The notes under the pieces: model-generated | Told to the model about the DNA's origin: nothing | Database searches by the model: none | Seen by the model: only the letters and a program-made list of their open reading frames with translations | Shown: positions 1-64,000 of the stretch, piece by piece | Layout: every line of letters starts with the position of its first letter | Numbering within the stretch: the first letter of the stretch is position 1 | Made by a program: the position numbers and the translations under genes | Assembly: GCF_003427025.1 (NCBI RefSeq) | Contig: NZ_QVAI01000014.1 | Location: 124,001-188,000, forward strand | Direction of reading: 5' to 3' | Length of the DNA: 64,000 bases | From: Jiangella endophytica | Lineage (GTDB): Bacteria > Actinomycetota > Actinomycetes > Jiangellales > Jiangellaceae

Positions 1-1467
1 ATCGGCGCGTAGTCGCCCTGCCGGGCGTCGAAGCCCCACCCGCCGCCGAGTTCGGCGATCCGCTCGAGCGCCACGGCGGGATGGGGCCCGTCGTGGCGGC
101 TGCGGTAGTTCTCGATCAGCTGGCGCAGCGGCGCGCTCAGCGCCGCGGCCACGAGGTCGACACCCCACGTCTCGTCGGCGTCGCCGCAGCCGGAGCGGGC
201 GGCGCGGACGGCGTCGGCGCACTCGTGCAGTGCCACGCCTCCGCCCGGCACGGCACCCCCGGAGGCCGCCAGTTCGAGCACCCGCTGCGCCTTCCCGGCG
301 AGGTCCGCGCGCAGCTGCCGCTCGGTCTCGGTGTAGCCGCCGACGACGATGACGCCCTGGGCGCCCGTCAGCCGGGCGATTCGCATCCGGGTCGCCCGCC
401 ACTCGTCCGAACCGCGCTCCATCGACACCGCCCGGCCGAGCAGGTGCCCGGCCCGCTCGGCCGTGTCCGCCGCGGTGCCCGCACCACCGCTGACGGTCAC
501 GTGCCGCCGGGTGAGCACGACGTGGCGGGCCGCGCCGCAGTGCTCGGGACGAAGCGCCCGGGGCGGGTGACCCACCGCGTCGCCGAGCAGCGTGGCCCCG
601 GTCAGGAGCGCGAGGTCGGCGACATCGTCGGGCACCTGACGCTCGATCGAGGCCAGCCGCATCGGCACGATCGCCAGCCGCGCGCGGTTGGCGAGCACGG
701 CCGCCTTCGCCCCGCCCTCGATCCCGCGCACGACCAGCAGCAGCGGCCGCCGCGACGCGAGCGCGTGCTCCAGGGCCGGGACGACGTCCGCGGCGGCCGT
801 GAGCGTCGCATCGGCCACCACGATCACGGGGTCCTGGAGCGCGACGTCCGTCGAGCCGTCCGGCAACACCTCGCGGAACGCCGGCTTGGCCCGCCACCGT
901 GCGCCGTCGACGTAGCCGCGGTCGACGCCGGGTGTGTCGCGTTCCTCGACGATCAGCGCGGCCCGCTCGCCGAGCAGGTCGAACAGTTCACCGAGCACGT
1001 CGGCCAGTTCGACGTCATGGCTCGCGCCCGCCGCGAGCCGGCGCAGATCGCCGGCGCCGCCGACCGGCACGGCCGCCGCGGTGAGCGCGGCGCAGGCCGC
1101 CGCCACCCCGCGGTCGATGCCGCGGCGGACGGCCACCGGATCGGCCCCGGCCACGACCAGCCGGGTCGCCCGGGCCACCATCGACCGTGCCAGCACCGCC
1201 AGGGTCGCCGCGCCGTCGCCGTTGCGCCGGCGGGTGGCCAGGCAGGACTCACGCAGCGCCATCACGCCGGCGTGCCGGCGCCGGTCGGACAGACCGGTGA
1301 TCCGGCGGGCGAGCACACCGGCGTCCTCGACGAACTCGGGCAGCGCCCGGCCGCTGTCGAGGAGCACCGGAGCGGCGACCGGGCCGTAGGTGCGCGCCAG
1401 CAGCGCCCCCAGCGTCTCCACCCCCGCCGCGAGCGACGCGACGGCGGCGGCCGGGCCGTCCCGGACG

Positions 1468-1475
<8 letters not shown>
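1..1475 (-). CDS. GroEL/Cpn60-like chaperonin homologue, partial (C-terminus beyond window)
   Basis: About 491 codons are visible from a GTG at 1475, and the reading frame is open to the window edge. The protein lines up with bacterial GroEL along its length: an N-terminal TYGP element (GroEL TLGP), NGDGAAT where GroEL has GDGTTT, the ADPVAVRRGID helix (GroEL MNPMDLKRGID), LLLVVRGIEGGA (apical domain), GAQGVIVVGG, PGGGVALHE, and near the edge GWGFDARQGDYAP (GroEL GYNAATEEY). Key ATPase features are eroded: GPKGR is replaced, DGTTT is DGAAT, and no Asp is visible at the D398 position because that segment is shorter. The start overlaps the stop of the preceding ABC ATPase, so translation is probably coupled. 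Family membership is read from the sequence. A role in folding, or as a scaffold for the transporter, is inference only. Confidence 0.8.
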
Positions 1476-2530
<1,055 letters not shown>

Positions 2531-2538
<8 letters not shown>

Positions 2539-3217
2539 CTACGCCTCCCGCGTGATCGACCAGGTTCGTGTGGAGCAATGCCAGGACGGCCGGCACCGCC
2601 AGCGCCGTTCCGGCGATCGTCAGCGCCCCGATGGCGGCGAACACCAGGGTGGCGAAGCCGGCCCGCGCGATCAGCCCCGGGGACCGCCAGACCAGCACCA
2701 GCGAACCCCGCAGCACGCCGGTGGTGGTCGCCTCCGGCACGCGGACCAGCAGCGGACCCCAGACCATCGAGACCGTGAACGCGAGCAGCGCCGCGACCTG
2801 CGCCACCACCGCCGCGACGGGATGCAGACCGGTCGCGAGGACGGCGGTCAGTGCGAGCGCGAGAACGGCGCCGAACAGCGGTCCCAGCACCCGCAGGCTC
2901 GGCAGCCAGGTCGACCGCACCGCGTGCACCGCCGCCCGGACGCCCACCTCGTCGCCGTCCAGCGCGGCCGCGGCCAGCGTGTACAGCGCACCGGTCGCGG
3001 GCACCACGGCCACGCTCGACACGATGAGCATGACGGCCCGGACTCCGGCCGGCAGACCAGGCAACGCGAACGCGAGCGCCGCCGGCAGCAGCGTGGCGGC
3101 CCAGGCCAGGCTCAGCCCGACCATCCGCTCGACCTGCTCGCCGAAGACCGCCAGGGCGCCGATGACCGGTCCGCGATGGTTCTCGCGGACGATGCCGCCG
3201 TCGTCGAAGAACGGCAT
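2531..3217 (-). CDS. DUF624/YesL-like integral membrane protein
   Basis: A 228-residue membrane protein with about five to six hydrophobic segments (around residues 35-60, 62-85, 105-130, 135-160 and 180-215). The N-terminal part, with a polar start, an early Gly-rich segment and a helix ending in WAATLLPAALAFALPG, together with the overall size and layout resembles the DUF624 (YesL) family. Such proteins are often encoded beside carbohydrate ABC transporters, and their biochemical role is unknown. It lies between two ATPase genes, 3 bases after the upstream stop and overlapping the downstream ATG by 8 bases, so it is certainly part of the operon. The family call is from memory of the pattern; the membrane topology is seen directly. 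Confidence 0.65.
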
Positions 3218-3220
3218 GGC

Positions 3221-4354
3221 CTACGCCGCCCCCGCGCCCAGGAGCAGCGAACGCTCCGTCACCGGATCGAACAGGTGCACCTTGCCGAGGTCGACGGCCA
3301 GCGGGACCTGCTCGCCGGCGAACCGGTCGGGCAGTCGTGCGGTGAAGCCGGCGGCGATGTCGAGATCGCCCTCCGGGCCCGGGACGGTGAGGTACACGGT
3401 CGAGCCCGCCGTCGTCGGCTCGATCAGCTCGACCCGCGCGGTGAACTTGTTGTGCTCGCCCACGTCGAACGGCGCCTGCCGCGGCGGGTGCAGGTCCTCG
3501 GGCCTGATGCCGACGGTGACCGGCCCGCCGACCCGCCCGGCCACGGCCGAGGCCGTCGTCGGCGGCAACCGCAGCGAGAACGCGGGCGCCTCGAGCCACA
3601 CGTCGTCGGCGTCGGCGCGCAGCGTGGCCTCGAACAGGTTGATGCTCGGGGTGCCGATGAAGAACGCCACGAACGCGCTGACCGGGTTCTCGTACAACTC
3701 CCGAGGCGTGCCGACCTGCTCGATCCGCCCACCCCGCATCACGGCCATCCGGTCGGCCATCGACATCGCCTCGGACTGGTCGTGCGTGACGTAGACCGTC
3801 GGCTTCCGCTGCCGCTGGTGCAGGGCGAGGATGTCCTCGCGGGCCTGGTGGCGCAGCTGAGCGTCGAGGTTGGACAGCGGCTCGTCATACAGGTAGGCCT
3901 GCGCGTCGCGCACCAGCGCCCGGGCCAACGCCACCCGCTGCCGCTCGCCGCCGGACAGCTGCCGCGGCTTGCGGCGCAGCAGGTGGTCGATGCGGAACGT
4001 CGCGGCCGCCTCGGGGACCTTCTGCTTGATCACCGACGTGGCCACGCGCCGCGACCGCAGCCCGTAGGCGATGTTCTCGCGCACGGACAGGTGCGGGAAG
4101 ATCGCGTAGTCCTGGAACACCATCGCGATGTCGCGGTCGCGCGGCCGGGTCTCGTTGACGACCACGGAGTTCATCCGCAGCTCGCCGTCGTCGATCGACT
4201 CCAGGCCGGCGATCATCCGCAGCGTGGTCGTCTTGCCGCAGCCCGACGGGCCGACCAGGACGAAGAACTCGCCCTCGCCGACCTCGAACTCGACACCGTC
4301 GACGGCGGTCTTGTCGCCGAACCGCTTGGTCAGCCGGGTGGCGGTGATGGTCAC
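3221..4354 (-). CDS. Sugar ABC transporter ATP-binding protein (MalK/UgpC type), second copy in operon
   Basis: A 377-residue ATPase starting at GTG 4354; a GAGGAG ribosome-binding site lies 6 bases upstream, which decides against the longer open frame. It has Walker A GPSGCGKTT, Q-loop MVFQDYAIFPH, signature LSGGERQRVALARAL, Walker B AYLYDEPLSNLD, H-loop YVTHDQSE, and then a C-terminal TOBE/OB half with GIRPEDLHPP. It shares the NLDAQLRHQAREDILALH helix with the 1468-2538 gene (NLDPKLRHHARRDIVAIH), so these two look like close paralogues, while the 4386-5507 copy is more distant. It lies 31 bases after the preceding ATPase gene. It presumably powers the permease pair encoded upstream in the same operon. 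Confidence 0.93.
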   Translation of the reverse strand: MTITATRLTKRFGDKTAVDGVEFEVGEGEFFVLVGPSGCGKTTTLRMIAGLESIDDGELRMNSVVVNETRPRDRDIAMVFQDYAIFPHLSVRENIAYGLRSRRVATSVIKQKVPEAAATFRIDHLLRRKPRQLSGGERQRVALARALVRDAQAYLYDEPLSNLDAQLRHQAREDILALHQRQRKPTVYVTHDQSEAMSMADRMAVMRGGRIEQVGTPRELYENPVSAFVAFFIGTPSINLFEATLRADADDVWLEAPAFSLRLPPTTASAVAGRVGGPVTVGIRPEDLHPPRQAPFDVGEHNKFTARVELIEPTTAGSTVYLTVPGPEGDLDIAAGFTARLPDRFAGEQVPLAVDLGKVHLFDPVTERSLLLGAGAA

Positions 4355-4385
4355 ATCGTGCTCCTCACGCGATCCAGGAACGCTG

Positions 4386-5507
4386 TCAGAAGAAATCGGG
4401 CGGGCCCGGCGTGTGCAGGGCGACCTCGTCGTCGGCGCCGAAGAACGCGGCGGCGTCCCAGTCGGGCACGAGCCGCAGCCCCTCGGCGGTCGTGCCGGCC
4501 GGGACGACCACGGTCGCACGAGCGCCCGCCACCGTGCCATGCGCCAGGGTCAGGCGTTCGGCCGGCACGGACTCGATCCGGTCGACGGCCATCGGCGCGC
4601 CCTGTCCCGGCTCGGCCCCGGCCACGCGCCAGGCCTCCGGCCGCACCCCGACCCGGACCGGCCCCGGCGCCAGCCGGTCGGCGAGGCCGGCCGGCAGCGG
4701 CCAGCTGACCTCGCCGGCGTGGACGGCGCGATCGGCGACGGTCGCGGGCAGCACCGTCAACGGCCGGCTGCCGAAGAACGAGGCGACGAACAGGTTCGCC
4801 GGCGAGTAGTACAGCTCGTCGAACGAGCCGACCTGGACGACCCGGCCGGCCCGCAGCAGCGCGATCCGGTCGCCCATGAAGACGGCTTCCTGCTGGTCGT
4901 GCGTCACGAACATGGTCGTGACGCCGTACCGCTTGAGCAGCTTCGCCATCTCCATGCGGGTGCTCTCGCGCAGTTTCGCGTCGAGGTTGACGATGGGCTC
5001 GTCCATCAGGAACAGCGTGGGGTCGCGGACGACGCAGCGGGCGATCGCGACCCGCTGCTGCTCGCCGCCGGAGAGGGTCGTCGTCTGCTGGCCGAGCAGC
5101 AACTCGAACCCGACGCCCATGATGTCGGCGATCTCCTTCGCCCGCGCCCGCGACTCCTCCTCGGTGCGGCGGTGGACGTCGAAGTAGTACTTGAGGTTCC
5201 CGGCGCCCTTCATGGTCGGGTAGAGGGCGTAGTCCTGGAACACCATGCCGATGCCGCGGGACTGCGGCGGCACGTCGGCGACGTCGTGCTCGTCGTAGTA
5301 GACGGTGCCGGAGTCGGCCGTCTCCAGACCGGCGACCAGCCGCAGGAGCGTGCTCTTGCCGCAGCCGGACGGCCCGACGACGCTGACCGTCTCGCCGTCG
5401 GCGATGTCGAGGCTGATGTGGTCCAGCGCCGGCGGCTCGTCCGCGGCGGTCCGCAGGCTGCCCTCACGCACGTACTGCTTGGTGACGTCAGCTATCCGAA
5501 TGCGCAT
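4386..5507 (-). CDS. Sugar ABC transporter ATP-binding protein (MalK/UgpC type), first copy in operon
   Basis: A 373-residue ATPase starting at ATG 5507, 8 bases after the permease stop. Walker A is GPSGCGKST, the Q-loop MVFQDYALYPT, the signature LSGGEQQRVAIARCV, Walker B LFLMDEPIVNLD and the H-loop FVTHDQQE. It differs from its two neighbours in lacking the LRHQAR-type helix (here LRESTRMEMAKLLKRYG, the more usual MalK form) and in its regulatory C-terminal domain (VRVGVRPEAWRV). Being directly after the permeases, it is the best candidate for the dedicated transport ATPase. Whether the other two form heterodimers with it cannot be told from sequence. Confidence 0.93.
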   Translation of the reverse strand: MRIRIADVTKQYVREGSLRTAADEPPALDHISLDIADGETVSVVGPSGCGKSTLLRLVAGLETADSGTVYYDEHDVADVPPQSRGIGMVFQDYALYPTMKGAGNLKYYFDVHRRTEEESRARAKEIADIMGVGFELLLGQQTTTLSGGEQQRVAIARCVVRDPTLFLMDEPIVNLDAKLRESTRMEMAKLLKRYGVTTMFVTHDQQEAVFMGDRIALLRAGRVVQVGSFDELYYSPANLFVASFFGSRPLTVLPATVADRAVHAGEVSWPLPAGLADRLAPGPVRVGVRPEAWRVAGAEPGQGAPMAVDRIESVPAERLTLAHGTVAGARATVVVPAGTTAEGLRLVPDWDAAAFFGADDEVALHTPGPPDFF

Positions 5508-5515
5508 GTCATCGC

Positions 5516-6535
5516 CTACTTCAGTCCGCGGATCTTGATGCCGCGCAGCAGGTACTCGCGGCACACCAGGAAGGCGATGAAGATCGGGATCGACTGCAGG
5601 ATGGCGAGCACCATCATCCCGTTCCAGGTCAGCCCGGAGTTGAGCAGGTCACCCATGCCCTCGGCCTGTGCGGCCGCTCCGCCGCCGGTCGAGCCGGCCG
5701 TCGACAGCCGCTCGATCAGCTGATAGGTCGCGACCGACATCGTCACCTTCTCCGGGCTCTGCAGCGTGACCAGTTGCCACAGGAAGTTGTCCCACACCGA
5801 CCCGAAGCTCATGTAGGCCGTGACCGCGAACACCGGCACCGCCATCGGCATCACGATGCGGCGGAAGATGTTCAACTCCGATCCGCCGTCGACGCGGGCC
5901 GCGTTGATCACCGAGTTCGGGATCGTGTCGAAGAACCCCTTGAACAGCAGGAAGTTGAACGGCACGAAGATCGCCGGCAGGATCACCGCCCACGGTGTGT
6001 CCCACAGCCGCAGGGTGGGGAACTCGGTGTCGGTTCCGGGGATCATCGGCGCGTCCGGCATCGTGAACGGGAAGTTCAGCGTCAGCAGGTACATCGGCAC
6101 CAGCGTCACGACGAACGGCACCATCATCGTCCCGATGAAGAACAGGAACGACACCCGCGCGCCGCGCCCGCTCTGCAGCTTGCTGTTGGCGTAGGCCGCC
6201 AGCGCCGTCACCGGCAGGCCGATGCCCACCGCGATCACCGTGATGAACGCCGAGTTGGCGAAGTAGACCCAGAACGGCTCCTTCACCAGCTGGACGATCT
6301 GGGACTCGTCGCCGATGCGCAGGACGAGCTTCCAGGCGTCGAACGTGATCGCGGACGGGATGAACGTCGGCGGGTTGCGGACCACCTCGGCGCCGGGCTT
6401 CAGCGACGTGCTGATGATGTAGTAGAAGGGCAGCAGGTGCAGCAGCACACCGATGCCGAGGAATCCGGCGATGGCGGCGCGGCTGTACCGGAGTTTCGGC
6501 TGTCGCATCCCCACCTTGGGCAGCAGGGCCGGCAT
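5516..6535 (-). CDS. Carbohydrate ABC transporter permease (MalG type)
   Basis: Inner-membrane permease of about 339 residues with a first transmembrane helix (FLGIGVLLHLLPFYYII), a typical ISTSLKPGAEV periplasmic start and several further helices. The EAA cytoplasmic loop that contacts the ATPase reads NAARVDGGSELNIFRRIVMP. The C-terminus is the usual REYLLRGIKIRGLK. The ATG at 6535 overlaps the stop of the preceding permease (TGATG); a GTG one codon earlier is also possible. It forms a heterodimer with the 6535-7509 product. Substrate by context: beta-glucan oligosaccharides. Confidence 0.93.
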   Translation of the reverse strand: MPALLPKVGMRQPKLRYSRAAIAGFLGIGVLLHLLPFYYIISTSLKPGAEVVRNPPTFIPSAITFDAWKLVLRIGDESQIVQLVKEPFWVYFANSAFITVIAVGIGLPVTALAAYANSKLQSGRGARVSFLFFIGTMMVPFVVTLVPMYLLTLNFPFTMPDAPMIPGTDTEFPTLRLWDTPWAVILPAIFVPFNFLLFKGFFDTIPNSVINAARVDGGSELNIFRRIVMPMAVPVFAVTAYMSFGSVWDNFLWQLVTLQSPEKVTMSVATYQLIERLSTAGSTGGGAAAQAEGMGDLLNSGLTWNGMMVLAILQSIPIFIAFLVCREYLLRGIKIRGLK

Positions 6536-7509
6536 CACAGATCACCCTTTCGCGTCACGAACTCGCGCAGACTCCGCCGCGGCGGAGCATCCGGATCCTC
6601 GCGGATCGCGAACCGCATGATGCCGACGATGAGCATGATGAGCACGAACAGCAGGATCGACAGCGCGGTCGCGTCGGCGTACCGCAGCTGGTTCAGGATG
6701 TCGTAGACATACATCACCGCCGTGCGGCTGGCTCCGCCCGGACCGCCGTTGGTCATGAGCTTCGGCCACTCGAACTGCTGCAGGTTCCCGATGACCGCGA
6801 ACATCAGCATCATCAGGATCACCGGCCGCATGCGTGGCAGCGAGATCGTCCAGATCTTGCGCCAGAAGCCCGCGCCCTCGATCTCGGCCGCCTCGTAGTA
6901 CGACGTCGGCACGCTCTGCAGCGTGGCCAGGTAGATGAGCCCCGGCCCGTACAGCACCAGGCCCGGGATGACCAGCCAGAACAGCACTTGGTCGCTGCTG
7001 TTGAGGAACGGCTGGCGATCGAACCCGAGACCCGTCGCGATCGACTGCAGCAACCCGTAGTCGGTGTTGTAGACGTAGCGCCACAGGATCGCGGTGCCCA
7101 CCGAGCTCAGTGGCAGGAACCAGAGCAGCATCATCCAGCGCATGGTCCGGCGCGGCATCTCCATCAGCAGGATCGCGACGAAGATCGGCACGACGAACGT
7201 CAGCACGATCGACAGCACCGCGAAGATGATCGAGACCCGGAAAGCGTCGGCCACCAGCGGATCGTTGATCATCCGCTCGTAGCTCTCGAAGCCGGTGAAC
7301 GTGACGTCGCCCCGCAGGCGTGCGTCGGTGAAACTCAGGACGAACGACGTCGCCAGCGGATACCAGCCCCACACCAGATTGAGGAGCAGGGCGGGCCCGA
7401 GGAAGATCCAGAGCCGGCGGCGTCGGCGTGAACGGCTCGACGTCGTCGGTTGCCGGGTGTCCGCCTCGGCCGCGGCGGCGTCGTCGTCGACGACGATGTC
7501 GGTGGTCAT
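6535..7509 (-). CDS. Carbohydrate ABC transporter permease (MalF type)
   Basis: A 324-residue permease with an acidic cytoplasmic N-terminus, an Arg-rich segment (SRSRRRRRL) before helix 1 (WIFLGPALLLNLVWGWYPL), the usual SFTDARL loop and about six helices. The EAA loop is AAEIEGAGFWRKIWTISLP. It is encoded 12 bases after the binding-protein gene and overlaps the MalG-type permease, giving the standard binding protein-permease-permease order. It acts as the second half of the translocation pore. Confidence 0.93.
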   Translation of the reverse strand: MTTDIVVDDDAAAAEADTRQPTTSSRSRRRRRLWIFLGPALLLNLVWGWYPLATSFVLSFTDARLRGDVTFTGFESYERMINDPLVADAFRVSIIFAVLSIVLTFVVPIFVAILLMEMPRRTMRWMMLLWFLPLSSVGTAILWRYVYNTDYGLLQSIATGLGFDRQPFLNSSDQVLFWLVIPGLVLYGPGLIYLATLQSVPTSYYEAAEIEGAGFWRKIWTISLPRMRPVILMMLMFAVIGNLQQFEWPKLMTNGGPGGASRTAVMYVYDILNQLRYADATALSILLFVLIMLIVGIMRFAIREDPDAPPRRSLREFVTRKGDL

Positions 7510-7521
7510 TCAGTGGTCACC

Positions 7522-9231
7522 TCAGCCGAGAGCGGGCCGGACGTGCTCCTCCAGCCACGGTTCGAACGTGTCCCGGTGGAACTCGGGGGCGTTCTCCTCC
7601 CAGTGCGTGGCGAGCGCGTCGTAGTACTCGCTCGCCCCGGCGGCGAAGTCGTCCCACGGCACACTGGAGGAGAAGCTGGCCGCCTGGTCGTTGCGCACGC
7701 TGCTGAGATTGTCCAGGTCGCCGGCGACATCGGGCTCGGAGGGCTCGTACCACCACTTCGTCATGGCGTCGTTCAGCGCCTCGTCGCCGGGGCCGGGGTT
7801 GGTCTCGACCGGGATGAACCAGAGCGGGTCGGGGCGCTGGGCCAGCTCGGCGATCTCGCCCACCGAGGCGGCGATCTTCTCGCCCCAGCCCTCCGCGAGC
7901 GATCCCGGCAGCCCCTCGATGACCTCGGTGAACACGGGGTATGCGCGGGCGCCCTGCCAGACCGAGCGCAGGTCCTGCGCCGCGTCGAACTGGGCCTTGC
8001 CGCGCGACACCTGACCGTCGGTGTTCATGTACATGTGCAGGCTGAACGCCGCGGTCAGCTCGTCCTTCCCGAGCTCGGGATCGAACGAGACGGCCTGGAG
8101 GATGTTCTCGCAGGAGCTCGGGCCGGCGTTGCCGTTCAGTCCCGCCGGGAGCGCCACGATGCCGGTGACGTCGTCGAGCGGCAGCCCGGCGCGGTCGGCC
8201 AGCGCGACCGGCCCGTCCTCGGCGTCCGGGCCCTGGAGGAGCATGTCGATCGAGTTGATGTGCATGGCGATCTCGCCGCGGTTGAACGCGTGCCGCGGCG
8301 CCCACGGGTCGTCACCGGTGCCGATGTCGGCCAGCGCCGACTCGTCCTCGAAGATCATGCCGCGGATGTTCGCGACCGCCTCAGCATGCGCCTCGGCCTG
8401 GAGGCCGTAGTCGTAGCGCCACCACCACGGTCCGTCCGGGTTGGGCAGCCGGCCGAGCACCTCAGCGCCCTCGGCCGTCTTGAACGCGTAGTTCATCGGC
8501 GAGGTGCGCAGCATGATGCCCTTGCGTCCGTCGGCGTTCAACGCCAGGGCCAGCGCCCGCAGGTCCGCCCACGTCCAGCCGAGTTCCGGCTGCGGCAGGC
8601 CGAGCTGGTCGACGAGGTCGCGCCGGTAGTGCACGACCTCGCCGATGCTGAACGTCAGCGGCGCTCCGTAGTACCGGCCGTCGACCCCCCAGTTGCGCTC
8701 CCAGACCATGCGCGCGGTGTCGGTCATGCGGCCGACGACGTCGAAGGACGCCACCAGGTCGGTGGTGTCGGCCGCCAGCTGCTGGGCGAAGGCCTGCTTG
8801 ATGCCCTCGTTGTTCCAGCTGCCGATGACGTTGGCGTAGTAGATGGCCGGCGCGGTGCCGCCCGCGATCGCGGTGACCATCGCGTCCTTGTTCCAGACGT
8901 CGACGTTGGCGGCTTCGAGCTTCACGGCCGGGTTCTCGTCGAGCCAGGCCTGCAGGGTGTCCGCGTAGATCTTGTTCGAGGGGTCGTCGGCCTGTGCGGC
9001 CTCGTCGGGAACCGCCTTGTACGGACCGGCGTCGCTCACCAGGAGCGTGGCGTCGGCGAGTTCCGTCGGCAGCGGCTCGGGTTCGCCGCTGGGGTCGTCC
9101 TGGTCGGACGAACAGGCCGACAGGCTCACCAGGCCGGCACCGACGATGCCGACGCCCGCCGAAGCTCGCAGGAAGGACCGTCGCGTCAGGATGGGGCGTG
9201 CGCCTGATGCCCGGGGGATCCGGATGGTCAT
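7522..9231 (-). CDS. Extracellular solute-binding lipoprotein of sugar ABC transporter
   Basis: A 569-residue binding protein. The start at ATG 9231 is supported by an AAGGAG site just upstream and by the signal sequence. That signal is a twin-arginine type (TRRSFLRAS), followed by a hydrophobic core and a lipobox LSAC near residue 35, so it should be Tat-exported and lipid-anchored. The mature part is a family 1-like sugar-binding protein (GGTAPAIYYANVIGSW, WTWADLRALALALN, NRGEIAMHINSID). At about 570 residues it is longer than the usual 420-450, as seen in binding proteins for larger oligosaccharides. It is the first gene of the eight-gene leftward operon, divergent from a secreted GH16 enzyme, so beta-glucan oligosaccharides are the likely ligand. 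Confidence 0.9.
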   Translation of the reverse strand: MTIRIPRASGARPILTRRSFLRASAGVGIVGAGLVSLSACSSDQDDPSGEPEPLPTELADATLLVSDAGPYKAVPDEAAQADDPSNKIYADTLQAWLDENPAVKLEAANVDVWNKDAMVTAIAGGTAPAIYYANVIGSWNNEGIKQAFAQQLAADTTDLVASFDVVGRMTDTARMVWERNWGVDGRYYGAPLTFSIGEVVHYRRDLVDQLGLPQPELGWTWADLRALALALNADGRKGIMLRTSPMNYAFKTAEGAEVLGRLPNPDGPWWWRYDYGLQAEAHAEAVANIRGMIFEDESALADIGTGDDPWAPRHAFNRGEIAMHINSIDMLLQGPDAEDGPVALADRAGLPLDDVTGIVALPAGLNGNAGPSSCENILQAVSFDPELGKDELTAAFSLHMYMNTDGQVSRGKAQFDAAQDLRSVWQGARAYPVFTEVIEGLPGSLAEGWGEKIAASVGEIAELAQRPDPLWFIPVETNPGPGDEALNDAMTKWWYEPSEPDVAGDLDNLSSVRNDQAASFSSSVPWDDFAAGASEYYDALATHWEENAPEFHRDTFEPWLEEHVRPALG

Positions 9232-9358
9232 GGGTACTCCTTGCTCCTCGATGAGCCGTAGGAATGCTGCCGGGTCGGCTGAAACGTCTGCGGAGTGCGC
9301 CTCGATCGGACGAACCTGCCGAGCGGGCCAGGTGGGGTGTTTCCGGCTCGAGGCTTCC

Positions 9359-9399
9359 TTCAAGCCATAATTGAAGCCTCGACGTTTTGACGGTGTCAA
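9359..9399 (-). promoter_or_regulatory. Leftward promoter with operator site 1 (probable ROK regulator)
   Basis: On the minus strand a -35 TTGACA (9399-9394) is followed after 18 bases by TTCAAT (9375-9370). The -10 is covered by the site TTCAAGCCATAATTGAAG (9359-9376 on the plus strand), a TTCAA-N7-TTGAA inverted repeat. A second, longer inverted repeat, TCGAGGCTTC (9348-9357) and GAAGCCTCGA (9373-9382), overlaps it. Position over the -10 predicts repression of the ABC operon. The link to the ROK protein is inference. Confidence 0.6.
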
Positions 9400-9433
9400 G
9401 AGTTCGGTCAGGAGTCGGGGCGTCGTTTCCCCC

Positions 9434-9467
9434 TTGTTACATCTCTTCGTTCAAGGCATAGTCGAAG
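9434..9467 (+). promoter_or_regulatory. Rightward promoter with operator site 2 (probable ROK regulator)
   Basis: The site TTCAAGGCATAGTCGAAG (9450-9467) matches site 1 at 15 of 18 positions. A possible -35 TTGTTA (9434-9439) and -10 CATAGT (9457-9462), spaced by 17 bases, place the operator over the -10 of the secreted GH16 gene. Together with site 1 it fills most of the 331-base gap between the divergent genes; nothing else is seen in that gap. Confidence 0.55.
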
Positions 9468-9562
9468 TCCGCGCGGTGACCACCTGTCACCCGGGAGAGG
9501 CGGTCGCACCCCTCTCCGGCAGGTCACATCCGATCGATGACGAACGGAAAGGGACTCCAGCC

Positions 9563-11500
9563 ATGCGACTACGACTCGGCCTGGCCGCGACCACGCTCGC
9601 CGTCCTGGCCACCGCCGCCCTCGTGACCCCACCGTCATCCGCACAACCGGCGCCGGCCGCCGCTCAGGACAACCTCATCGTCAACGGCGACTTCGCCGCG
9701 GGCGTCGCACCGTGGACGGCCACCGGCGGAGTCGGGCTGGAGGTCACCGACGGCCGGCTGTGCGCGGCGATCCCCGGCGGCACGGCGTGGCCCGGCGACC
9801 TGACCGTCAACCAGGGCGGCCTCGCGCTGACCGCCGGCCAGACGTACACGCTGACGTTCACCGCGCAAGCCAGCCGGACGCTCTACACCCAGCCCGTGGT
9901 CCGCTCCACGACCGCCGGGTCCGCCGACTTCGCTCCCCGGATCCAGCTCACCGACACGGCCCAGACGTACTCGTTCGCCTTCACGGCCAACGCCACCGGC
10001 ACCGCCGGATACGTCCGGTTCAACGCCGGCGGCCACGCCCAGCCGTGGACCCTGTGCCTGGACGACGTCTCGCTGACCAGCGGCGGCACGCCTCCGCCCG
10101 ACGTCGGCCCGGGCTCCTTCCTGGACGAGTTCGACACCGGCGTCGACAACGTGTTCTGGTACACCCCCAACGGCTACAACAACGGCGCGCACCAGAACTG
10201 CCAGTTCAACGCCGCCAACGTCGCCGCCGCCGGTGGCGTCCTGACGCTGTCGCTCGACGACACCCCGTACGGCGACCGCGACTACTCGTGCGGCGCGATC
10301 CAGTCCAGTGAACGCTACGGGTACGGCACCTACGAGACCCGGATGCAGGCGGGCCGGGCCAGCGGCACCAACTCGTCGCTGTTCAGCTACATCGGCCCGT
10401 ACAACGGCTACCCGCACGACGAGATCGACTTCGAGGTGCTCGGCAAGAGCCCGACCCACGTCGACCTCAACTCCTGGGTCAACGGCAGCAACCGCGGGCC
10501 ATGGGTGAAGGACATCGGCTACGACAGCAGCACGCAGTGGGCCGACTTCGCCTGGATCTGGGAGCCGGACCGGCTGCGCTTCTACATCAACGGCGAGCTC
10601 GTCGAGGACGTCACGGATCCCGCGGACATCCCGTCCAACCGCCAGCAGGTCTTCACGATGATCTGGGGTTCGGACACCCTGACCGGCTGGATGGGCGAGT
10701 TCGTCTACCCGGGCGAGCCTGTCACCGCCGAGTACGAGTACGTCGCGTTCACCCGCGCCGGCGACGACTGCCAGTTCGCGAAGTCGGTCGCCTGCGACGT
10801 CGCCGTTCCGCCGGTCACGGACTCGTTCGTGGACGACTTCGACACGCTCGACACGTCGCGATGGGCCGTCTCGCACGGCTGGAACAACGGCACCGTCATG
10901 AACTGCACCTGGGATCGGGCGCAGGTCGTCGCCACCGGTGGCGCCCTCAACCTGTCGTTCGCGAAGAAGATCACCGGCGACCGCCAGTACGCGTGCGCCG
11001 AGGTCCAGCACCGGGACAAGCTGGGCTACGGCGTGTACGAGGCGCGTTTGAAGGGCGTCTCCGGGTCGGGGCTGATGTCGTCGTTCTTCACCTGGGTCGG
11101 CGCCGGCGCCTCGTCGCCGGAGGAAGCGATCGACGTCGCCAAGCTGCTGGGCAAGTACCCCCGCAAGGTCGAGGTCAACACCTGGATCGACAAGCAGCTG
11201 CTGACGACGGCGACGCGCACCCTGCCGGCGTCTCAGGAGTACGTCGACTACGCCGTGGACTGGTCGCCCACCAGGCTCGACTTCTACGTCGACGGCCGGC
11301 TCGTCCACTCGACCACCGATCCGGCCGAGATCCCCGACCGGGAGACGAACCTGTTCCTCAACATCTGGGGCAGCGAGACCAGCCCGCGGATGGGACGGTT
11401 CGCCGACCCCGGCGAGACGGTGACCTTCCAGGTCGACCGCGTCGCCTACACGGCACCCGGCGACGACTGCCAGTTCACCGGATCCGTCGCCTGCGACTGA
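9563..11500 (+). CDS. Secreted CBM4_9-GH16-GH16 beta-glucanase with a degenerate second GH16
   Basis: 645 residues. A signal peptide (about 1-28, ending PPSSAQ) is followed by a CBM4_9-like carbohydrate-binding module (about 36-172, NLIVNGDFAAGVAPW) and two GH16 domains of the lichenase subgroup (about 183-400 and 417-645). Domain 1 carries the catalytic HDEIDFEVLGK motif, with E287, D289 and E291 as nucleophile, assistant and acid/base. Domain 2 aligns closely (HGWNNGTVMNCTW, GYGVYEARLKG, FFTWVG) but reads EAIDVAKLLGK, with Ala522 and Lys527 in place of the two glutamates, so it should be inactive and may bind glucan. Both domains end in the same DDCQF..SVACD segment. It should cut beta-1,3(1,4)-glucans outside the cell. 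ATG 9563 is preceded by AAAGGGA. Confidence 0.9.
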   Translation: MRLRLGLAATTLAVLATAALVTPPSSAQPAPAAAQDNLIVNGDFAAGVAPWTATGGVGLEVTDGRLCAAIPGGTAWPGDLTVNQGGLALTAGQTYTLTFTAQASRTLYTQPVVRSTTAGSADFAPRIQLTDTAQTYSFAFTANATGTAGYVRFNAGGHAQPWTLCLDDVSLTSGGTPPPDVGPGSFLDEFDTGVDNVFWYTPNGYNNGAHQNCQFNAANVAAAGGVLTLSLDDTPYGDRDYSCGAIQSSERYGYGTYETRMQAGRASGTNSSLFSYIGPYNGYPHDEIDFEVLGKSPTHVDLNSWVNGSNRGPWVKDIGYDSSTQWADFAWIWEPDRLRFYINGELVEDVTDPADIPSNRQQVFTMIWGSDTLTGWMGEFVYPGEPVTAEYEYVAFTRAGDDCQFAKSVACDVAVPPVTDSFVDDFDTLDTSRWAVSHGWNNGTVMNCTWDRAQVVATGGALNLSFAKKITGDRQYACAEVQHRDKLGYGVYEARLKGVSGSGLMSSFFTWVGAGASSPEEAIDVAKLLGKYPRKVEVNTWIDKQLLTTATRTLPASQEYVDYAVDWSPTRLDFYVDGRLVHSTTDPAEIPDRETNLFLNIWGSETSPRMGRFADPGETVTFQVDRVAYTAPGDDCQFTGSVACD

Positions 11501-11534
11501 GCAGCACCGAACACGACGACGCGAGAGGGCTTCG

Positions 11535-12269
11535 ATGACCACCTGGGACCTGCTGTGGGCCGACGAGTTCGACCAGCCCGGCCGGCCGGATCCGTCCCGC
11601 TGGAGCTACGACGTCGGCGGCGACGGCTGGGGCAACGACGAGCTCCAGTTCTACACCGACGGCCGGCTGGAGAACGCGCGCGTCGAGCAGGGCCGGCTGG
11701 TCATCGAAGCCCGTCGCGAGGACTGGCACGACCGCTCGTTCACCTCCGCCCGGCTCGTCTCGCGCGGCAAGGGTGACTGGCGCTACGGCCGGATCGAGGT
11801 GGTGGCCAGGCTGCCGCGGGGACGCGGCACCTGGCCGGCCATCTGGATGCTGTCGTCGAACCCGGACCGGCGCTGGCCGCACGACGGCGAGATCGACATC
11901 ATGGAGCACGTCGGCCACGACCCCGGCGTGATCCACGCGAGCATCCACACCGAGGCCTACAACCACCTCGCGAAGACCCAGCGCACCGCGGTCACCTCGG
12001 TGCCGGATGCGCGGGACGCCTTCCACACGTACTCCCTGGACTGGGATCGCGACACGATCTCCTGTGCGGTCGACGGCGTGAGCTACTTCAGCTTCGAGCG
12101 AGAGGCGGCCGCCGACGCCGCGCGGTGGCCGTTCGATCACGATTTCCACCTGATCCTGAACGTCGCCGTGGGTGGATTCTGGGGCGGTGAGCAGGGCGTG
12201 GACGACGCTGCGTTCCCGGCTCGCATGGAGGTGGACTCCGTGCGCGTCTTCGGGCGGCGGAGGACCTGA
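11535..12269 (+). CDS. GH16 beta-1,3-glucanase (laminarinase-like), probably cytoplasmic
   Basis: 244 residues, a single compact GH16 domain with no signal peptide. The catalytic motif is DGEIDIMEHVG, the laminarinase form with the extra residue (E-I-D-I-M-E). Other family features are WADEFD at the start, NDELQFYTD, YGRIEVVARLPRGRGTWPAIWML and LNVAVGGFWGG. The substrate should be beta-1,3-glucan chains, here probably imported oligosaccharides because it lacks an export signal. A GAGAGGG site precedes ATG 11535. It follows the secreted GH16 by 34 bases and is likely in the same transcript. Confidence 0.9.
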   Translation: MTTWDLLWADEFDQPGRPDPSRWSYDVGGDGWGNDELQFYTDGRLENARVEQGRLVIEARREDWHDRSFTSARLVSRGKGDWRYGRIEVVARLPRGRGTWPAIWMLSSNPDRRWPHDGEIDIMEHVGHDPGVIHASIHTEAYNHLAKTQRTAVTSVPDARDAFHTYSLDWDRDTISCAVDGVSYFSFEREAAADAARWPFDHDFHLILNVAVGGFWGGEQGVDDAAFPARMEVDSVRVFGRRRT

Positions 12270-12276
12270 CACGTTC

Positions 12277-12305
12277 TTGCCCACCGTTAGTTCATGGCTT
12301 AGATT
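12277..12305 (+). promoter_or_regulatory. Promoter of the ROK gene with a weak third copy of the operator
   Basis: TTGCCC (12277-12282), a 17-base spacer and TAGATT (12300-12305) make a plausible sigma-70-type promoter. Within it, the reverse complement of 12287-12304 reads TCTAAGCCATGAACTAAC, matching operator site 1 at 11 of 18 positions, including the core AAGCCAT. This would allow autoregulation. The match is weaker than at the other two sites. Confidence 0.4.
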
Positions 12306-12337
12306 ATGAGCTGAATCAGCGATCGGGGGAGGAAAAA

Positions 12338-13554
12338 ATGGCGCTCGGGTCGACAGTCAGAGACCTGCGCAGGCGCAACCGGGCCCTGGTTCTGCGGACC
12401 ATCGTTCTGGCCGGCGAGACCACTCGGGCCGAGATCGCGACGACCTGCGGGCTGTCCACGGCGACGATCACCAACGTCGTCACCGAACTCATGTCCGACG
12501 GCCTGGTCCAGGAGGTCGGCTCGGTGCCGTCGAACGGCGGCCGGCCCATCGCCCGGCTGTCGACCCGCGCCGAGGGCGCCTACCTGATCGGCGCCGACGT
12601 CGGAGAGAACGGCGTCATGGTCGAGCTGTTCGACCTGTCGCTGTCGACCGTCGACCGGGTCTTCGTCGAGCTCCCCGCCACCGTGGCGTCGCCCGCCGAC
12701 GTCGGCCGGTCGCTGACCGACGCCGTCGAGACGATCCTGGGCCGGCGCTCGGACGTCCGCGACCGGGTGATGGGCATGGGCCTCGGCGTGCCCGGCCTGG
12801 TCGAGCGGTCCGGCGAGCGCGCCACCATCTATGCCCAGAGCCTCGGCTGGGCGCCGACCGCCGTCGACGACCTCGTCACCATCTCGGACCTGCCGGTCCA
12901 GGCCGACAACGGCGCGAAGACGCTCACCATGGCCGAGCAGTGGTTCGGCGCGGCGCGCGGAGTCGACGACTGCGTCGTCGCGCTGGTCGGCCGCGGCATC
13001 GGCGCCGGCATCATCAGCGACGGCCAGTTGCTGCGTGGCCGGGCCAGCAGCGCCGGCGAGTTCGGCCACACCAAGATCTCCGTCGACGGACCCGAGTGCG
13101 CCTGCGGCGGACGCGGGTGCGTCGAGGCGTACGTCGGCGGCGGGAGCGTCGTGGCCCGCTGGCGCGCGACGGCCGACGCGTCCGGTGCCGGCCTCGACGA
13201 CCTCAGCGACGAGGAGGCGTTCGCCCGGCTGCTCGAGGCCGCCGACGCCGGCACCTCGTCGGCTGCGGCGATCGTCGACGACGCGGTCGGCCGGCTCGGT
13301 ATCGGCCTGGCCAACCTGGTGAACCTCACCAACCCCGAGAAGATCATCCTCGGCGGCTGGGCCGGCCTGCCGCTCCACGCCGCCCGGGGACCACAGCTCA
13401 GCGAGGCGATCCGCCGTCACTCGCTGGCCCGTCCGGGCGAGCAGTTCACTCTCGAGCCGGCCGCGATGGGCGGCGACGCCGTCGCGCTCGGGGCCGCACT
13501 CCTCTCGCTCGAGCAGCTCATCGAAGGACTCACTCCCCTGCCGAAGGTGCCCAC

Positions 13555-13558
<4 letters not shown>
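12338..13558 (+). CDS. ROK-family transcriptional regulator (NagC/XylR type)
   Basis: 406 residues. An N-terminal winged helix (about 10-75: TRAEIATTCGLSTATITNVVTEL, then the NGGRP wing) precedes a ROK sugar-kinase-like domain (about 80-400). That domain has the metal-binding GEFGHTKI histidine and the CACGGRGCVEAY zinc/ROK signature. The kinase-like fold probably serves as a sugar sensor. A GGGGGAGG site lies 5 bases before ATG 12338. Its stop overlaps the GTG of the GH1 gene, so regulator and glucosidase are co-translated. Inferred role: repressor of the whole beta-glucan locus through the TTCAAG-N6-type sites, released by an imported glucan breakdown product. Confidence 0.9.
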
Positions 13559-14975
<1,417 letters not shown>

Positions 14976-14979
<4 letters not shown>

Positions 14980-16565
14980 CCACAGGCACGGCCGGCCCGC
15001 GCACCGGGCCGGCCACCTTCGACGGGTTCGTGCACGCCGACGGCGACCGGCTGGCCGACGGCGCGGGGCGGCGGCTGCAGTGGCGCGGCATGGGCCTGGG
15101 CAACTGGCTGCTGCCCGAGGGGTACATGTGGGTGCTGACCGACGGCCCGCAGTCACCGCGTGCCATCGAGTCCATGGTCAGCACCCTGGTGGGTCCGTCG
15201 CGGGCCACCGAGTTCTGGCGCCGGTTCCGCGACGTGTTCGTCGCCGAGGCCGACATCGCCCGCTTGGCCGCCGAGGGGTTCGACCACGTCCGGCTGGCGA
15301 TCAACGCCCGGGTCGTCATGTCCGACGACGGCGCGCCGCTGGACGACGGCCTCGCGCTGGTCGACCGGCTGATCGACTGGTGCCGCGCCCACCGCCTGTG
15401 GGTCGTCCTCGACCTGCACGGCGCCCCCGGCGGGCAGACCGGCACGAACATCGACGACGCCCCCAACGGCCGCCCCGAGCTGTTCGAGGACGCGGGCCAC
15501 CGCGAGCGCACGATCGAGCTGTGGACGATGCTCGCGCGCCGCTACCGCGACGAGACCGTCGTCGCCGGCTACGACCTGCTCAACGAGCCGATCCCGAACG
15601 ACTACCAGCACCACTACGCCGACGACCTCGCGCGGCTCTACCGCGACCTCACCACGGCCATCCGTGCCGTGGACCCGAACCACCTCATCATCTACGAGGG
15701 CAGCCACTGGGCGACCAACTGGAGCATCTTCACCGAGGTCTGGGACCCCAACTCGATGCTGCAGTTCCACAAGTACTGGTCGCCGCCGGATCGGCCGAGC
15801 ATCCAGCAGTACCTCGACGCACGCACCCGGCTCGGCCTGCCGATCTACATGGGTGAGGGCGGCGAGAACGGGCTGGACTGGTTCCAGACGATGTTCCAGC
15901 TGCTCGAGGATCACGAGATCGGCTGGAACTTCTGGCCGTGGAAGAAGATCGACACCGCGACGTCGCCCTGCTCGATCGACCCACCGCCCGGGTGGCCGGC
16001 CCTCACCGCGTGGGCCGCCGGACGGGCACCGCAGCCCGAGGCCGACGACGCGTGGAAGATCCTCGACGACCTGCTCGACCGCATGCGGCTGGAGCGCTGC
16101 ACGTACCGGCCCGAGGTGGTCGGCGCGATGCTCCGTCGCGCTCCGCTGCACCTCCCGGCGACGGGTTTCGCGTTCGGCACCGCGGGGTCGTCGCGTCCCG
16201 ACGACGCCCGGCCGTTCCCCGGGTTCCGCTCCGACGACGCCGTGACCATCCGCTTCTGCGGCGACGGCGATCCGGTCTGGACACACGACCCGAACCGCCG
16301 GTACGCCGACCAGTTCGAGGTCGTGCTGGACGCCGGCGACTGGGTGGAGTACGAGGTCTCGCTGGGCGGTCCCGCGGTGCTCGATGTCGAGGTGGAGCTG
16401 CGCGGCGACGCGATCCCGGACCTCGCCCTCGACGGCGTGGCGTTGGCGACGTCCGGCCGCACCGGCCGGTACCGCACACCGGCGCCGGTCACCGCTGGCA
16501 CCCACCGCCTCCGGGTCACGGCCACGAGCGACGAGACCGCGCTCGTGGGGCTCGAGGTCACCTAG
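14976..16565 (+). CDS. GH5 glucanase (exo-1,3-beta-glucanase-like) with C-terminal CBM6/35-like domain
   Basis: 529 residues with no signal peptide. The GH5 TIM barrel (about 25-400) shows LQWRGMGLGNWLLPEG, VVLDLHGAPGGQTG, acid/base E204 in DLLNEPIP, FHKYW, and nucleophile E294 in YMGEGGENG. The WLLPEG and APGGQ features are those of fungal-type exo-1,3-glucanases and their bacterial relatives. The last 100 or so residues (DAGDWVEYEVSLGG ... HRLRVTAT) look like a CBM6/35-type beta-sandwich. It is the last gene of the rightward operon and likely degrades beta-1,3-glucan oligosaccharides inside the cell. Confidence 0.85.
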
Positions 16566-16572
16566 AGCGTGC

Positions 16573-16618
16573 AGCATCCAGGATCGGTGGTGTGATCACG
16601 CCACCGATCCTGGATGCT
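16573..16618. terminator. Long perfect hairpin between convergent operons
   Basis: An 18-bp perfect stem (16573-16590 pairing with 16601-16618). The 10-base loop itself contains the palindrome GTGATCAC, so almost all of this 46-base stretch is self-complementary. There is no T-tract. It lies between the GH5 gene and the oppositely oriented beta-helix gene, so it can act as a bidirectional terminator. Confidence 0.8.
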
Positions 16619-16642
16619 CGCGGTCGCACGGTCAGGCGGGCC

Positions 16643-18337
16643 TCAGTTCGCGTCGGCGCCGATGTTCGGCGGGTTCGGGATGGCGTTCTGGAAGTAGTCG
16701 ACGCCTCCGTTGCCGGTGATGTTGACGCCCGCGTCCAGCGCCGGGGAGCCCGCCTGCAGCGTGTACGCCTGCGGGCAGGGTTGCGGACCGTCGCCGGCCG
16801 ACGGCGTCCACGTGCAGGTGCCGCCGTTGCCGGGAGAGGAGAACAGCGGGTTGCCGCCGACCGCCCCGGTCTCGCGGCCGGACGCCTGCCACGCGGCGAG
16901 ACCGCTGTACGTCGTGCCGCCCCAACGCCAGGACGGCGTGTTGGTCGCGTAGTACAGGTTGTTCGACAGCGTCATGCCCGTCTGACCGTTCGGGTTGTAG
17001 AAGAACTGTCCCGACCGGCCGTACTGGTCCCGGTTGGCCATGTGGCAGATGTTGTTCCTGATCTGCGATCCGCTGCCCCACGTTCCCGAGGCGTAGCCGA
17101 TGTTGAAGCACGCGCTCGCGGTGGAGTCACCGGTCTGGGCGACGTTGGTGAAGAACGTGTTGCCGTAGATGGACAGCGCGTTCGCCGGCGCCCTGGGCAC
17201 GATGTCCATCAGGCCGCCCTGCGCCTTGATGTTGTCGTCGTTCTCGGAGATGTTGTAGCGGAACGTGTTCGGTCCCCACGTCACGCCGTTGACGTTGTCG
17301 GTGTACGCGAGCAGGCCACTGCCGGCATTGTCGTGCGTGTAGTTGTACTCCACGACGGAGTTCTTCACGCCGCCGTCGAGGTCGATGCCGTCCCAGTCGC
17401 AGCCGGCCGTATGGCTCGGATAGGGCTCGACCCGGTACACCTCGTTGTGGCGTACCGTGACGTTGCTCGACGTGTAGGCCAGGATGCCGCTCGTGCCGCC
17501 GCACGACGTCACGTTGGCGCCGATGTCGCGGACCTTGTTGTGCTGGATGACGGCTCCGTTCCAGCCGTTCGCGGTGATGGCTCCGCCCACCGTCGCCGGG
17601 CGCATGCCGAGGTTCTCGACGACGTTGCCCTCGACCAGCACGTTGGTGATGTTCTGCCCGTAGCCCCAGCCGTCGATGCCAGGTCCGTCGGCCGCCGTCT
17701 TGGAGACGCCGTAGAACCGGTTGTTCAGGATCTTGATGTCGTTCATCGGCCCGTTGTTGCCGTTGACCGCATAGCCGATGATCCCGATGGCGCCGCCCAG
17801 GGTCGTGGCGCTTCCGGCCGGCCTGGTGAAGCCGGTGATCTGCGAGTTCTGAATCGTGATGGACTGCGTCGGCGACGTCGACTCCTGGTTCTGGAGCAGA
17901 ATGCCCAGGGCCGTCGCGCTGCTTCTGGAGATGAGGAAGTTGTCCAGGACGAATCCGTGGACGTTGTCCACCGAGATGGCGGCCGAGTAGTCACCGACGC
18001 ACCAGGACTGGATCTGCGCCCGCCCGGTGCCGTACGTGGACACCCGGAACGGCGTCGACGCCGACGAGTTCGGCACGTTGTCCGAATCGAACACCAGGCA
18101 GCCGGAGAAGGACTTGCCGCCCTCGAAGTAGAGGGTGCTCCCCTGCGGAAAGGTGAAGCCGTTGACCTTGCTGAGCGTGGCCCAGGCCTCGCTGGGCGAC
18201 AGGCCGCTGTTGCTGTCGTTGCCGTTCGGCGACACGTAGTAGATCGGTGCCGCCGCCTGGGCCGGACCGACTCCGGCGAGTGACGACGCGGCCACCACCA
18301 GCGCCACCGCGATCGTGGACAGGACTCTGGATCTCAT
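16643..18337 (-). CDS. Secreted right-handed beta-helix protein, copy B
   Basis: 564 residues. The ATG at 18337 gives an N-terminus (MRSRVLSTIAVALVV) matching copy A upstream. A Sec signal peptide ends at AQA near residue 29. The mature protein begins with YYVSPNGNDSNSGLSPSEAW, the usual start of secreted parallel beta-helix polysaccharide lyases/hydrolases. It continues with many short strands typical of the coil repeats (VLVEGNVVENLG, AVIQHNKVRDIG, VTVRHNEVYRVE, SVVEYNYTHDNAGSG) and ends NPPNIGADAN. It lies 21 bases after copy A and is likely co-transcribed. Substrate unknown; the nearby rhamnosidase suggests plant cell-wall polymers, which is inference. No catalytic residues can be assigned with confidence. 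Confidence 0.8.
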   Translation of the reverse strand: MRSRVLSTIAVALVVAASSLAGVGPAQAAAPIYYVSPNGNDSNSGLSPSEAWATLSKVNGFTFPQGSTLYFEGGKSFSGCLVFDSDNVPNSSASTPFRVSTYGTGRAQIQSWCVGDYSAAISVDNVHGFVLDNFLISRSSATALGILLQNQESTSPTQSITIQNSQITGFTRPAGSATTLGGAIGIIGYAVNGNNGPMNDIKILNNRFYGVSKTAADGPGIDGWGYGQNITNVLVEGNVVENLGMRPATVGGAITANGWNGAVIQHNKVRDIGANVTSCGGTSGILAYTSSNVTVRHNEVYRVEPYPSHTAGCDWDGIDLDGGVKNSVVEYNYTHDNAGSGLLAYTDNVNGVTWGPNTFRYNISENDDNIKAQGGLMDIVPRAPANALSIYGNTFFTNVAQTGDSTASACFNIGYASGTWGSGSQIRNNICHMANRDQYGRSGQFFYNPNGQTGMTLSNNLYYATNTPSWRWGGTTYSGLAAWQASGRETGAVGGNPLFSSPGNGGTCTWTPSAGDGPQPCPQAYTLQAGSPALDAGVNITGNGGVDYFQNAIPNPPNIGADAN

Positions 18338-18358
18338 GGCTCTTCCCACCTTTCTCGT

Positions 18359-20053
18359 CTAGCCCGCGTCGGCGCCGATGTTCGGCGGGTTCGGGATCGG
18401 GTCCTGGAAGTAGTCGAGACCGCCGTTGCCGGCGATGTTCGCGCCCTTGCCGAGCGCCGGCGAGCCGGGCTGCAGGCGATACGCCGACGGGCACGGTTGC
18501 GGTCCGACACCGGTCGCCGGGTTCCACGTGCACGTGCCGCCGTTGCCGGCCGAGGCGAACAGCGGGTCGCCCCACACCGGCGCGGTCTCGAGCCCGGCCG
18601 CTTGCCAGGCCGCGAACGAGCTGTGCGTCGTGCCGCCCCAGCGCCATGTCGGCGCCCCGTTCGTGTAGTAGAGGTTGTTCGAGATCGGCATCCCGGTCTG
18701 ACCGTTGGGGTTGTAGTAGAACTGCCCGGGCCGGCCGTACTGGTCCCGGTTGGCGACATGGCAGATGTTGTTCCTGATCTGCGATCCGCTCGCCCATGCC
18801 CCGCCGCTGTAGCCGAAGAAGAAGCAGGCACTGGCCGTGCTCTTCGACCGCTGGTCGACATCGGTGAAGAAGGTGTTGCCGTAGATGGACAACGCGCCCG
18901 TCGGAGCCCGCGGCACGACGCCCATCAGGCCGCCCTGCGCCTTGATGTTGTCGTCGTTCTCGGAGACGTTGTAGCGGAACGTGTTCGGTCCCCACGGCTT
19001 CCCGCCGGGGCTGTCGACGTAGGCGAGCAGACCGTTGCCGGCGTTGTCGTGGGTGTAGTTGTACTCCACGACGGAGTTGTCGACGCCGCCGTCGAGATCG
19101 ATGCCGTCCCAGTCGCAGCCGCTGACGTAGCTCGGGTAGGGCTCGACGTTGTAGACCTCGTTGTAGCGGATGGTGACGTGGCTCGAGGTGTACGCGAGGA
19201 TCCCGCTCGTGCCGCCGCAGGACGTCACGTTGGCGCCGATGTCATACACCTTGTTGTGCTGGATGACGGCCCCGTTCCAGCCGTTCGCGGTGATGGCGCC
19301 ACCCACCGTGTTGGGGCGCATGCCGAGGTTGTAGACGGTGTTCCCGTCGACCAGCACGTCGGTGATGTTCTGTCCGTAGCCCCAGCCGTTGATGGCGGGC
19401 CCGTCGGGCGCGGTCTTGGAGGCGCCGTAGAGCCGGTTGTCGAGAATCTGGATGTCGTTCATCGGCCCGTTGTTGCTGTTCACCGCGAACCCGATGATCT
19501 GGATCGCTCCGCCGAGGCTGCTGGAACTCCCGGCGGGCGTCGTGAATCCGGTGATCTGTGAGTTCTGGATGACGATCGACTGCGTCGGGGTCGACGACTC
19601 CTGGTTCTGGAGCAGGACGCCCGCCGCGGTCGTGCCGCCGTTGACGAGCCTGAGGTTGTTCAGGCGGAACCCGCTCACGTTGTCCGCGGTGACGGCCGCC
19701 GAATAGTCGCCTGTGCAGTCGGACCGGATGGTGGCCTGACCGGTGCCGTACGAGTACACCCGGAACGGCGTCGACGCCGACGAGTTCGGCACGTTGCCCG
19801 AGTCGAACACCAGGCACCCGGTGAACGTCTGGCCGCCCTCGAAATAGACGAGACTCCCCTGGGGAAAGGTGAAGTCGTTGACCTTGCCGATGGTCCGCCA
19901 GGCCTGGCTGGGCGACAGGCCGCTGTTGCTGTCGTTGCCGTTGGGCGACACGTAATACGTCCCCTCGGCGGCCCCGGCCGGGGCGACACCGCCTGACAAC
20001 GACGCGGCCACCGCCAGCGCTGCCGCGATCACGGACAGAATCCTGGATCTCAT
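18359..20053 (-). CDS. Secreted right-handed beta-helix protein, copy A
   Basis: 564 residues, the same length as copy B and collinear with it throughout, with runs of identity in the mature part such as YYVSPNGNDSNSGLSPS, NAGSG/NAGNGLLAY and NPPNIGADA. The pair arose by tandem duplication. It has a Sec signal peptide ending near GAAEG and a beta-helix repeat region in the middle. The start codon ATG 20053 follows a GAGGTGG site. A strong promoter and a 22-bp palindrome lie about 120-190 bases upstream. Function unassigned: the family contains pectate/alginate-type lyases and several hydrolases. Confidence 0.82.
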   Translation of the reverse strand: MRSRILSVIAAALAVAASLSGGVAPAGAAEGTYYVSPNGNDSNSGLSPSQAWRTIGKVNDFTFPQGSLVYFEGGQTFTGCLVFDSGNVPNSSASTPFRVYSYGTGQATIRSDCTGDYSAAVTADNVSGFRLNNLRLVNGGTTAAGVLLQNQESSTPTQSIVIQNSQITGFTTPAGSSSSLGGAIQIIGFAVNSNNGPMNDIQILDNRLYGASKTAPDGPAINGWGYGQNITDVLVDGNTVYNLGMRPNTVGGAITANGWNGAVIQHNKVYDIGANVTSCGGTSGILAYTSSHVTIRYNEVYNVEPYPSYVSGCDWDGIDLDGGVDNSVVEYNYTHDNAGNGLLAYVDSPGGKPWGPNTFRYNVSENDDNIKAQGGLMGVVPRAPTGALSIYGNTFFTDVDQRSKSTASACFFFGYSGGAWASGSQIRNNICHVANRDQYGRPGQFYYNPNGQTGMPISNNLYYTNGAPTWRWGGTTHSSFAAWQAAGLETAPVWGDPLFASAGNGGTCTWNPATGVGPQPCPSAYRLQPGSPALGKGANIAGNGGLDYFQDPIPNPPNIGADAG

Positions 20054-20170
20054 GCCTCTACCACCTCTTCGCCGGTGAATCGGTTGGACGCACGGAGTCG
20101 ATCGGGGGCACGGCCGCAGGCCATTCGGAACGGCCGCGCGCGGCAGGTGCTCGCACTTCTCTCTCAGCCG

Positions 20171-20192
20171 AGACTCGACTTAAGTCGAGTCT
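20171..20192. promoter_or_regulatory. 22-bp perfect palindromic operator upstream of the beta-helix pair
   Basis: The left arm AGACTCGACTT is followed directly by its exact reverse complement. It sits about 15-35 bases downstream of the predicted transcription start of the leftward promoter at 20214-20242, a position where a bound repressor would block transcription. No regulator gene lies next to it; a LacI-type protein would be the usual kind of ligand-controlled binder, but this is a guess. Confidence 0.6.
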
Positions 20193-20213
20193 TAAAAGAA
20201 GGGGTGCAACAAG

Positions 20214-20242
20214 ACGTTACTGGTATGTCACGTTCGCGTCAA
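20214..20242 (-). promoter_or_regulatory. Leftward sigma-70-type promoter of the beta-helix pair
   Basis: On the minus strand TTGACG (20242-20237), a 17-base spacer and TAACGT (20219-20214). This implies transcription starting near 20207, a leader of about 150 bases containing the palindrome, and then copy A. The rest of the gap 20054-20412 shows no gene. Confidence 0.5.
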
Positions 20243-20412
20243 GATCTGCGAAAAGTCGCACTACGGCTGCCGGCCGTGACGGGACGCGGGACGCGACCCG
20301 TCCTCCGGCGACCCTCAACGCACCGCGGTCCAGCGCGGCGGGCACCCTCGTCTCGGCGCCACCCGGCCCGCGGGCCTGCCCACGCCACGGGGTCTTCGCG
20401 CCCCTGCGGAGG

Positions 20413-20562
20413 TCAGTTGCCGGACACGGTGACGTTCCGGTCGTGACCAGCGTCGATGCGGCGACGCAGCTGGTCGGCGTCGGGCCGTTCGAGTATGTCG
20501 TAGGCCTCGATGGCGCGGGTGCCAGTAGCCAGCGGAAGCCCGGCCCAGACAGGCCCGAGAGC
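20413..20562 (-). pseudogene. Possible 3' remnant of an unidentified gene
   Basis: The minus-strand frame ending at the stop 20415-20413 encodes 49 residues ending in RAIEAYDILERPDADQLRRR and then IDAGHDRNVTVSGN. It has gene-like codon use but is cut off upstream by an in-frame TGA, and no start is present. It looks like the C-terminal tail of an enzyme whose body has been deleted. I do not recognise the family. It lies just downstream of the rhamnosidase gene on the same strand. Confidence 0.3.
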
Positions 20563-20655
20563 TCATCGCCCGAGCCGGTACTCACCCAGGGTGGCCACCA
20601 GCGCTCTCGGCCGGCCTCCCCTCACCTTGACCCGGCGGCCGGCCCGGGTCCACTC

Positions 20656-23223
20656 TCACGCCGGCCCCGCCGGGACCCAGGCGCCGGCGAAGCGGTGCGT
20701 GCCCGGGCCGACCGTGTGAGCCGGCTGCGCGGCCAACGGCAGGTCCAGGTGTGCCGTCACACCGGCGGGGACGTCGAGCTCCACCTCGAACCTCTCGCCG
20801 TCGAGGCGCCAGGAGACGGCGATGGGCCCGTAAGGGCTGAGGTGCCGGGCCGCCGCCCGCTGGAGCTGGCCGGTGACGAGCGGTCGGACGGAGACCTCGC
20901 GGTAGCCGGGCGCCGCCGGCGCGAGCCCGGCCACACAGCGATGCAGCCAGTCGGCGACCGCGCCGTAGGCGTAATGGTTGAACGACGTCATCTCGCCGGG
21001 GTTGATCGAGCCGTCCGGGAGCATGGAGTCCCAGCGTTCCCAGATCGTCGTCGCGCCCATGCCGACGGCGTACAGCCAGGACGGCGCGGTGCGGGTGAGC
21101 ACCATCGAGTGGGCGAGGTCCGGATGCCCGGCGCGGCACAGTGCGTCCAGCACCAGCGGTGTGCCGAGGAAACCGGTGCTGACGTGGAAGTCCGCCGCCC
21201 GCACGAGCTCGGCCAGCCGACGGCCGGCGCCGGCCCGCTGGACGGGGGTCTCCAGCAGGTCCCACACGATGGCCAGCGCATAGACGGTCTGGCAGTCGCT
21301 CTGCACGGTGCCGTCGGCGGCGACATAGGCCTCGTCGAAGGCGCGGACGACGTCGGACGACAGGCGCCGGTAGTGCTCGGCGTCGTCCGCGCGGCCGAGG
21401 ACGGCGGCCGCCCGCGCCAGCAGGTGAGAGCTACGGGCGAGGTACGCCGTGGCGACCACGGCCGGGTCGGCCTTCGCCGCGGCCGCGTCGTCCGGCGGCG
21501 CGTCGGGGTCGAGCCAGTCGCCGAACTGGAAGCCGGTGTCCCAGAGCAGCGAGTCGCCGGCCAGCGAGCGGGCCTTGTCGACCCAGGCGCGCATCGAGTC
21601 GTACTGGCGCTCCAGCACGCCGGTGTCGCCGTAGCGCTCGTACAGCGTCCACGGCACGTGGACGGCGGCGTCGGCCCAGCCGGCCGGGGGCGAGTGAGGA
21701 GCGTCGCCCGGTCGCGGGCCGCCGATGTGCTCGTACACGACGTCGGGCACGACGAAGGGCACACCGCCGTCGGGACGCTGCTCGGCCGCGAGGTCACCCA
21801 GCCACGAGCCGAGGAAGCCGCCGACGTCGAACAGGAAGCTGGCGGTCGGGGCGAACACCTGGATGTCGCCGGTCCACCCGAGCCGCTCGTCGCGCTGCGG
21901 ACAGTCGGTCGGGACGTCGAGGAAGTTGCCCCGCATGCCCCACACGACGTTCTCGTGCAGCCGGTCGAGATCGGGCTCGGAACACTCGAACCACCCGGTG
22001 CGACGCAGGTCGGAACTGACGACGACGGCCTCGGCGTCGGACGCCTGGACGTCGGCGCCGGTGACCTCGGCGTAGCGGAAGCCGTGGAAGGTGTAGCGGG
22101 GCTCGAGCACCTGCGGGCCGCCGGCCAGGACGTAGGTGTCGGTGGCCTTGGCCTCGCGCAGCGGACGGACGCCGAGCTCACCGTCCTCGAGCACCTCGGC
22201 ATGCCGGATCGTCACCTCCTGGCCGGGCTGCCCGGACACCCGCAGGCGCACCCAGCCGACGACGTTCTGGCCGAAGTCGACGAGCTGGGCGCCGGACGGA
22301 GACGCGGTGACCGAGCGGGCCGGTACCGTCGCCACCGCACGCACCGGTGGACCCAGAGGCGCGACCAGGCGGGCGGCGTCGGTCTCGAGGACGTCGACGG
22401 CGCCGTCGGCCGCGGCGTCCGGGACGAGCGGCACCCGAAGGTCGGTGCGCTGCCCGTCGTAGAGGTCGTCGGCCAGGATCCCCGTGCCGCCGGCCCGCCA
22501 CCGGTCATCGGTGACCACCGTCTCGCTGCGGCCGTCGGCGTAGGTGATCTCCAGCTGGGCGAGCAGTGCCAGCCGGTCGCCGTAGTGGTCGCGGCGCAGG
22601 TTCCAGGTCAGTCGCCCGCGGTACCAGCCGTTGCCCAGGCCGACGGCGAGCCGCGTCCGCCCGCCGTCCCGCAGGTGCTCCGTCACGTCGAAGGTCTGGT
22701 AGCGCAGCCGGGAGTGGTAGGCCGTCCAGCCCGGGGCGAGCAGGTGGTCGCCGACCCGGCGGCCGCCGATCCACGCGTCGTACACGCCGTGGGCGGTGAC
22801 GTAGAGGCGCGCCGACGCCACCGGCCCGGTGAGGTCGAGGTCGCGGACCAGCGCGACGGCGCCGTCGTCGAGCCCGCCGAGGTCGCGGGGACTGATGAAC
22901 CGTGCCGTGACGTCCTCGGGCCGCAGCAGCCCGGCCTCGACGACCAACGGCGCGCTCCAGTCACTCCACTCACCGCCGGCCTCGGCCCGCACCTCGACCT
23001 CGACCCGCTCCCGTGAGCGCAGCTCCGCGAACGGCCACGGCTCGAAGACCTGTCCCGCGCCGGCCACCCGCGCGGTGCGGAGGTCGCCCGCCGCGGTCCG
23101 CAGCCGCACCTCGTAGGCGGTCTGCTCCGCCCCGCCGGAACGGGTCCAGGACAGCCGGGGCGCGGCCACGCCGATCCCCGGCGACTGCGCGTCGTACTCG
23201 GCGACGACCCTCTCGATGTGCAC
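20656..23223 (-). CDS. GH78 alpha-L-rhamnosidase
   Basis: 855 residues, full length for GH78, with no signal peptide. An N-terminal Ig/fibronectin-like domain (about 10-115: RLSWTRSGGAEQTAYEV) is followed by a beta-sandwich binding domain (YVTAHGVYDAWIGGRRVGD, LAVGLGNGWYRG), and then the six-hairpin catalytic barrel with the family motif DCPQRDERLGWTGD. The barrel also contains QFGDWLDP and TTIWERWDSMLPDGSINPG, and the protein ends in a C-terminal beta domain (YREVSVRPLV). It removes terminal alpha-L-rhamnose from glycosides or rhamnogalacturonan oligomers, probably in the cytoplasm. It starts 12 bases after a gutted isomerase gene, so it was once the second gene of an operon. Confidence 0.93.
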   Translation of the reverse strand: MHIERVVAEYDAQSPGIGVAAPRLSWTRSGGAEQTAYEVRLRTAAGDLRTARVAGAGQVFEPWPFAELRSRERVEVEVRAEAGGEWSDWSAPLVVEAGLLRPEDVTARFISPRDLGGLDDGAVALVRDLDLTGPVASARLYVTAHGVYDAWIGGRRVGDHLLAPGWTAYHSRLRYQTFDVTEHLRDGGRTRLAVGLGNGWYRGRLTWNLRRDHYGDRLALLAQLEITYADGRSETVVTDDRWRAGGTGILADDLYDGQRTDLRVPLVPDAAADGAVDVLETDAARLVAPLGPPVRAVATVPARSVTASPSGAQLVDFGQNVVGWVRLRVSGQPGQEVTIRHAEVLEDGELGVRPLREAKATDTYVLAGGPQVLEPRYTFHGFRYAEVTGADVQASDAEAVVVSSDLRRTGWFECSEPDLDRLHENVVWGMRGNFLDVPTDCPQRDERLGWTGDIQVFAPTASFLFDVGGFLGSWLGDLAAEQRPDGGVPFVVPDVVYEHIGGPRPGDAPHSPPAGWADAAVHVPWTLYERYGDTGVLERQYDSMRAWVDKARSLAGDSLLWDTGFQFGDWLDPDAPPDDAAAAKADPAVVATAYLARSSHLLARAAAVLGRADDAEHYRRLSSDVVRAFDEAYVAADGTVQSDCQTVYALAIVWDLLETPVQRAGAGRRLAELVRAADFHVSTGFLGTPLVLDALCRAGHPDLAHSMVLTRTAPSWLYAVGMGATTIWERWDSMLPDGSINPGEMTSFNHYAYGAVADWLHRCVAGLAPAAPGYREVSVRPLVTGQLQRAAARHLSPYGPIAVSWRLDGERFEVELDVPAGVTAHLDLPLAAQPAHTVGPGTHRFAGAWVPAGPA

Positions 23224-23235
23224 GAATGACCCTCC

Positions 23236-23502
23236 TCAGACGGACCGGAACGGGATACCCAGCAGGTCGGCCGCGGCGCGGTAGTCGCCCGCCCGGTGCC
23301 CGACCGACAGCGACCAGTGGTGCCCGACACCGGTCGCGGACCAGGCGTCGACCCACTCGCCCGGGTCGCCGTCCTCGCGGTGCGGCCGCCGGAGGAGACC
23401 GGGAAGCTGCGGCCAGTACAGATCGAGGCCGCCCACCACGAAACCGATCCGGGCAGTGCGGCACTGCTTTCTCGGCGGCAGGTCGTTCAGGGCGACGGTC
23501 AT
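23236..23502 (-). pseudogene. Internally deleted L-fucose/L-arabinose isomerase-like gene
   Basis: An 88-codon open frame. Its first half (RIGFVVGGLDLYWPQLPGL) resembles the N-terminus of large L-fucose/L-arabinose isomerase-type proteins. Its second half (WSATGVGHHWSLSVGHRAGD, then LLGIPF) resembles their extreme C-terminus. Such enzymes have about 450-550 residues, so roughly 400 residues between the ends are missing while the frame is kept. The product cannot be an active isomerase. It sits 12 bases before the rhamnosidase start, consistent with a former deoxysugar-catabolic operon. The family call rests on short end matches. Confidence 0.55.
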
Positions 23503-23594
23503 GGCGATCCCCCGGATCGGATTGGAACGATTTAAAGCGTAGGTGGCGACGTGGTCGCCACTGTCGAAGACGCGCCGGTCGGCCGGCCGGCACG

Positions 23595-23682
23595 CTGTCG
23601 CGAACCACCCGTGGAGTGCAGTACCGGCTGCGCGGGCGCGGGGTGCTCGGCACGCGCGACGGCGTGGCCGTCTGGACGCGCC
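23595..23682 (+). pseudogene. Possible fragment of a GntR-type winged-helix gene
   Basis: The plus-strand frame reads LSRTTRGVQYRLRGRGVLGT and then RDGVAVWTR, resembling the recognition helix and wing of GntR regulators (SRTTVR.AL..L...G.L..R.G.G.). There is no start or stop of its own, and it runs into the convergent TetR gene. Upstream at 23521-23538 is an AT-richer stretch, GGAACGATTTAAAGCG, that could be an old promoter or operator for the isomerase-rhamnosidase operon. Confidence 0.25.
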
Positions 23683-24321
23683 CTAACCGCCCGGCAGCAG
23701 CGTCTCGAAGCCGGCGATCAGCGCCGTCAGGGTGAACTCCAGCCGCGACTCCATCGTCACCGGGCCGCCGGCGAGCGCTTCGGCGAGGACCGGCAGGTCG
23801 TCGCCGGCGAGGTCGGCGACGTCCGCGGGCTGCTGGTTCTGCTCGCCGGCGTAGGCGAGGTGCTGGCCGACGACGGCACCGGCGACCGCGTAGACCAGGT
23901 GCAGCGCCGTCCGCGGGGCGAACCCGGCGTCGCGGAGGACGCGGAGCAGGTGCTCGAGGATGGCGAGCGTCCGCGGCGTGATGGCGGTCCGCGACGCGAA
24001 CAGCGGCACGGCGCCCGGATGTTTCGCGAGACCGCGGTGCAGCTCGTCGGCGTGACCGGCGACGACCTGCTGCCACGAGGCCGGCGGCGGCGGTGGTGGC
24101 GAGAGCGACTCGGCCAGCACGTACTCGACGATGGCGTCCTCGAGGCCCTGCTTGTTCTGGACGTGGTGGTAGAGCGTCATCGCCTCGACGTCGAGCTCGC
24201 GGGCCAGTTTGCGCATCGACAACGCCGCGGCGCCGTCACGGTCGGCCAGGTGGACGGCGGCCTGGAGCACCTGGTCTCGGGTCAGACCCGCGTGCTTGCC
24301 CTGCACTCGCGACCGGCCCAC
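23683..24321 (-). CDS. TetR-family repressor
   Basis: 212 residues from GTG 24321, chosen because AGGAGGG lies 6 bases upstream; a GTG seven codons earlier is also open. The N-terminal HTH reads TRDQVLQAAVHLADRDGAAA, then LSMRKLARELDVEAMTLYHHV, the classical TetR (class C-terminal domain) arrangement. The ligand domain follows (LAILEHLLRVLRDAGFAPRTALHLVYAVAGAVVG). It contains a run of seven prolines/serines at about 80-88. It is divergent from a small membrane protein and almost certainly binds the CTTACG-GTAAG sites between them. Confidence 0.9.
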   Translation of the reverse strand: MGRSRVQGKHAGLTRDQVLQAAVHLADRDGAAALSMRKLARELDVEAMTLYHHVQNKQGLEDAIVEYVLAESLSPPPPPPASWQQVVAGHADELHRGLAKHPGAVPLFASRTAITPRTLAILEHLLRVLRDAGFAPRTALHLVYAVAGAVVGQHLAYAGEQNQQPADVADLAGDDLPVLAEALAGGPVTMESRLEFTLTALIAGFETLLPGG

Positions 24322-24341
24322 GGCTGCCCTCCTTGACCTCA

Positions 24342-24386
24342 CTTACGGCGTAAGACTAGCATCGTCAGCGAGTCATACACCGTAAG
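24342..24386. promoter_or_regulatory. Paired TetR operators between divergent genes
   Basis: CTTACGGCGTAAG (24342-24354) is a 13-bp palindrome around one central base. CATACACCGTAAG (24374-24386) matches it at 10 of 13 positions. Centres are 32 bases apart, about three helical turns. They lie between the TetR start and the membrane-protein start, so control of both genes is likely. Confidence 0.7.
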
Positions 24387-24403
24387 AGATGGGAGGCATC
24401 GTC

Positions 24404-24871
24404 ATGGCGGTGCAGAACGGGCTGCGCACGAGCCGCTGGCAGAGCACGGTGCGGGCGCTGCGGTTCGGGGTCGGCCTGCAGGTCGTGTGCCTGCTGCTCC
24501 CCCTGCTCGACCTGTGGGTCTTCGGCTCGGTCGAACGGCACGTCGAGGCCGCCTACCCGGAGTGGGACGCCGGCGAGGTCGCGATGGACCGCAACGCGAT
24601 CGTCATCGGACTGCTGATCGTCGGCGTGCTCGGGCTGGCCGGCTGGCTGCTCTCGCTCTGGGCGGCGAAGCGGGACCGCGGCGTGCGCGCCACCGTCACG
24701 ACGCTGTTCGTGCTGGGCATGAGCGCACTGGGCGCCGTCGCCGGCGCCGGCGGTGACCCCTACAACCAGTACGTCCCGTGGTGGCTGGGCAGCACCATCC
24801 TGGTCCTCCTCGCCCTGCCCGGCAGCGCCGCCGTCCTGGCCGCCTGGTTCCGCGACCGCGGCGTTCGCTAA
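24404..24871 (+). CDS. Small four-helix membrane protein under TetR control
   Basis: 155 residues from ATG 24404, preceded by GGGAGG at 7 bases. Four hydrophobic segments are visible (about 21-40, 65-86, 96-113 and 126-146). An extracytoplasmic loop after helix 1 is acidic (VERHVEAAYPEWDAGEVAMD). No family is recognised. Divergent placement from a TetR gene with operators suggests an inducible role such as efflux accessory or envelope stress, but this is not shown. Confidence 0.75.
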   Translation: MAVQNGLRTSRWQSTVRALRFGVGLQVVCLLLPLLDLWVFGSVERHVEAAYPEWDAGEVAMDRNAIVIGLLIVGVLGLAGWLLSLWAAKRDRGVRATVTTLFVLGMSALGAVAGAGGDPYNQYVPWWLGSTILVLLALPGSAAVLAAWFRDRGVR

Positions 24872-24882
24872 CGTCACGGATC

Positions 24883-25836
24883 GTGCCGCTGCCCTATGAC
24901 GACTGGTTCGGTCCGGACGCCTTCGACGCGACCTACGGCTACGACCTCGACGCTCTGCTGACGGTGGACGCGCCGGACGAGCCGCCCGGGTTCGCCGAGT
25001 TCTGGACGTCGCTGTACGAGCGGGCGCTGGCGGTCGACACCGCGCCGGTCGTCCGCCCGGCTTCCCCGCCGGGCTGGCACGACGTGGAGTTCACCTCGCT
25101 GGACGGGGTGCGGCTGGGCGGCTGGCTGTGGCTGCCGCCGGACGACGTGGAGCGCGCCGTCGTCGTCGGGCACGGGTACGGCGGCCGCGATCAGCCCGAC
25201 CCCGGCTTCGAGCTGCCCGGCACCGCGGTCCTGCTCGCCGCGTCGCGCGGGCTGCCGACCCGCGGACTGGTCCCGGGTGTCCCGGCGGTCTCCGCCGAGC
25301 ACGTGCTGCACGGCATCGAGTCGGCCGCGACCTACGTGCACGGCGGCTGTGCCGCCGACGTCTGGTGCGCGGCGTCGGCGCTGCTGGCGCTGCTGCCCGA
25401 GCCGCCGGACCGGGTCGGCTACGCCGGTGCCAGCTTCGGCGGCGGCATCGGCGCGCTGGCGCTGCCCTGGGACGACCGGTTCGACCGCGGCGCGCTGACG
25501 GTGCCCAGCTTCGGCAACCACGACCTTCGCCTCACGATGCCGTGCACCGGCAGCGGCGAGGCGGTCCGGCTCCACGTCGAGCGGCATCCGCAGGTGCGTG
25601 AGGTGCTGCGCTTCTTCGACGCCGCGACGGCGGCCCGGCGGCTGCGCATCCCGATGCTCGTGGCGCCGGCGCTGTGGGATTCCGCCGTACCGCCGCCCGG
25701 CCAGTTCGCCGTCCACAACGCGATCCCGGGCCACAAGGAACTGCTCGTCCTCGCCGCCGGCCACACCGAGTACCCGGACCAGGCGGCCGACGACGAGCGC
25801 CGCGCCGCCGCGCTGCGCTCGTTCCTGCTCAAATGA
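24883..25836 (+). CDS. Alpha/beta-hydrolase, acetyl xylan esterase (AXE1)-like
   Basis: 317 residues from GTG 24883, 11 bases after the membrane-protein stop. It begins PLPYDDWFGPDAFDATYGYD and shows EPPGFAEFWTSLYERAL, the N-terminal cap pattern of the AXE1/cephalosporin-C deacetylase family. The oxyanion region is VVVGHGYGGR, the nucleophile elbow is YAGASFGGG (Ser about residue 186), the acidic residue is probably in VAPALWDSAVPP, and the histidine is in AAGHTEYPDQ. It would remove acetyl groups from sugars or other small esters. No signal peptide. It may share the TetR-controlled transcript. Confidence 0.8.
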   Translation: MPLPYDDWFGPDAFDATYGYDLDALLTVDAPDEPPGFAEFWTSLYERALAVDTAPVVRPASPPGWHDVEFTSLDGVRLGGWLWLPPDDVERAVVVGHGYGGRDQPDPGFELPGTAVLLAASRGLPTRGLVPGVPAVSAEHVLHGIESAATYVHGGCAADVWCAASALLALLPEPPDRVGYAGASFGGGIGALALPWDDRFDRGALTVPSFGNHDLRLTMPCTGSGEAVRLHVERHPQVREVLRFFDAATAARRLRIPMLVAPALWDSAVPPPGQFAVHNAIPGHKELLVLAAGHTEYPDQAADDERRAAALRSFLLK

Positions 25837-25839
25837 CGT

Positions 25840-26061
25840 CGAGCGCCCAGGGCGCGCAGTCGCGGGGTGGCCTTGGCGCCGTGCGGTGAGCCGGGCACCC
25901 GCAGCACGACCCACCGAGCGGCCAGCTCGGGTCCGGGCCGCCACAGCGGCGCGTAGCTGCTGGAGCGCACCTCGACGTTGCGGGCCACCTCGGCCGCCGC
26001 ACCGGCCGCGGCCCCGGACCAGCCGGGCCTGCGTCTCCGACGGAGGCAGCACGATCAGCAC
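25840..26061 (-). pseudogene. yaaA: Gutted yaaA-like (peroxide stress/UPF0246) gene
   Basis: The minus strand starts with ATG 26061 encoding MLIVLPPSETQA, the standard YaaA N-terminus. The frame then changes, and another frame from about 26010 gives AAEVARNVEVRSSSYAPLWR followed by PGPELAARWVVLRV and SPHGAKAT, matching the C-terminal third of YaaA (the RSxxYxxxWRP and xHxAKxTRG elements). The middle of about 500 bases is missing and the two ends are out of frame, so this is non-functional. It fills most of the gap between the esterase and phytase genes. Confidence 0.6.
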
Positions 26062-26143
26062 GTCACCAGCGTAGGGGCGTGTTCGCCGATCGTTCGCTCA
26101 CCGGCCACGCGGGCGGCAAGGTTGCGGGAGCAGGCTCCCGGTC

Positions 26144-27472
26144 ATGCGCCGAACCGCCGCCCTCGCCGCCGCCGTCCCGCTCGCCCTCACGCTCGCGCTG
26201 CCGGCCGCCGGCGCGCCGAGGACCCCGCCGCCCGCCGTCGTGACCACCGACAACGAGACGCCGGTGCTGTACGACGACGAGGCGGGCGGCAACGCGTCGG
26301 GCGACGACCCGGCGATCTGGGTGCACCCGGGCGACTCCCGCCGCTCGATCGTCGTCGTGACGGCGAAGGAGGGCGGCCTGCGCGTCTACGACCTCGACTC
26401 GCGCGAGCTGCAGTCGCTGCCGGCGACGCCCGCACCGCGCGCCGACGGCGTCGGCGGGAGGTACAACAACGTCGACATCGCCTACGGGATCCGCGTCGGC
26501 GACCGCACGGCCGACGTCGCCGTGGTGTCGGACCGGTACAACGACCAGCTGCGGTTCTTCGCCGTCGACCCGGCCGGCTCGCGCGCCACGACACCGCTGC
26601 GCGAGATCACCGCGCCGGAGCAGGAGTTCCTCTTCAGCCCGGACCGCGAGACGGTCGACGAGGAGCAGACGGCGTACGGCGTCGCCGTGTGGCAGCCCGG
26701 CCCGGCCGGCACCTACGCCGTCGTGACCCAGGAGGGCAGGACGACGATCGCGACGGCGCGGATCACCCCGCGCCGCGACGGCACGGTCGCCTACACCGAC
26801 GTCGAGCGGCTGGCGCTGCCGGACCGTTTCCCGCTCCCCGGCGGCGGCACCTGGGTGCCGTGCGAGGAGCCCGGCGTCGGCCCGCAACTCGAGGGCGTCG
26901 CCGTCGACCAGCGCACCGACGTGCTGTACGCGACGCAGGAGGACGTCGGCCTGTGGCGGATCCCGCTGCCGCTCGGCTCCGGCGAGCCGCGGCTGATCGA
27001 CACCGTCGCCGACTTCGGCGTCCACGACGTGTACGACGAGGAGACCGAGGAGTGCGTCCCGGCCGACCCGGACCAGCCCGGGCTCGGCGGGCCGAACCTG
27101 GTCGCCGACGCCGAGGGCGTCGACGTCTACTACGGGCGCGGCCGGGCCGGCTACGTCATCGTCTCCAGCCAGGGCGACGACCGGTTCGCCGTCTACTCGA
27201 CGACGGGCCGCAACCGCCCGCTCGGCACCTTCCGGGTCGAGGGCGACGGCGTCGACGACGTCAACGGCTCGGACGGACTCGCGGTCACCAACCGTGTCGT
27301 CGGCGACTACCGCGAGGGCCTGCTGGTCACCCACGACGAGCCCGAGACCGGCCCGGACGTCGACCCGGAGCGCGACGCCACCAACTTCTCCTACGTCGAT
27401 TGGGGCCAGGTCGCCGACGCGCTCGGCCTGCAGGTCAGCACGCGCGCGGGCGATGACCCGCGGCTGCGCTGA
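26144..27472 (+). CDS. Secreted beta-propeller 3-phytase
   Basis: 442 residues with a Sec signal peptide ending near PAAGAP (about residue 25). It matches the beta-propeller phytase family along its length: GDDPAIWVHP, SIVVVTAKEGGLRVYDL, RYNNVDIAYG, VVSDRYNDQLRFF, LEGVAVDQRTDVLYATQEDVGLWRI, DAEGVDVYY, GYVIVSSQGDDRFAVYS and NGSDGLAVTN. The clustered acidic residues are those that bind calcium and phytate in this family. The enzyme releases phosphate from phytic acid outside the cell. Monocistronic as far as can be seen; no clear PHO-type box was identified upstream. Confidence 0.9.
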   Translation: MRRTAALAAAVPLALTLALPAAGAPRTPPPAVVTTDNETPVLYDDEAGGNASGDDPAIWVHPGDSRRSIVVVTAKEGGLRVYDLDSRELQSLPATPAPRADGVGGRYNNVDIAYGIRVGDRTADVAVVSDRYNDQLRFFAVDPAGSRATTPLREITAPEQEFLFSPDRETVDEEQTAYGVAVWQPGPAGTYAVVTQEGRTTIATARITPRRDGTVAYTDVERLALPDRFPLPGGGTWVPCEEPGVGPQLEGVAVDQRTDVLYATQEDVGLWRIPLPLGSGEPRLIDTVADFGVHDVYDEETEECVPADPDQPGLGGPNLVADAEGVDVYYGRGRAGYVIVSSQGDDRFAVYSTTGRNRPLGTFRVEGDGVDDVNGSDGLAVTNRVVGDYREGLLVTHDEPETGPDVDPERDATNFSYVDWGQVADALGLQVSTRAGDDPRLR

Positions 27473-27570
27473 CAGGGGTTCCGAGCGCGCCCGAGGTGGG
27501 GCTGGCCCGAACGTGAGGCCTCGGGACTGCGCCAGTGCACCGGCCGGGCCGCGCTGCCTAGCGTCGATGC

Positions 27571-28917
27571 ATGGTGCGACACGACAAGACCACGATGAAG
27601 CGGCGGACGTTCCTCGGTGCGGTGGCCGTCGCGGGATCGGCGCTGGCCACCGGCCTCGCCGGCGGCACGCAGACGGCGTCGGCCGGTGACGCCGTCGTGG
27701 CGGCGCTCGACCGTCACGGCCATCGGCTCCGCTCGACCGAGCCACACGGCGACCTCGACGACCTGCGGCCGTTCGGCCGGCTGATCGGCGACGCCGTCGT
27801 CGTCGGGCTCGGCGAGGCGACCCACAACTCCCGCGAGTTCTTCACCATGAAGCACCGGGTGTTCCGGTATCTGGTGCGCACACGGGGGTTCCGCACCTTC
27901 AGCCAGGAGGTGCACGCGGCGGCGGGGCTGCGCATCGACGACTACGTGGTCTCCGGCAAGGGCGACATCAGGCAGATCATGCGAGAGGAGTTCCAGAGCA
28001 GCACCCGGCTGTGGCACACCCAGGAGTACCTGGCCCTCTTCGAGTGGATGCGGGCGTACAACCGCAGCCACCGGGTCAAGGTCCGCTACATGGGCAACGA
28101 CGTCGACTACGCCGGCCCGGAGTTGTTCACCCGGGTCGAGGAGCACGTCCGCGCCCGGCGCCCGGCGCTGCTGCCCCGGTTCGCCGAGCTCTATCGCGGT
28201 CTCCGGCCCGAGACGGACATGGACACCTGGATGCGGGAGTATCCGAGCCGGCCGCTCGCCGAACGCCGCGTGTTCGCGGCCCGGGCCCGCCAGGCCGTCG
28301 AGCTCCTGGCGGACCTCGGCCCCGGCGCCGACGACTCCCACGCCTGGGCCGTGCGGCATGCCCGCACCATCGAGCAGGTCGCCACCCTGTGGTCGTTCGA
28401 CCTCGACGACGTCGACGAGCTCGGGGCCGCGCTGCGTCACCGGGAGACCGCGATGGCGGGCAACACCGTCTGGTGGCACGAGCGGACCGGCCACAAGGTG
28501 CTGCTCTCGGCACACAACTTCCACGTCGCGTACGCCAGCATCGATCCGGATCTCCAGCCCGACATGCAGGGAACCTTCCTGCGGCAGGCGCTCGGCACCG
28601 GCTACGTCAGTGTGGGGTTCACCTTCCACCGGGGCTCGTTCAACGCCGGGCCGGACGACCAGCCGCTGCAGACCTTCACCGTCGGCCCGCCGTCACCGGA
28701 GCACCATGAGTACGTTCTGGACCAGGCCCGGTTCCGCGACTACGTCGTCGACCTGCGCGACGCGCCCGCCGTACTGCGCGACTGGTCGCGACAGGCCCGC
28801 CCGACCCGCAGCATCGGCGCCGACTATCCGGTGCCGGACCATCGCCTCGCGCTGGGTGAGTTCTACGACGTCGTGATCCACCTGCACCGCATCCGGGCGG
28901 CGCGCCTGCTGAGCTGA
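27571..28917 (+). CDS. Erythromycin-esterase-family protein with Tat signal
   Basis: 448 residues. A twin-arginine signal (KRRTFLGAVAVAGSALATG) ends near residue 40. The mature part matches the erythromycin esterase/succinoglycan biosynthesis family: VVGLGEATHNSREFFTMKHR with the key His/Glu, FSQEVHAA, YMGNDVDY, WHERTGHKVLLSAHNFHV and YVSVGFTFHRG. Some members open macrolide lactones; most Tat-exported actinobacterial members have unknown substrates, so the name is a family label. ATG 27571 or the internal ATG 27595 (MKRRTFLG) could be the start. Confidence 0.85.
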   Translation: MVRHDKTTMKRRTFLGAVAVAGSALATGLAGGTQTASAGDAVVAALDRHGHRLRSTEPHGDLDDLRPFGRLIGDAVVVGLGEATHNSREFFTMKHRVFRYLVRTRGFRTFSQEVHAAAGLRIDDYVVSGKGDIRQIMREEFQSSTRLWHTQEYLALFEWMRAYNRSHRVKVRYMGNDVDYAGPELFTRVEEHVRARRPALLPRFAELYRGLRPETDMDTWMREYPSRPLAERRVFAARARQAVELLADLGPGADDSHAWAVRHARTIEQVATLWSFDLDDVDELGAALRHRETAMAGNTVWWHERTGHKVLLSAHNFHVAYASIDPDLQPDMQGTFLRQALGTGYVSVGFTFHRGSFNAGPDDQPLQTFTVGPPSPEHHEYVLDQARFRDYVVDLRDAPAVLRDWSRQARPTRSIGADYPVPDHRLALGEFYDVVIHLHRIRAARLLS

Positions 28918-28973
28918 TCGACGGCGTTGTGCCAGCCGGCCGCGCGGACCCGGCCGCGGGGCGAGGCGCAGTG

Positions 28974-28989
28974 AGTAATTCGCATAACT
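28974..28989. promoter_or_regulatory. LacI-type operator, upstream copy
   Basis: AGTAATTCGCATAACT matches the perfect palindrome at 29121-29136 at 14 of 16 positions. It lies about 147 bases upstream of that site, so looping between two bound dimers is possible. It sits between the Ere-like gene and the LacI gene. Confidence 0.6.
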
Positions 28990-29120
28990 GAATCGCGGCC
29001 TGACCAGCACGGCCACGCACTTCCGCCCGAAACGTCCACGTCACACCCTTGACACGTGCTGCGCGACCCGCCAGGATCGCTCCAATCCACCGGCCTCGAG
29101 CCGGTGGATTCAGGTCATCA

Positions 29121-29136
29121 AGTTATGCGCATAACT
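29121..29136. promoter_or_regulatory. LacI-type operator, perfect palindrome
   Basis: AGTTATGCGCATAACT is a perfect 16-bp palindrome with the central CG typical of LacI-family sites. It ends 18 bases before the ATG of the LacI gene, so it should control that gene and the downstream transport/hydrolase operon. Confidence 0.75.
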
Positions 29137-29154
29137 ATCACCGAGGAGCGAGCC

Positions 29155-30201
29155 ATGGCGGCCAAGCGAGCGACCCAGGCCGACGTCGCGCGGATGGCCG
29201 GCGTCAGCCAGGCGACCGTCTCGCTGGTGCTCAACGCCGAGCCGGACCGCGTCGGCCCCGAGACCCGGCAGCGGGTGCTCGACGCGATCAGCAAGACCGG
29301 CTACTCCGCCAACCCGCTGGCGCAGCGGCTGGCCCGCGGCCGCAACCAGATCATCGGCGTCTTCACCTACGAGCCGGTGTTCCCGCAGGGCAACGGCGAC
29401 TTCTACCACCCGTTCCTCGTCGGCATCGAGCGCGAGGCCGAGCGCTGGGGCAGCGACCTGCTGCTGTTCACCAGCGCGCCGGTCGAGAACGGCCGGCGCC
29501 GGCTGTCCGGCAAGGCCCGTGCCCACCTCGGCGTCACCGACGGCTGCGTGCTGCTCGGCCGTGCCGAGGACAAGCAGGAGCTGGTGCACCTGCTCGACGA
29601 CGGGTTCCCGTTCGTGTTCGTCGGCCGGCGCGAGCTGCCGGGCTCGGCGGACCTGCCCTACGTCGGCGCCGACTACGTCCAGGCGACGAACGACGTCGTC
29701 GGGCTCTTCCTGGAGCAGGGGCACGAGCGCATCGGGTTCGTCGGCGAGCTGAGCGACCGCGAGTCGATCATCGACCGGCTCACCGGCTACCGCACGGCGA
29801 TGCGCGCGGCGGGGCTGCGGCCGACGTCGTTCGACCCGGCCGAGCTGACCGCGGACGAGATCGTCGACGTCGCCGTGGAGCATCACCTGACCGGGCTGGT
29901 GCTGGCCGAGGCATACCGCGCGGGCAGCATCCGCGCCGCCGCGGCGGCGCGCGGGCTGACGGTGCCGCGCGACCTGTCCATCGCGGTCCTGGGTCAGCCG
30001 GACGTCCCCGTCGAGGCCGGCGCCGACGACGCCGGCGTCGCCTGGAGTGGCTTCCGGATCCCGCGCGAGGAGATGGGCGAGCAGGCGTTGTCGCTGCTGG
30101 TCGAGCTGATCGAGGACCCGTCCGGCACCACCGACCGGCACCGGCTGCTGCCCTGCGTGGTCGAGCCCGGCCAGACGGTGTCCGCTCCCCGGCCGCGCTG
30201 A
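29155..30201 (+). CDS. LacI-family transcriptional regulator
   Basis: 348 residues from ATG 29155, preceded by GAGGAG at 6 bases. The HTH reads ATQADVARMAGVSQATVSLV followed by LNAEPDRVGPETRQRVLDAI (about 5-45). The hinge helix has the usual NPLAQRLARGR. A periplasmic-binding-protein-like sensor follows (about 62-345: IIGVFTYEP, VVGLFLEQGHERIGFVGEL, VPRDLSIAVLGQ). It is the first gene of a seven-gene rightward run and is expected to repress it through the GTTATGCGCATAAC sites until a sugar ligand binds. Confidence 0.93.
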   Translation: MAAKRATQADVARMAGVSQATVSLVLNAEPDRVGPETRQRVLDAISKTGYSANPLAQRLARGRNQIIGVFTYEPVFPQGNGDFYHPFLVGIEREAERWGSDLLLFTSAPVENGRRRLSGKARAHLGVTDGCVLLGRAEDKQELVHLLDDGFPFVFVGRRELPGSADLPYVGADYVQATNDVVGLFLEQGHERIGFVGELSDRESIIDRLTGYRTAMRAAGLRPTSFDPAELTADEIVDVAVEHHLTGLVLAEAYRAGSIRAAAAARGLTVPRDLSIAVLGQPDVPVEAGADDAGVAWSGFRIPREEMGEQALSLLVELIEDPSGTTDRHRLLPCVVEPGQTVSAPRPR

Positions 30202-30234
30202 GCGCGGGCGTCCGCAGAACCCGGAAGGAGACGA

Positions 30235-31848
30235 GTGAACGAGCTTCGGACCGAGATCCTGGTGGTCGGCGGCGGACTCGGCGGCATCGCGGCGGCCCTG
30301 GCGGCGCTGCGCCGCGGGCGGCACGTCGTGCTCACCGAGGAGTACCCCTGGCTCGGCGGCCAGCTCACCTCCCAGGCCGTCCCGCCGGACGAGCACCCGT
30401 GGATCGAGGAGTTCGGCGCGACCCGCACCTACCGGGCGCTGCGCGACGGCATCCGCGACCACTACCGCCGCGCCTACCCGCTCACCGACGCGGCCCGCGT
30501 GCACCCGGCGCTGAACCCGGGCGCCGGCTGGGTCAGCAAGCTGTGCCACGAGCCGCGGGTCGCGGTCGCCGTCATCGACGAGTTGCTGGCGCCGTGGCGC
30601 GCGGCCGGCCGGCTCACCGTCCTGCAGCCGGCCCGCCCGACCCGCGCGGACGTCGACGGCGACACCGTCCGAGCCGTGACCGTCGAGCGTCTCGGCACGG
30701 GCGCCACGACGACGATCGCGGCCGACTACGTCCTCGACGCCACCGAGACCGGCGACTTGCTGCCGCTCACCGGTGCCGAGTACGTCACCGGCTTCGAGTC
30801 GCGGGCGGAGACCGGCGAGCCGAGTGCGCCGGACGCCGCACAGCCGCACAACCAGCAGGCGATCAGCTACTGCTTCGCACTCGACCACCTCGACGGCGAC
30901 CACACCATCGACCGGCCGGCCCGCTACGGCCACTGGCGTTCGGTGGAACCGGAGTTCTGGGGGTCGCCGCTGCTCAGCTTCGGCGCGCCGGACCCGCGCA
31001 CCCTGCGGCCCAAGCCGCGCGTCTTCGACCCGAACCCGGGCGACGACGCGCTCGCCGTCGACGCCGACCAGAGCCGCGAGCAGGGCGACGGCAACCTCTG
31101 GACGTTCCGCCGCATCGCCGCCCGCGACCTCTTCGCACCCGGGCACTACGCCAGCGACATCACGCTGGTGAACTGGCCGAACATCGACTACTTCGAGGCG
31201 CCGGTGGTCGACGTCGACGACGCGACGCGGCGGGCCCGGCTGGACGACGCCAAGCAGCTCAGCCTCTCGATGCTCTATTGGATGCAGACCGAGGCGCCGC
31301 GCCCCGACGGCGGCACCGGCTGGCCCGGGCTGCGGCTGCGCGCCGACGTCGTCGGGAGCACCGACGGACTGGCGCAGGCGCCCTACGTCCGCGAGGGCCG
31401 GCGCATACGGGCCGTCACCACGATCGTCGAGCACGACCTGTCCCAGGCGGTCCGCGGCGCGCACGGCGCCCGGCGCTACGCGGACACCATCGGCATCGGC
31501 ATGTACCGCATCGACCTGCACCCCTCCACCGGCGGCGACAACTACCTCGACGTCGCGGCCGAGCCGTTCGAGATCCCGCTCGGCGCCCTGCTGCCCCAGC
31601 GGATGCGCAACCTGCTCCCCGCGGGCAAGAACATCGGCACCACCCACATCACCAACGGCTGCTACCGGCTGCACCCGGTCGAGTGGAACATCGGCGAGGC
31701 CGCCGGCCACCTGGCCGCGAGCTGCCTCGACGACGACCGGCAGCCGCACGAGATCCAGGCCAAGCAGCCGCTGCTCGAGGACTTCCAGGCACTGCTGACC
31801 CGGGACGGCGTCGAACTGCGCTGGCCGGCCGGCGTGTCCGGTTACTGA
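30235..31848 (+). CDS. FAD-dependent oxidoreductase (FAD_oxidored family)
   Basis: 537 residues from GTG 30235, with AAGGAG upstream. The N-terminal dinucleotide-binding fold reads EILVVGGGLGGIAAALAALR, followed by EYPWLGGQLTSQAVPPDEHPW (the FAD_oxidored pattern). Near the C-terminus, PAGKNIGTTHITNGCYRLHP and NIGEAAGHLAA close the FAD site. No signal peptide, so cytoplasmic. Members of this family occur in polysaccharide-utilisation operons of actinobacteria and planctomycetes, but the substrate is usually unknown. Its place between LacI and the binding protein suggests oxidation of an imported sugar or derivative. Confidence 0.85.
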   Translation: MNELRTEILVVGGGLGGIAAALAALRRGRHVVLTEEYPWLGGQLTSQAVPPDEHPWIEEFGATRTYRALRDGIRDHYRRAYPLTDAARVHPALNPGAGWVSKLCHEPRVAVAVIDELLAPWRAAGRLTVLQPARPTRADVDGDTVRAVTVERLGTGATTTIAADYVLDATETGDLLPLTGAEYVTGFESRAETGEPSAPDAAQPHNQQAISYCFALDHLDGDHTIDRPARYGHWRSVEPEFWGSPLLSFGAPDPRTLRPKPRVFDPNPGDDALAVDADQSREQGDGNLWTFRRIAARDLFAPGHYASDITLVNWPNIDYFEAPVVDVDDATRRARLDDAKQLSLSMLYWMQTEAPRPDGGTGWPGLRLRADVVGSTDGLAQAPYVREGRRIRAVTTIVEHDLSQAVRGAHGARRYADTIGIGMYRIDLHPSTGGDNYLDVAAEPFEIPLGALLPQRMRNLLPAGKNIGTTHITNGCYRLHPVEWNIGEAAGHLAASCLDDDRQPHEIQAKQPLLEDFQALLTRDGVELRWPAGVSGY

Positions 31849-31878
31849 CCCGCTGCTGCACACGTCCAAGGAGGGACG

Positions 31879-33168
31879 ATGAAGCACCGCACACTGGTGG
31901 GCGTCGCCGGCATCACGGCCGCCGCCCTGACCCTGACCGCCTGCGGAGGCGGCGACGACGACGGCGACTCGACGTCGGACGGCCCGGCCGCGCTGCGGAT
32001 GACCGTGTGGACCGCCGACGAGGCGCAACTGGCGCTGTTCCAGGAGATCGCCGACGCCTACGTCGCCGAGCACCCGGACACGGTCTCCGAGATCGGCTTC
32101 GAGACGCTGCCGTTCGAGGACTACACCACCGGCATCACCACGCAGATCGCCGGCGGCAACCCACCGGACCTCGCGTGGATCTTCGAGTCGTCGGCGCCCG
32201 AGTTCGTCGCCAGCGGCGCACTGCTGGACCTGCGCCCGGTGCTGGAGGAGACCGACGGCTACGACGTCGACGACCTGGAGCCCGACGCGCTGCGGCTGTG
32301 GGAGAGCGACGGCGGCCTCTACGCCTACCCGTTCTCGAACAGCCCGTTCGGCGTCTTCGTCAACACCGACCAGCTGACGGCGGCCGGCCAGCCGCTGCCC
32401 GCCGACCTGATCGCGTCCGGCGAGTGGACGTGGGACCGCGCGGCCGAGATCGCGGCCGCGACCGCGCAGGCCGGCGGCAAGGCCGGGCTGGTCGTCCGCG
32501 ACTTCGACTTCGCCCTCTGGGAGAACCTCGGCACCATCTGGTCGAGCTTCGGCGCGCAGCCGTGGTCGGCGGACGGCTCCACCTGCGAGTTCACGTCGCC
32601 GGAGATGATCGACGCGCTGACCTGGATCCACGACCAGATCTTCACCACCGGCGCCATGCCCGGCCCGGGCACGACGGCCGACTTCTTCGCCGGCGACGCC
32701 GCGATGACGGTCACGCAGATCAGCCGCGCGTCGGCACTGGACGAGAGCTTCGGCTGGGATCTGGTGCCGCTGCCGGACGGCCCGGCGGGGCACGTCAACG
32801 TGATCGGGCAGGCCGGCATCGGGGTGTTCGCCGACGGCCCGAACGCCGAGGTCGCCGCGGACTTCCTGGCCTACTTCACCAGCCCGGAGAACGCCGAGCG
32901 GCTGGCCGCGTACTTCCCGCCGCCGCGCACGTCGCTGCTCACCGCGCAGACCCTGCAGGGGGCCAATGCGAAGCTCACGGCCGAGCAACTGCAGGCCGTC
33001 GTCATCGACGGGATCCCCGGCGCGGTGACCAAGCCGGCGCACGCGAACTTCGCGCAACTGCAGCAGGCCGTCCGGGCCGAGCTGGACGCGCTGTGGACCG
33101 CGGACGCCGACGTCACCGCCGTCGCCGAGTCGGTCTGCGCGGCCGCCGACCCGCTGCTGGGCGGCTGA
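31879..33168 (+). CDS. Sugar-binding lipoprotein of ABC transporter
   Basis: 429 residues. The lipoprotein signal MKHRTLVGVAGITAAALTLT ends with the lipobox LTAC (Cys near residue 22) and an acidic Gly/Asp linker. The mature part is a family 1 extracellular sugar-binding protein (LRMTVWTADEAQLALFQEI, TQIAGGNPPDLAWIF, YAYPFSNSPFGVFVNTDQL, EWTWDRAAEIA). ATG 31879 has AAGGAGG just upstream. It delivers its ligand to the two permeases encoded next. The ligand is unknown; the operon suggests a product of the beta-helix and GH26-like enzymes. Confidence 0.9.
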   Translation: MKHRTLVGVAGITAAALTLTACGGGDDDGDSTSDGPAALRMTVWTADEAQLALFQEIADAYVAEHPDTVSEIGFETLPFEDYTTGITTQIAGGNPPDLAWIFESSAPEFVASGALLDLRPVLEETDGYDVDDLEPDALRLWESDGGLYAYPFSNSPFGVFVNTDQLTAAGQPLPADLIASGEWTWDRAAEIAAATAQAGGKAGLVVRDFDFALWENLGTIWSSFGAQPWSADGSTCEFTSPEMIDALTWIHDQIFTTGAMPGPGTTADFFAGDAAMTVTQISRASALDESFGWDLVPLPDGPAGHVNVIGQAGIGVFADGPNAEVAADFLAYFTSPENAERLAAYFPPPRTSLLTAQTLQGANAKLTAEQLQAVVIDGIPGAVTKPAHANFAQLQQAVRAELDALWTADADVTAVAESVCAAADPLLGG

Positions 33169-33176
33169 GAACGGTC

Positions 33177-34088
33177 ATGGCGACGGCGACCATGAGCCCG
33201 CCCCAGCGGCGGCTGAACCGGCGCGAGGACGTCCTCACCGGCTTCGCGTTCGTCCTGCCCCAGCTCGTCGGCAGCCTGCTGTTCGTGATCGGGCCGCTGG
33301 TCGCCGTCGTCTGGTACAGCCTGCACGACTGGAACGTGCTGGCGAACAGCTTCACCTACTCCGGCGCGGACAACTACGAGCGGCTGGCGTCCGACCCGGG
33401 CTTCCACGACGCGATGCGGGCCAGCGGGATCTTCTCCGCCGGACTGGTGCTGCTGAACGTGAGCCTGGCGCTCGCACTGGCCGTCATGCTCAACCAGCGG
33501 CTGCCGGGCACGGCGACGTTCCGGGCGTTCTTCTTCTCCCCGGTCGTCGTGTCGCTGGTCGCGTGGACCATCGTGTGGGGGTTCCTGCTGCAGGCCGACG
33601 GCGGCATCAACGGGTTCCTGTCGCAACTGGGCGTCGACGGGCCCAACTGGCTGCGCGAGGGCCCGACGGCGATGCTCTCGGTGATCGTCGTCCAGGTGTT
33701 CAAGAACGTCGGTCTGAACATGGTGCTGTTCCTGGCCGCCCTGCAGGGCGTGCCGAAGGAGGTCCGCGAGGCCGCGACCATGGACGGCGCGTCACCGTGG
33801 CGCTCGTTCTGGTCGGTGACGGTGCCGCTGATCAGCGGGACCATCCTGCTGGTGTCGATCCTGACCGTGGTCGGGTCGCTGCAGGTGTTCGCGCAGATCG
33901 CCGTGCTCACGCAGGGCGGGCCGGGCACGTCGACCACGGTGATCGTCTACTACCTGTACCAGCAGGCCTTCCAGTTCCAGGAGTTCGGCTACGCCAGCGC
34001 CGTGTCGGTGGTGCTGTTCGTGATCGTGGCGATCCTGACGTTCGTCCAGTGGCAGACACGGAAGCGGTGGGTGTTCCATGAGGTCTGA
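33177..34088 (+). CDS. Carbohydrate ABC transporter permease (MalF/UgpA type)
   Basis: 303 residues from ATG 33177, 8 bases after the binding-protein stop. It has six expected helices; the first is FAFVLPQLVGSLLFVIGPLV, followed by the usual SLHDWNVL. The EAA loop is EAATMDGASPWRSFWSVTVP, and TQGGPGTSTTVIVYYLY is the classic segment before the last helices. It overlaps the next permease by 11 bases. No ATPase gene is in this operon, so it probably uses a shared MsiK-type ATPase or one of the three ATPases at 1.5-5.5 kb. Confidence 0.93.
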   Translation: MATATMSPPQRRLNRREDVLTGFAFVLPQLVGSLLFVIGPLVAVVWYSLHDWNVLANSFTYSGADNYERLASDPGFHDAMRASGIFSAGLVLLNVSLALALAVMLNQRLPGTATFRAFFFSPVVVSLVAWTIVWGFLLQADGGINGFLSQLGVDGPNWLREGPTAMLSVIVVQVFKNVGLNMVLFLAALQGVPKEVREAATMDGASPWRSFWSVTVPLISGTILLVSILTVVGSLQVFAQIAVLTQGGPGTSTTVIVYYLYQQAFQFQEFGYASAVSVVLFVIVAILTFVQWQTRKRWVFHEV

Positions 34089-34995
34089 CGTCGTCGAGGC
34101 CCCGGTGTCCGCGGCCGCCGGCCCGGGGTCCGCAGCACCGGAGCCGTCGCCGTCGCGGCGCCGCCGGGTCCGTCCGGCAGCGGTGCTACTGCTCGCCGTT
34201 CTCGGTGTGCTGGCCGTGCCGTTCGTCTTCCCCACCTGGTGGATGGTGACGGCCAGCTTCAAGCCGATGAGCGAGATCCTGCGGATCCCGCCGACGCTGT
34301 GGCCGTCGGCGCCGACCACCGAGGCCTACGGCCAGGTGTTCGACCTGCAGCCGTTCGCGCAGCAGTACTGGAACAGCATGTACATCGCGGCACTGGTCAC
34401 CGTGGGCACCATCGCGGTGTCGTCGATGGCCGGCTACGCGTTCGCCCGCATTCGCTTTCCCGGGGCGAACCTGCTGTTCGGCGTCGTGCTGATCGGGCTG
34501 CTGGTGCCCGCGGAGGTCACCATCGTGCCGCTGTTCCGGCTGGTCAACTGGGCCGGGCTGATCGACACCCACTGGCCGCTGATCGTGATCCCGATCATCG
34601 GTGCGCCCAGCGTGCTGGCGACGTTCATCATGCGGCAGTACTTCCTGACCCTGCCGACCGAGCTGGAGGAGGCCGCCCGCATGGACGGCCTCAGCCGGGC
34701 CGGCATCTTCCGCCGGATCGCGTTCCCGCTGGCCCGACCGGCCGTCGCGGCGGTCGCGATCTTCACCTTCCTGCACTCGTGGAACCTGTTCCTGGAGCCG
34801 CTGGTCTTCCTGTCCAGCCGCGAGAACTTCACCCTGCCGCTGGCGCTCACGCAGTACGTCGACGCGTACGGCGGGCCGATGTGGAACGTCCAGCTGGCCG
34901 CCACCACGCTCACGGTGCTGCCGGTGCTCGGGGTGTTCCTGCTGGCCCAGCGGCAGTTCGTCGAGGGCCTGGCCAACACCGGCCTGAAGGGCTGA
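34078..34995 (+). CDS. Carbohydrate ABC transporter permease (MalG/UgpE type)
   Basis: 305 residues with a long Pro/Ala/Ser cytoplasmic N-terminus before helix 1 (AVLLLAVLGVLAVPFVFPTWW). It shows TASFKPMSEILRIPP, the EAA loop EAARMDGLSRAGIFRRIAFP, and the terminal QRQFVEGLANTGLKG typical of UgpE-like permeases. Its ATG lies inside the 3' end of the preceding gene, so the two are translationally coupled. It pairs with the 33177-34088 product. Confidence 0.93.
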   Translation: MRSDVVEAPVSAAAGPGSAAPEPSPSRRRRVRPAAVLLLAVLGVLAVPFVFPTWWMVTASFKPMSEILRIPPTLWPSAPTTEAYGQVFDLQPFAQQYWNSMYIAALVTVGTIAVSSMAGYAFARIRFPGANLLFGVVLIGLLVPAEVTIVPLFRLVNWAGLIDTHWPLIVIPIIGAPSVLATFIMRQYFLTLPTELEEAARMDGLSRAGIFRRIAFPLARPAVAAVAIFTFLHSWNLFLEPLVFLSSRENFTLPLALTQYVDAYGGPMWNVQLAATTLTVLPVLGVFLLAQRQFVEGLANTGLKG

Positions 34996-35027
34996 CCCCG
35001 TCCGTTCCTTGCGAGAGGAGTTCGTCG

Positions 35028-37280
35028 ATGTCGCCGAACCACCCGTCCGACGCACCATCGCTCTCCCGCCGCTCGCTGCTGGCCATCAGTGCCGGCCTCG
35101 CGGCCGCACCGTTCCTGCCCGTCTCCGTCGCCCGGGCCGCCGGTCCGTCCACCGGCCTGGCCGCGGGTCCGGCCTCCTGGTCCGCGTCCGGGGTGGACCC
35201 GACGGTGTTCGGGTCCACCCTGACCGGGCTGCCGGCCGACCCGACCACGGTCGTGCTCGGCTCCCCCGGGTTCGCCGCGCACGGCGACGGCATCGGCGAC
35301 GACACCGCCGCTGTGCAGGCCGCCGTCGACGAGGCGTCGCGGCGTGGCATCGCCAACAAGCTCGGCGACATCCTCGGCGGCGCCCGCGACTTCCCGCACG
35401 GCGACGGCGGCGGCGTCGTCCTGGTGCCCGAGGGGACGTACCGGCTGTCCGCGCCGATCAACGTGTGGGACTCGGTCCGCGTCGTCGGCTACGGCGCGCG
35501 GCGGCCCGTGTTCGTGCTCGGCGCGGCGACCCCCGGCTATGCGACCGGCACGCCACGAGACGTCTTCTCGTTCCGGCGCCGGCCCGTCGGCGGCCCGGTC
35601 ACGTACGCCAACAACGACACGTTCGGCTCCGGCCTGGTGAACCTCGACCTCGTCGTCGAGCCGGGCAACCCGGACACGTTCGCCGTCCGGTTCGCCGGCG
35701 CCCAGCTGTGCATCCTGCAGGATCTCGACATCCACCTCGGCGAGGGCCACACCGGCATCGACCACAACGCGAACCTCATCCAGCGCGTGCGGGTGTTCGG
35801 CGGCGAGATCGGCTTCCACGCCTACGCAGCGTCGGCCGGCTGGCAGACGACGGTGCTGGACTGCCGGTTCGAGGGCCAGCGCGGTATGAACGTCCGGATG
35901 TTCAACGACGCCAAGCTGGTGGTCGTGCGGTCGGTGTTCGCCGGCGCGCCGCGGGCGTTCGAGTCCGCCGTCGACCAGTGGCAGCACCTTTACATCGAGG
36001 ACTCGCACTTCCAGGACGTCGGCGACGTCGCCGTGGTGCTGAACGAGAGCTCCACCATCCCCGGGGCGGCCGATCCGCTGATCCGGGGCAGCAACCAGCT
36101 CACCCTGCTGAACTGCACCGCGTCGGGGTTCCGCGATCTGCTGCTGCTCGCGCAGACCGGCTCGCGGACGCGCGCCCGCAGCGCTCCGTCGCGGATCAGG
36201 GAGCTGACGTACGGGCTGCGGGTCGAGCGGGCGCTGACGGCCCGGGAGGCGCGCCGCGACGGCGTCCACGCGGACGTCGTCGGGACCGCCGGAACGGCGT
36301 GGACGAAACGGATCCTGCGCACGGACGTGCCGGCGCTGCCCGCTGTGCGCGACTGGGTGAACGTGGCCGACGTCGCCGCGTCGCTCGGGCGGACCATCGG
36401 TACCGGCGACGACGACCTCGCGGTGTTCCAGGCCGCCGTCGACCGGCACGACACCGTCTACGTCCCGATCGGGCAGTACCTGCTCAGCGACACGCTGCGG
36501 CTGCGGCGCACGTCGAACCTCATCGGGCTGCACCCCCGGCAGACCTGGCTGCGCGCCGTCGACGCCCATCCGCACTTCAGCGACCCGGACGCGCCGCGGG
36601 CGCTGGTCCAGACCCCGCGCGGGGGCCGGAACATCGTCGTCGGGCTGGGCCTGGACACCGCCGAGCAGACACCGGGCGCCGCGAACGTGCTGTGGCAGTC
36701 CGGCGACGGGTCGTACCTGGCCGACGTGACGACGCAGTTCATCAAGTGGCATCCGGAGGAGGTGTCGTCCGGCGACCCGGGCTACACCTACCGCGGCCGG
36801 CACAAGTACAACGTGTGGGTGCGCGGGGGCGGCGGGACGATCGCCAACGTGTGGGCCGCGGCGGGGTGGGCCGACAACGGGCTGCTGGTCGAGCGGACCG
36901 ACGTGCCGGCCCGCGTCTACGAGGTCTCCGTCGAGCACCACGAGACCCGCGAGGTGGTACTGCGCGGGGTGTCCGGCTGGCGGTTCCTCGGGCTGCAGAC
37001 GGAGGACCATCTCTACGGCTGGCGCTCGCAGGCGGTCGAGGTGGAGTCCAGCTCCGACGTGCTCTTCGCCAACTCGGTGTTCTTCCGGGTCGCGACCGTC
37101 CTCGGTCCGCACCCGTACGCCGTCAGCGTGCGGGACTCGAGCGGCATCGTGCTGCGCGGCAACCGCGGCTACCGCAACATCGCGCCGGAGTTCACCCAGT
37201 GGGGCGCCGCGGTCGTCGACCACGACACCGGGCGGACGGTGCCGGAGATCGAGTTCGCGCTGATCGAGATCGCGGGGTGA
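35028..37280 (+). CDS. Tat-exported large right-handed beta-helix protein (pectate-lyase-like)
   Basis: 750 residues. A twin-arginine signal (LSRRSLLAISAGLAAAPFLP) ends at VARA near residue 38. The mature part appears to contain two pectate_lyase_3-type beta-helix units. The first starts at GFAAHGDGIGDDTAAVQAAV with GGGVVLVPEGTYRLSAPI; the second at about 465 repeats the pattern (TGDDDLAVFQAAVDRHDTVY followed by VPIGQYLLSDTLRL). Such paired units are also found in glucanase-like and tailspike-like beta-helix enzymes. The catalytic residues are not obvious, so lyase and hydrolase are both possible. Its position directly after the permease genes ties it to the imported sugar. Confidence 0.8.
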   Translation: MSPNHPSDAPSLSRRSLLAISAGLAAAPFLPVSVARAAGPSTGLAAGPASWSASGVDPTVFGSTLTGLPADPTTVVLGSPGFAAHGDGIGDDTAAVQAAVDEASRRGIANKLGDILGGARDFPHGDGGGVVLVPEGTYRLSAPINVWDSVRVVGYGARRPVFVLGAATPGYATGTPRDVFSFRRRPVGGPVTYANNDTFGSGLVNLDLVVEPGNPDTFAVRFAGAQLCILQDLDIHLGEGHTGIDHNANLIQRVRVFGGEIGFHAYAASAGWQTTVLDCRFEGQRGMNVRMFNDAKLVVVRSVFAGAPRAFESAVDQWQHLYIEDSHFQDVGDVAVVLNESSTIPGAADPLIRGSNQLTLLNCTASGFRDLLLLAQTGSRTRARSAPSRIRELTYGLRVERALTAREARRDGVHADVVGTAGTAWTKRILRTDVPALPAVRDWVNVADVAASLGRTIGTGDDDLAVFQAAVDRHDTVYVPIGQYLLSDTLRLRRTSNLIGLHPRQTWLRAVDAHPHFSDPDAPRALVQTPRGGRNIVVGLGLDTAEQTPGAANVLWQSGDGSYLADVTTQFIKWHPEEVSSGDPGYTYRGRHKYNVWVRGGGGTIANVWAAAGWADNGLLVERTDVPARVYEVSVEHHETREVVLRGVSGWRFLGLQTEDHLYGWRSQAVEVESSSDVLFANSVFFRVATVLGPHPYAVSVRDSSGIVLRGNRGYRNIAPEFTQWGAAVVDHDTGRTVPEIEFALIEIAG

Positions 37281-37285
37281 CGACG

Positions 37286-38239
37286 ATGGAGCGACGCGAC
37301 TTCCTGAAGCTGGCCGGCGGCGTGGCGGCCGGGGTGGCCGCGGGCGGTGCCCTGGCCCCGTCGGCGGCCGCCGCGCCCCGCGACCGGAGCGAGCTGATCC
37401 CGTCGGCCGGTGCCCACTTCGGCGCGTACGTCTACGCCGGGAACGACGCCGGGGTCTCGCAGCCGGAGGCGCTGGAGACGAAGATCGGCCACCAGCTCGG
37501 CGTCAACCACTGCTTCCACCACTACGGGACGCCGCCGCACACGACGCGCTGGCAGAACGACATCGCGGCGGGCCGCATCCCGATGATCTCGTGGGGCGCC
37601 GGGCCGCAGTCGCGGCTGGCGGAGATCCTCACCGGCGTGCACGACGACGAGATCGAGGGCCAGGCGACGCTGCTGGCGTCGCTCGGTGCGCCGCTGTTCC
37701 TGCGGTTCACCTGGGAGTTCGACCTGCGCTACACCGACACCGGCCTGTTCACCGACGTCTGGCGGTACGTGCACTGGAAGTTCGCCGGCGCCCCGAACGT
37801 CGCGTTCGTGTGGTGCCCGACGTGGCGCGCGTACCGCGAGACGTTCAAGGCGGACGGCTTCTACCCCGGCGACTCGCACGTCGACTGGATCGCCGCCGAC
37901 GGCTACGCCCGCCCGCACACCGACCCGATGTACCACTACCGGGCGTTCGACCTGATGTTCGACGCGGCGCACGCCTTCGCGGCCGACCACGGGAAGCCGT
38001 TCATGGTCGGTGAGACCGGCGTGCACCGAGCCGCGGTGGACCCCGTGCAGGCCGCGTGGCTCACCACGACGCGGTCGGTGGTGAAGAGCTCCTACCCGCA
38101 CCTCAAGGCGTTCCTCTACTTCCACCGCGACGGCGACGCCCCCGACGGCGACGACTGGCGGGTCACCGTCCCCGACGGCGGGCCGGCCCAGCAGGCGTTC
38201 GCCGCCTTCGCCCACGACGCGTACTTCGACCCGGTCTGA
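37286..38239 (+). CDS. Tat-exported GH26-like glycoside hydrolase
   Basis: 317 residues. A twin-arginine signal (MERRDFLKLAGGVAAGVAAG) ends near PSAAAAP (about 33). The TIM-barrel part resembles GH26 mannanase/endoglucanase-type proteins: HFGAYVYAG, WGAGPQSRLAEILTGVHDDE, candidate acid/base E144 in LFLRFTWEFD, candidate nucleophile E243 in FMVGETGVH, and VAFVWCPTWRAY between them. It starts 5 bases after the beta-helix stop and is the last gene of the LacI operon. Substrate unknown; the two glutamate positions are visible but the family call is moderate. Confidence 0.7.
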   Translation: MERRDFLKLAGGVAAGVAAGGALAPSAAAAPRDRSELIPSAGAHFGAYVYAGNDAGVSQPEALETKIGHQLGVNHCFHHYGTPPHTTRWQNDIAAGRIPMISWGAGPQSRLAEILTGVHDDEIEGQATLLASLGAPLFLRFTWEFDLRYTDTGLFTDVWRYVHWKFAGAPNVAFVWCPTWRAYRETFKADGFYPGDSHVDWIAADGYARPHTDPMYHYRAFDLMFDAAHAFAADHGKPFMVGETGVHRAAVDPVQAAWLTTTRSVVKSSYPHLKAFLYFHRDGDAPDGDDWRVTVPDGGPAQQAFAAFAHDAYFDPV

Positions 38240-38243
38240 GGTG

Positions 38244-38259
38244 CCACCGCGGCCGGTGG
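38244..38259 (+). terminator. Weak hairpin after the LacI operon
   Basis: CCACCG-CGGC-CGGTGG forms a 6-bp GC-rich stem with a 4-base loop just after the GH26-like stop, with no T-run. Transcription may well continue into the acetyltransferase. Confidence 0.3.
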
Positions 38260-38280
38260 ACGCTGCGTGAGAATCGTCGA

Positions 38281-38859
38281 ATGACCAACGACCGCTTCAT
38301 GCTGATCCACGATCCAGAACTCCAGGCCAGGGGCGAGCGGGTTCTGGGCGCCGAGTTCAGGGCGATGAGCGAGAGGGTGGTGCGGGCGACGGAGTTGACC
38401 TCCCGTCTCAACGTCCTCCCGTTCGACGACGAGGCGGGCAGGGCGGCGCTGTTCGAGCAGATCCTGGGCCGTCCGCTCCCGGCGAGGGTCACGATCTACC
38501 CGCCGTTCTACACCGATCACGGCCTTCGGCTGGAGCTGGCGGAGCGGGTCTTCATCAACCAGGGCTGCACGTTCCTCGACTACGCCGGCATCAGGCTGGG
38601 CGGGGGCGTGATGGTCGGCCCGAAGGCCACCTTCATCACTATGGGCCACCCGGTGGACCCTGACGAGCGGCGCCGGTTCCTCAGCGGTGCGCCGATCGAC
38701 GTGGCGGAGAACGTGTGGATCGGAGCCGGCGCGACGATCCTGCCCGGCGTCAGCATCGGCCGCGACGCCGTGGTCGCGGCCGGCACGGTCGTGGCCGACG
38801 ACGTCCCACCGGCGAGCCTGGTCGCCGGGTCCAAGGGCACGGTGCGCCGACGTTGGTAG
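38281..38859 (+). CDS. Sugar O-acetyltransferase (maltose/galactoside acetyltransferase type)
   Basis: 192 residues with left-handed beta-helix (hexapeptide) features. The N-terminal maltose-acetyltransferase-like segment is followed by YPPFYTDHGLRLELAERVFI, NQGCTFLDYAGIRLGGGVMV, the catalytic His in FITMGHPVDP, and NVWIGAGATILPGVSIGRDA ending in VVADDVPPASLVAGSKGTV. It transfers acetyl from acetyl-CoA to a sugar hydroxyl in the cytoplasm. Its stop overlaps the TTG start of the next gene. Confidence 0.88.
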   Translation: MTNDRFMLIHDPELQARGERVLGAEFRAMSERVVRATELTSRLNVLPFDDEAGRAALFEQILGRPLPARVTIYPPFYTDHGLRLELAERVFINQGCTFLDYAGIRLGGGVMVGPKATFITMGHPVDPDERRRFLSGAPIDVAENVWIGAGATILPGVSIGRDAVVAAGTVVADDVPPASLVAGSKGTVRRRW

Positions 38860-39710
38860 CACACCGGGCCACGAACAACGCACCCGCATCCGTCCTGGTC
38901 ACCGGGGCAACGGGCAACGTCGGCCGGCCGCTGGTCGAGCAGTTGCTCAGCGCCGGGCACCGGGTCCGCGCTCTGACCCGCGACCCCGAGCGCGCCGCCC
39001 TGCCGGCCGAGACCGACGTCATCGCGGGGAACCTCGAGGACGCCCGCAGCCTGGACGTCGCGTTCGGGGGGATGGACGCGGCGCACGTCATCGGGTTCGA
39101 CGGCGCCGGCCACTCCCCGCTGGACCGCGGCGAGCAGCTCGTCGAGACCGCCGTGCGCAAGGGCGTGCGCCGGGTGACGCTGCTCAGGGGCGACCCGGGG
39201 AAGACCGGCTTGGAGCGGGCCGTCGAGGCGAGCGAGCTGGCCTGGACCTACCTCGCGCCGGTCGAGTTCATGTCGAACGTGCTGGAGTGGGCCGACTGCA
39301 TCCGCGCCGAGGGCGTCGTACGCCACGGGTTCCCGGACCTCAGGAGCGCGATGGTGCACGACGCCGACGTCGCCTCCGTCGCGGCCACGGCGCTGACCAG
39401 CGAGGGACACGCCCGGCAGGAGTACTGGCTCACCGGGCCGGAGGCGCTGACCGCGCCGGAGAAGGTCGCCGTGCTCAGCGAGGTGCTCGGCCGGCCGATC
39501 CGGTTCGAGGAGCTGACCCGTGACCAGATCGTCGGCCAGTGGCGCGAGCAGGGCTTCTCCGACGAGGACGTCGAGTTCTTCCTGCACTTGCGGACCGACC
39601 CGCCGGAGGCCGGCTCCACCGTGCTGCCGACGGTCGAGCAGGTGACCGGGCGCCCGGCGCGGACGTTCGCGCAGTGGGTCGCGGCGAACCGGGCCGCCTT
39701 CGGCGGGTGA
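38853..39710 (+). CDS. NmrA/atypical SDR-type NAD(P)-binding protein
   Basis: About 285 residues starting, as best judged, at TTG 38853, which overlaps the preceding stop; no ATG or GTG is available in frame before the nucleotide fold. The Rossmann signature is VLVTGATGNVGRPLVEQLLS, followed by VRALTRDPERAALP. The NmrA-like C-terminal half includes AWTYLAPVEFMSNVLEW, HDADVASVAATALT and YWLTGPEALTAPEKVAVLSE. The active-site Tyr-Lys pair of classical SDRs is absent, as usual in this group. Probable role: NAD(P)-dependent reductase or redox sensor; substrate unknown. Confidence 0.85.
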   Translation: MVAHRATNNAPASVLVTGATGNVGRPLVEQLLSAGHRVRALTRDPERAALPAETDVIAGNLEDARSLDVAFGGMDAAHVIGFDGAGHSPLDRGEQLVETAVRKGVRRVTLLRGDPGKTGLERAVEASELAWTYLAPVEFMSNVLEWADCIRAEGVVRHGFPDLRSAMVHDADVASVAATALTSEGHARQEYWLTGPEALTAPEKVAVLSEVLGRPIRFEELTRDQIVGQWREQGFSDEDVEFFLHLRTDPPEAGSTVLPTVEQVTGRPARTFAQWVAANRAAFGG

Positions 39711-39723
39711 GCCAACCGCTAGG

Positions 39724-39744
39724 TTGCTAGCATGCTTGCATGGA
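39724..39744 (+). promoter_or_regulatory. Repeated TTGC(T)A-type site at the start of the MFS gene
   Basis: TTGCTAGCA (39724-39732) contains the palindrome TGCTAGCA and is followed at 12 bases by the related TTGCATGGA (39736-39744). These overlap the start codon at 39740. The AT-richer TAGCAT at 39728-39733 could be a -10, which would leave almost no leader. A regulator binding here would block transcription; none is encoded next door. Confidence 0.35.
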
Positions 39745-41362
39745 TGCGCGGACGGACGACCCGCGGCGGGCCGGTGACCTCCGGCTCGCCGTGGGCATCG
39801 TCGCGCTCGAGTTCGCCGCCGCCGTCAGCACCTTCGTCGCGTCGACACTGCTGCCGATCGTCGCGGCCGACCTCGGTGCCCGTCACCGGCTCGGGCTGCT
39901 GATCGCCGGCGGCACCCTCGGACTGTTCGTCGCGATGCCGCTGGCCGGGACGGTGCTGCGCCGGCTCGGCGCCGGGCGGACGCTGGCGCTCGGGACCGTG
40001 TTCTACGTCGGCGGGCTGGTCGTCGCGGCGACGGCACGGGTGGCGTGGCCGTTCGCGCTCGGCCAGTTCACCGCCGGCGCGGCGGGCGGACTGCTCGCCG
40101 TCTTCGGCATCAGCGCGGCGATCCGGCGGCTGGACGAGCGGCTGCGGCTGAAGGTGATCGCCGCGTCGTCGGCCATGTGGATCCTGCCCGCGATGGTCGG
40201 CCCGGCCGCGACGCTCGCGCTCGAGCACGTGGCCGGCTGGCGGTGGGCGCTGCTCGCCCCGGTGCCGGTCGTGCTGGCCGGGCGGCTGCTGGTGGTGAGC
40301 GCGGTCCGCGGCGAGGCGGCGCCGGCGGACGGGCAGCGCCTGCGGCCGGCCGGACTGCTCGTGCCCGCCGGAGCGGCCGCCGTCGTGCTGTCGGACGGTG
40401 TCTGGTTCGTCGCCGTGGCGGGTGCGCTCGCCGCCGTCGCCGGGACGGTCGTGCTGCTGCCCGCGGGGACGGCGCGGCTGCGCCGCGGCGCACCGGCGGC
40501 GCTGGCCGCCATGACGTTGTTCGGCGCCGGGTACGTCGGCGCCGACAGCCTCATCACCGTCCTGCTGACCGACGAGTACGGCGTGAGCCTCGCGCGGGCG
40601 GCGGTGGTGCTCGGTGCCGCGCCGCTCGCCTGGGGCGTGACCAGCCTGGTGGTCGCCCGGGTGGCGCCCGAGCGACAGGTCCCGGCGGCAGGGCTCGCGC
40701 TGACGGCGGCAGCGGCGGCCGTCCTCGCCGCCGGGCCGCGCGAGTTCGCCGTCGCGCTGGTCGCCTGGGCCCTCGGTGGCGCCGGGGTCGGGCTGGCGTA
40801 CCCGGGCCTCTACCTCCGCTCGACCACGCCGCCACCCCAGCCAGCCGCCTCGGCACGGCCAACGCTGCTGCTCGCTGGGGCTCGGCCGCCGAATCCAGCG
40901 ACGGTGGAAAGGCCCGCCGGCGACGTCCGCCCGGCCGCCACGTCAGCGCCGGCATCCGAGCCGTCCGAAGCCCCATCAGCGGAACCGACCCGACGCGACG
41001 CGCTGACGGCCGAACCCCAGACACCGGTCCTGAACCGACACCGGACACCGGCCGCCGAACCACCACCACCCGAGCCGACTCACCGTGATGCGCCGGCGAC
41101 TCAGCCCCAACCACCGAACCAGAACGAACGCCCGACACCGTCGTCTGACCCTCGCTCACCGATACGGGGCCGACGCGAGGCGCTGGCGGCCGAACTGGCG
41201 ACGGCGGTGATCACGGCCGAGGCGGTCGGCGGGCTGCTCGGCCGGGCCGGCGGAGGTGCGCTGGCCAGCGTCGACGACGGCACCGCAGTCGCCTACGGCG
41301 CGTTCGCCGTGCTTCTGGCGGCGTCCGCTCTGGCCGCGACGCGCAGCCGGACACCGTCGTGA
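39740..41362 (+). CDS. MFS transporter with a Pro-rich repeat insert
   Basis: 540 residues. The N-terminal half is a standard major-facilitator protein (helix 1 LAVGIVALEFAAAVSTFVAS, then TLLPIVAADLGARHRLGLLI, and many Ala/Val/Leu helices up to VALVAWALGGAGVGLAYPGLY at about 355). Residues about 361-479 are a hydrophilic Pro/Glu/Arg/Thr-rich segment without helices. It includes imperfect repeats of about 25 residues (EPTRRDALTAEPQ..., EPTHRDAPATQPQ..., RGRREALAAEL). The transporter resumes with LATAVITAEAVGGLLGRAGG and a last helix. Such a long loop just before the last two helices is not usual. Base composition in the insert stays GC-rich. Substrate unknown. Confidence 0.8.
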   Translation: MDARTDDPRRAGDLRLAVGIVALEFAAAVSTFVASTLLPIVAADLGARHRLGLLIAGGTLGLFVAMPLAGTVLRRLGAGRTLALGTVFYVGGLVVAATARVAWPFALGQFTAGAAGGLLAVFGISAAIRRLDERLRLKVIAASSAMWILPAMVGPAATLALEHVAGWRWALLAPVPVVLAGRLLVVSAVRGEAAPADGQRLRPAGLLVPAGAAAVVLSDGVWFVAVAGALAAVAGTVVLLPAGTARLRRGAPAALAAMTLFGAGYVGADSLITVLLTDEYGVSLARAAVVLGAAPLAWGVTSLVVARVAPERQVPAAGLALTAAAAAVLAAGPREFAVALVAWALGGAGVGLAYPGLYLRSTTPPPQPAASARPTLLLAGARPPNPATVERPAGDVRPAATSAPASEPSEAPSAEPTRRDALTAEPQTPVLNRHRTPAAEPPPPEPTHRDAPATQPQPPNQNERPTPSSDPRSPIRGRREALAAELATAVITAEAVGGLLGRAGGGALASVDDGTAVAYGAFAVLLAASALAATRSRTPS

Positions 41363-41410
41363 ACCCGATGGCGGCATCGCCCGCGGCACATCGCCCACCC
41401 GCCCGCGGAT

Positions 41411-41486
41411 CCGGCGGGTACTCCCGAAACCGGCGCTTGGCGCTCGATCCCGGCCCGGACGCGCCGGTATCGGGAGTATCCGCCGG
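41411..41486. terminator. Long imperfect hairpin between convergent genes
   Basis: Arms 41411-41436 and 41461-41486 pair at 24 of 26 positions, with a 24-base loop. The stem reads from CCGGCGGGTACTCCCG to its complement. It lies between the MFS gene and the convergent AbiEi/DUF559-like gene and probably terminates both. Confidence 0.7.
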
Positions 41487-41497
41487 TTCGGCGGGCA

Positions 41498-42563
41498 TCA
41501 GCCATCCCAGCCCGCCGGCAACACGACCCCCGCCCTCCCAAGCGGTGGCCAGTCCGCCGGCTCGGGCTCCACCGCGCCCACCCCGGGCACATGCTTCCAC
41601 CAGCGCACCGGCCGGTCTCGCCGAGCGTTGTCCCGCAGCACAGCGGCGAACCGGGCCGCCAGTTCGTCGCGGTCACGCCAGGCCAGGTCCCACCCGAACC
41701 GCACCACCTCGAGACCCAGACGCCGCAGCCGCCACTCACGCTCACCCTGACGCGCCACGATCCGCGCCGCATCAGGCCGATCGTCGTACTTCACCGCACC
41801 GTCGGCCTCGAACACCACACCGTGCCACGGCCACAACGCGTCCACCCGGTACTCCGGCTCGCCCTCACCCACCCACGCGTTCGGAACCGGCGAAGGCAGA
41901 TCGAACTGCAGACACGTGAACCGGCCCAGCGTCTCCAGCGGAGACTCCGCCCGCGGGTCGGCGTACTCGGCCACCCACCGCGCCCGCGCCACTCCGGGCC
42001 AGCCGGACATGGCGCGAACCGCGGCCTCCAGGTCCTGGCCCGCCGACGCCGCGGCATCGGCGGCCACGAGCGCCGGCAGGATCGGCCCGGATCTGGCCGC
42101 GTCGGCGACGGCCCAGGCGGGACTCATGACGCCGATGCCCCGGACCCGACGCGCCTGGCCCGGCGGGATCGCCGCGATCCTGATGTCGCCGTATGCGCCG
42201 TTCCGGACCTTGTGCCCGGCGTCGTTCGGCCGGATCGCCGTGACGCGCGCCGGCGCCGGCCCGACCGTCGGCAGTTGCCACGTCGCCACCGACGACCAAC
42301 CCGTCAGGCAGGTCGAACGACCGCTGTACAGCGCGAACGCCCGCGCCCGGAGTCGGTGCAGCAGCCAGGGCGACGCGGCCGCCAGAACGGCCGCCGCCGC
42401 GTAGCAGCCGGGCGCGAGCCGGACCAGCAGCCCGGCGACGACCAATCGACGCAACCGGCTCTCGTCGACGCCGGCCCGCGGCCACGGCGAGGGGAACGAT
42501 CCCGCAGCACCGCTCGAGCAACTCGGCCACGTCGGGCGGGAAGAAGCGCAACCGGGCGGACAT
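41498..42563 (-). pseudogene. AbiEi-like/DUF559 protein gene with an N-terminal frameshift
   Basis: ATG 42563, with GGAGGG upstream, opens a frame encoding SARLRFFPPDVAELLERCCG and then IVPLAVAAG, a usual start for these proteins. The rest of the protein lies in a different frame from about 42474 (GVDESRLRRLVVAGLLVRLA followed by PGCYAA), the AbiEi-type winged helix. It then reaches EYRVDALWPWHGVVFEADGA and VKYDD, the DUF559 (Vsr/PD-(D/E)XK-like) nuclease domain with conserved Asp and Glu. The break falls in GGGCCGGCG, and a 4-base CGGC duplication would explain it. Either a real inactivating mutation or a sequence error. Intact relatives are about 300-350 residues with unknown function, some likened to toxin-antitoxin or mismatch-type nucleases. 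Confidence 0.65.
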
Positions 42564-42868
42564 GCGACCAACCCTCCTCGAGCCGGGTGATCCCGGATAG
42601 CCGCGATGAGCGATCTGTGGACGACTTCGCCCAGCCGCCCGGCCTGTGGACCTCACCGCCGATCGCTACCGACCCGGCCAGCAGGAACCGCATGGCCGCG
42701 TTCTGCCGGCCGAGCAGATGGTCCGGATGACCTTCTGCCGGAAGCTGACCAGCATGACGATGTCGGCACAGACCTTGTCGACCAGCCCGACCCGGCCGAG
42801 GCGAGCAGGCGGCGCGGGACGCGCTGGCCGGTCGCGGCCCCTGCTGCTGGCCGCGCTGGACCCCCGCG

Positions 42869-43026
42869 TCGACCGGCGAGCCGGCCCGTCGCACCGAGCT
42901 CACCGCCGGCGGCCTCTCCCAGCATCTCGGCGCCTGCGCGCGGCCGGGCTGGTGACGTCGCACCGCACCGACCGGGTCGTGCTCTATGCCCGGCCGGCGC
43001 TGGGCGACGCGCTGCTGGGCGGCTGA
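42869..43026 (+). pseudogene. ArsR-type winged-helix remnant with frameshift
   Basis: One frame gives TGEPARRTELTAGGLSQHLG, the ArsR recognition helix. After a one-base loss at about 42934, the next frame gives LRAAGLVTSHRTDRVVLYAR and PALGDALLGG, the wing and C-terminus. No intact N-terminus is found in 42600-42868, where I see no other gene. The stop is at 43024-43026. Confidence 0.5.
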
Positions 43027-43034
43027 ACAGGACC

Positions 43035-43066
43035 GGGGCCGGCCCGCGCACGTACGGGCCGGCCCC
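43035..43066. terminator. GC-rich perfect hairpin after the M14 operon
   Basis: GGGGCCGGCCCG (43035-43046) and its exact complement (43055-43066) form a 12-bp stem with an 8-base loop. It lies 13 bases beyond the stop of the leftward carboxypeptidase gene. No T-run. Confidence 0.75.
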
Positions 43067-43078
43067 GGGGCCGGTGGG

Positions 43079-44110
43079 TCAGAAGCGGCCGCACTGCTCC
43101 TGGCTCGCGAACGGCAGGTCCGCGTATCCGGACACGTCCTGCGTGGCCAGCGACCCGTCGGCCGCGGCCCGCAGCACCGCCAGCGTCGGGATGCGGAAGA
43201 GGTTCTCCAGCTGCCCGTTGCTCTTCTGCCCCACGGAGCGGACCTCGTAGAAGATCGCGCCCTTCGTCGGGCTCCGCAGCACCGGCTGCTCACCGGCCGG
43301 CGCCGTGCCACCCATGAGCATGCGGCTGAGCCCGGCGTTGGTGATGTCGATCAGCGGGTAGTGCGCGACGTTCGCCAGCCCGTACCGCGCGAGCGCGTCG
43401 ACGCCGGCCATCGCCATCTGACGGTTGGTCAGCCACTGCTCGGCCGTCATGCGGCTCGGATCGATGGAGCGGGCGCCGATCTGGAACTGGTTGAGGTCGT
43501 TGGTGCCCTCGACGACCGGCGCCTGGCCCATGTGGTGCAGGTCCAGCGCCAGCTCGGGCGCGACGTCGCGCCACAGCCGCCAGAACGCGGCCGTCTCGGG
43601 CTGGGCGAAGTTCTCCCAGTCGCGGTTGAGGTCGATGCGGGTCGGCGTCGTGCTCTGCCGGATGTTCGCCTCGGCGCCGTCGGGGTTGTACATGGGGATG
43701 ACGACGACGGTGAGGTTCTCGCGGATCAACCGCGCGTCCGGCGAGCCGCTGGCCAGGTGGTCCAGGACCTGCAGGACGGCCTCGGTGCTGTGCAGCTCGT
43801 TGCCGTGAATGCGGGCCTGCAGCCAGAACGTCGTCGGGCCGGTGCCGACGGTGGCGTAGTACAGCTCGCGCCCCTCGCCGGACGTGCCGGCCGACTGCAC
43901 GCTGACGCGGCCCTGGCTGGTCCGCTCGATCCTGTCCAGTGCCTGGACGACGTCGTCGTAGCCGGCGACGCTCGACAGGCTGACGTTCTGGTCCTCCTGC
44001 AGGCAGGGGCCGCCTGGCAGGTGCGGCGGTTCCGACGCCGCCGTCCCGGCCCCGGTCAGGACGGTGGCGAGCACGCCGAGACCGGCGAGCCCGGTGATGA
44101 TTCTGCGCAT
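43079..44110 (-). CDS. Secreted M14-family zinc carboxypeptidase (B)
   Basis: 343 residues from ATG 44110. A Sec signal peptide ends near GTAASE (about 27). The M14 domain follows: SSVAGYDDVVQALDRIE, then the zinc ligands His and Glu in ARIHGNELHSTEA, VVVIPMYNPDGAEANIRQS, DLNRDWENFAQPET and the third zinc-binding His region in LALDLHHMGQ. A catalytic Glu is likely in GAIFYEVRSVGQKS. It releases C-terminal amino acids or cleaves peptidoglycan-like peptides outside the cell. It lies 11 bases after a paralogue and shares the (E)xRSV(A/G)QKS C-terminal motif with it. Confidence 0.88.
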   Translation of the reverse strand: MRRIITGLAGLGVLATVLTGAGTAASEPPHLPGGPCLQEDQNVSLSSVAGYDDVVQALDRIERTSQGRVSVQSAGTSGEGRELYYATVGTGPTTFWLQARIHGNELHSTEAVLQVLDHLASGSPDARLIRENLTVVVIPMYNPDGAEANIRQSTTPTRIDLNRDWENFAQPETAAFWRLWRDVAPELALDLHHMGQAPVVEGTNDLNQFQIGARSIDPSRMTAEQWLTNRQMAMAGVDALARYGLANVAHYPLIDITNAGLSRMLMGGTAPAGEQPVLRSPTKGAIFYEVRSVGQKSNGQLENLFRIPTLAVLRAAADGSLATQDVSGYADLPFASQEQCGRF

Positions 44111-44121
44111 GGATGCCTCCT

Positions 44122-45324
44122 CTACAGGTCGTCGCGGGGGTTGCCGATGGAGGGACCGGCCGGCGGGATGTCGAAGTACCGGGCCGGGTCGACGGCGCCG
44201 ATCGTGCCGGCGGCGAGCGCCTCGAGCGTCACGCCCATCCCGGTGAGCGACTGGCGGATGAGCATGCCCATCGACTTCTGGGCGACCGAACGGGTCTCGT
44301 AGAGCATGATCCCGGCGCCATTGAGCGCGTACGAGCCGAGCGCGGTGCCCGGCAGCTCGACGTCGGGGTAACGGGTGATGCCGCCGAACGGCGATTGGCC
44401 GATCGAGCGCAGCGCGTCCCAGACCAGCACGTTGACCTGGAAGCTCAGGTCGCGCACGGCCGGGTCGAGCGGGAACTCCGGCGTGCCCTCGGTGACCAGG
44501 CCGATCACCTGCAGCGTCGTGAGCTTGTTCTCGGTCTCGGACTCGACGTTGCTGCCACGGTGGTGATGGTCGATGAAGACCGCCGGCCGCAGCCGCTGGA
44601 ACACCGCCGCCGACGTCCGCGCCTCGGGCGTGACGAAGAACCCGGGCAGCTCGGACGCGCCCGGCAGCAGCGCCTCGTCGCCGGGCTTCAAGCGGAACGT
44701 GAGGTCGGGGTGGAAGTCGCGGTTGATGTCGTAGCCGGAGACGCGACCCGGCTGCAGCAGCGACCGCGGGAGGTACCACGGCGGCGGGGCGGCGGGATCG
44801 AGGCCCCAGTCCTGCGGCGTCCACAGCTGGGTGTTCTGCCGCCGCTGGACGAGGAAGCCGGTCGCGTCGCGGAAGTCGGCGCCGTCCATGTTGAGCCGCG
44901 GGATGAACCAGATCGTCAGGCGGTCCAGGATGTCCCGGACGGCCGGGTGCGAGCTGGTCGCGAGCGTCTGCATGAGGTGGAGGACGACCTCGGTGCCGAG
45001 CGGCTCGCCGCCGTGGATCTGGGTCTGGATGAGCACCGGCAGCTTGCCCGTTGCCGGCTCGCCGAAGCGGGCCAGGTGGATCGGCCAGCAGCCGGCGGAG
45101 TGGCCGGCGATCTCCACGGCCATGCGGCCCTTCGACCGGGCGGCGATCGACGTGAGCTTCGGCCCGAGGTCGCTGTTCGCGGTCAGGGCCGCCTTCTGGA
45201 CGGTCTGGTCCGGCTGCAGCCACGGCCCGTTCGGCTTGGACTGCGGGTCCGCGTGGGCGGCGGGCGCCAGTGCCGCGCCCACCCCCAGTCCGGCGACCCC
45301 AGTGAGGAACGTGCGTCGGCGCAT
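44122..45324 (-). CDS. Tat-exported M14-family zinc carboxypeptidase (A)
   Basis: 400 residues from ATG 45324, chosen because AGGAG lies 6 bases upstream and the twin-arginine signal MRRRTFLTGVAGLGVGAALA starts there. Zinc ligands are His and Glu in TQIHGGEPLGTEV and a His in AVFIDHHHRGSNVES. It also shows FIPRLNMDGADFRDATG and SGYDINRDFHPD, the substrate-binding NR-type motif of the family. The probable catalytic Glu is in GIMLYETRSVAQKS. First gene of a two-gene leftward operon with the 43079-44110 paralogue, but exported by Tat rather than Sec. Confidence 0.88.
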   Translation of the reverse strand: MRRRTFLTGVAGLGVGAALAPAAHADPQSKPNGPWLQPDQTVQKAALTANSDLGPKLTSIAARSKGRMAVEIAGHSAGCWPIHLARFGEPATGKLPVLIQTQIHGGEPLGTEVVLHLMQTLATSSHPAVRDILDRLTIWFIPRLNMDGADFRDATGFLVQRRQNTQLWTPQDWGLDPAAPPPWYLPRSLLQPGRVSGYDINRDFHPDLTFRLKPGDEALLPGASELPGFFVTPEARTSAAVFQRLRPAVFIDHHHRGSNVESETENKLTTLQVIGLVTEGTPEFPLDPAVRDLSFQVNVLVWDALRSIGQSPFGGITRYPDVELPGTALGSYALNGAGIMLYETRSVAQKSMGMLIRQSLTGMGVTLEALAAGTIGAVDPARYFDIPPAGPSIGNPRDDL

Positions 45325-45469
45325 GCGGGCTCCTGTGGTCGGTGACATGACACCCTGGTGATCGCCGTCACGCCCCAAAAGGGCACGGCCCGCAATTCGG
45401 CGATCGGCCCGACTTTTGTCCGCCGGTAAATTCGATTGACGATGGACCCGGCGTGCCTAGGCTGACCGG

Positions 45470-46195
45470 ATGTACACCGACGAGGACGTGGCGGCGCTGT
45501 ACGAAGTGCTGAACCCCTGGGGTCCCGGCGACGCCTTCTCTCTCGACCGCGTCATGGCGGCCACGTCCGTCCTCGACGTCGGCTGCGGACCGGGCGGGCT
45601 GCTGCGCCGCGCCCGCGACGAGGGGCACACCGGCCGGTTGTGTGGTCTCGACCCCGACCCCGCCGCGCTGGCCCGGGCCCGGGCGCGCACCGACGTCGAG
45701 TGGGTCGGCGGCCGCGCCGAGGACCTCACCGCGACGGGCGAGTTCGAGCTGGCCGTCATGACCGGCAACGCCTTCCAGGAGCTCCGCGGTGACCACGACC
45801 TGGCGGCGTCGCTCGCGGCGATCCGCCGGGCACTGGTGAGCGGTGGCCGGTTCGCGTTCGAGACGCGCAACCCCGGCGCGCGGGAGTGGGAGTCGTGGCG
45901 GCCCGAGAACGCCATGGACGTCGTCGACGCCGCCGGCCGCGAGCTGCGCGTCTGGCACGACGTCGAGGCGGTGGCGAACGGCCTGGTCACGCTGACCGAG
46001 ACCACCGGGACGCGTGACGGCACGCCGCTGCGGGTCGACCGCGCCACTCTCCGGTTCACCGACGCCGCCACGCTGGACGCGCTGCTGGCGGCCGCCGGGT
46101 TCGAGGTCGAGGAGCGGTACGGCTGGTGGGACCGGCGGCCGCTCGCACCGGACAGCCGCCTGATCATCACCGTCGCCCGAGCCGTCGATGGCTGA
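45470..46195 (+). CDS. Class I SAM-dependent methyltransferase
   Basis: 241 residues. Motif I is SVLDVGCGPGGLLRRARDEG, then GLDPDPAALARARARTDVEW, an acidic residue before FELAVMTGNAFQEL (motif II region) and the post-motif RRALVSGGRFAFETRNP. The C-terminal half fits small-molecule methyltransferases of about 240 residues. Its stop overlaps the start of the phosphoesterase gene by 8 bases. Substrate unknown. Confidence 0.9.
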   Translation: MYTDEDVAALYEVLNPWGPGDAFSLDRVMAATSVLDVGCGPGGLLRRARDEGHTGRLCGLDPDPAALARARARTDVEWVGGRAEDLTATGEFELAVMTGNAFQELRGDHDLAASLAAIRRALVSGGRFAFETRNPGAREWESWRPENAMDVVDAAGRELRVWHDVEAVANGLVTLTETTGTRDGTPLRVDRATLRFTDAATLDALLAAAGFEVEERYGWWDRRPLAPDSRLIITVARAVDG

Positions 46196-46694
46196 CGTCG
46201 TGCGGGTGGCCGTGCTGTCCGATACGCACGCGCCGCGGTTCTGGAAGACCTGCCCGCCGGCGGTCGCGGCCCGGCTCGGCGAGGCCGACCTCATCCTGCA
46301 CGCCGGCGACGTGTGCGTGCCGTCGGTGCTGGACGAGCTGGCGGCGTTCGCGCCGGTGCACGCCGTGCTCGGCAACAACGACGGCGCCGACGTCGCCGCG
46401 TGGGGTGCGCCGGAGGAACTGCGGCTCACCGTCGCCGGCGTACGCATCGCGATGCTGCACGACAGTGGGCCGGCATCGGGACGGCTGCCGCGGCTGCGGG
46501 CCCGGTTCCCCGACGCCGACCTCGTGGTGTTCGGTCACTCCCACATCCCGTGGAACGAGGAGTCCGGCGGCTTCCGCGTCTTCAACCCCGGCTCGCCGAC
46601 CGACAAGCGCCGCCAGCCGCACGGCACCATCGGCCTGCTGGAACTGGCCGACGGCCGGGTCGTCTCGGCGCAGATCGTCCCCGTCACGCCCTGA
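46188..46694 (+). CDS. Metallophosphoesterase (YfcE/MJ0936 type)
   Basis: 168 residues. All motifs of the small phosphodiesterase family are present: VAVLSDTHAP (Asp-x-His), LILHAGDV, VLGNNDGAD (Asn-Asp, with an extra N relative to the usual GNCD), IAMLHDSGP, LVVFGHSHIPWNEE and FNPGSPTDKR. It binds two divalent metals and hydrolyses phosphodiester bonds; the physiological substrate is unknown. Translationally overlapped with the methyltransferase gene. The 179 bases after its stop hold nothing recognisable. Confidence 0.9.
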   Translation: MADVVRVAVLSDTHAPRFWKTCPPAVAARLGEADLILHAGDVCVPSVLDELAAFAPVHAVLGNNDGADVAAWGAPEELRLTVAGVRIAMLHDSGPASGRLPRLRARFPDADLVVFGHSHIPWNEESGGFRVFNPGSPTDKRRQPHGTIGLLELADGRVVSAQIVPVTP

Positions 46695-46873
46695 CCTCGT
46701 CGTTCCGCTCGCCGGGTTCGCTCCCGCCCCGGCGAGCCGCTCGCTGCCTGGCGCTCGGGGTGCTGACGGTGCCCGCACAGGGCTGTGCGGTGGCCTCCCG
46801 GCCTCCGGGTCGCGGCCTGCGCCGGGCCCGCGGGCGAGTGGGGGATGGCGGCCGGAACATCGGTCGGACGTCC

Positions 46874-47815
46874 CTAGCGCGGCAGAGCGGGCGCCAGGCC
46901 GAACAGCTCGAACACGCGCGGGTCCTGGAACACGACGGTGCGCGCGACCCGGCCGCCGTCGACCTCGAACACCTGCAGCGTGTGCAACCGGCCGGCGCTG
47001 TAGGCCGCGAACGCCGGCTGCCCGTTCGCCCACAGCGGCACCGTCCCCCAGTCCGCGCCGCGCAGGACGAACAGCCGCGCCATGAACCGGCCGTAGTCGG
47101 CGCGGCCGCGGTACCACAGCGGGACCGGCGGCATCTCGAGGACGGCGTCCTCGGTGAGCAGCGCGACCAGCCCATCGACGTCGGCGGCCTCGAAGGCGCG
47201 GGCGTAGCGGTCGACGACGGCGCGCACCTCCGGGTCGTCCGGGACGGCCGCGACCGCCGACACCGTCGGCTCGGCCGCCGTCAGCCCGGCCCGGGCGCGC
47301 TGCAGCGCGCTGTTCACCGACGCGACCGACGCGCCCAGCATCGACGCGACCTCCGCGGCGCTGAACCGCAGCACCTCGCGCAGCACGAGCACGGCCCGCT
47401 GCCGCGGCGGCAGCACCTGCACCGCCGCGATCAGCGCAAGCCGCAACCCCGTCCGCGCCTCGACCGTGTCGGCCGGATCGGTGGGGAACGGCTGCAGCCA
47501 CGGCACCTCGAACGACGGGGTCAGCGGCGCCTCGGCGTCCTCGCTCGGCACGCCCAGGCCGGACGGCAGCGGTCGCCGCGCCCGGCCCTCGAGCGCCGTG
47601 AGACAGGCGTTCGTCGCGATCGAGTAGAGCCACGTGCGCAGCGACGCGCGGGTCTCGTCATACCGGTCGCGCGCCCGCCACGCCCGCAGCATCGTCTCCT
47701 GCACGAGGTCCTCGGCCTCGTGCACGGACCCGAGCAACCGGTAGCAGTGCGCGACCAGCTCGCGACGATGCGGCTCCAGGCGCTCCGCGAGGTCGCCGCC
47801 GGCCCCCGTCGTCAC
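46874..47815 (-). CDS. ECF sigma factor, SigG-like with SnoaL C-terminal domain
   Basis: 313 residues from GTG 47815, which overlaps the preceding TGA (GTGA). Region 2 reads LVAHCYRLLGSVHEAEDLVQ, then ETMLRAWRARDRYDETRASL. A long linker contains the SigG-type PTDPADTVEARTGLRLALIA. Region 4 reads LPPRQRAVLVLREVLRFSAA and then EVASMLGASVASVNSALQRAR. The last 120 or so residues form a SnoaL-like domain (YARAFEAADVDGLVALLTED), which in this ECF group replaces a separate anti-sigma factor. Its partner gene upstream is also SnoaL-like. Target promoters unknown. Confidence 0.9.
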   Translation of the reverse strand: MTTGAGGDLAERLEPHRRELVAHCYRLLGSVHEAEDLVQETMLRAWRARDRYDETRASLRTWLYSIATNACLTALEGRARRPLPSGLGVPSEDAEAPLTPSFEVPWLQPFPTDPADTVEARTGLRLALIAAVQVLPPRQRAVLVLREVLRFSAAEVASMLGASVASVNSALQRARAGLTAAEPTVSAVAAVPDDPEVRAVVDRYARAFEAADVDGLVALLTEDAVLEMPPVPLWYRGRADYGRFMARLFVLRGADWGTVPLWANGQPAFAAYSAGRLHTLQVFEVDGGRVARTVVFQDPRVFELFGLAPALPR

Positions 47816-48264
47816 AGCGCCGGCGTGTTGGCGTAGGCGGCGATGCGCCACCGGCCGTCGCGCCGGAGCAGGACCCAGGTGGCCAGCACCGCGCGATCGG
47901 CGGGCAGTTCCGTCTCACCGGCGAAGAGGATCCCGGCCCGGCTGACGACGATCGCCGTGTCGCCGTCGATGCGGACGTCCTGCGGGGTGTCGACACCCTG
48001 CGACCCGCGCAGCGGGCCGGCGAATCCCGCGGCCATGTGGTCACGGACGGCGGCGCGGCCCCGCTGGACCACGCCGCGCATGGTCACCGTGGCGTCCTCG
48101 GTGTACAGCGCCGCGAACGCGTCGGCGTCGCCGGCCGACCAGGCGGCGTAGATCTCCTGCAGGACCGCCCGGACGGCGCCGACGTCGGAGGTGGTGGTCG
48201 TGGAGGTCGCGGAGGTCGCGGAGGTCGCGGAGGTCGTGGAGGTCGTGGAGGTCGTGGTGGTCAT
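47812..48264 (-). CDS. SnoaL-like (SgcJ/EcaC-type) small protein
   Basis: 150 residues. The N-terminal 26 are almost only Thr/Ser/Ala, encoded by a tandem repeat. The NTF2-like domain follows: VRAVLQEIYAAWSAGDADAF, AALYTEDATVTMRG and WRIAAYANTPAL. Members of the SgcJ/EcaC group are of uncertain function, some linked to steroid or polyketide chemistry. Its stop overlaps the ECF sigma gene, and it starts 33 bases after the MFS stop, so MFS, SnoaL and sigma genes form one operon. Confidence 0.8.
   Translation of the reverse strand: MTTTTSTTSTTSATSATSATSTTTTSDVGAVRAVLQEIYAAWSAGDADAFAALYTEDATVTMRGVVQRGRAAVRDHMAAGFAGPLRGSQGVDTPQDVRIDGDTAIVVSRAGILFAGETELPADRAVLATWVLLRRDGRWRIAAYANTPAL
48199..48252 (-). 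repeat. 9-bp tandem repeat coding a Thr-Ser-(Thr/Ala) tract
   Basis: Six units of ACCTCC(A/G)CG on the minus strand, coding TST,TST,TSA,TSA,TSA,TST. Changes in copy number would lengthen or shorten the N-terminus of the SnoaL-like protein without shifting frame. Confidence 0.85.
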
Positions 48265-48297
48265 CGCATGCTCCCGGTGGGACGGTGGGTCGTGCTG

Positions 48298-49737
48298 TCA
48301 CCGGGATGTACCGGCGAGCGACCGCGAACTCATCGGTGTCTGCGCGGACGACTCTACGGATCGACCGGTCCGGCCGTGCGGCAGGCCGAGCGCGGCCAGC
48401 GCGCCCAGACCCACGACACCGGCCCCGACCAGCACGGCGACACCTGCGGCGTCGACGTACCCCGTGGGCGTCAGCTGGCCGCCGGCACCGGTGAAGACCG
48501 CCGTCAGCACCGCGATGCCCAGCGCGACCCCGATCTCGCGCAGCGCCGAGTTGGTGCCGGACGCCTTCGCGTTGTCCTCGTCGCGGATGGTGGCCAGGAC
48601 GGCCGTGGCGCTGGGCGCGATGACCAGGCCCATCCCGACGCCGGCCAGCACGAACGCACCGACCAGCCGTCCGTAGCCGACGTCCTCGGACAGGACCAGC
48701 GCGATCCAGCCGAGGGCCGCGGACACGAACACCAGGCCGGTGACGATCGGCAGCCGGGTGCCTAGACGCGGCACCGCGAGCCCGGCCAGCGGCGCGACGA
48801 CCATCGGCGCCATCGTCCACGGCATCGTCAGCACGCCGGCCTCCAGCGGGCTGTACCCCTGCACGACCTGCAGGAACTGGATGAGGATGAAGATCGCGCC
48901 GAAGATGCCGAAGCTGAACAGCACACCGACCACGTTGGCCATGGAGAATCCGCGGTCACGGAACAGCCCCAACGACAGCAGCGGATCCGTCGTCCGCCGC
49001 TCCCACGCCACGAACAGCGCGAGCAACACCGCGCCGGCGGCCAGCGTCGTCACGATCTGGGTGCTCCCCCAGCCGGCCGACTCGGCGCGGACGATGCCGA
49101 GGACCAGCGCGAGCAGACCGGCGCTGGCCAGCGCCACACCGACGAGGTCGATGCGGACCCGGCGGCCGAACGACTCCGGCAGCACGGTCAGCACCAGCGG
49201 CAGCGACAGCAGGCCGATCGGCACGTTCAGCCAGAAGATCGCGTGCCAGCTCAGCCCTTCGACGACAGCGCCGCCGACCAGCGGGCCGAGCGCGACGCCG
49301 AGCCCGGTCACGCCGCCCCAGATGCCGATGGCCATGGGCCGCAGCCGCGGTGCGACCGACGTCGACAGCAGCGTCAGTGACAGCGGCATCAGTGCCGCGG
49401 CGGCCGCACCCTGGACCGCGCGGGCGGCGATCAACTGCCACGACTCCACGCTCACCGCGCACAGCACCGACGCGACCGTGAACAGCGCCAGCCCGAGCGC
49501 GAACACCCGGCGTCGGCCGAACCGGTCGCCCAGCGCGACGGCGACGAGGATCAGCCCGGCGAACGCCAGCGTGTAGGCGTTGACGAACCACTGCAGCTCT
49601 TCGATCGACGCCTCGAACTCGCGCTGCAGGACGGGGAGTGCGCTGGTCACGACCAGGTTGTCCAGCGCCGCCATGAACATCGGCACGGACGCCGCCAGGA
49701 TCAGCAGCCACGTCGGCCGGGATCGCACGCCGTTCAT
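48298..49737 (-). CDS. MFS drug transporter, DHA2 (EmrB/QacA) family
   Basis: 479 residues with about 14 hydrophobic segments. Family motifs include LDNLVVTSALPVLQREF (motif D1 form), LGDRFGRRRVFALGLALFTV (motif A), RAVQGAAAAALMPLSLTLL (motif B), GVTGLGVALGPLVGGAVVEG (motif C) and WHAIFWLNVPIG. It should export drugs or metabolites by proton antiport. Divergent from a TetR gene with two operator sites between them, so ligand-induced expression is expected. First gene of an operon with the SnoaL and ECF sigma genes. Confidence 0.93.
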   Translation of the reverse strand: MNGVRSRPTWLLILAASVPMFMAALDNLVVTSALPVLQREFEASIEELQWFVNAYTLAFAGLILVAVALGDRFGRRRVFALGLALFTVASVLCAVSVESWQLIAARAVQGAAAAALMPLSLTLLSTSVAPRLRPMAIGIWGGVTGLGVALGPLVGGAVVEGLSWHAIFWLNVPIGLLSLPLVLTVLPESFGRRVRIDLVGVALASAGLLALVLGIVRAESAGWGSTQIVTTLAAGAVLLALFVAWERRTTDPLLSLGLFRDRGFSMANVVGVLFSFGIFGAIFILIQFLQVVQGYSPLEAGVLTMPWTMAPMVVAPLAGLAVPRLGTRLPIVTGLVFVSAALGWIALVLSEDVGYGRLVGAFVLAGVGMGLVIAPSATAVLATIRDEDNAKASGTNSALREIGVALGIAVLTAVFTGAGGQLTPTGYVDAAGVAVLVGAGVVGLGALAALGLPHGRTGRSVESSAQTPMSSRSLAGTSR

Positions 49738-49759
49738 CGCCGCACCTCACGATCAGGTT

Positions 49760-49801
49760 GTAATCGGTTGATTACTTAGACAGTAGTAATCGACTGATAA
49801 C
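49760..49801. promoter_or_regulatory. Two TetR operators between the MFS and TetR genes
   Basis: GTAATC-GGTT-GATTAC (49760-49775) is a perfect 6-bp inverted repeat. GTAATC-GACT-GATAAC (49786-49801) is a one-mismatch copy, 26 bases on. The second abuts the TetR start codon at 49802. The stretch is far more AT-rich than its surroundings. Expected binder: the adjacent TetR protein. Confidence 0.8.
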
Positions 49802-50389
49802 ATGTCAACCATGGAGACGAGACAGCGGCTCCCGGCGGCCGAACGGCGTGAGTCGATCCTGGCCGCGGCCAGCGTCGTGTTCGGCGATCGCGGCTACGCG
49901 GGCGCCACGACCGACCAGATCGCCACGGCCGCCGGCATCAGCCAGGCCTACGTCGTGCGCACGTTCGGCAGCAAGGAGACCCTGTTCGTCGAGGTGGCCC
50001 GGCGCGCCGTCGGCCGCATCGAGACCGCGTTCCGCTCCGCCATCAGCGCCGACGACGACCGCACGGTCGTTCAGCGGCTGGGCCAGGCCTACCTCGACCT
50101 CATCGCCGACCGCGGCATCCTGCTGTCGCTGCTGCACATCTTCAGCCTCGGCAACGACCCCGCCATCGGCCCGGTCGGCCGCGAGGGGTTCCTCACCATC
50201 TACCGGCTGATCCGCGACGAGGCCGGGCTCCCGCCCGAGGAGGCCAGCCGCTTCCTCGCCGAGGGCATGCTGATCAACACCGTGCTCGCGCTGCAACTGC
50301 ACGACTCCGACGACCCCGACGCCCTCGAGCTGGTCACTCAGGCCTGCGGCGGCGACCTCGGCCGCTTCCGCGCCCTCGCCGCCGGCTGA
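49802..50389 (+). CDS. TetR-family repressor of the divergent MFS pump
   Basis: 195 residues. HTH: RRESILAAASVVFGDRGYAG followed by ATTDQIATAAGISQAYVVRT and FGSKETLFVEVARRAV. The ligand domain (about 70-195) is of the type found beside DHA2 pumps (LLHIFSLGNDPAIGPVGREG). ATG 49802 is at the operator edge; the ATG three codons later (49811) is an alternative. The next gene starts 4 bases after its stop, so it may be co-expressed with the AfsR-like regulator. Confidence 0.9.
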   Translation: MSTMETRQRLPAAERRESILAAASVVFGDRGYAGATTDQIATAAGISQAYVVRTFGSKETLFVEVARRAVGRIETAFRSAISADDDRTVVQRLGQAYLDLIADRGILLSLLHIFSLGNDPAIGPVGREGFLTIYRLIRDEAGLPPEEASRFLAEGMLINTVLALQLHDSDDPDALELVTQACGGDLGRFRALAAG

Positions 50390-50393
50390 GCAG

Positions 50394-52847
50394 GTGATCG
50401 TCCGGCTGCTCGGCCCGTTCGACCTCACCGGTACCGACGGCGAGTCCCTTGCGGCCGGCGGCCCGCGAGCGCGGGCCGTTCTCGCGCTGCTCGCCCTCGA
50501 CGCCGGCCGCTGGGTGGCGGTGTCGCGCCTCGTCGACGGCGTCTACGGCACTCGGTTGCCCGGCTCGCCCCGGCACGCGATCGAGGCCCAGGTGTCCCGG
50601 CTGCGCTCGCGCGGGGTGGCGGTAGAGCAGGGACCGGCCGGGTATCGGCTGGCGGTGTCCCCCGACGCTGTCGACGTGCACCGGTTCACGCGGCTGGCCG
50701 CGCAGGGAGCGTCGGCGCTGTCCGGGCCACACTCGTCGGGCGGAGCCGCCGCGGCGGCCGAACTGTTGCGCTCGGCCCTGGAGCTGTGGCGCGGCCCGGC
50801 CCTGACCGATCTCGCGGCGGCCCCGTTCGCCGCCCCTGCCGCCGCCGATCTGCAGGAGCGCCGGCTCGCGACCCTGGAGGACCTCGCCGAAGCGGAGCTG
50901 GCCCTCGGCCGGCACCGCGCGCTGACCGTGTCGCTCACGTCCCTCGCCGCCGCCGAGCCGCTGCGCGAACGGCTGCACGGCCAGCTGATGCGAGCCCTGG
51001 GCGCCGACGGGCGCCGGGCGGAGGCACTCGCCGTGTTCGCCCGGCTCCGTGACCGCCTGGGCGACGAGCTCGGGGCGTCGCCGTCGCCGGAACTGGTCGC
51101 GCTGAACACGGCCCTCCTGCGCGACGACGTGCCGACGGTCTCGCCGCGGCCGCTGCCGGCGCAGCTCACCGGCTTCGTCGGGCGGACTGCCGAGGTCGCG
51201 CGGGTCCGCGAGCTGCTGACGTCCGGCCGCCTGGTCACGCTGACCGGGCCGGGCGGTGTCGGCAAGACCCGGCTGGCCTTCGAGGCCGCCGGCCCGGCCG
51301 ATGACGTGTGCTTCGCCGATCTCGGCGCGGTGGAGGACGGCGCGGACCTGCCCGCAGTGCTGCTGGGCGCACTGGGGCTGTCGGCCACCGGGCTGTTCCC
51401 GATCCGGTCCGGGCCGGTCGACCCCGCCGAGCGCCTGGTCTCGGCCCTGGCGGACCGGCGGATCCTGCTGGTGCTCGACACCTGCGACCGTGTCGTGACG
51501 GAGTTGGCCGTCCTGCTCCGGCGGCTCCTCGCGGCCGCGCCCGGCGTGCGTGTGCTGGCGACCGGCCGCGAGCCGCTCGGGCTCACCGGCGAGCAGGTCT
51601 GGCCGGTCCACCCGCTCCCGCCGGACGACGCCGACCGGCTGTTCGGTCAGCGCGCCGCCGCGGCCGCGCCGGCCCTCGTACCGGCTCTGCGCAGCGACGA
51701 GATCGGCACCACGGCCACGCCAGGCTCGGTCACCGGGCGGCCGCACCGTCCGGATGGTGCGGCCGACCCGGCGGCGATCCGCCGGATCTGCACGGCGCTC
51801 GACGGGCTGCCGCTGGCGATCGAGCTGGCCGCGGCCCGGCTGCGCACCGTCGGCCTCGCCGAGCTCGCGGACCGCATGGACGACCGGTTCGCCCTTCTGT
51901 CCCGCGGCGACCGGACGGCCGCGCCCCGCCACCGCACGCTGCGCGCCGTCACCGAGTGGAGCTGGGACCTCCTCTCCCCCGACGAGCAACGGTTCACCGC
52001 CCGCGTCGCCGCGTTCCCGGGCGGGGTCACGGCCACGACCGCCGCCACGATCGACCCGTGCCCGGACGACCTGCTCGCCGGGCTGACCGAGAAGTCGCTG
52101 CTCCAGCGGACCGGCGACCGCTATCGCATGCTGTCCACCGTCCGCGAGTTCTGCGCGGCCCGGCTCCCCGCGGCCGACGACATCCACGCGCGCCACGCGC
52201 GGACGTTCCTCGAGCTGGCCGAGGCGGCCGAACCTCACCTGCGCGGCCACGAGCAGCTGACCTGGCTGGCCCGGCTCGACGCCGAGCACGACAACCTGGC
52301 CGCGGCGCTGCGGTGGTCGGCCGAGCACGATCCCGTCCTGGGACTGCGGTTACTCGCCGCCCTCACCTGGCACGGGCATCTGCGCGGGCAGACCGGCGAA
52401 CGCGCCGCCGTCGCGGGACGGCTGGCGGCCGCAACCGCCGCCCTCCCGGACCACCGCGAGGAGCACGCCCTCGCCGTCGCGACCGCGGCCGCGGGCGGGC
52501 CCGCCGCGGTCCTCTCTCCGCCGGGGCCGCCGCGCTCGCCGTACCTGCCGCTGATCCGCTTCATGTCCGAGGGCCCGCACGGCGGCATCGAGTTCGCCGC
52601 CGACCCGTGGTCGCGCGCCTTCGCGCGGGTCGCCGCCGCCGTCGGGCACACGCTGGACGGCGAGCCGGCAGCGGCCGAGCGAGAGCTCACCGCCGCGCAC
52701 GCGCGGTTCGCCGAGCTGGGCGACCGGTGGGGCCGGGCCGTCGCGCTCGAGCAGCTGGGCGCCGTCGAACCGGCAGGCGAGCTGTTCCGCGAACTCGGCG
52801 CGACGGCGGATCTGGCGCGGCTGGACGGTCTCGTCAGCGATCGGTGA
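50394..52847 (+). CDS. AfsR/SARP-type regulator (BTAD plus NB-ARC-like ATPase)
   Basis: 817 residues from GTG 50394. N-terminal OmpR-like winged helix (VIVRLLGPFDLTGTDGESLA, ALLALDAGRWVAVSRLVDGV), then a BTAD domain (about 90-240: HRFTRLAAQGASAL, LELWRGPALTDL, RERLHGQLMRALGADGRRAE, LGASPSPELVALNTALL). An ATPase domain follows with Walker A GPGGVGKTRLAFEA and Walker B ILLVLDTCDRVV, then LDGLPLAIELAAARL and WSWDLLSPDEQRF. The C-terminal repeat region is short (about 200 residues). Such proteins usually activate secondary-metabolite or stress genes; no biosynthetic cluster is visible here. Confidence 0.88.
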   Translation: MIVRLLGPFDLTGTDGESLAAGGPRARAVLALLALDAGRWVAVSRLVDGVYGTRLPGSPRHAIEAQVSRLRSRGVAVEQGPAGYRLAVSPDAVDVHRFTRLAAQGASALSGPHSSGGAAAAAELLRSALELWRGPALTDLAAAPFAAPAAADLQERRLATLEDLAEAELALGRHRALTVSLTSLAAAEPLRERLHGQLMRALGADGRRAEALAVFARLRDRLGDELGASPSPELVALNTALLRDDVPTVSPRPLPAQLTGFVGRTAEVARVRELLTSGRLVTLTGPGGVGKTRLAFEAAGPADDVCFADLGAVEDGADLPAVLLGALGLSATGLFPIRSGPVDPAERLVSALADRRILLVLDTCDRVVTELAVLLRRLLAAAPGVRVLATGREPLGLTGEQVWPVHPLPPDDADRLFGQRAAAAAPALVPALRSDEIGTTATPGSVTGRPHRPDGAADPAAIRRICTALDGLPLAIELAAARLRTVGLAELADRMDDRFALLSRGDRTAAPRHRTLRAVTEWSWDLLSPDEQRFTARVAAFPGGVTATTAATIDPCPDDLLAGLTEKSLLQRTGDRYRMLSTVREFCAARLPAADDIHARHARTFLELAEAAEPHLRGHEQLTWLARLDAEHDNLAAALRWSAEHDPVLGLRLLAALTWHGHLRGQTGERAAVAGRLAAATAALPDHREEHALAVATAAAGGPAAVLSPPGPPRSPYLPLIRFMSEGPHGGIEFAADPWSRAFARVAAAVGHTLDGEPAAAERELTAAHARFAELGDRWGRAVALEQLGAVEPAGELFRELGATADLARLDGLVSDR

Positions 52848-52881
52848 GCGGACGGTGAGCGACCCCGCCGACCCTTCCCTC

Positions 52882-53658
52882 ATGACACGACTCACAGGGA
52901 AGACGGCGCTGGTCACCGGCGCGTCGCGGGGCATCGGCCGGGCGATCGCGCTGCGGCTGGCCGGTGACGGCGCGACCGTCGCGGTGCACTTCGGCGAGCG
53001 CGAGGACGCGGCGAAGGACACCGTCGCCGAGATCGAACGGCACGGTGGCAGCGCGTTCGCCGTCCGAGCGAAGCTGGGCTCCGACGACGCCGTCGGGGCG
53101 CTGTTCGACGGGCTCGCGGCGGGCCTCGGGGAACGGCCCCTGGACATCCTGGTGAACAACGCCGCTTACGGCGACCTGGCGGCGCTGTTCCAGGGCAGCA
53201 TCGAAGCCGTGACAGCACGGCAGATCGACGAGGTGTTCGCCGTCAACGTGACGGCGCCGCTGCTGATCATCCAGCGGGCGCTGCAGCTCATGCCGGACGG
53301 TGGCCGCATCGTCAGCGTCTCGTCGGTCTCCGCCCGGATGGCGGCGCCGTTCCAGCTCGCGTACGGCATGAGCAAGGGCGCCATCGAGGTGATGACCCGA
53401 GCCCTGGCCCACGAGCTCGGCGCCCGCGGCATCACCGTCAACGCCGTCGCGCCGGGCGCCACCGACTCGAACATCAACGCGGCGCTGCAGGATCCGGATC
53501 TCCGCGAACGGCTCAGCGAGCTGTCGGCGCTGCGTCGCATCGGGCGGCCGGAGGAGATCGCCGACGCCGTCGGGTTCCTCGCCTCCGACGACGCGCGCTG
53601 GATCACCGCGAACATCGTCGACGCCAGCGGAGGCGCGTTCCTCGGGCCTATCCAATAA
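52882..53658 (+). CDS. Short-chain dehydrogenase/reductase
   Basis: 258 residues from ATG 52882 (a GTG at 52855 is also open). Cofactor motif KTALVTGASRGIGRAIALRL, NNAAYGD in place of NNAG, catalytic Ser region IVSVSSVSARMAA, and YGMSK with Tyr and Lys. C-terminal elements are GITVNAVAPGATDSN and RRIGRPEEIADAVGFLASDD, then WITANIVDASGG, as in classical FabG-like SDRs. NADP preference is likely from the SR after TGA. Substrate unknown. Confidence 0.92.
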   Translation: MTRLTGKTALVTGASRGIGRAIALRLAGDGATVAVHFGEREDAAKDTVAEIERHGGSAFAVRAKLGSDDAVGALFDGLAAGLGERPLDILVNNAAYGDLAALFQGSIEAVTARQIDEVFAVNVTAPLLIIQRALQLMPDGGRIVSVSSVSARMAAPFQLAYGMSKGAIEVMTRALAHELGARGITVNAVAPGATDSNINAALQDPDLRERLSELSALRRIGRPEEIADAVGFLASDDARWITANIVDASGGAFLGPIQ

Positions 53659-53715
53659 GCCGATATCCCGGTACATTTCAGACCGTCAGTGAGGCGGTCA
53701 CGAAGGGTGCGGGCG

Positions 53716-54987
53716 ATGAGGCGAAGCGGCGTGGTCCTGACCGGAACGATCACCGCCGCGGTCGCCGCGGCAGCATTCGCCGCGCCGCCACCGACTCCGG
53801 CGGCGGCGAGCACGGCCGGCCCCGCGGCAGCGGCCGCGGCGGCGCCGTCACACAGCGAGAAGATCATCTTCGACGGCGGCGGCGACGAGGTCCTCAACGG
53901 GATCACGTACCACTCGTTCCGCATCCCGTCGCTGATCCGCACCACCGAGGACACCCTCATCGCGTTCGTCGAGGGCCGCGCCGCGAACAACCAGGACTTC
54001 GGCAACATCAACCTGCTCTACAAGCGCTCCACCAACAACGGCGCCACGTGGTCGCGGCTGTCCGAGGTCGTCGGCGCCGGGCAGGGCACCTGGGGCAACC
54101 CGACCGCTGTCGTCGATCGCGAGACCGGCACGATCTGGCTGTTCATGAACCACCAGCCGGTCGGGTCGCACCCGGTGAACTCGTGGGACGACCGGCAGGT
54201 CTGGCTGTCGCACAGCACCGACGACGGCGTCACCTGGACCGACCCGGTGAACATGTCGGCGACGCTGAAGCCGCGCACGCTGGCCGGCGGGCGCAGCTGG
54301 AACTGGGACGCCGTCGGGCCCGGGGTCGGCATCCAGACCACCGTCGACCATCCGGGCCGGCTGGTCATCCCGGCCCAGCACCGCAACATCTACAGCGACG
54401 ACCACGGCCGGACCTGGCAGGTCGACGTCATGGAGACGGCGTCGGGCGCGGCGATGGAGCAGACCGGCGAGTCGACCGTCCTCGAGCTGGCCGACGGCCG
54501 GCTGTACCGCAACGACCGGCCCACCTCCGGCGTCTGGGAGACGGCGAAGCGACGCTGGGTCTCGACCGGCCGCATCGGCGCCGGGTTCACCGCGTTCAGG
54601 CCGGCCAGCTGTCTGCTCGACCCACTGAACGAGGCGTCGACGATGCGCTACAACAGCGACGCGCCCGCACGGCTCGCCTTCGTCAACTCCGCCAGCACCG
54701 AGACCCGCACGAGGATGCGGATCCGGGTGAGCGAGAACGAGGGCGCGACGTGGAGCTACAGCCGGCCGTTCTCGGACGCCCCGCTGCCCGGCGAGGGTGG
54801 GAACTACCGCGAGGGCGGCTACTCCAGCATCGCCAAGACCGCCGACTACCACGTCGGCGCGCTGATCGAGGTGAACGAGAACGTCGGGAGCAACTCCACG
54901 TCGCATCGCTCCATCGCGTTCCGGAAGGTCAACCTGCCGTGGATCCAGGCCGGTGTACGCGAACCCACCTGCGACGGCGGCCTGTGA
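53716..54987 (+). CDS. Secreted sialidase/neuraminidase-like BNR protein (GH33 type)
   Basis: 423 residues. A Sec signal peptide followed by an Ala/Pro-rich linker (to about 52). Sialidase landmarks: YHSFRIPSLIRTTEDTLIAF (FRIP arginine), FVEGRAANNQDFGNINLLYK, and Asp boxes STNNGATWS, STDDGVTWT, SDDHGRTWQ and SENEGATWS. A Glu for the Tyr/Glu pair is in EQTGESTVLELADG, and GGYSSIAKTADYHVGALIEV carries the Tyr region. It would release sialic acid or a related sugar from glycoconjugates outside the cell. No sialic acid transporter is next to it. Confidence 0.88.
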   Translation: MRRSGVVLTGTITAAVAAAAFAAPPPTPAAASTAGPAAAAAAAPSHSEKIIFDGGGDEVLNGITYHSFRIPSLIRTTEDTLIAFVEGRAANNQDFGNINLLYKRSTNNGATWSRLSEVVGAGQGTWGNPTAVVDRETGTIWLFMNHQPVGSHPVNSWDDRQVWLSHSTDDGVTWTDPVNMSATLKPRTLAGGRSWNWDAVGPGVGIQTTVDHPGRLVIPAQHRNIYSDDHGRTWQVDVMETASGAAMEQTGESTVLELADGRLYRNDRPTSGVWETAKRRWVSTGRIGAGFTAFRPASCLLDPLNEASTMRYNSDAPARLAFVNSASTETRTRMRIRVSENEGATWSYSRPFSDAPLPGEGGNYREGGYSSIAKTADYHVGALIEVNENVGSNSTSHRSIAFRKVNLPWIQAGVREPTCDGGL

Positions 54988-55122
54988 TCCGTACCCGGTG
55001 ATCCGCGGCCTGTGATCCACGGCCTGTGGTCAGCGGCGCGGTGGCCGGGCCGGCACGGCGCCGGGGCTGCGGTGAGCACACCCCGGCTGCGCGAGCCGCC
55101 CGGTCGACCTCGCACGCGGTGG

Positions 55123-55206
55123 GCCGAGCTCACCTCCCGCCGGGCCGAACTCACACCCCGCGGAGCCGAGCTCACATCCCGCCGGGCCGAGTTCGCACCC
55201 CGCCCG
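55123..55206. repeat. Four 21-bp tandem repeats in the intergenic region
   Basis: Four imperfect units beginning GCC GA(G/A) (C/T)TC (A/G)C at 55123, 55144, 55165 and 55186. Read on either strand they keep a 7-residue period, but they lie outside any supported gene. The rest of 54988-55247 also has short repeats (gatccg, gcggcctgtg) and no gene. Confidence 0.8.
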
Positions 55207-55247
55207 GCTGGGAGGGAGTCCCACCCTATGGGCGGGCACCGACACGA

Positions 55248-56120
55248 TCAGAGCTTCTCGACCTGCGGGATGACGTCGGCACCGATGCGCTCGATCGCGT
55301 CCAGCCGCGGCACCGTCGGCACGGAGCCCACCGCGACCTCGACGCCGAGGTCCGCCAGTTGGCCGAGCTCGTCGATGAGCCGCTGCGTGTGCTCGCCGTT
55401 CTCGCCGACGTCGAGCACGTGGTAGACGGTCTTGGTGATCTCGTCGTAGTCGCGGCCGACGTCGGCGCAGTGCTGTCGCAGGACGTCGAGCTTGCGCGGC
55501 AGCTCTGGCGTGTTGAACAGGTTGCAGGCGTCGCCGTACTGCGCGACCAGCCGCAGCGTCTTCTTCTCGCCACCGCCGCCGATCATGATCGGCGGGTGCG
55601 GCCGGCTCAGCGACTGCGGCGAGTTCAGCAGCCGCTCGGCTTGCGTGAACCGCCCCTGGAACGGGCCCTCGTCGTCGGACCACATCTGCAGCAGGTAGCG
55701 CAGCGCCTCCTCGAGCCGCTCGAACCGCTCGGACGTGGACGGGAACGTGAAGCCCAGGCCGCGGGACTCCTCCTCGTTCCAGCCGGCGCCGATGCCCAGG
55801 ATGGCGCGCCCGCCGGACAGCACGTCCAGCGTGGTGACGGCCTTGGCGAGCAGGCCCGGCTCGCGGTAGTGGATGCCGGTGATGACGGTGAGCAGTTTGG
55901 CCTGCTCGGTGTGCGCGGCCAGGAAGCCGAGCGCCGTGTACGCCTCGAGCATGTCGTTCTCGGACGGGCCGACGCCGCGGATCTGGAAGAAGTGGTCCAT
56001 GACCGCGACGTACTCGAACCCGGCCTGATCGGCGGTTCGGGCGACGGCAGCCAGCTCGCCGCCCAGCGCGGCGGGGCCGTTCGGCCAGGTGAAGTTGGGA
56101 ATCTGCAGACCGACCTTCAT
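55248..56120 (-). CDS. LLM-class F420-dependent oxidoreductase
   Basis: 290 residues with a luciferase-like TIM barrel: MKVGLQIPNFTWPNGPAALG, GFEYVAVMDHFFQIRGVG, LLTVITGIHYREPGLLAKAV, TTLDVLSGGRAILGIGAGWN and PPIMIGGGGEKKTLRLVAQY. The FTWPNG and DHFFQI features are those of the actinobacterial TIGR03560-type F420 group, which use reduced F420 rather than FMNH2. Substrate unknown. It is divergent from a TetR gene with a strong operator in the 140-base gap, so it is probably the repressed target. Confidence 0.9.
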   Translation of the reverse strand: MKVGLQIPNFTWPNGPAALGGELAAVARTADQAGFEYVAVMDHFFQIRGVGPSENDMLEAYTALGFLAAHTEQAKLLTVITGIHYREPGLLAKAVTTLDVLSGGRAILGIGAGWNEEESRGLGFTFPSTSERFERLEEALRYLLQMWSDDEGPFQGRFTQAERLLNSPQSLSRPHPPIMIGGGGEKKTLRLVAQYGDACNLFNTPELPRKLDVLRQHCADVGRDYDEITKTVYHVLDVGENGEHTQRLIDELGQLADLGVEVAVGSVPTVPRLDAIERIGADVIPQVEKL

Positions 56121-56196
56121 GACGTGATGGTTTCCTTCGCTCGGAGAGCCGCAGGTGAGGTGCTTCGCAGCGGAAGCGGTCGACTAAGGTGGAGGG

Positions 56197-56224
56197 ATCC
56201 CTCCGTATCACCATACGGAGGGAT
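56197..56224. promoter_or_regulatory. TetR operator with 12-bp perfect arms
   Basis: ATCCCTCCGTAT (56197-56208), spacer CACC, then the exact complement ATACGGAGGGAT (56213-56224). A further half-site, GCCTCCGT, follows at 56226-56233. It lies between the divergent oxidoreductase and TetR starts, 36 bases before the TetR ATG. Confidence 0.8.
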
Positions 56225-56260
56225 GCCTCCGTTTGCAAGACGCTCGAGCGAGGTGACGGC

Positions 56261-56929
56261 ATGACGAACGCGGACGGCCCGGCCTCCGGCGTCGGCGCGA
56301 CCACGCCCGGCGGCGGAGCGTCCGGCCGCGGCGCGACCACGCCCGGCGGCGGAGCGTCCGGCGAGGCGCCGTCCGACGTCTTCGCGCGGCGGCCGAAGCG
56401 CGCCGACGCCCGCCGCAACTACGAGAAGCTGCTCACCGCCGCTCGCGAGGCGTTCGCCGAGGCCGGGGTCTCCGCGTCACTCGAGGACATCGCCCGCCGG
56501 GCCGGGGTCGGCATCGGCACGCTCTACCGCCACTTCCCCACCCGCCAGGACCTGTTCGAGAGCGTCTACATCGACGAGGTCGAGGCGTTGTGCCGCACCG
56601 CCGACGACCTCGCCGGCCAGCCGCCATGGGACGCGCTGGCCGGCTGGCTGCGCCGCTTCGTCACGTACACGGCCACGAAGCGGGCCATCGCCGAGGCGCT
56701 CAACCACGACTCCCCGGTGTTCGCGACCTGCCGCAAGGCGATCGACGCCGCCGGGCAGCCGTTGCTGAGCCGCGCCCAGAAGTCCGGCGACGCCCGCCCG
56801 GATGCCTCGTTCGACGATGTGCTGCGGCTGGTCGGCGGCGTCACGATGTACCCGTTCGCCGATCCCGCCCAGCTGGAGCGGGTCCTGACCATGGCGCTGG
56901 ACGGCATCCGGGAGCGGCCGGAGGGCTGA
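56261..56929 (+). CDS. TetR-family repressor with a Gly/Thr-rich repeat N-terminus
   Basis: 222 residues from ATG 56261, preceded by GAGGTGAC. Residues about 5-40 are a low-complexity Gly/Ala/Thr/Pro extension with a duplicated 12-residue unit. The HTH then reads NYEKLLTAAREAFAEAGVSA and SLEDIARRAGVGIGTLYRHF, followed by PTRQDLFESVYIDEV. The ligand domain (about 105-220) matches the SbtR-like C-terminal type (ALAGWLRRFVTYTATKRAIA). Expected to repress the divergent F420-type oxidoreductase and itself via the ATACGGAGGGAT palindrome. Confidence 0.9.
   Translation: MTNADGPASGVGATTPGGGASGRGATTPGGGASGEAPSDVFARRPKRADARRNYEKLLTAAREAFAEAGVSASLEDIARRAGVGIGTLYRHFPTRQDLFESVYIDEVEALCRTADDLAGQPPWDALAGWLRRFVTYTATKRAIAEALNHDSPVFATCRKAIDAAGQPLLSRAQKSGDARPDASFDDVLRLVGGVTMYPFADPAQLERVLTMALDGIRERPEG
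56294..56362 (+). repeat. 33-bp perfect direct repeat inside the TetR gene
   Basis: The segments 56294-56326 and 56330-56362 are identical over 33 bases, with a 36-base period. They code for GATTPGGGASG twice, separated by one Arg. This lengthens the disordered N-terminal arm in frame. Confidence 0.9.
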
Positions 56930-56955
56930 TCACCGGCCCGGCCGCGACACCGCCG

Positions 56956-57348
56956 TCAGCGCGCGTCGTCCAGGTAGGCCTGGGCGACCTTCTTCGGCGC
57001 GCGGTCCAGCCAGGCCTCGACCACCAGCTCGACCAGCTCCGGCTCGTCGATGCGCTCCAACCGCACCAGCACCGCTGAGTACCCGTCGAAGTGCGGCGTG
57101 GTGAAGAAGACCTCCGGATCGTCGGCGAGGATCGCCTCCTTCGCACCGAGATCGGGCACCCACGCCCCGAGAATCGGCCCGGCCGGAGCGGCGTCACCCA
57201 GGGCGGCGATGTCGCCCTTGCGCAGCGGCCGCTCCCAGACGAACGACTTGTCGCGCACCCGCCAGCTGCGCAGACCGTCGCGACCGGTCTGCTCGGTCGA
57301 CTCCGGCAACGCCGTCGCGATGCGGCTGACGTCGTCCCAGCTGCACAT
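56956..57348 (-). CDS. MmcQ/YjbR-family protein
   Basis: 130 residues, matching the small MmcQ/YjbR (CyaY-like fold) family in length and pattern: SWDDVSRIATALPESTEQTG, SWRVRDKSFVWERPL, EVFFTTPHFDGYSAVLVRLE and ELVELVVEAWLDRAPKKVAQ. Its function is not established; some members were suggested to bind DNA. Probably monocistronic, convergent with the TetR gene. Confidence 0.88.
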   Translation of the reverse strand: MCSWDDVSRIATALPESTEQTGRDGLRSWRVRDKSFVWERPLRKGDIAALGDAAPAGPILGAWVPDLGAKEAILADDPEVFFTTPHFDGYSAVLVRLERIDEPELVELVVEAWLDRAPKKVAQAYLDDAR

Positions 57349-57403
57349 GTGATCAACATAGACCCGCAGGACCCGGGTTGGACAGGGGCCGACTGCGCCG
57401 CTG

Positions 57404-58279
57404 TCAGGCCGGACGGGACCGGATGCTCTCGATGATCCGGTCGAACGACTTCTTCCCGTGTCCCTCCGCCAACTGCCGCGCGAGCAGCCCCTGGATCGGC
57501 GCGACGATGTCCGGTGCGACGCCCTGCTCGATGCTGGCCGTGACGATCACGTCCAGCGCGGACTTGTTGAACACGACGTCCTGCACGTCGGTGGTGTAGT
57601 CGCCACTGTCGACGAATGCGGCCGCGTACGTCAGCGAGCCGGTCATGGCCCTCAGCCAGTCCCCCGCCGACTCGGCGAACTCGGCGGCGGTCACGCCGGC
57701 CGTCCCGACCATCGCCGCTCCGTGCAGGAAGCCGGCGAACATCGTGTACATGCCGCTCAGCAGCGCGAGGTCGTAGAGCGAGGCCAGCCCGGCGTCGGCG
57801 CCGAACCAGCGGCTGGTGCCGAGCAGGTCCAGCGTCGGCCGGTACCGCTGGAACGCCGCCTCGTCGCCGCTGTACAGGAACGCCGACGACTCGGTGCCGA
57901 TCATCGGCGGCGTGGCCATCATGCCGCTGTCGACGTAGTCGATGCCCTGCCCGGCTGCCCACACGGCGAGCTCCCGGGCCTGCCGTGGTGTGCCGGTCGT
58001 GAGCTGGACGACCGTGCGCCCGGCCAGCTCCGTGGCGACCGGCTCCAGCAGCTCACGGGTCGCGGCATAGTCGAGCACGCAGACCAGCACCAACGGACTG
58101 CTGGTGACGGCCTGCGCGACGGTGGCCGCGCGAGTCGCGCCCCTGGCGACCAGGTCGTCGGTACGCGACGGCGTGCGGTTCCACACCGTGACCGGGTGGC
58201 CGGCCTCCAGCAGCACACGGGCGATCTCGCGGCCCATCGCGCCGAGGCCGACGACGGTGACGGGATGACGGTCGGTCAT
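57404..58279 (-). CDS. Imine-reductase-like NAD(P)-dependent beta-hydroxyacid dehydrogenase family protein
   Basis: 291 residues from ATG 58279, with AAAGGAC upstream. The N-terminal Rossmann fold reads VTVVGLGAMGREIARVLLEA, then VTVWNRTPSRTDDLVARGA (the NRT typical of NADP use). A segment VQLTTGTPRQARELAVWAAG and DYVDSGMMATPPMIGT replaces the 6-PGDH-type substrate motif, as in imine reductases. The helical C-terminal domain forms dimers in this family. Probable reductase of imines or beta-hydroxy acids; substrate unknown. Divergent from an AfsR-type regulator 98 bases away, which may control it. Confidence 0.82.
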   Translation of the reverse strand: MTDRHPVTVVGLGAMGREIARVLLEAGHPVTVWNRTPSRTDDLVARGATRAATVAQAVTSSPLVLVCVLDYAATRELLEPVATELAGRTVVQLTTGTPRQARELAVWAAGQGIDYVDSGMMATPPMIGTESSAFLYSGDEAAFQRYRPTLDLLGTSRWFGADAGLASLYDLALLSGMYTMFAGFLHGAAMVGTAGVTAAEFAESAGDWLRAMTGSLTYAAAFVDSGDYTTDVQDVVFNKSALDVIVTASIEQGVAPDIVAPIQGLLARQLAEGHGKKSFDRIIESIRSRPA

Positions 58280-58377
58280 GATGACGTCCTTTCGTGGTTC
58301 GGTCCCGCCGAGCCTGCGTGCGGCCGCTTTCGAAACGCTCACGGTCGCCTCCCGAGCTGCTCGGCTAGCGTGGGGAC

Positions 58378-61300
58378 GTGCGTTTCGGGGTGCTCGGGCC
58401 GCTGGAGGTCACCACGGCCGACGGCGTCCCGGTGCGGGTCCCGGAGGCGAAGATCCGGCTGCTGCTCGCGGTCCTGCTGGCGCACCGTGGCCGCGCCGTC
58501 TCCGCCGACCGCCTCGTCGACGCGTTGTGGGCGGACGCACCGCCGGCCCGCCCGCTCGGCGCGCTGCAGACCAAGGTGTCGCTGCTGCGGCGGACGATCG
58601 GCGCCGGACTGGTGACGTACCGGCCCGCGGGCTACCAGCTGCACGCGCCCGCCGAGGACGTCGACGCGGGACGGTTCGCGGCGCTGGTCGGACGGGCCCG
58701 GGCGCACGACGATCCCGGCGCACGCTCGGCACTGCTCGGTACGGCGCTGGAACTCTGGCGCGGACCGGCGTTCGCCGAGGTCGCCGACGCGGGGGCACTG
58801 GCGCCGGCGATCCGGCAACTGGAGGAACTCCGGCTGGTGACGGTCGAGGAGTGGGCCGAGGCGCGTTTGGAGGTGGCCGGCGATGCGGCGGCATACGGCG
58901 CGTTGGCCGGCGAGCTGGTGCGGTGGGTGGGTGCGGAGCCGCTACGCGAACGGCTCCGGGCGGCGCAGGTGCGAGCGCTCTACGGCGCGGGCCGGCAGGT
59001 CGACGCACTGGCGAGCCTGGCCGACCTGCGTGAGCGGCTGGCCGACGAGCTCGGGGTGGACCCGTCGCCGGAGCTGCTGCGGCTGCAGGCCGCGGTCCTC
59101 GCCCAGGACCCCGACCTGACCCGTGCCCGGCCGCACCGCCGCACGTCGTCCGCGGGCAACCTGCCGGCACCGCTCACGCCCCTGGTCGGACGAGCGGCGG
59201 CGATCGAGGACGCCGCCCGGACGCTCGCGCAACACCGGCTGGTGACGTTGACCGGCCCGGGCGGGGTCGGCAAGACCCGGCTCGGCGTCGAGGTCGCCGG
59301 CCGGACGGGGCTGCGCGACGGCGCCTGGCTGGTCGAGCTGGCCGGCCTGCGTCCGGCCGGCCGGACGGACGGCGCACCGGACGGAGCGGCGGCGTGGGAC
59401 GCCATCGCGGAGTCGATCGCCGGCGTCCTCCAGGTGCGCGCCGATGCCGGACCCGACCCCGTCACCCGGCTGGCCGCGGCATTGCACACGCGCGAGCTGC
59501 TCCTGGTGCTGGACAACTGCGAGCACCTGGGCGACGCCGCCGCCGAGGTCGCCGCACGGCTGCTGCGCGCCGCCCCCGCGATCCGCGTCCTCGCCACCAG
59601 CCAGCTCCCGCTCGGCCTGCCCGGCGAGGTCGTCCTGCCCGTCGCGCCGCTGGACCCCTCCACCGACGCCGCCGAGCTCTTCCTGGCCCGGGCCGCGGCC
59701 GCCGCGCCCGGCCACGAGCTGGACCGCGGCACCGTCGCCGAGATCTGCCGGCGGCTGGACGGCCTGCCGCTGGCGCTGGAGCTGGCCGCGACCCGCGTCC
59801 GGGCCCTCGGCGAGCGCGATCTGCTGGCCCGGCTGGACCACCGGTTCGAGCTGCTCGCCGCGCATCGCGGCGGGCCGGAGCGGCAGCGGACGCTGCGAGC
59901 GGTGATCGACTGGAGCTGGGAACTGCTCACCGAGCCGGAACGGACGGTGCTGCGCCGGCTCGCGGTTCCCGCCGACGGGTGCGACCTCACCGGGGCCGAA
60001 ACGATCGCCGCCGCCGGCGACGACGTACGACCGACGGCCGTCGCCGGACTACTGAGCCAGCTGGTGGACCGGTCGCTGCTCACCGTCGTGCCGTCACCGG
60101 CCGGGCCGCGCTACCGGCTGCTGGAGTCCGTCGCCGCGTACGCGGGCGAGCGGCTGAGCGCGGCGGGCGAGCTGGACGCCGTCCGGCGGCGGCACCGCGA
60201 CCACCTCCTGACGCTCGCGACCCGCGCCGACGCCGGGCTGCGCGGCCCGGATCAGCGGTACTGGCTGGACGTCCTGGACACGGAGTCGGCCAACCTGCGC
60301 GCTGTGCTCGACGACGCCGTGCGGGCCGGTGCCGCGGAGCCGGCGTTGCGGCTGGTCGACGCGCTGGGGTGGTACTGGTTCCTGCGCGGCCGGCTGAGCG
60401 AGGGACGGCGTTCGGCCGCTGCCGCGCTCGCCGTCGACGGCGCCGCCCCGGCCGGGTTGCGGGCGCGGGTGGACGTCTGGGCGGCCGGGTTCGCCGTCCA
60501 GCTCGGCGACGATCCGGCCATGGCCACGCACGCCGACGCCGTCCTGTCCGGGTTCGACGGCGACGATGCCGGGCTGGCCTGGGCACGGTGGTTCCTCAGC
60601 CTCGGGCTGGCCGGCGTCGGTGACCTGTCCGTGCACGTCCGGCGGGTGGCGGCGGCGCTGACGACGTTCCGCCGGCTCGGCGACCGCTGGGGGACGGCGG
60701 CCGCGCTCAGTCTGCGCGCCGATCTCGCCCGCCCGCTCGGCTCCGCGGACGCCGGGCTGCGGTCGGCCGAGGAGGCGGCCGCGCTCTTCCGTGAGCTGGG
60801 CGACCGCTGGGGACAGCTCCGGGTCACCGACACCCTGGCCGGCCGCGCCGAGATCCGCGGCGACTACGAACGCGCCGCCGTCCTGCACGAGGAGGGCGTG
60901 CGCATCGCGACCGAGCTGGGCCTGGCGACCGACCTGTCCGCACAGCTGGCCGGCCTCGGCCGGATCGCCCTGCTGCGCGGCGACCTCGCGGCCGCCGACG
61001 ACCTGCACGAGCAGGCCAGGCTGCTCGCCGCCCGGCACGCGCACCGGCGGGGCGAGCAGTTCGCCGAGATCGGGCTCGCGTTGTCGGCCCGGCGGCAGGG
61101 CCGGCTGGACGACGCCGAACGGCACCTGCGCGCCTGGCTGGACTGGTGCCTCGACGTCGACGGCGACATGGGCGCGGCGCTCATCCTGGCCGAGCTGGGC
61201 TTCGTCGCCGAACTGCGCGGCGACGCCGACGCCGCGCGGGTGCTGCACCTGGACGGCCTCGCGGCGGCGCGGTCGGCCGGTGACCCGCGTGCCGTCGCAC

Positions 61301-61560
61301 TGGCGCTGGAGGGCCTCGCCGGAGTCCACGCGTCGACGGGCGACGGTGCCGGTGCGGCACGGCTGCTCGGCGCGGCGGCGGCCGCCCGCGAAGGGTCGGG
61401 TGTGCCATTGCCGCCGGCCGAACGCGGCGACGTCGACCGCATCGCCGCCGCGGCGGCCACGGTCGTCGGCCGCGACCGGTTCGACACGCAGTTCGCCGCC
61501 GGGCGCACGGTGCCGCCGCAGCACGCCTACCCACCGGCCGGCCCGCCCCGCACCCCCTGA
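58378..61560 (+). CDS. AfsR/SARP-type regulator (BTAD, NB-ARC-like ATPase, TPR)
   Basis: 1060 residues from GTG 58378. Winged helix (VRFGVLGPLEVTTADGVPVR, AEDVDAGRFAALV), BTAD domain (LELWRGPAFAEVADA, LRERLRAAQVRALYGAGRQV, LGVDPSPELLRLQAAVL), then the ATPase with Walker A GPGGVGKTRLGVEV and Walker B LLLVLDNCEHLGD. It continues with LDGLPLALELAATRVRAL and WSWELLTEPERTVLRRL, then a long TPR-like alpha-helical part (about 600-1040) absent from the shorter paralogue at 50394. Full-length member of the family. Likely target: the divergent reductase gene, by position. Confidence 0.9.
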   Translation: MRFGVLGPLEVTTADGVPVRVPEAKIRLLLAVLLAHRGRAVSADRLVDALWADAPPARPLGALQTKVSLLRRTIGAGLVTYRPAGYQLHAPAEDVDAGRFAALVGRARAHDDPGARSALLGTALELWRGPAFAEVADAGALAPAIRQLEELRLVTVEEWAEARLEVAGDAAAYGALAGELVRWVGAEPLRERLRAAQVRALYGAGRQVDALASLADLRERLADELGVDPSPELLRLQAAVLAQDPDLTRARPHRRTSSAGNLPAPLTPLVGRAAAIEDAARTLAQHRLVTLTGPGGVGKTRLGVEVAGRTGLRDGAWLVELAGLRPAGRTDGAPDGAAAWDAIAESIAGVLQVRADAGPDPVTRLAAALHTRELLLVLDNCEHLGDAAAEVAARLLRAAPAIRVLATSQLPLGLPGEVVLPVAPLDPSTDAAELFLARAAAAAPGHELDRGTVAEICRRLDGLPLALELAATRVRALGERDLLARLDHRFELLAAHRGGPERQRTLRAVIDWSWELLTEPERTVLRRLAVPADGCDLTGAETIAAAGDDVRPTAVAGLLSQLVDRSLLTVVPSPAGPRYRLLESVAAYAGERLSAAGELDAVRRRHRDHLLTLATRADAGLRGPDQRYWLDVLDTESANLRAVLDDAVRAGAAEPALRLVDALGWYWFLRGRLSEGRRSAAAALAVDGAAPAGLRARVDVWAAGFAVQLGDDPAMATHADAVLSGFDGDDAGLAWARWFLSLGLAGVGDLSVHVRRVAAALTTFRRLGDRWGTAAALSLRADLARPLGSADAGLRSAEEAAALFRELGDRWGQLRVTDTLAGRAEIRGDYERAAVLHEEGVRIATELGLATDLSAQLAGLGRIALLRGDLAAADDLHEQARLLAARHAHRRGEQFAEIGLALSARRQGRLDDAERHLRAWLDWCLDVDGDMGAALILAELGFVAELRGDADAARVLHLDGLAAARSAGDPRAVALALEGLAGVHASTGDGAGAARLLGAAAAAREGSGVPLPPAERGDVDRIAAAAATVVGRDRFDTQFAAGRTVPPQHAYPPAGPPRTP

Positions 61561-61645
61561 CGCCCGACCGGCCAGGAACGCCGTCCCGCCGCAGCCGCGG
61601 CGCCGGCCACGTCCGGGCCCCACCACCGCCCAGCCGCGGCGCCGG

Positions 61646-62200
61646 TCAGGCCAGCCGCCGCCACAGCCCCGGGTAGTCGGTGACCAGCCCGTCGTCGTCC
61701 ACCGTCAGGTCGGCGGAGAAGTCGCCGGACGAGTACCGGTAGACGTCCGGGCCCAGCCGCTCGTACCGCTGGTCCACCGCGTCCGCCGTCAGCCCCTTGT
61801 CGACCTGCACATAGACGATCCGCAGGTCGGCCGACTCCCCTGCCGCCAACCCCAGCCGGCGGATCGGCAGCGTGTTGGTGAACGGCGTCAGCGCGATGTC
61901 GACGTCGACGCAGCCGGCGAGATCGGCCCGCTCGGCGCCGTCGCCGTCGAACCAGCGGCCGTCCGCGCGGTGGTCCAGCACCAGGCCGGGCTCACCGTAC
62001 GAGGCCAGCGTCAGCCGCCGCACCGTCCAGTCCGGGCCGGCCTCGATCGCGTACGCCAGCCGGGTCGGCCGCCCGTCCAGCGCGACGATCACGCCGTCGG
62101 CGCGCACCCCGTCGTCGTCGGCGCGAAGCACCAGGTGCTCGGTGGCCGGCCAGGCCAGCGCCGACCACATCAGCTCTCGCTCCAGGTTACCGGTCATCAT
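61646..62200 (-). CDS. Putative glycolipid-binding family protein
   Basis: 184 residues matching the glycolipid-binding (PF06475-type) family in length and layout: WSALAWPATEHLVLRADDDG, VRADGVIVALDGRPTRLAYA, WTVRRLTLASYGEPGLVLDH, DVDIALTPFTNTLPIRRLG and VYRYSSGDFSADLTVDDDGL. No signal peptide. Function not established. Divergent from the CGNR gene with a 52-base gap that includes the palindrome AACTAGTT. Confidence 0.75.
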   Translation of the reverse strand: MMTGNLERELMWSALAWPATEHLVLRADDDGVRADGVIVALDGRPTRLAYAIEAGPDWTVRRLTLASYGEPGLVLDHRADGRWFDGDGAERADLAGCVDVDIALTPFTNTLPIRRLGLAAGESADLRIVYVQVDKGLTADAVDQRYERLGPDVYRYSSGDFSADLTVDDDGLVTDYPGLWRRLA

Positions 62201-62252
62201 GAACGCCAGTTAACAGCGTCCAGCCACTCGACGCAACCGGTAAACTAGTTGA

Positions 62253-62789
62253 ATGGTTAGCGTCGCGCAGGAAGCGCCCGGCGCGCTCGAGGCCGTCCGC
62301 GAGCTGCTGAACAGCTGGCTGATCCCCAACGACACCCGGCAGCCCGACGATCGCTTCGACGCCTGGGCCGCCGCGCACGCCGTCCCGCCCGCCGATCACG
62401 CGGGCGTCCGGTGGCTGCGCGACGAGCTCCGCTCGGCCGTCGAGGGCAAGGCCGATCCGGACGCCGTCGTCACCGCGTGGATCGAGCGGACGGGCGTGCG
62501 GCCGCGCGTCAGCGGCGGGTCCCTGCGATTCCGGCACGACGGCGGCACCGCCGGCGACCTGCTGGTCGCCGTCGTGACCGCCGTCGGCGACGGGACCTGG
62601 CGACGGCTCAAGACCTGCCCCGACTGCCGCTGGGCGTTCTACGACCACACCCGCAACGCCAGCAAGCGCTGGTGCCTCATGAGCGCCGGCGGCCCGGACG
62701 GCCGGTCGTGCGGCAGCATCGCCAAGGTGCGCGCCTACCGGGCGCGTCAGGCCTCGGCACCGGGCATCGGCTCGTCCGACGCCGGGTAA
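62253..62789 (+). CDS. CGNR-type zinc-finger protein (probable stress regulator)
   Basis: 178 residues. The N-terminal part matches ABATE-like domains (ALEAVRELLNSWLIPND, HAGVRWLRDELRSAV). The C-terminal finger is RLKTCPDCRWAFYDHTRNAS, then KRWCLMSA and SCGSIAKVRAYRAR. The usual CGNR is CGSI here, with an 8-residue insertion before it, but all four cysteines are present. Members are thought to bind DNA. Its last 43 bases overlap the end of the convergent AHSA1 gene. Confidence 0.82.
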   Translation: MVSVAQEAPGALEAVRELLNSWLIPNDTRQPDDRFDAWAAAHAVPPADHAGVRWLRDELRSAVEGKADPDAVVTAWIERTGVRPRVSGGSLRFRHDGGTAGDLLVAVVTAVGDGTWRRLKTCPDCRWAFYDHTRNASKRWCLMSAGGPDGRSCGSIAKVRAYRARQASAPGIGSSDAG

Positions 62790-63490
62790 CGCCGGCCCCA
62801 CCACGCCGACCACCGCTCGTCCAGGCCGGCGTACGCGGCGTCGTCGAGGCCGAACGTGCTGAGCACGGCCATGGCCGAGCCGTTCGGCTTCTCGGCGCCG
62901 GGCGGCACGAACGCGACGACGAGCAGCCCCTCGCCCCACCCGTCGACGGTGAGCCCGAGCTGGTTGGCCGACCGGAACCACACCACACCGGCGACGTCCT
63001 GGCCGACGAGCGTCGCGCGGTACGCCGACCCGGCCGGCATCGCCGCGATGTCGTCGAGGCCGAGCTCACCGAAGAGCTCCGGCGCACCGGCGACCGTCCC
63101 GGCGAAGAACGCGGTGCGCCGCGGCGCGTCCGGCTGGCGCTCCAGGTAGAAGCGCAGCTGCTGCAGGAACGTCGTCCAGCCCTCGGTGATGTCGTCGTAG
63201 TAGGCGTCCCACTCGGGGCTGACGCCACGCGGCGCCCTGGTCAACGTGACCCGCGTGCCGTCGCCGACCGCTTCGACGACGATGTTGTCGCCCTCCTGCA
63301 CGCCGAGCGTGCGGGCCGGCGCGTCCTCGGTGAAGCTCTGGAAGTAGATGAGGTCGATCTCCTCGTCCAGGCTCGGCGCGTCCCAGCCGTGCCAGTGCCT
63401 GATGCGGTCCTTCTCGCGCAGCGCGCGCCACACGTCGTCGACGGGCGCGGCGATGGTCACCTGGATGACGGGGCGCTCGTGGTCGTTCAT
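62747..63490 (-). CDS. SRPBCC/AHSA1-type protein
   Basis: 247 residues. The START-like AHSA1 domain occupies about residues 5-130 (IQVTIAAPVDDVWRALREKD, RIRHWHGWDAPSLDEEIDLI, GWTTFLQQLRFYLER). The remainder is a second, weaker domain (WFRSANQLGLTVDGWGEGLL). Its ATG overlaps the TGA of the upstream ArsR gene (ATGA), the common ArsR-AHSA1 pairing, in which a lipid-like ligand may be involved. Function not established. Confidence 0.85.
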   Translation of the reverse strand: MNDHERPVIQVTIAAPVDDVWRALREKDRIRHWHGWDAPSLDEEIDLIYFQSFTEDAPARTLGVQEGDNIVVEAVGDGTRVTLTRAPRGVSPEWDAYYDDITEGWTTFLQQLRFYLERQPDAPRRTAFFAGTVAGAPELFGELGLDDIAAMPAGSAYRATLVGQDVAGVVWFRSANQLGLTVDGWGEGLLVVAFVPPGAEKPNGSAMAVLSTFGLDDAAYAGLDERWSAWWGRRYPASDEPMPGAEA

Positions 63491-64000
63491 GACTCGGTCT
63501 CCTCTGGGGTCTGTGCCGCCGGCGCCGGGTAGCCGCCCGCGACCAGTCGGTAGGGGCGGCCACCCTCGGCGTCGAACCGGGCGACGGCGTGACGGACCGC
63601 CTCGGTCAGCTCGTCGGTGAAGGCGTGCACGTCGCCGGGCTCGCCGAAGCGGACCTCGGCCTCGATGGTGAAGGTGAGCAGTCGCTTGCCGGACTCGTCG
63701 GCCCGCGCCTGCATGCGCGCGACGTCGCGGACCGTGTCGGCCGCGACACCGACCAGGTGTTCGGCCGCGTACTGGTCCCGCAACCGGGTGAAGCGGCCCC
63801 GTTCGCCGTCGACGGCCATGACGGCGGGATCGACGAGGACCGCACCCGGCTTGGCCCGCAGGATCCGCTCGACGCAGCCACGTCGCCTGCGCTCCTCGAC
63901 CAGCTCGACCAGCCCGGCCGCCTCGAGCACGCGCAGGTGGTAGTTGACCCGCTGCCGCGGCAGCCCGAGCTCCGCGGCCAGCTGGGTGGCCGACGCCGGC
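63487..64000 (-). CDS. ArsR-type winged-helix regulator, partial (N-terminus beyond window)
   Basis: About 171 residues are visible. They start inside the HTH (SATQLAAELGLPRQRVNYHL, RVLEAAGLVELVEERRRRGC), then the dimer/effector part (MAVDGERGRFTRLRDQYAAE) and a long C-terminal extension (LLTFTIEAEVRFGEPGDVHA) of the kind seen in ArsR proteins paired with AHSA1 genes. The stop overlaps the AHSA1 start. The true start lies beyond base 64000. Confidence 0.85.
   Translation of the reverse strand, partial: PASATQLAAELGLPRQRVNYHLRVLEAAGLVELVEERRRRGCVERILRAKPGAVLVDPAVMAVDGERGRFTRLRDQYAAEHLVGVAADTVRDVARMQARADESGKRLLTFTIEAEVRFGEPGDVHAFTDELTEAVRHAVARFDAEGGRPYRLVAGGYPAPAAQTPEETES

Follow-up and report, generated by a model that had tools for sequence, protein, structure and literature searches.

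A tandem GH16 protein of Jiangella endophytica whose second domain lacks both catalytic glutamates

Inactive relatives of GH16 enzymes, tandem GH16 proteins and, in PgaB, a catalytic domain in tandem with a glycan-binding pseudo-domain are all in print, to go by the sections of the papers cited below. Among the proteins compared here are the insect beta-GRP/GNBP proteins, whose glucanase-like domain we take to be a GH16 domain. In the cited portions of two papers, this domain belongs to a secreted protein, lacks one or more catalytic residues and is reported to be without activity or glucan affinity, while the whole proteins recognise beta-1,3-glucan (PMC2375007, PMC3616906). For Rv0315 of Mycobacterium tuberculosis (4WZF), which has a GH16 fold, the part of the account used here gives no detectable glucanase activity and no laminarin binding (PMC4606783). 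RfGH16_21 of Ruminococcus flavefaciens appears in an extract of a review as a cellulosomal lichenase with three tandem GH16 domains and a dockerin (PMC12484212), and E. coli PgaB, in the extract cited, as a protein with tandem homologous catalytic domains of which the C-terminal one is inactive and binds glycan (PMC7828330). No pair of an active and an inactive GH16 domain in one chain was named in the literature on tandem or inactive bacterial GH16 proteins that was searched outside subscription journals.

Domain architecture and catalytic residues

The window analysed here is a stretch of 64,000 nucleotides from Jiangella endophytica (contig NZ_QVAI01000014.1, positions 124,001 to 188,000). 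The original prediction, made from the letters alone, had placed in it a protein with two lichenase-type GH16 domains, of which the second has lost both catalytic Glu. Pfam and alignment agree with this description, and the tandem is of the ExoK/BglS-like kind. The start codon ATG lies at 9563 and the stop codon TGA at 11498-11500. The features of the protein and its neighbours are as follows (window coordinates, strand, feature).

5516-6538 and 6535-7509, minus strand: two ABC permeases
7522-9399, minus strand: SBP_bac_8 binding protein (open frame)
9563..11500, plus strand: CDS of the secreted CBM4_9-GH16-pseudoGH16 protein, 645 aa (translation, Pfam)
9563..9661, plus strand: probable signal peptide, about residues 1-33, read from a basic start, a hydrophobic stretch and an Ala-rich end
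9671..10030, plus strand: CBM_4_9 (PF02018), residues 37-156, E 2.1e-13 (Pfam)
10115..10795, plus strand: GH16 domain 1 (D1), residues 185-411, catalytic residues intact
10421..10435, plus strand: E287-I-D289-F-E291 of D1, that is nucleophile, helper Asp and acid/base
10796..10822, plus strand: linker DVAVPPVTD, nine residues between D1 and D2
10823..11497, plus strand: pseudo-GH16 domain 2 (D2), residues 421-645
11126..11143, plus strand: A522-I-D524-V-A-K527 of D2, replacing ExDxE, with a one-residue insert ahead of K527
11535..12269, plus strand: single-domain laminarinase-type GH16, EIDIME, with ordinary catalytic residues
12338-13558, plus strand: ROK regulator
13561-14979, plus strand: GH1
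About 14976-16565, plus strand: GH5

This gene content suggests a beta-glucan utilisation locus around the tandem gene.

The CBM_4_9 match is well above the gathering score (51.3 versus 25.9 bits). A true CBM4_9 had been expected beside the pseudo-domain; the module is present, but it adjoins D1 instead of D2. Against PF00722 (gathering score 22 bits), the whole protein scored 165.6 bits in two GH16 stretches and D2 alone 74.2 bits (1.2e-20). The best-scoring NCBIfam model for D1 as well as for D2 was the ExoK model NF052392, for which the two domains alone reached 293.8 and 250.2 bits, respectively, both below the cut-off of 350 bits, and the whole protein reached 543.6 bits solely by adding both domains. 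The BglS model NF047856 (cut-off 300 bits) behaved in the same way, with 171.6 bits for D1, 154.5 bits for D2 and 323.9 bits for the whole protein, above the cut-off only through the two-domain sum. Since such equivalog cut-offs are passed only by summed domain scores, automatic naming may mislabel tandem GH16 proteins.

The residue numbering of the original prediction is exact in both domains: D1 retains EIDFE with E287 and E291, and D2 has Ala522 and Lys527 at the nucleophile and acid/base positions. When aligned with laminarinase-type GH16 sequences (MAFFT), A522 and K527 take the places of both Glu in the ExDxxE form. This register has independent support from the D2 of a relative in genome G144, which reads EAIDIK-VMG without the inserted residue and gives the same two positions. 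An alternative alignment that gives two Glu back to D2 was looked for and none was found. Following E521, the chain runs A-I-D-V-A-K-L-L-G-K, and no alignment can restore the pair because E521 adjoins A522 and the next acidic residue past D524 is E537. Thus the two Glu in ExDx(x)E that mark an active GH16 are present in D1, whereas D2 has A522 and K527 in their places.

The structural model of D2 that had been proposed as a check was obtained with AlphaFold2 from a 28-row alignment that included viral GH16 rows (pLDDT 92.8, pTM 0.90), and predicts with confidence a lichenase-type beta-jelly-roll. Residues 101-109 of the model (521-529 of the protein), both A522 and K527 included, lie on a single predicted strand. 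Lichenases come closest to the model in structure (3o5s with Z 31.2 and 1.6 A over 206 residues, 3i4i with Z 31.1), and they also ranked first in Foldseek. An earlier model from eight close rows was dropped at pLDDT 57.2. We consider D2 very probably inactive as a catalyst, and D1, with its intact residues, would be an active glucanase.

Conservation, origin and distribution of the tandem

At least nine tandem proteins were found in at least six genomes, and the source genome holds a second one on a different contig. In the family search, matches at E <= 1e-12 occurred in six of 22 genomes, five with tandems and G002 without; no unpaired D1 or D2 match was seen among these 22 genomes at that threshold. 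Three further searches scored only part of the candidates per genome (for instance 7 of 38 in G000), and their counts are lower bounds: nine of 393 genomes matched in the class sample, namely the same five family genomes, G144 with a tandem, and G002, G288 and G339 with none; one of 297 matched in the family of G144, which was G144 itself; and six of 396 matched in the phylum sample, where the tandem was found in the source genome only and the five other matches, weak and partly read, were left uncounted. G144 comes from another family and has its two adjacent GH16 domains within one frame. With six tandem-bearing genomes among the 393 sampled from the class, the design deserves the name uncommon that it had been given. 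Three candidates were rejected as tandems: G339 has a single lichenase-type domain with an intact EIDVE, and G002 and G288, judged by eye, have single GH16 domains of another type. A viral scan with D1 as the query found no relatives.

Of the nine, Pfam detected CBM_4_9 in just two, this protein and the orthologue from J. aurantiaca; in the remaining seven it found GH16 twice and no CBM. The J. aurantiaca orthologue has an additional C-terminal PF06439 (3-keto-disaccharide hydrolase) domain (L035 3691-4215) that is absent here. The linker between D1 and D2 measures four to nine residues across all nine proteins.

The loss of the catalytic pair is a shared trait. In the column counts, from which the G339 and Paracoccus rows were excluded, the D1 motif reads E-[I/L]-D-[F/V]-E with both Glu intact in 9/9 tandem proteins, and the D2 motif reads E-[A/G]-I-[D/N]-x(x)-[K/R] in 9/9, with Ala in six and Gly in three, Asp in eight and Asn in one, and Lys in seven and Arg in two. 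All eight rhizobial ExoK-type sequences have EID-[F/M]-E. E521 and K/R527 are conserved in every D2 and are specific to it; Asp524 is present in eight of nine, with Asn in the remaining one. The double loss goes beyond chance, since it is repeated in all nine tandem proteins found.

In the phylogenetic trees, D1 forms one clade and D2 another (support 100/99). D2 had been taken for a duplicate of D1. This idea gains from the tree without G339, Paracoccus and Rh007, in which D1 and D2 lie jointly on one side of a branch (88/85), but the tree that includes these long-branch rows placed D2 with ExoK and D1 with the BglS-like G339, at a weak 54/31. Because of this second placement, duplication within the lineage is a likely rather than a settled origin of D2. 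One protein departs from the common pairing. In G015 (L008 643-2028), D1 falls among the first domains of G019b and of the C89-type paralogues (99/98), and forcing it to group with G019a/G020 was rejected (p-AU 2.6e-5); its D2 groups with G019a/G020 (96/92), with a p-AU of 0.036 for the alternative grouping. These p-values are generous, since the groups were named after the first tree was seen. The two placements suggest a chimeric protein formed by domain exchange between paralogues.

Selection was estimated for five pairs by the NG86 method, from which all reported dN/dS values come (the YN00 value from one comparison was 0.032). The values ranged from 0.105 to 0.385 for D1 and from 0.117 to 0.387 for D2. 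D2 exceeded D1 in four of the five pairs, clearly so for this protein versus the J. aurantiaca orthologue (0.387 vs 0.135). These values indicate that D2 is maintained, under a slightly looser constraint than D1. We regard it as an old, maintained pseudo-GH16 domain related to rhizobial ExoK; it is probably a helper that does not cut, and not a duplicate in decay.

Possible roles of the second domain

The original prediction saw in D2 a binding module. Of the two marks of a glycan-binding pseudoglycosidase, namely loss of catalytic residues in a glycosidase homologue and retained binding of glycan, the first was found in 9/9 D2. The state of the cleft was assessed at positions that we take to be the lichenase subsite residues, with their numbering checked against the sequences. 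For each group, the average identity between pairs of sequences was taken over 19 subsite columns, among them the two catalytic positions, and compared with that at the other columns and with 2000 random column sets. Subsites stood out in ExoK (0.96 vs 0.64; 0/2000 random sets as high) and in D1 (0.81 vs 0.62; 9/2000). The corresponding figures were 0.55 vs 0.63 for all nine D2 (1733/2000), 0.75 vs 0.63 for the six with Ala at the nucleophile position (105/2000) and 0.63 vs 0.78 for the three with Gly (1932/2000).

The two types differ in the residues themselves. The six Ala-type D2, this protein among them, retain an aromatic cleft: equivalents of N26, E63, F92, N182 and W184 (lichenase numbering) are present in 6/6 and that of N121 in 4/6, and Trp occupies the Y123 position in 6/6 and the Y94 position in 5/6. 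The three Gly-type D2 are without such a cleft, and the equivalents of F92, N121 and Y123 are gone. The W192 equivalent is missing in all nine. D1 departs from lichenase as well, keeping E63 in only one of nine and having Met for N182 in eight of nine; it may therefore act on a substrate other than lichenan. In 9/9 proteins D2 carries less negative charge than the D1 of the same chain. All D2 are net negative (-6 to -24) and overlap the ExoK range, so charge does not decide for or against an anionic ligand. On this comparison of residues, a glycan-holding cleft is plausible in Ala-type D2, and the old substrate cleft is unlikely to hold glycan in the Gly type. The binding module is thus our first choice for the Ala type only; against its extension to D2 at large stand the subsites, not specially conserved over the nine, and the general loss of the Trp192 equivalent.

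The explanation that we favour, with a probability of roughly 55%, is that D1 cuts a beta-glucan-type polysaccharide while the pseudoenzyme D2 holds the glycan chain. The gene at 9563-11500 would give rise to a secreted two-headed glucanase, in which the ExoK/lichenase-like D1, judging by its intact residues, would carry out retaining two-glutamate cleavage. D2 would have started as an ExoK-like GH16 copy that lost both catalytic Glu (to Ala/Gly and Lys/Arg), most simply once, in the family ancestor; its conservation is observed, and selection would have kept it for a non-catalytic job. In the Ala type, D2 would most likely keep the polysaccharide chain in place beside D1, in a cleft that retains W440, N442, E480, F509, W511, N539, W541, N600 and W602. 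K527, in the acid/base place, would perhaps contact a negatively charged glycan group, and the products of D1 would be taken up by the neighbouring ABC importer.

Several observations argue for this explanation: the double loss in nine of nine D2 beside Glu/Glu in nine of nine D1, with both clades well supported; the low dN/dS of D2, its confidently predicted GH16 fold and the constant pairing of the domains in the family genomes; the mostly kept subsite residues of the Ala type and the less negative charge of D2 relative to D1; the importer and oxidoreductase genes that adjoin the tandem gene in related loci (see below); and the precedent of PgaB, a tandem of a catalytic domain and a pseudo-domain that binds glycan according to the extract cited (PMC7828330). 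Against it count the lack of preferential subsite conservation over the nine D2, the residues lost in the Gly type, the W192 loss, the higher dN/dS of D2 in 4/5 pairs, the net negative charge of all D2, which disfavours an anionic ligand, and the absence of glucan binding in the cited parts of the accounts of Rv0315 and the insect glucanase-like domain.

The strongest competitor, which we hold to be possible and about a one-in-three matter, is that D2 is a structural or docking pseudo-domain that stabilises D1 or docks to a protein such as the binding protein of the importer, with the old cleft free of glycan. The unremarkable subsite columns and the vanished cleft of the Gly type fit such a role, as do the many D2-specific conserved positions outside the subsites (for example T431, H483, L487, V499, D573, S583 and R593), the short linker, the pairing of D1 and D2 throughout the 22 family genomes and the GNBP domain reported, in the sources as cited in part, to lack glucan affinity. 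The aromatic cleft retained in the Ala type speaks against it, and G015 seems to pair the D1 of one paralogue type with the D2 of the other, which argues against a strictly matched D1-D2 interface. That D2 is a decaying, functionless leftover of the duplication is very improbable: its cleft residues are lost and its dN/dS mostly exceeds that of D1, but the frame is open in 9/9, the fold of this protein's D2 is predicted with confidence, dN/dS is well below 1 in all five pairs, and the replacements (A/G, K/R) are themselves conserved, together with E521. Equally improbable is a new catalytic activity of D2 through other residues such as E521, D524 and K527, suggested by the D2-specific conservation of E521 and K/R527 and by the Asp present at 524 in eight of nine, since E521, as the neighbour of A522 on the same beta strand, should point away from the cleft in the predicted fold by strand alternation, and one member has Asn at 524.

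The uptake step of the favoured explanation, in which D2 holds the chain for D1, can be compared with the setting of the other tandem genes. In six of six family loci whose tandem protein lacks a CBM, the gene belongs to a conserved block with the order PF12831 FAD oxidoreductase, family-5 binding protein, two permeases, two Opp-type ATPases, tandem GH16; this block was called by Pfam for L062 (1615-11133) and by tblastn from L062 for L063-L067, with partial Pfam checks. A GH3 match lies in the examined stretch of the block in five of the six (L062-L065 and L067). In G144, the FAD oxidoreductase is next door, together with a LacI regulator, ATPases, a permease match and a family-5 binding protein. 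The J. endophytica tandem gene has a different setting, and a homologue of the FAD oxidoreductase of the block is encoded at 30325-31845 of the window (57% over 516 aa). In G020 (L066 7847-9361), a sulfatase gene lies immediately downstream of the tandem GH16 gene, which may hint at a sulfated glycan there.

Several genera, and one genome outside the family, have preserved the fusion of an active with an inactive copy of a single glycosidase fold, the inactive copy with the same kind of replacement residues throughout. Such naturally matched domains lend themselves to tests of how the cleft of an enzyme turns into a non-catalytic module. The conserved block beside the tandem gene points to an actinobacterial polysaccharide-uptake pathway. 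A bolder and rather unlikely extension would make D2 a lineage of GH16-derived lectins, with the Ala/Gly and Lys/Arg site serving an anionic succinoglycan-like polysaccharide whose chain is held for the active twin and whose products enter a dedicated, undescribed Opp-type importer/FAD oxidoreductase pathway.

Comparison with known systems

RfGH16_21 resembles the tandem protein in having several GH16 domains in one chain; the extract of its source gives no catalytic-residue state per domain (PMC12484212). Rv0315 shares an actinobacterial GH16 fold with D2 but is described as a secreted protein with one GH16 domain in which both Glu are present, and its inactivity is ascribed, in the part of the paper cited, to a large open groove (PMC4606783). 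The insect beta-GRP/GNBP proteins, as far as the cited portions describe them, differ from the tandem protein in being immune recognition proteins with an N-terminal glucan-recognition domain (PMC2375007, PMC3616906), and PgaB, in the extract used, in having a CE4 deacetylase fold instead of GH16 (PMC7828330).

Bacillus lichenase BglS (1GBG, 1U0A, 3O5S) shares its fold and general subsite layout with the predicted D2 structure (Z 31), whereas equivalents of its E105, E109, W103 and W192 are absent from D2. ExoK of S. meliloti, an endo-1,3-1,4-beta-glycanase (NF052392), is 46.7% identical to D2 over 98% of the length and has the same C-terminal CQF..S.xC ending. In contrast to the tandem protein, ExoK is a single domain with EIDFE and lies within the Sinorhizobium cluster for the synthesis of succinoglycan, an exopolysaccharide.
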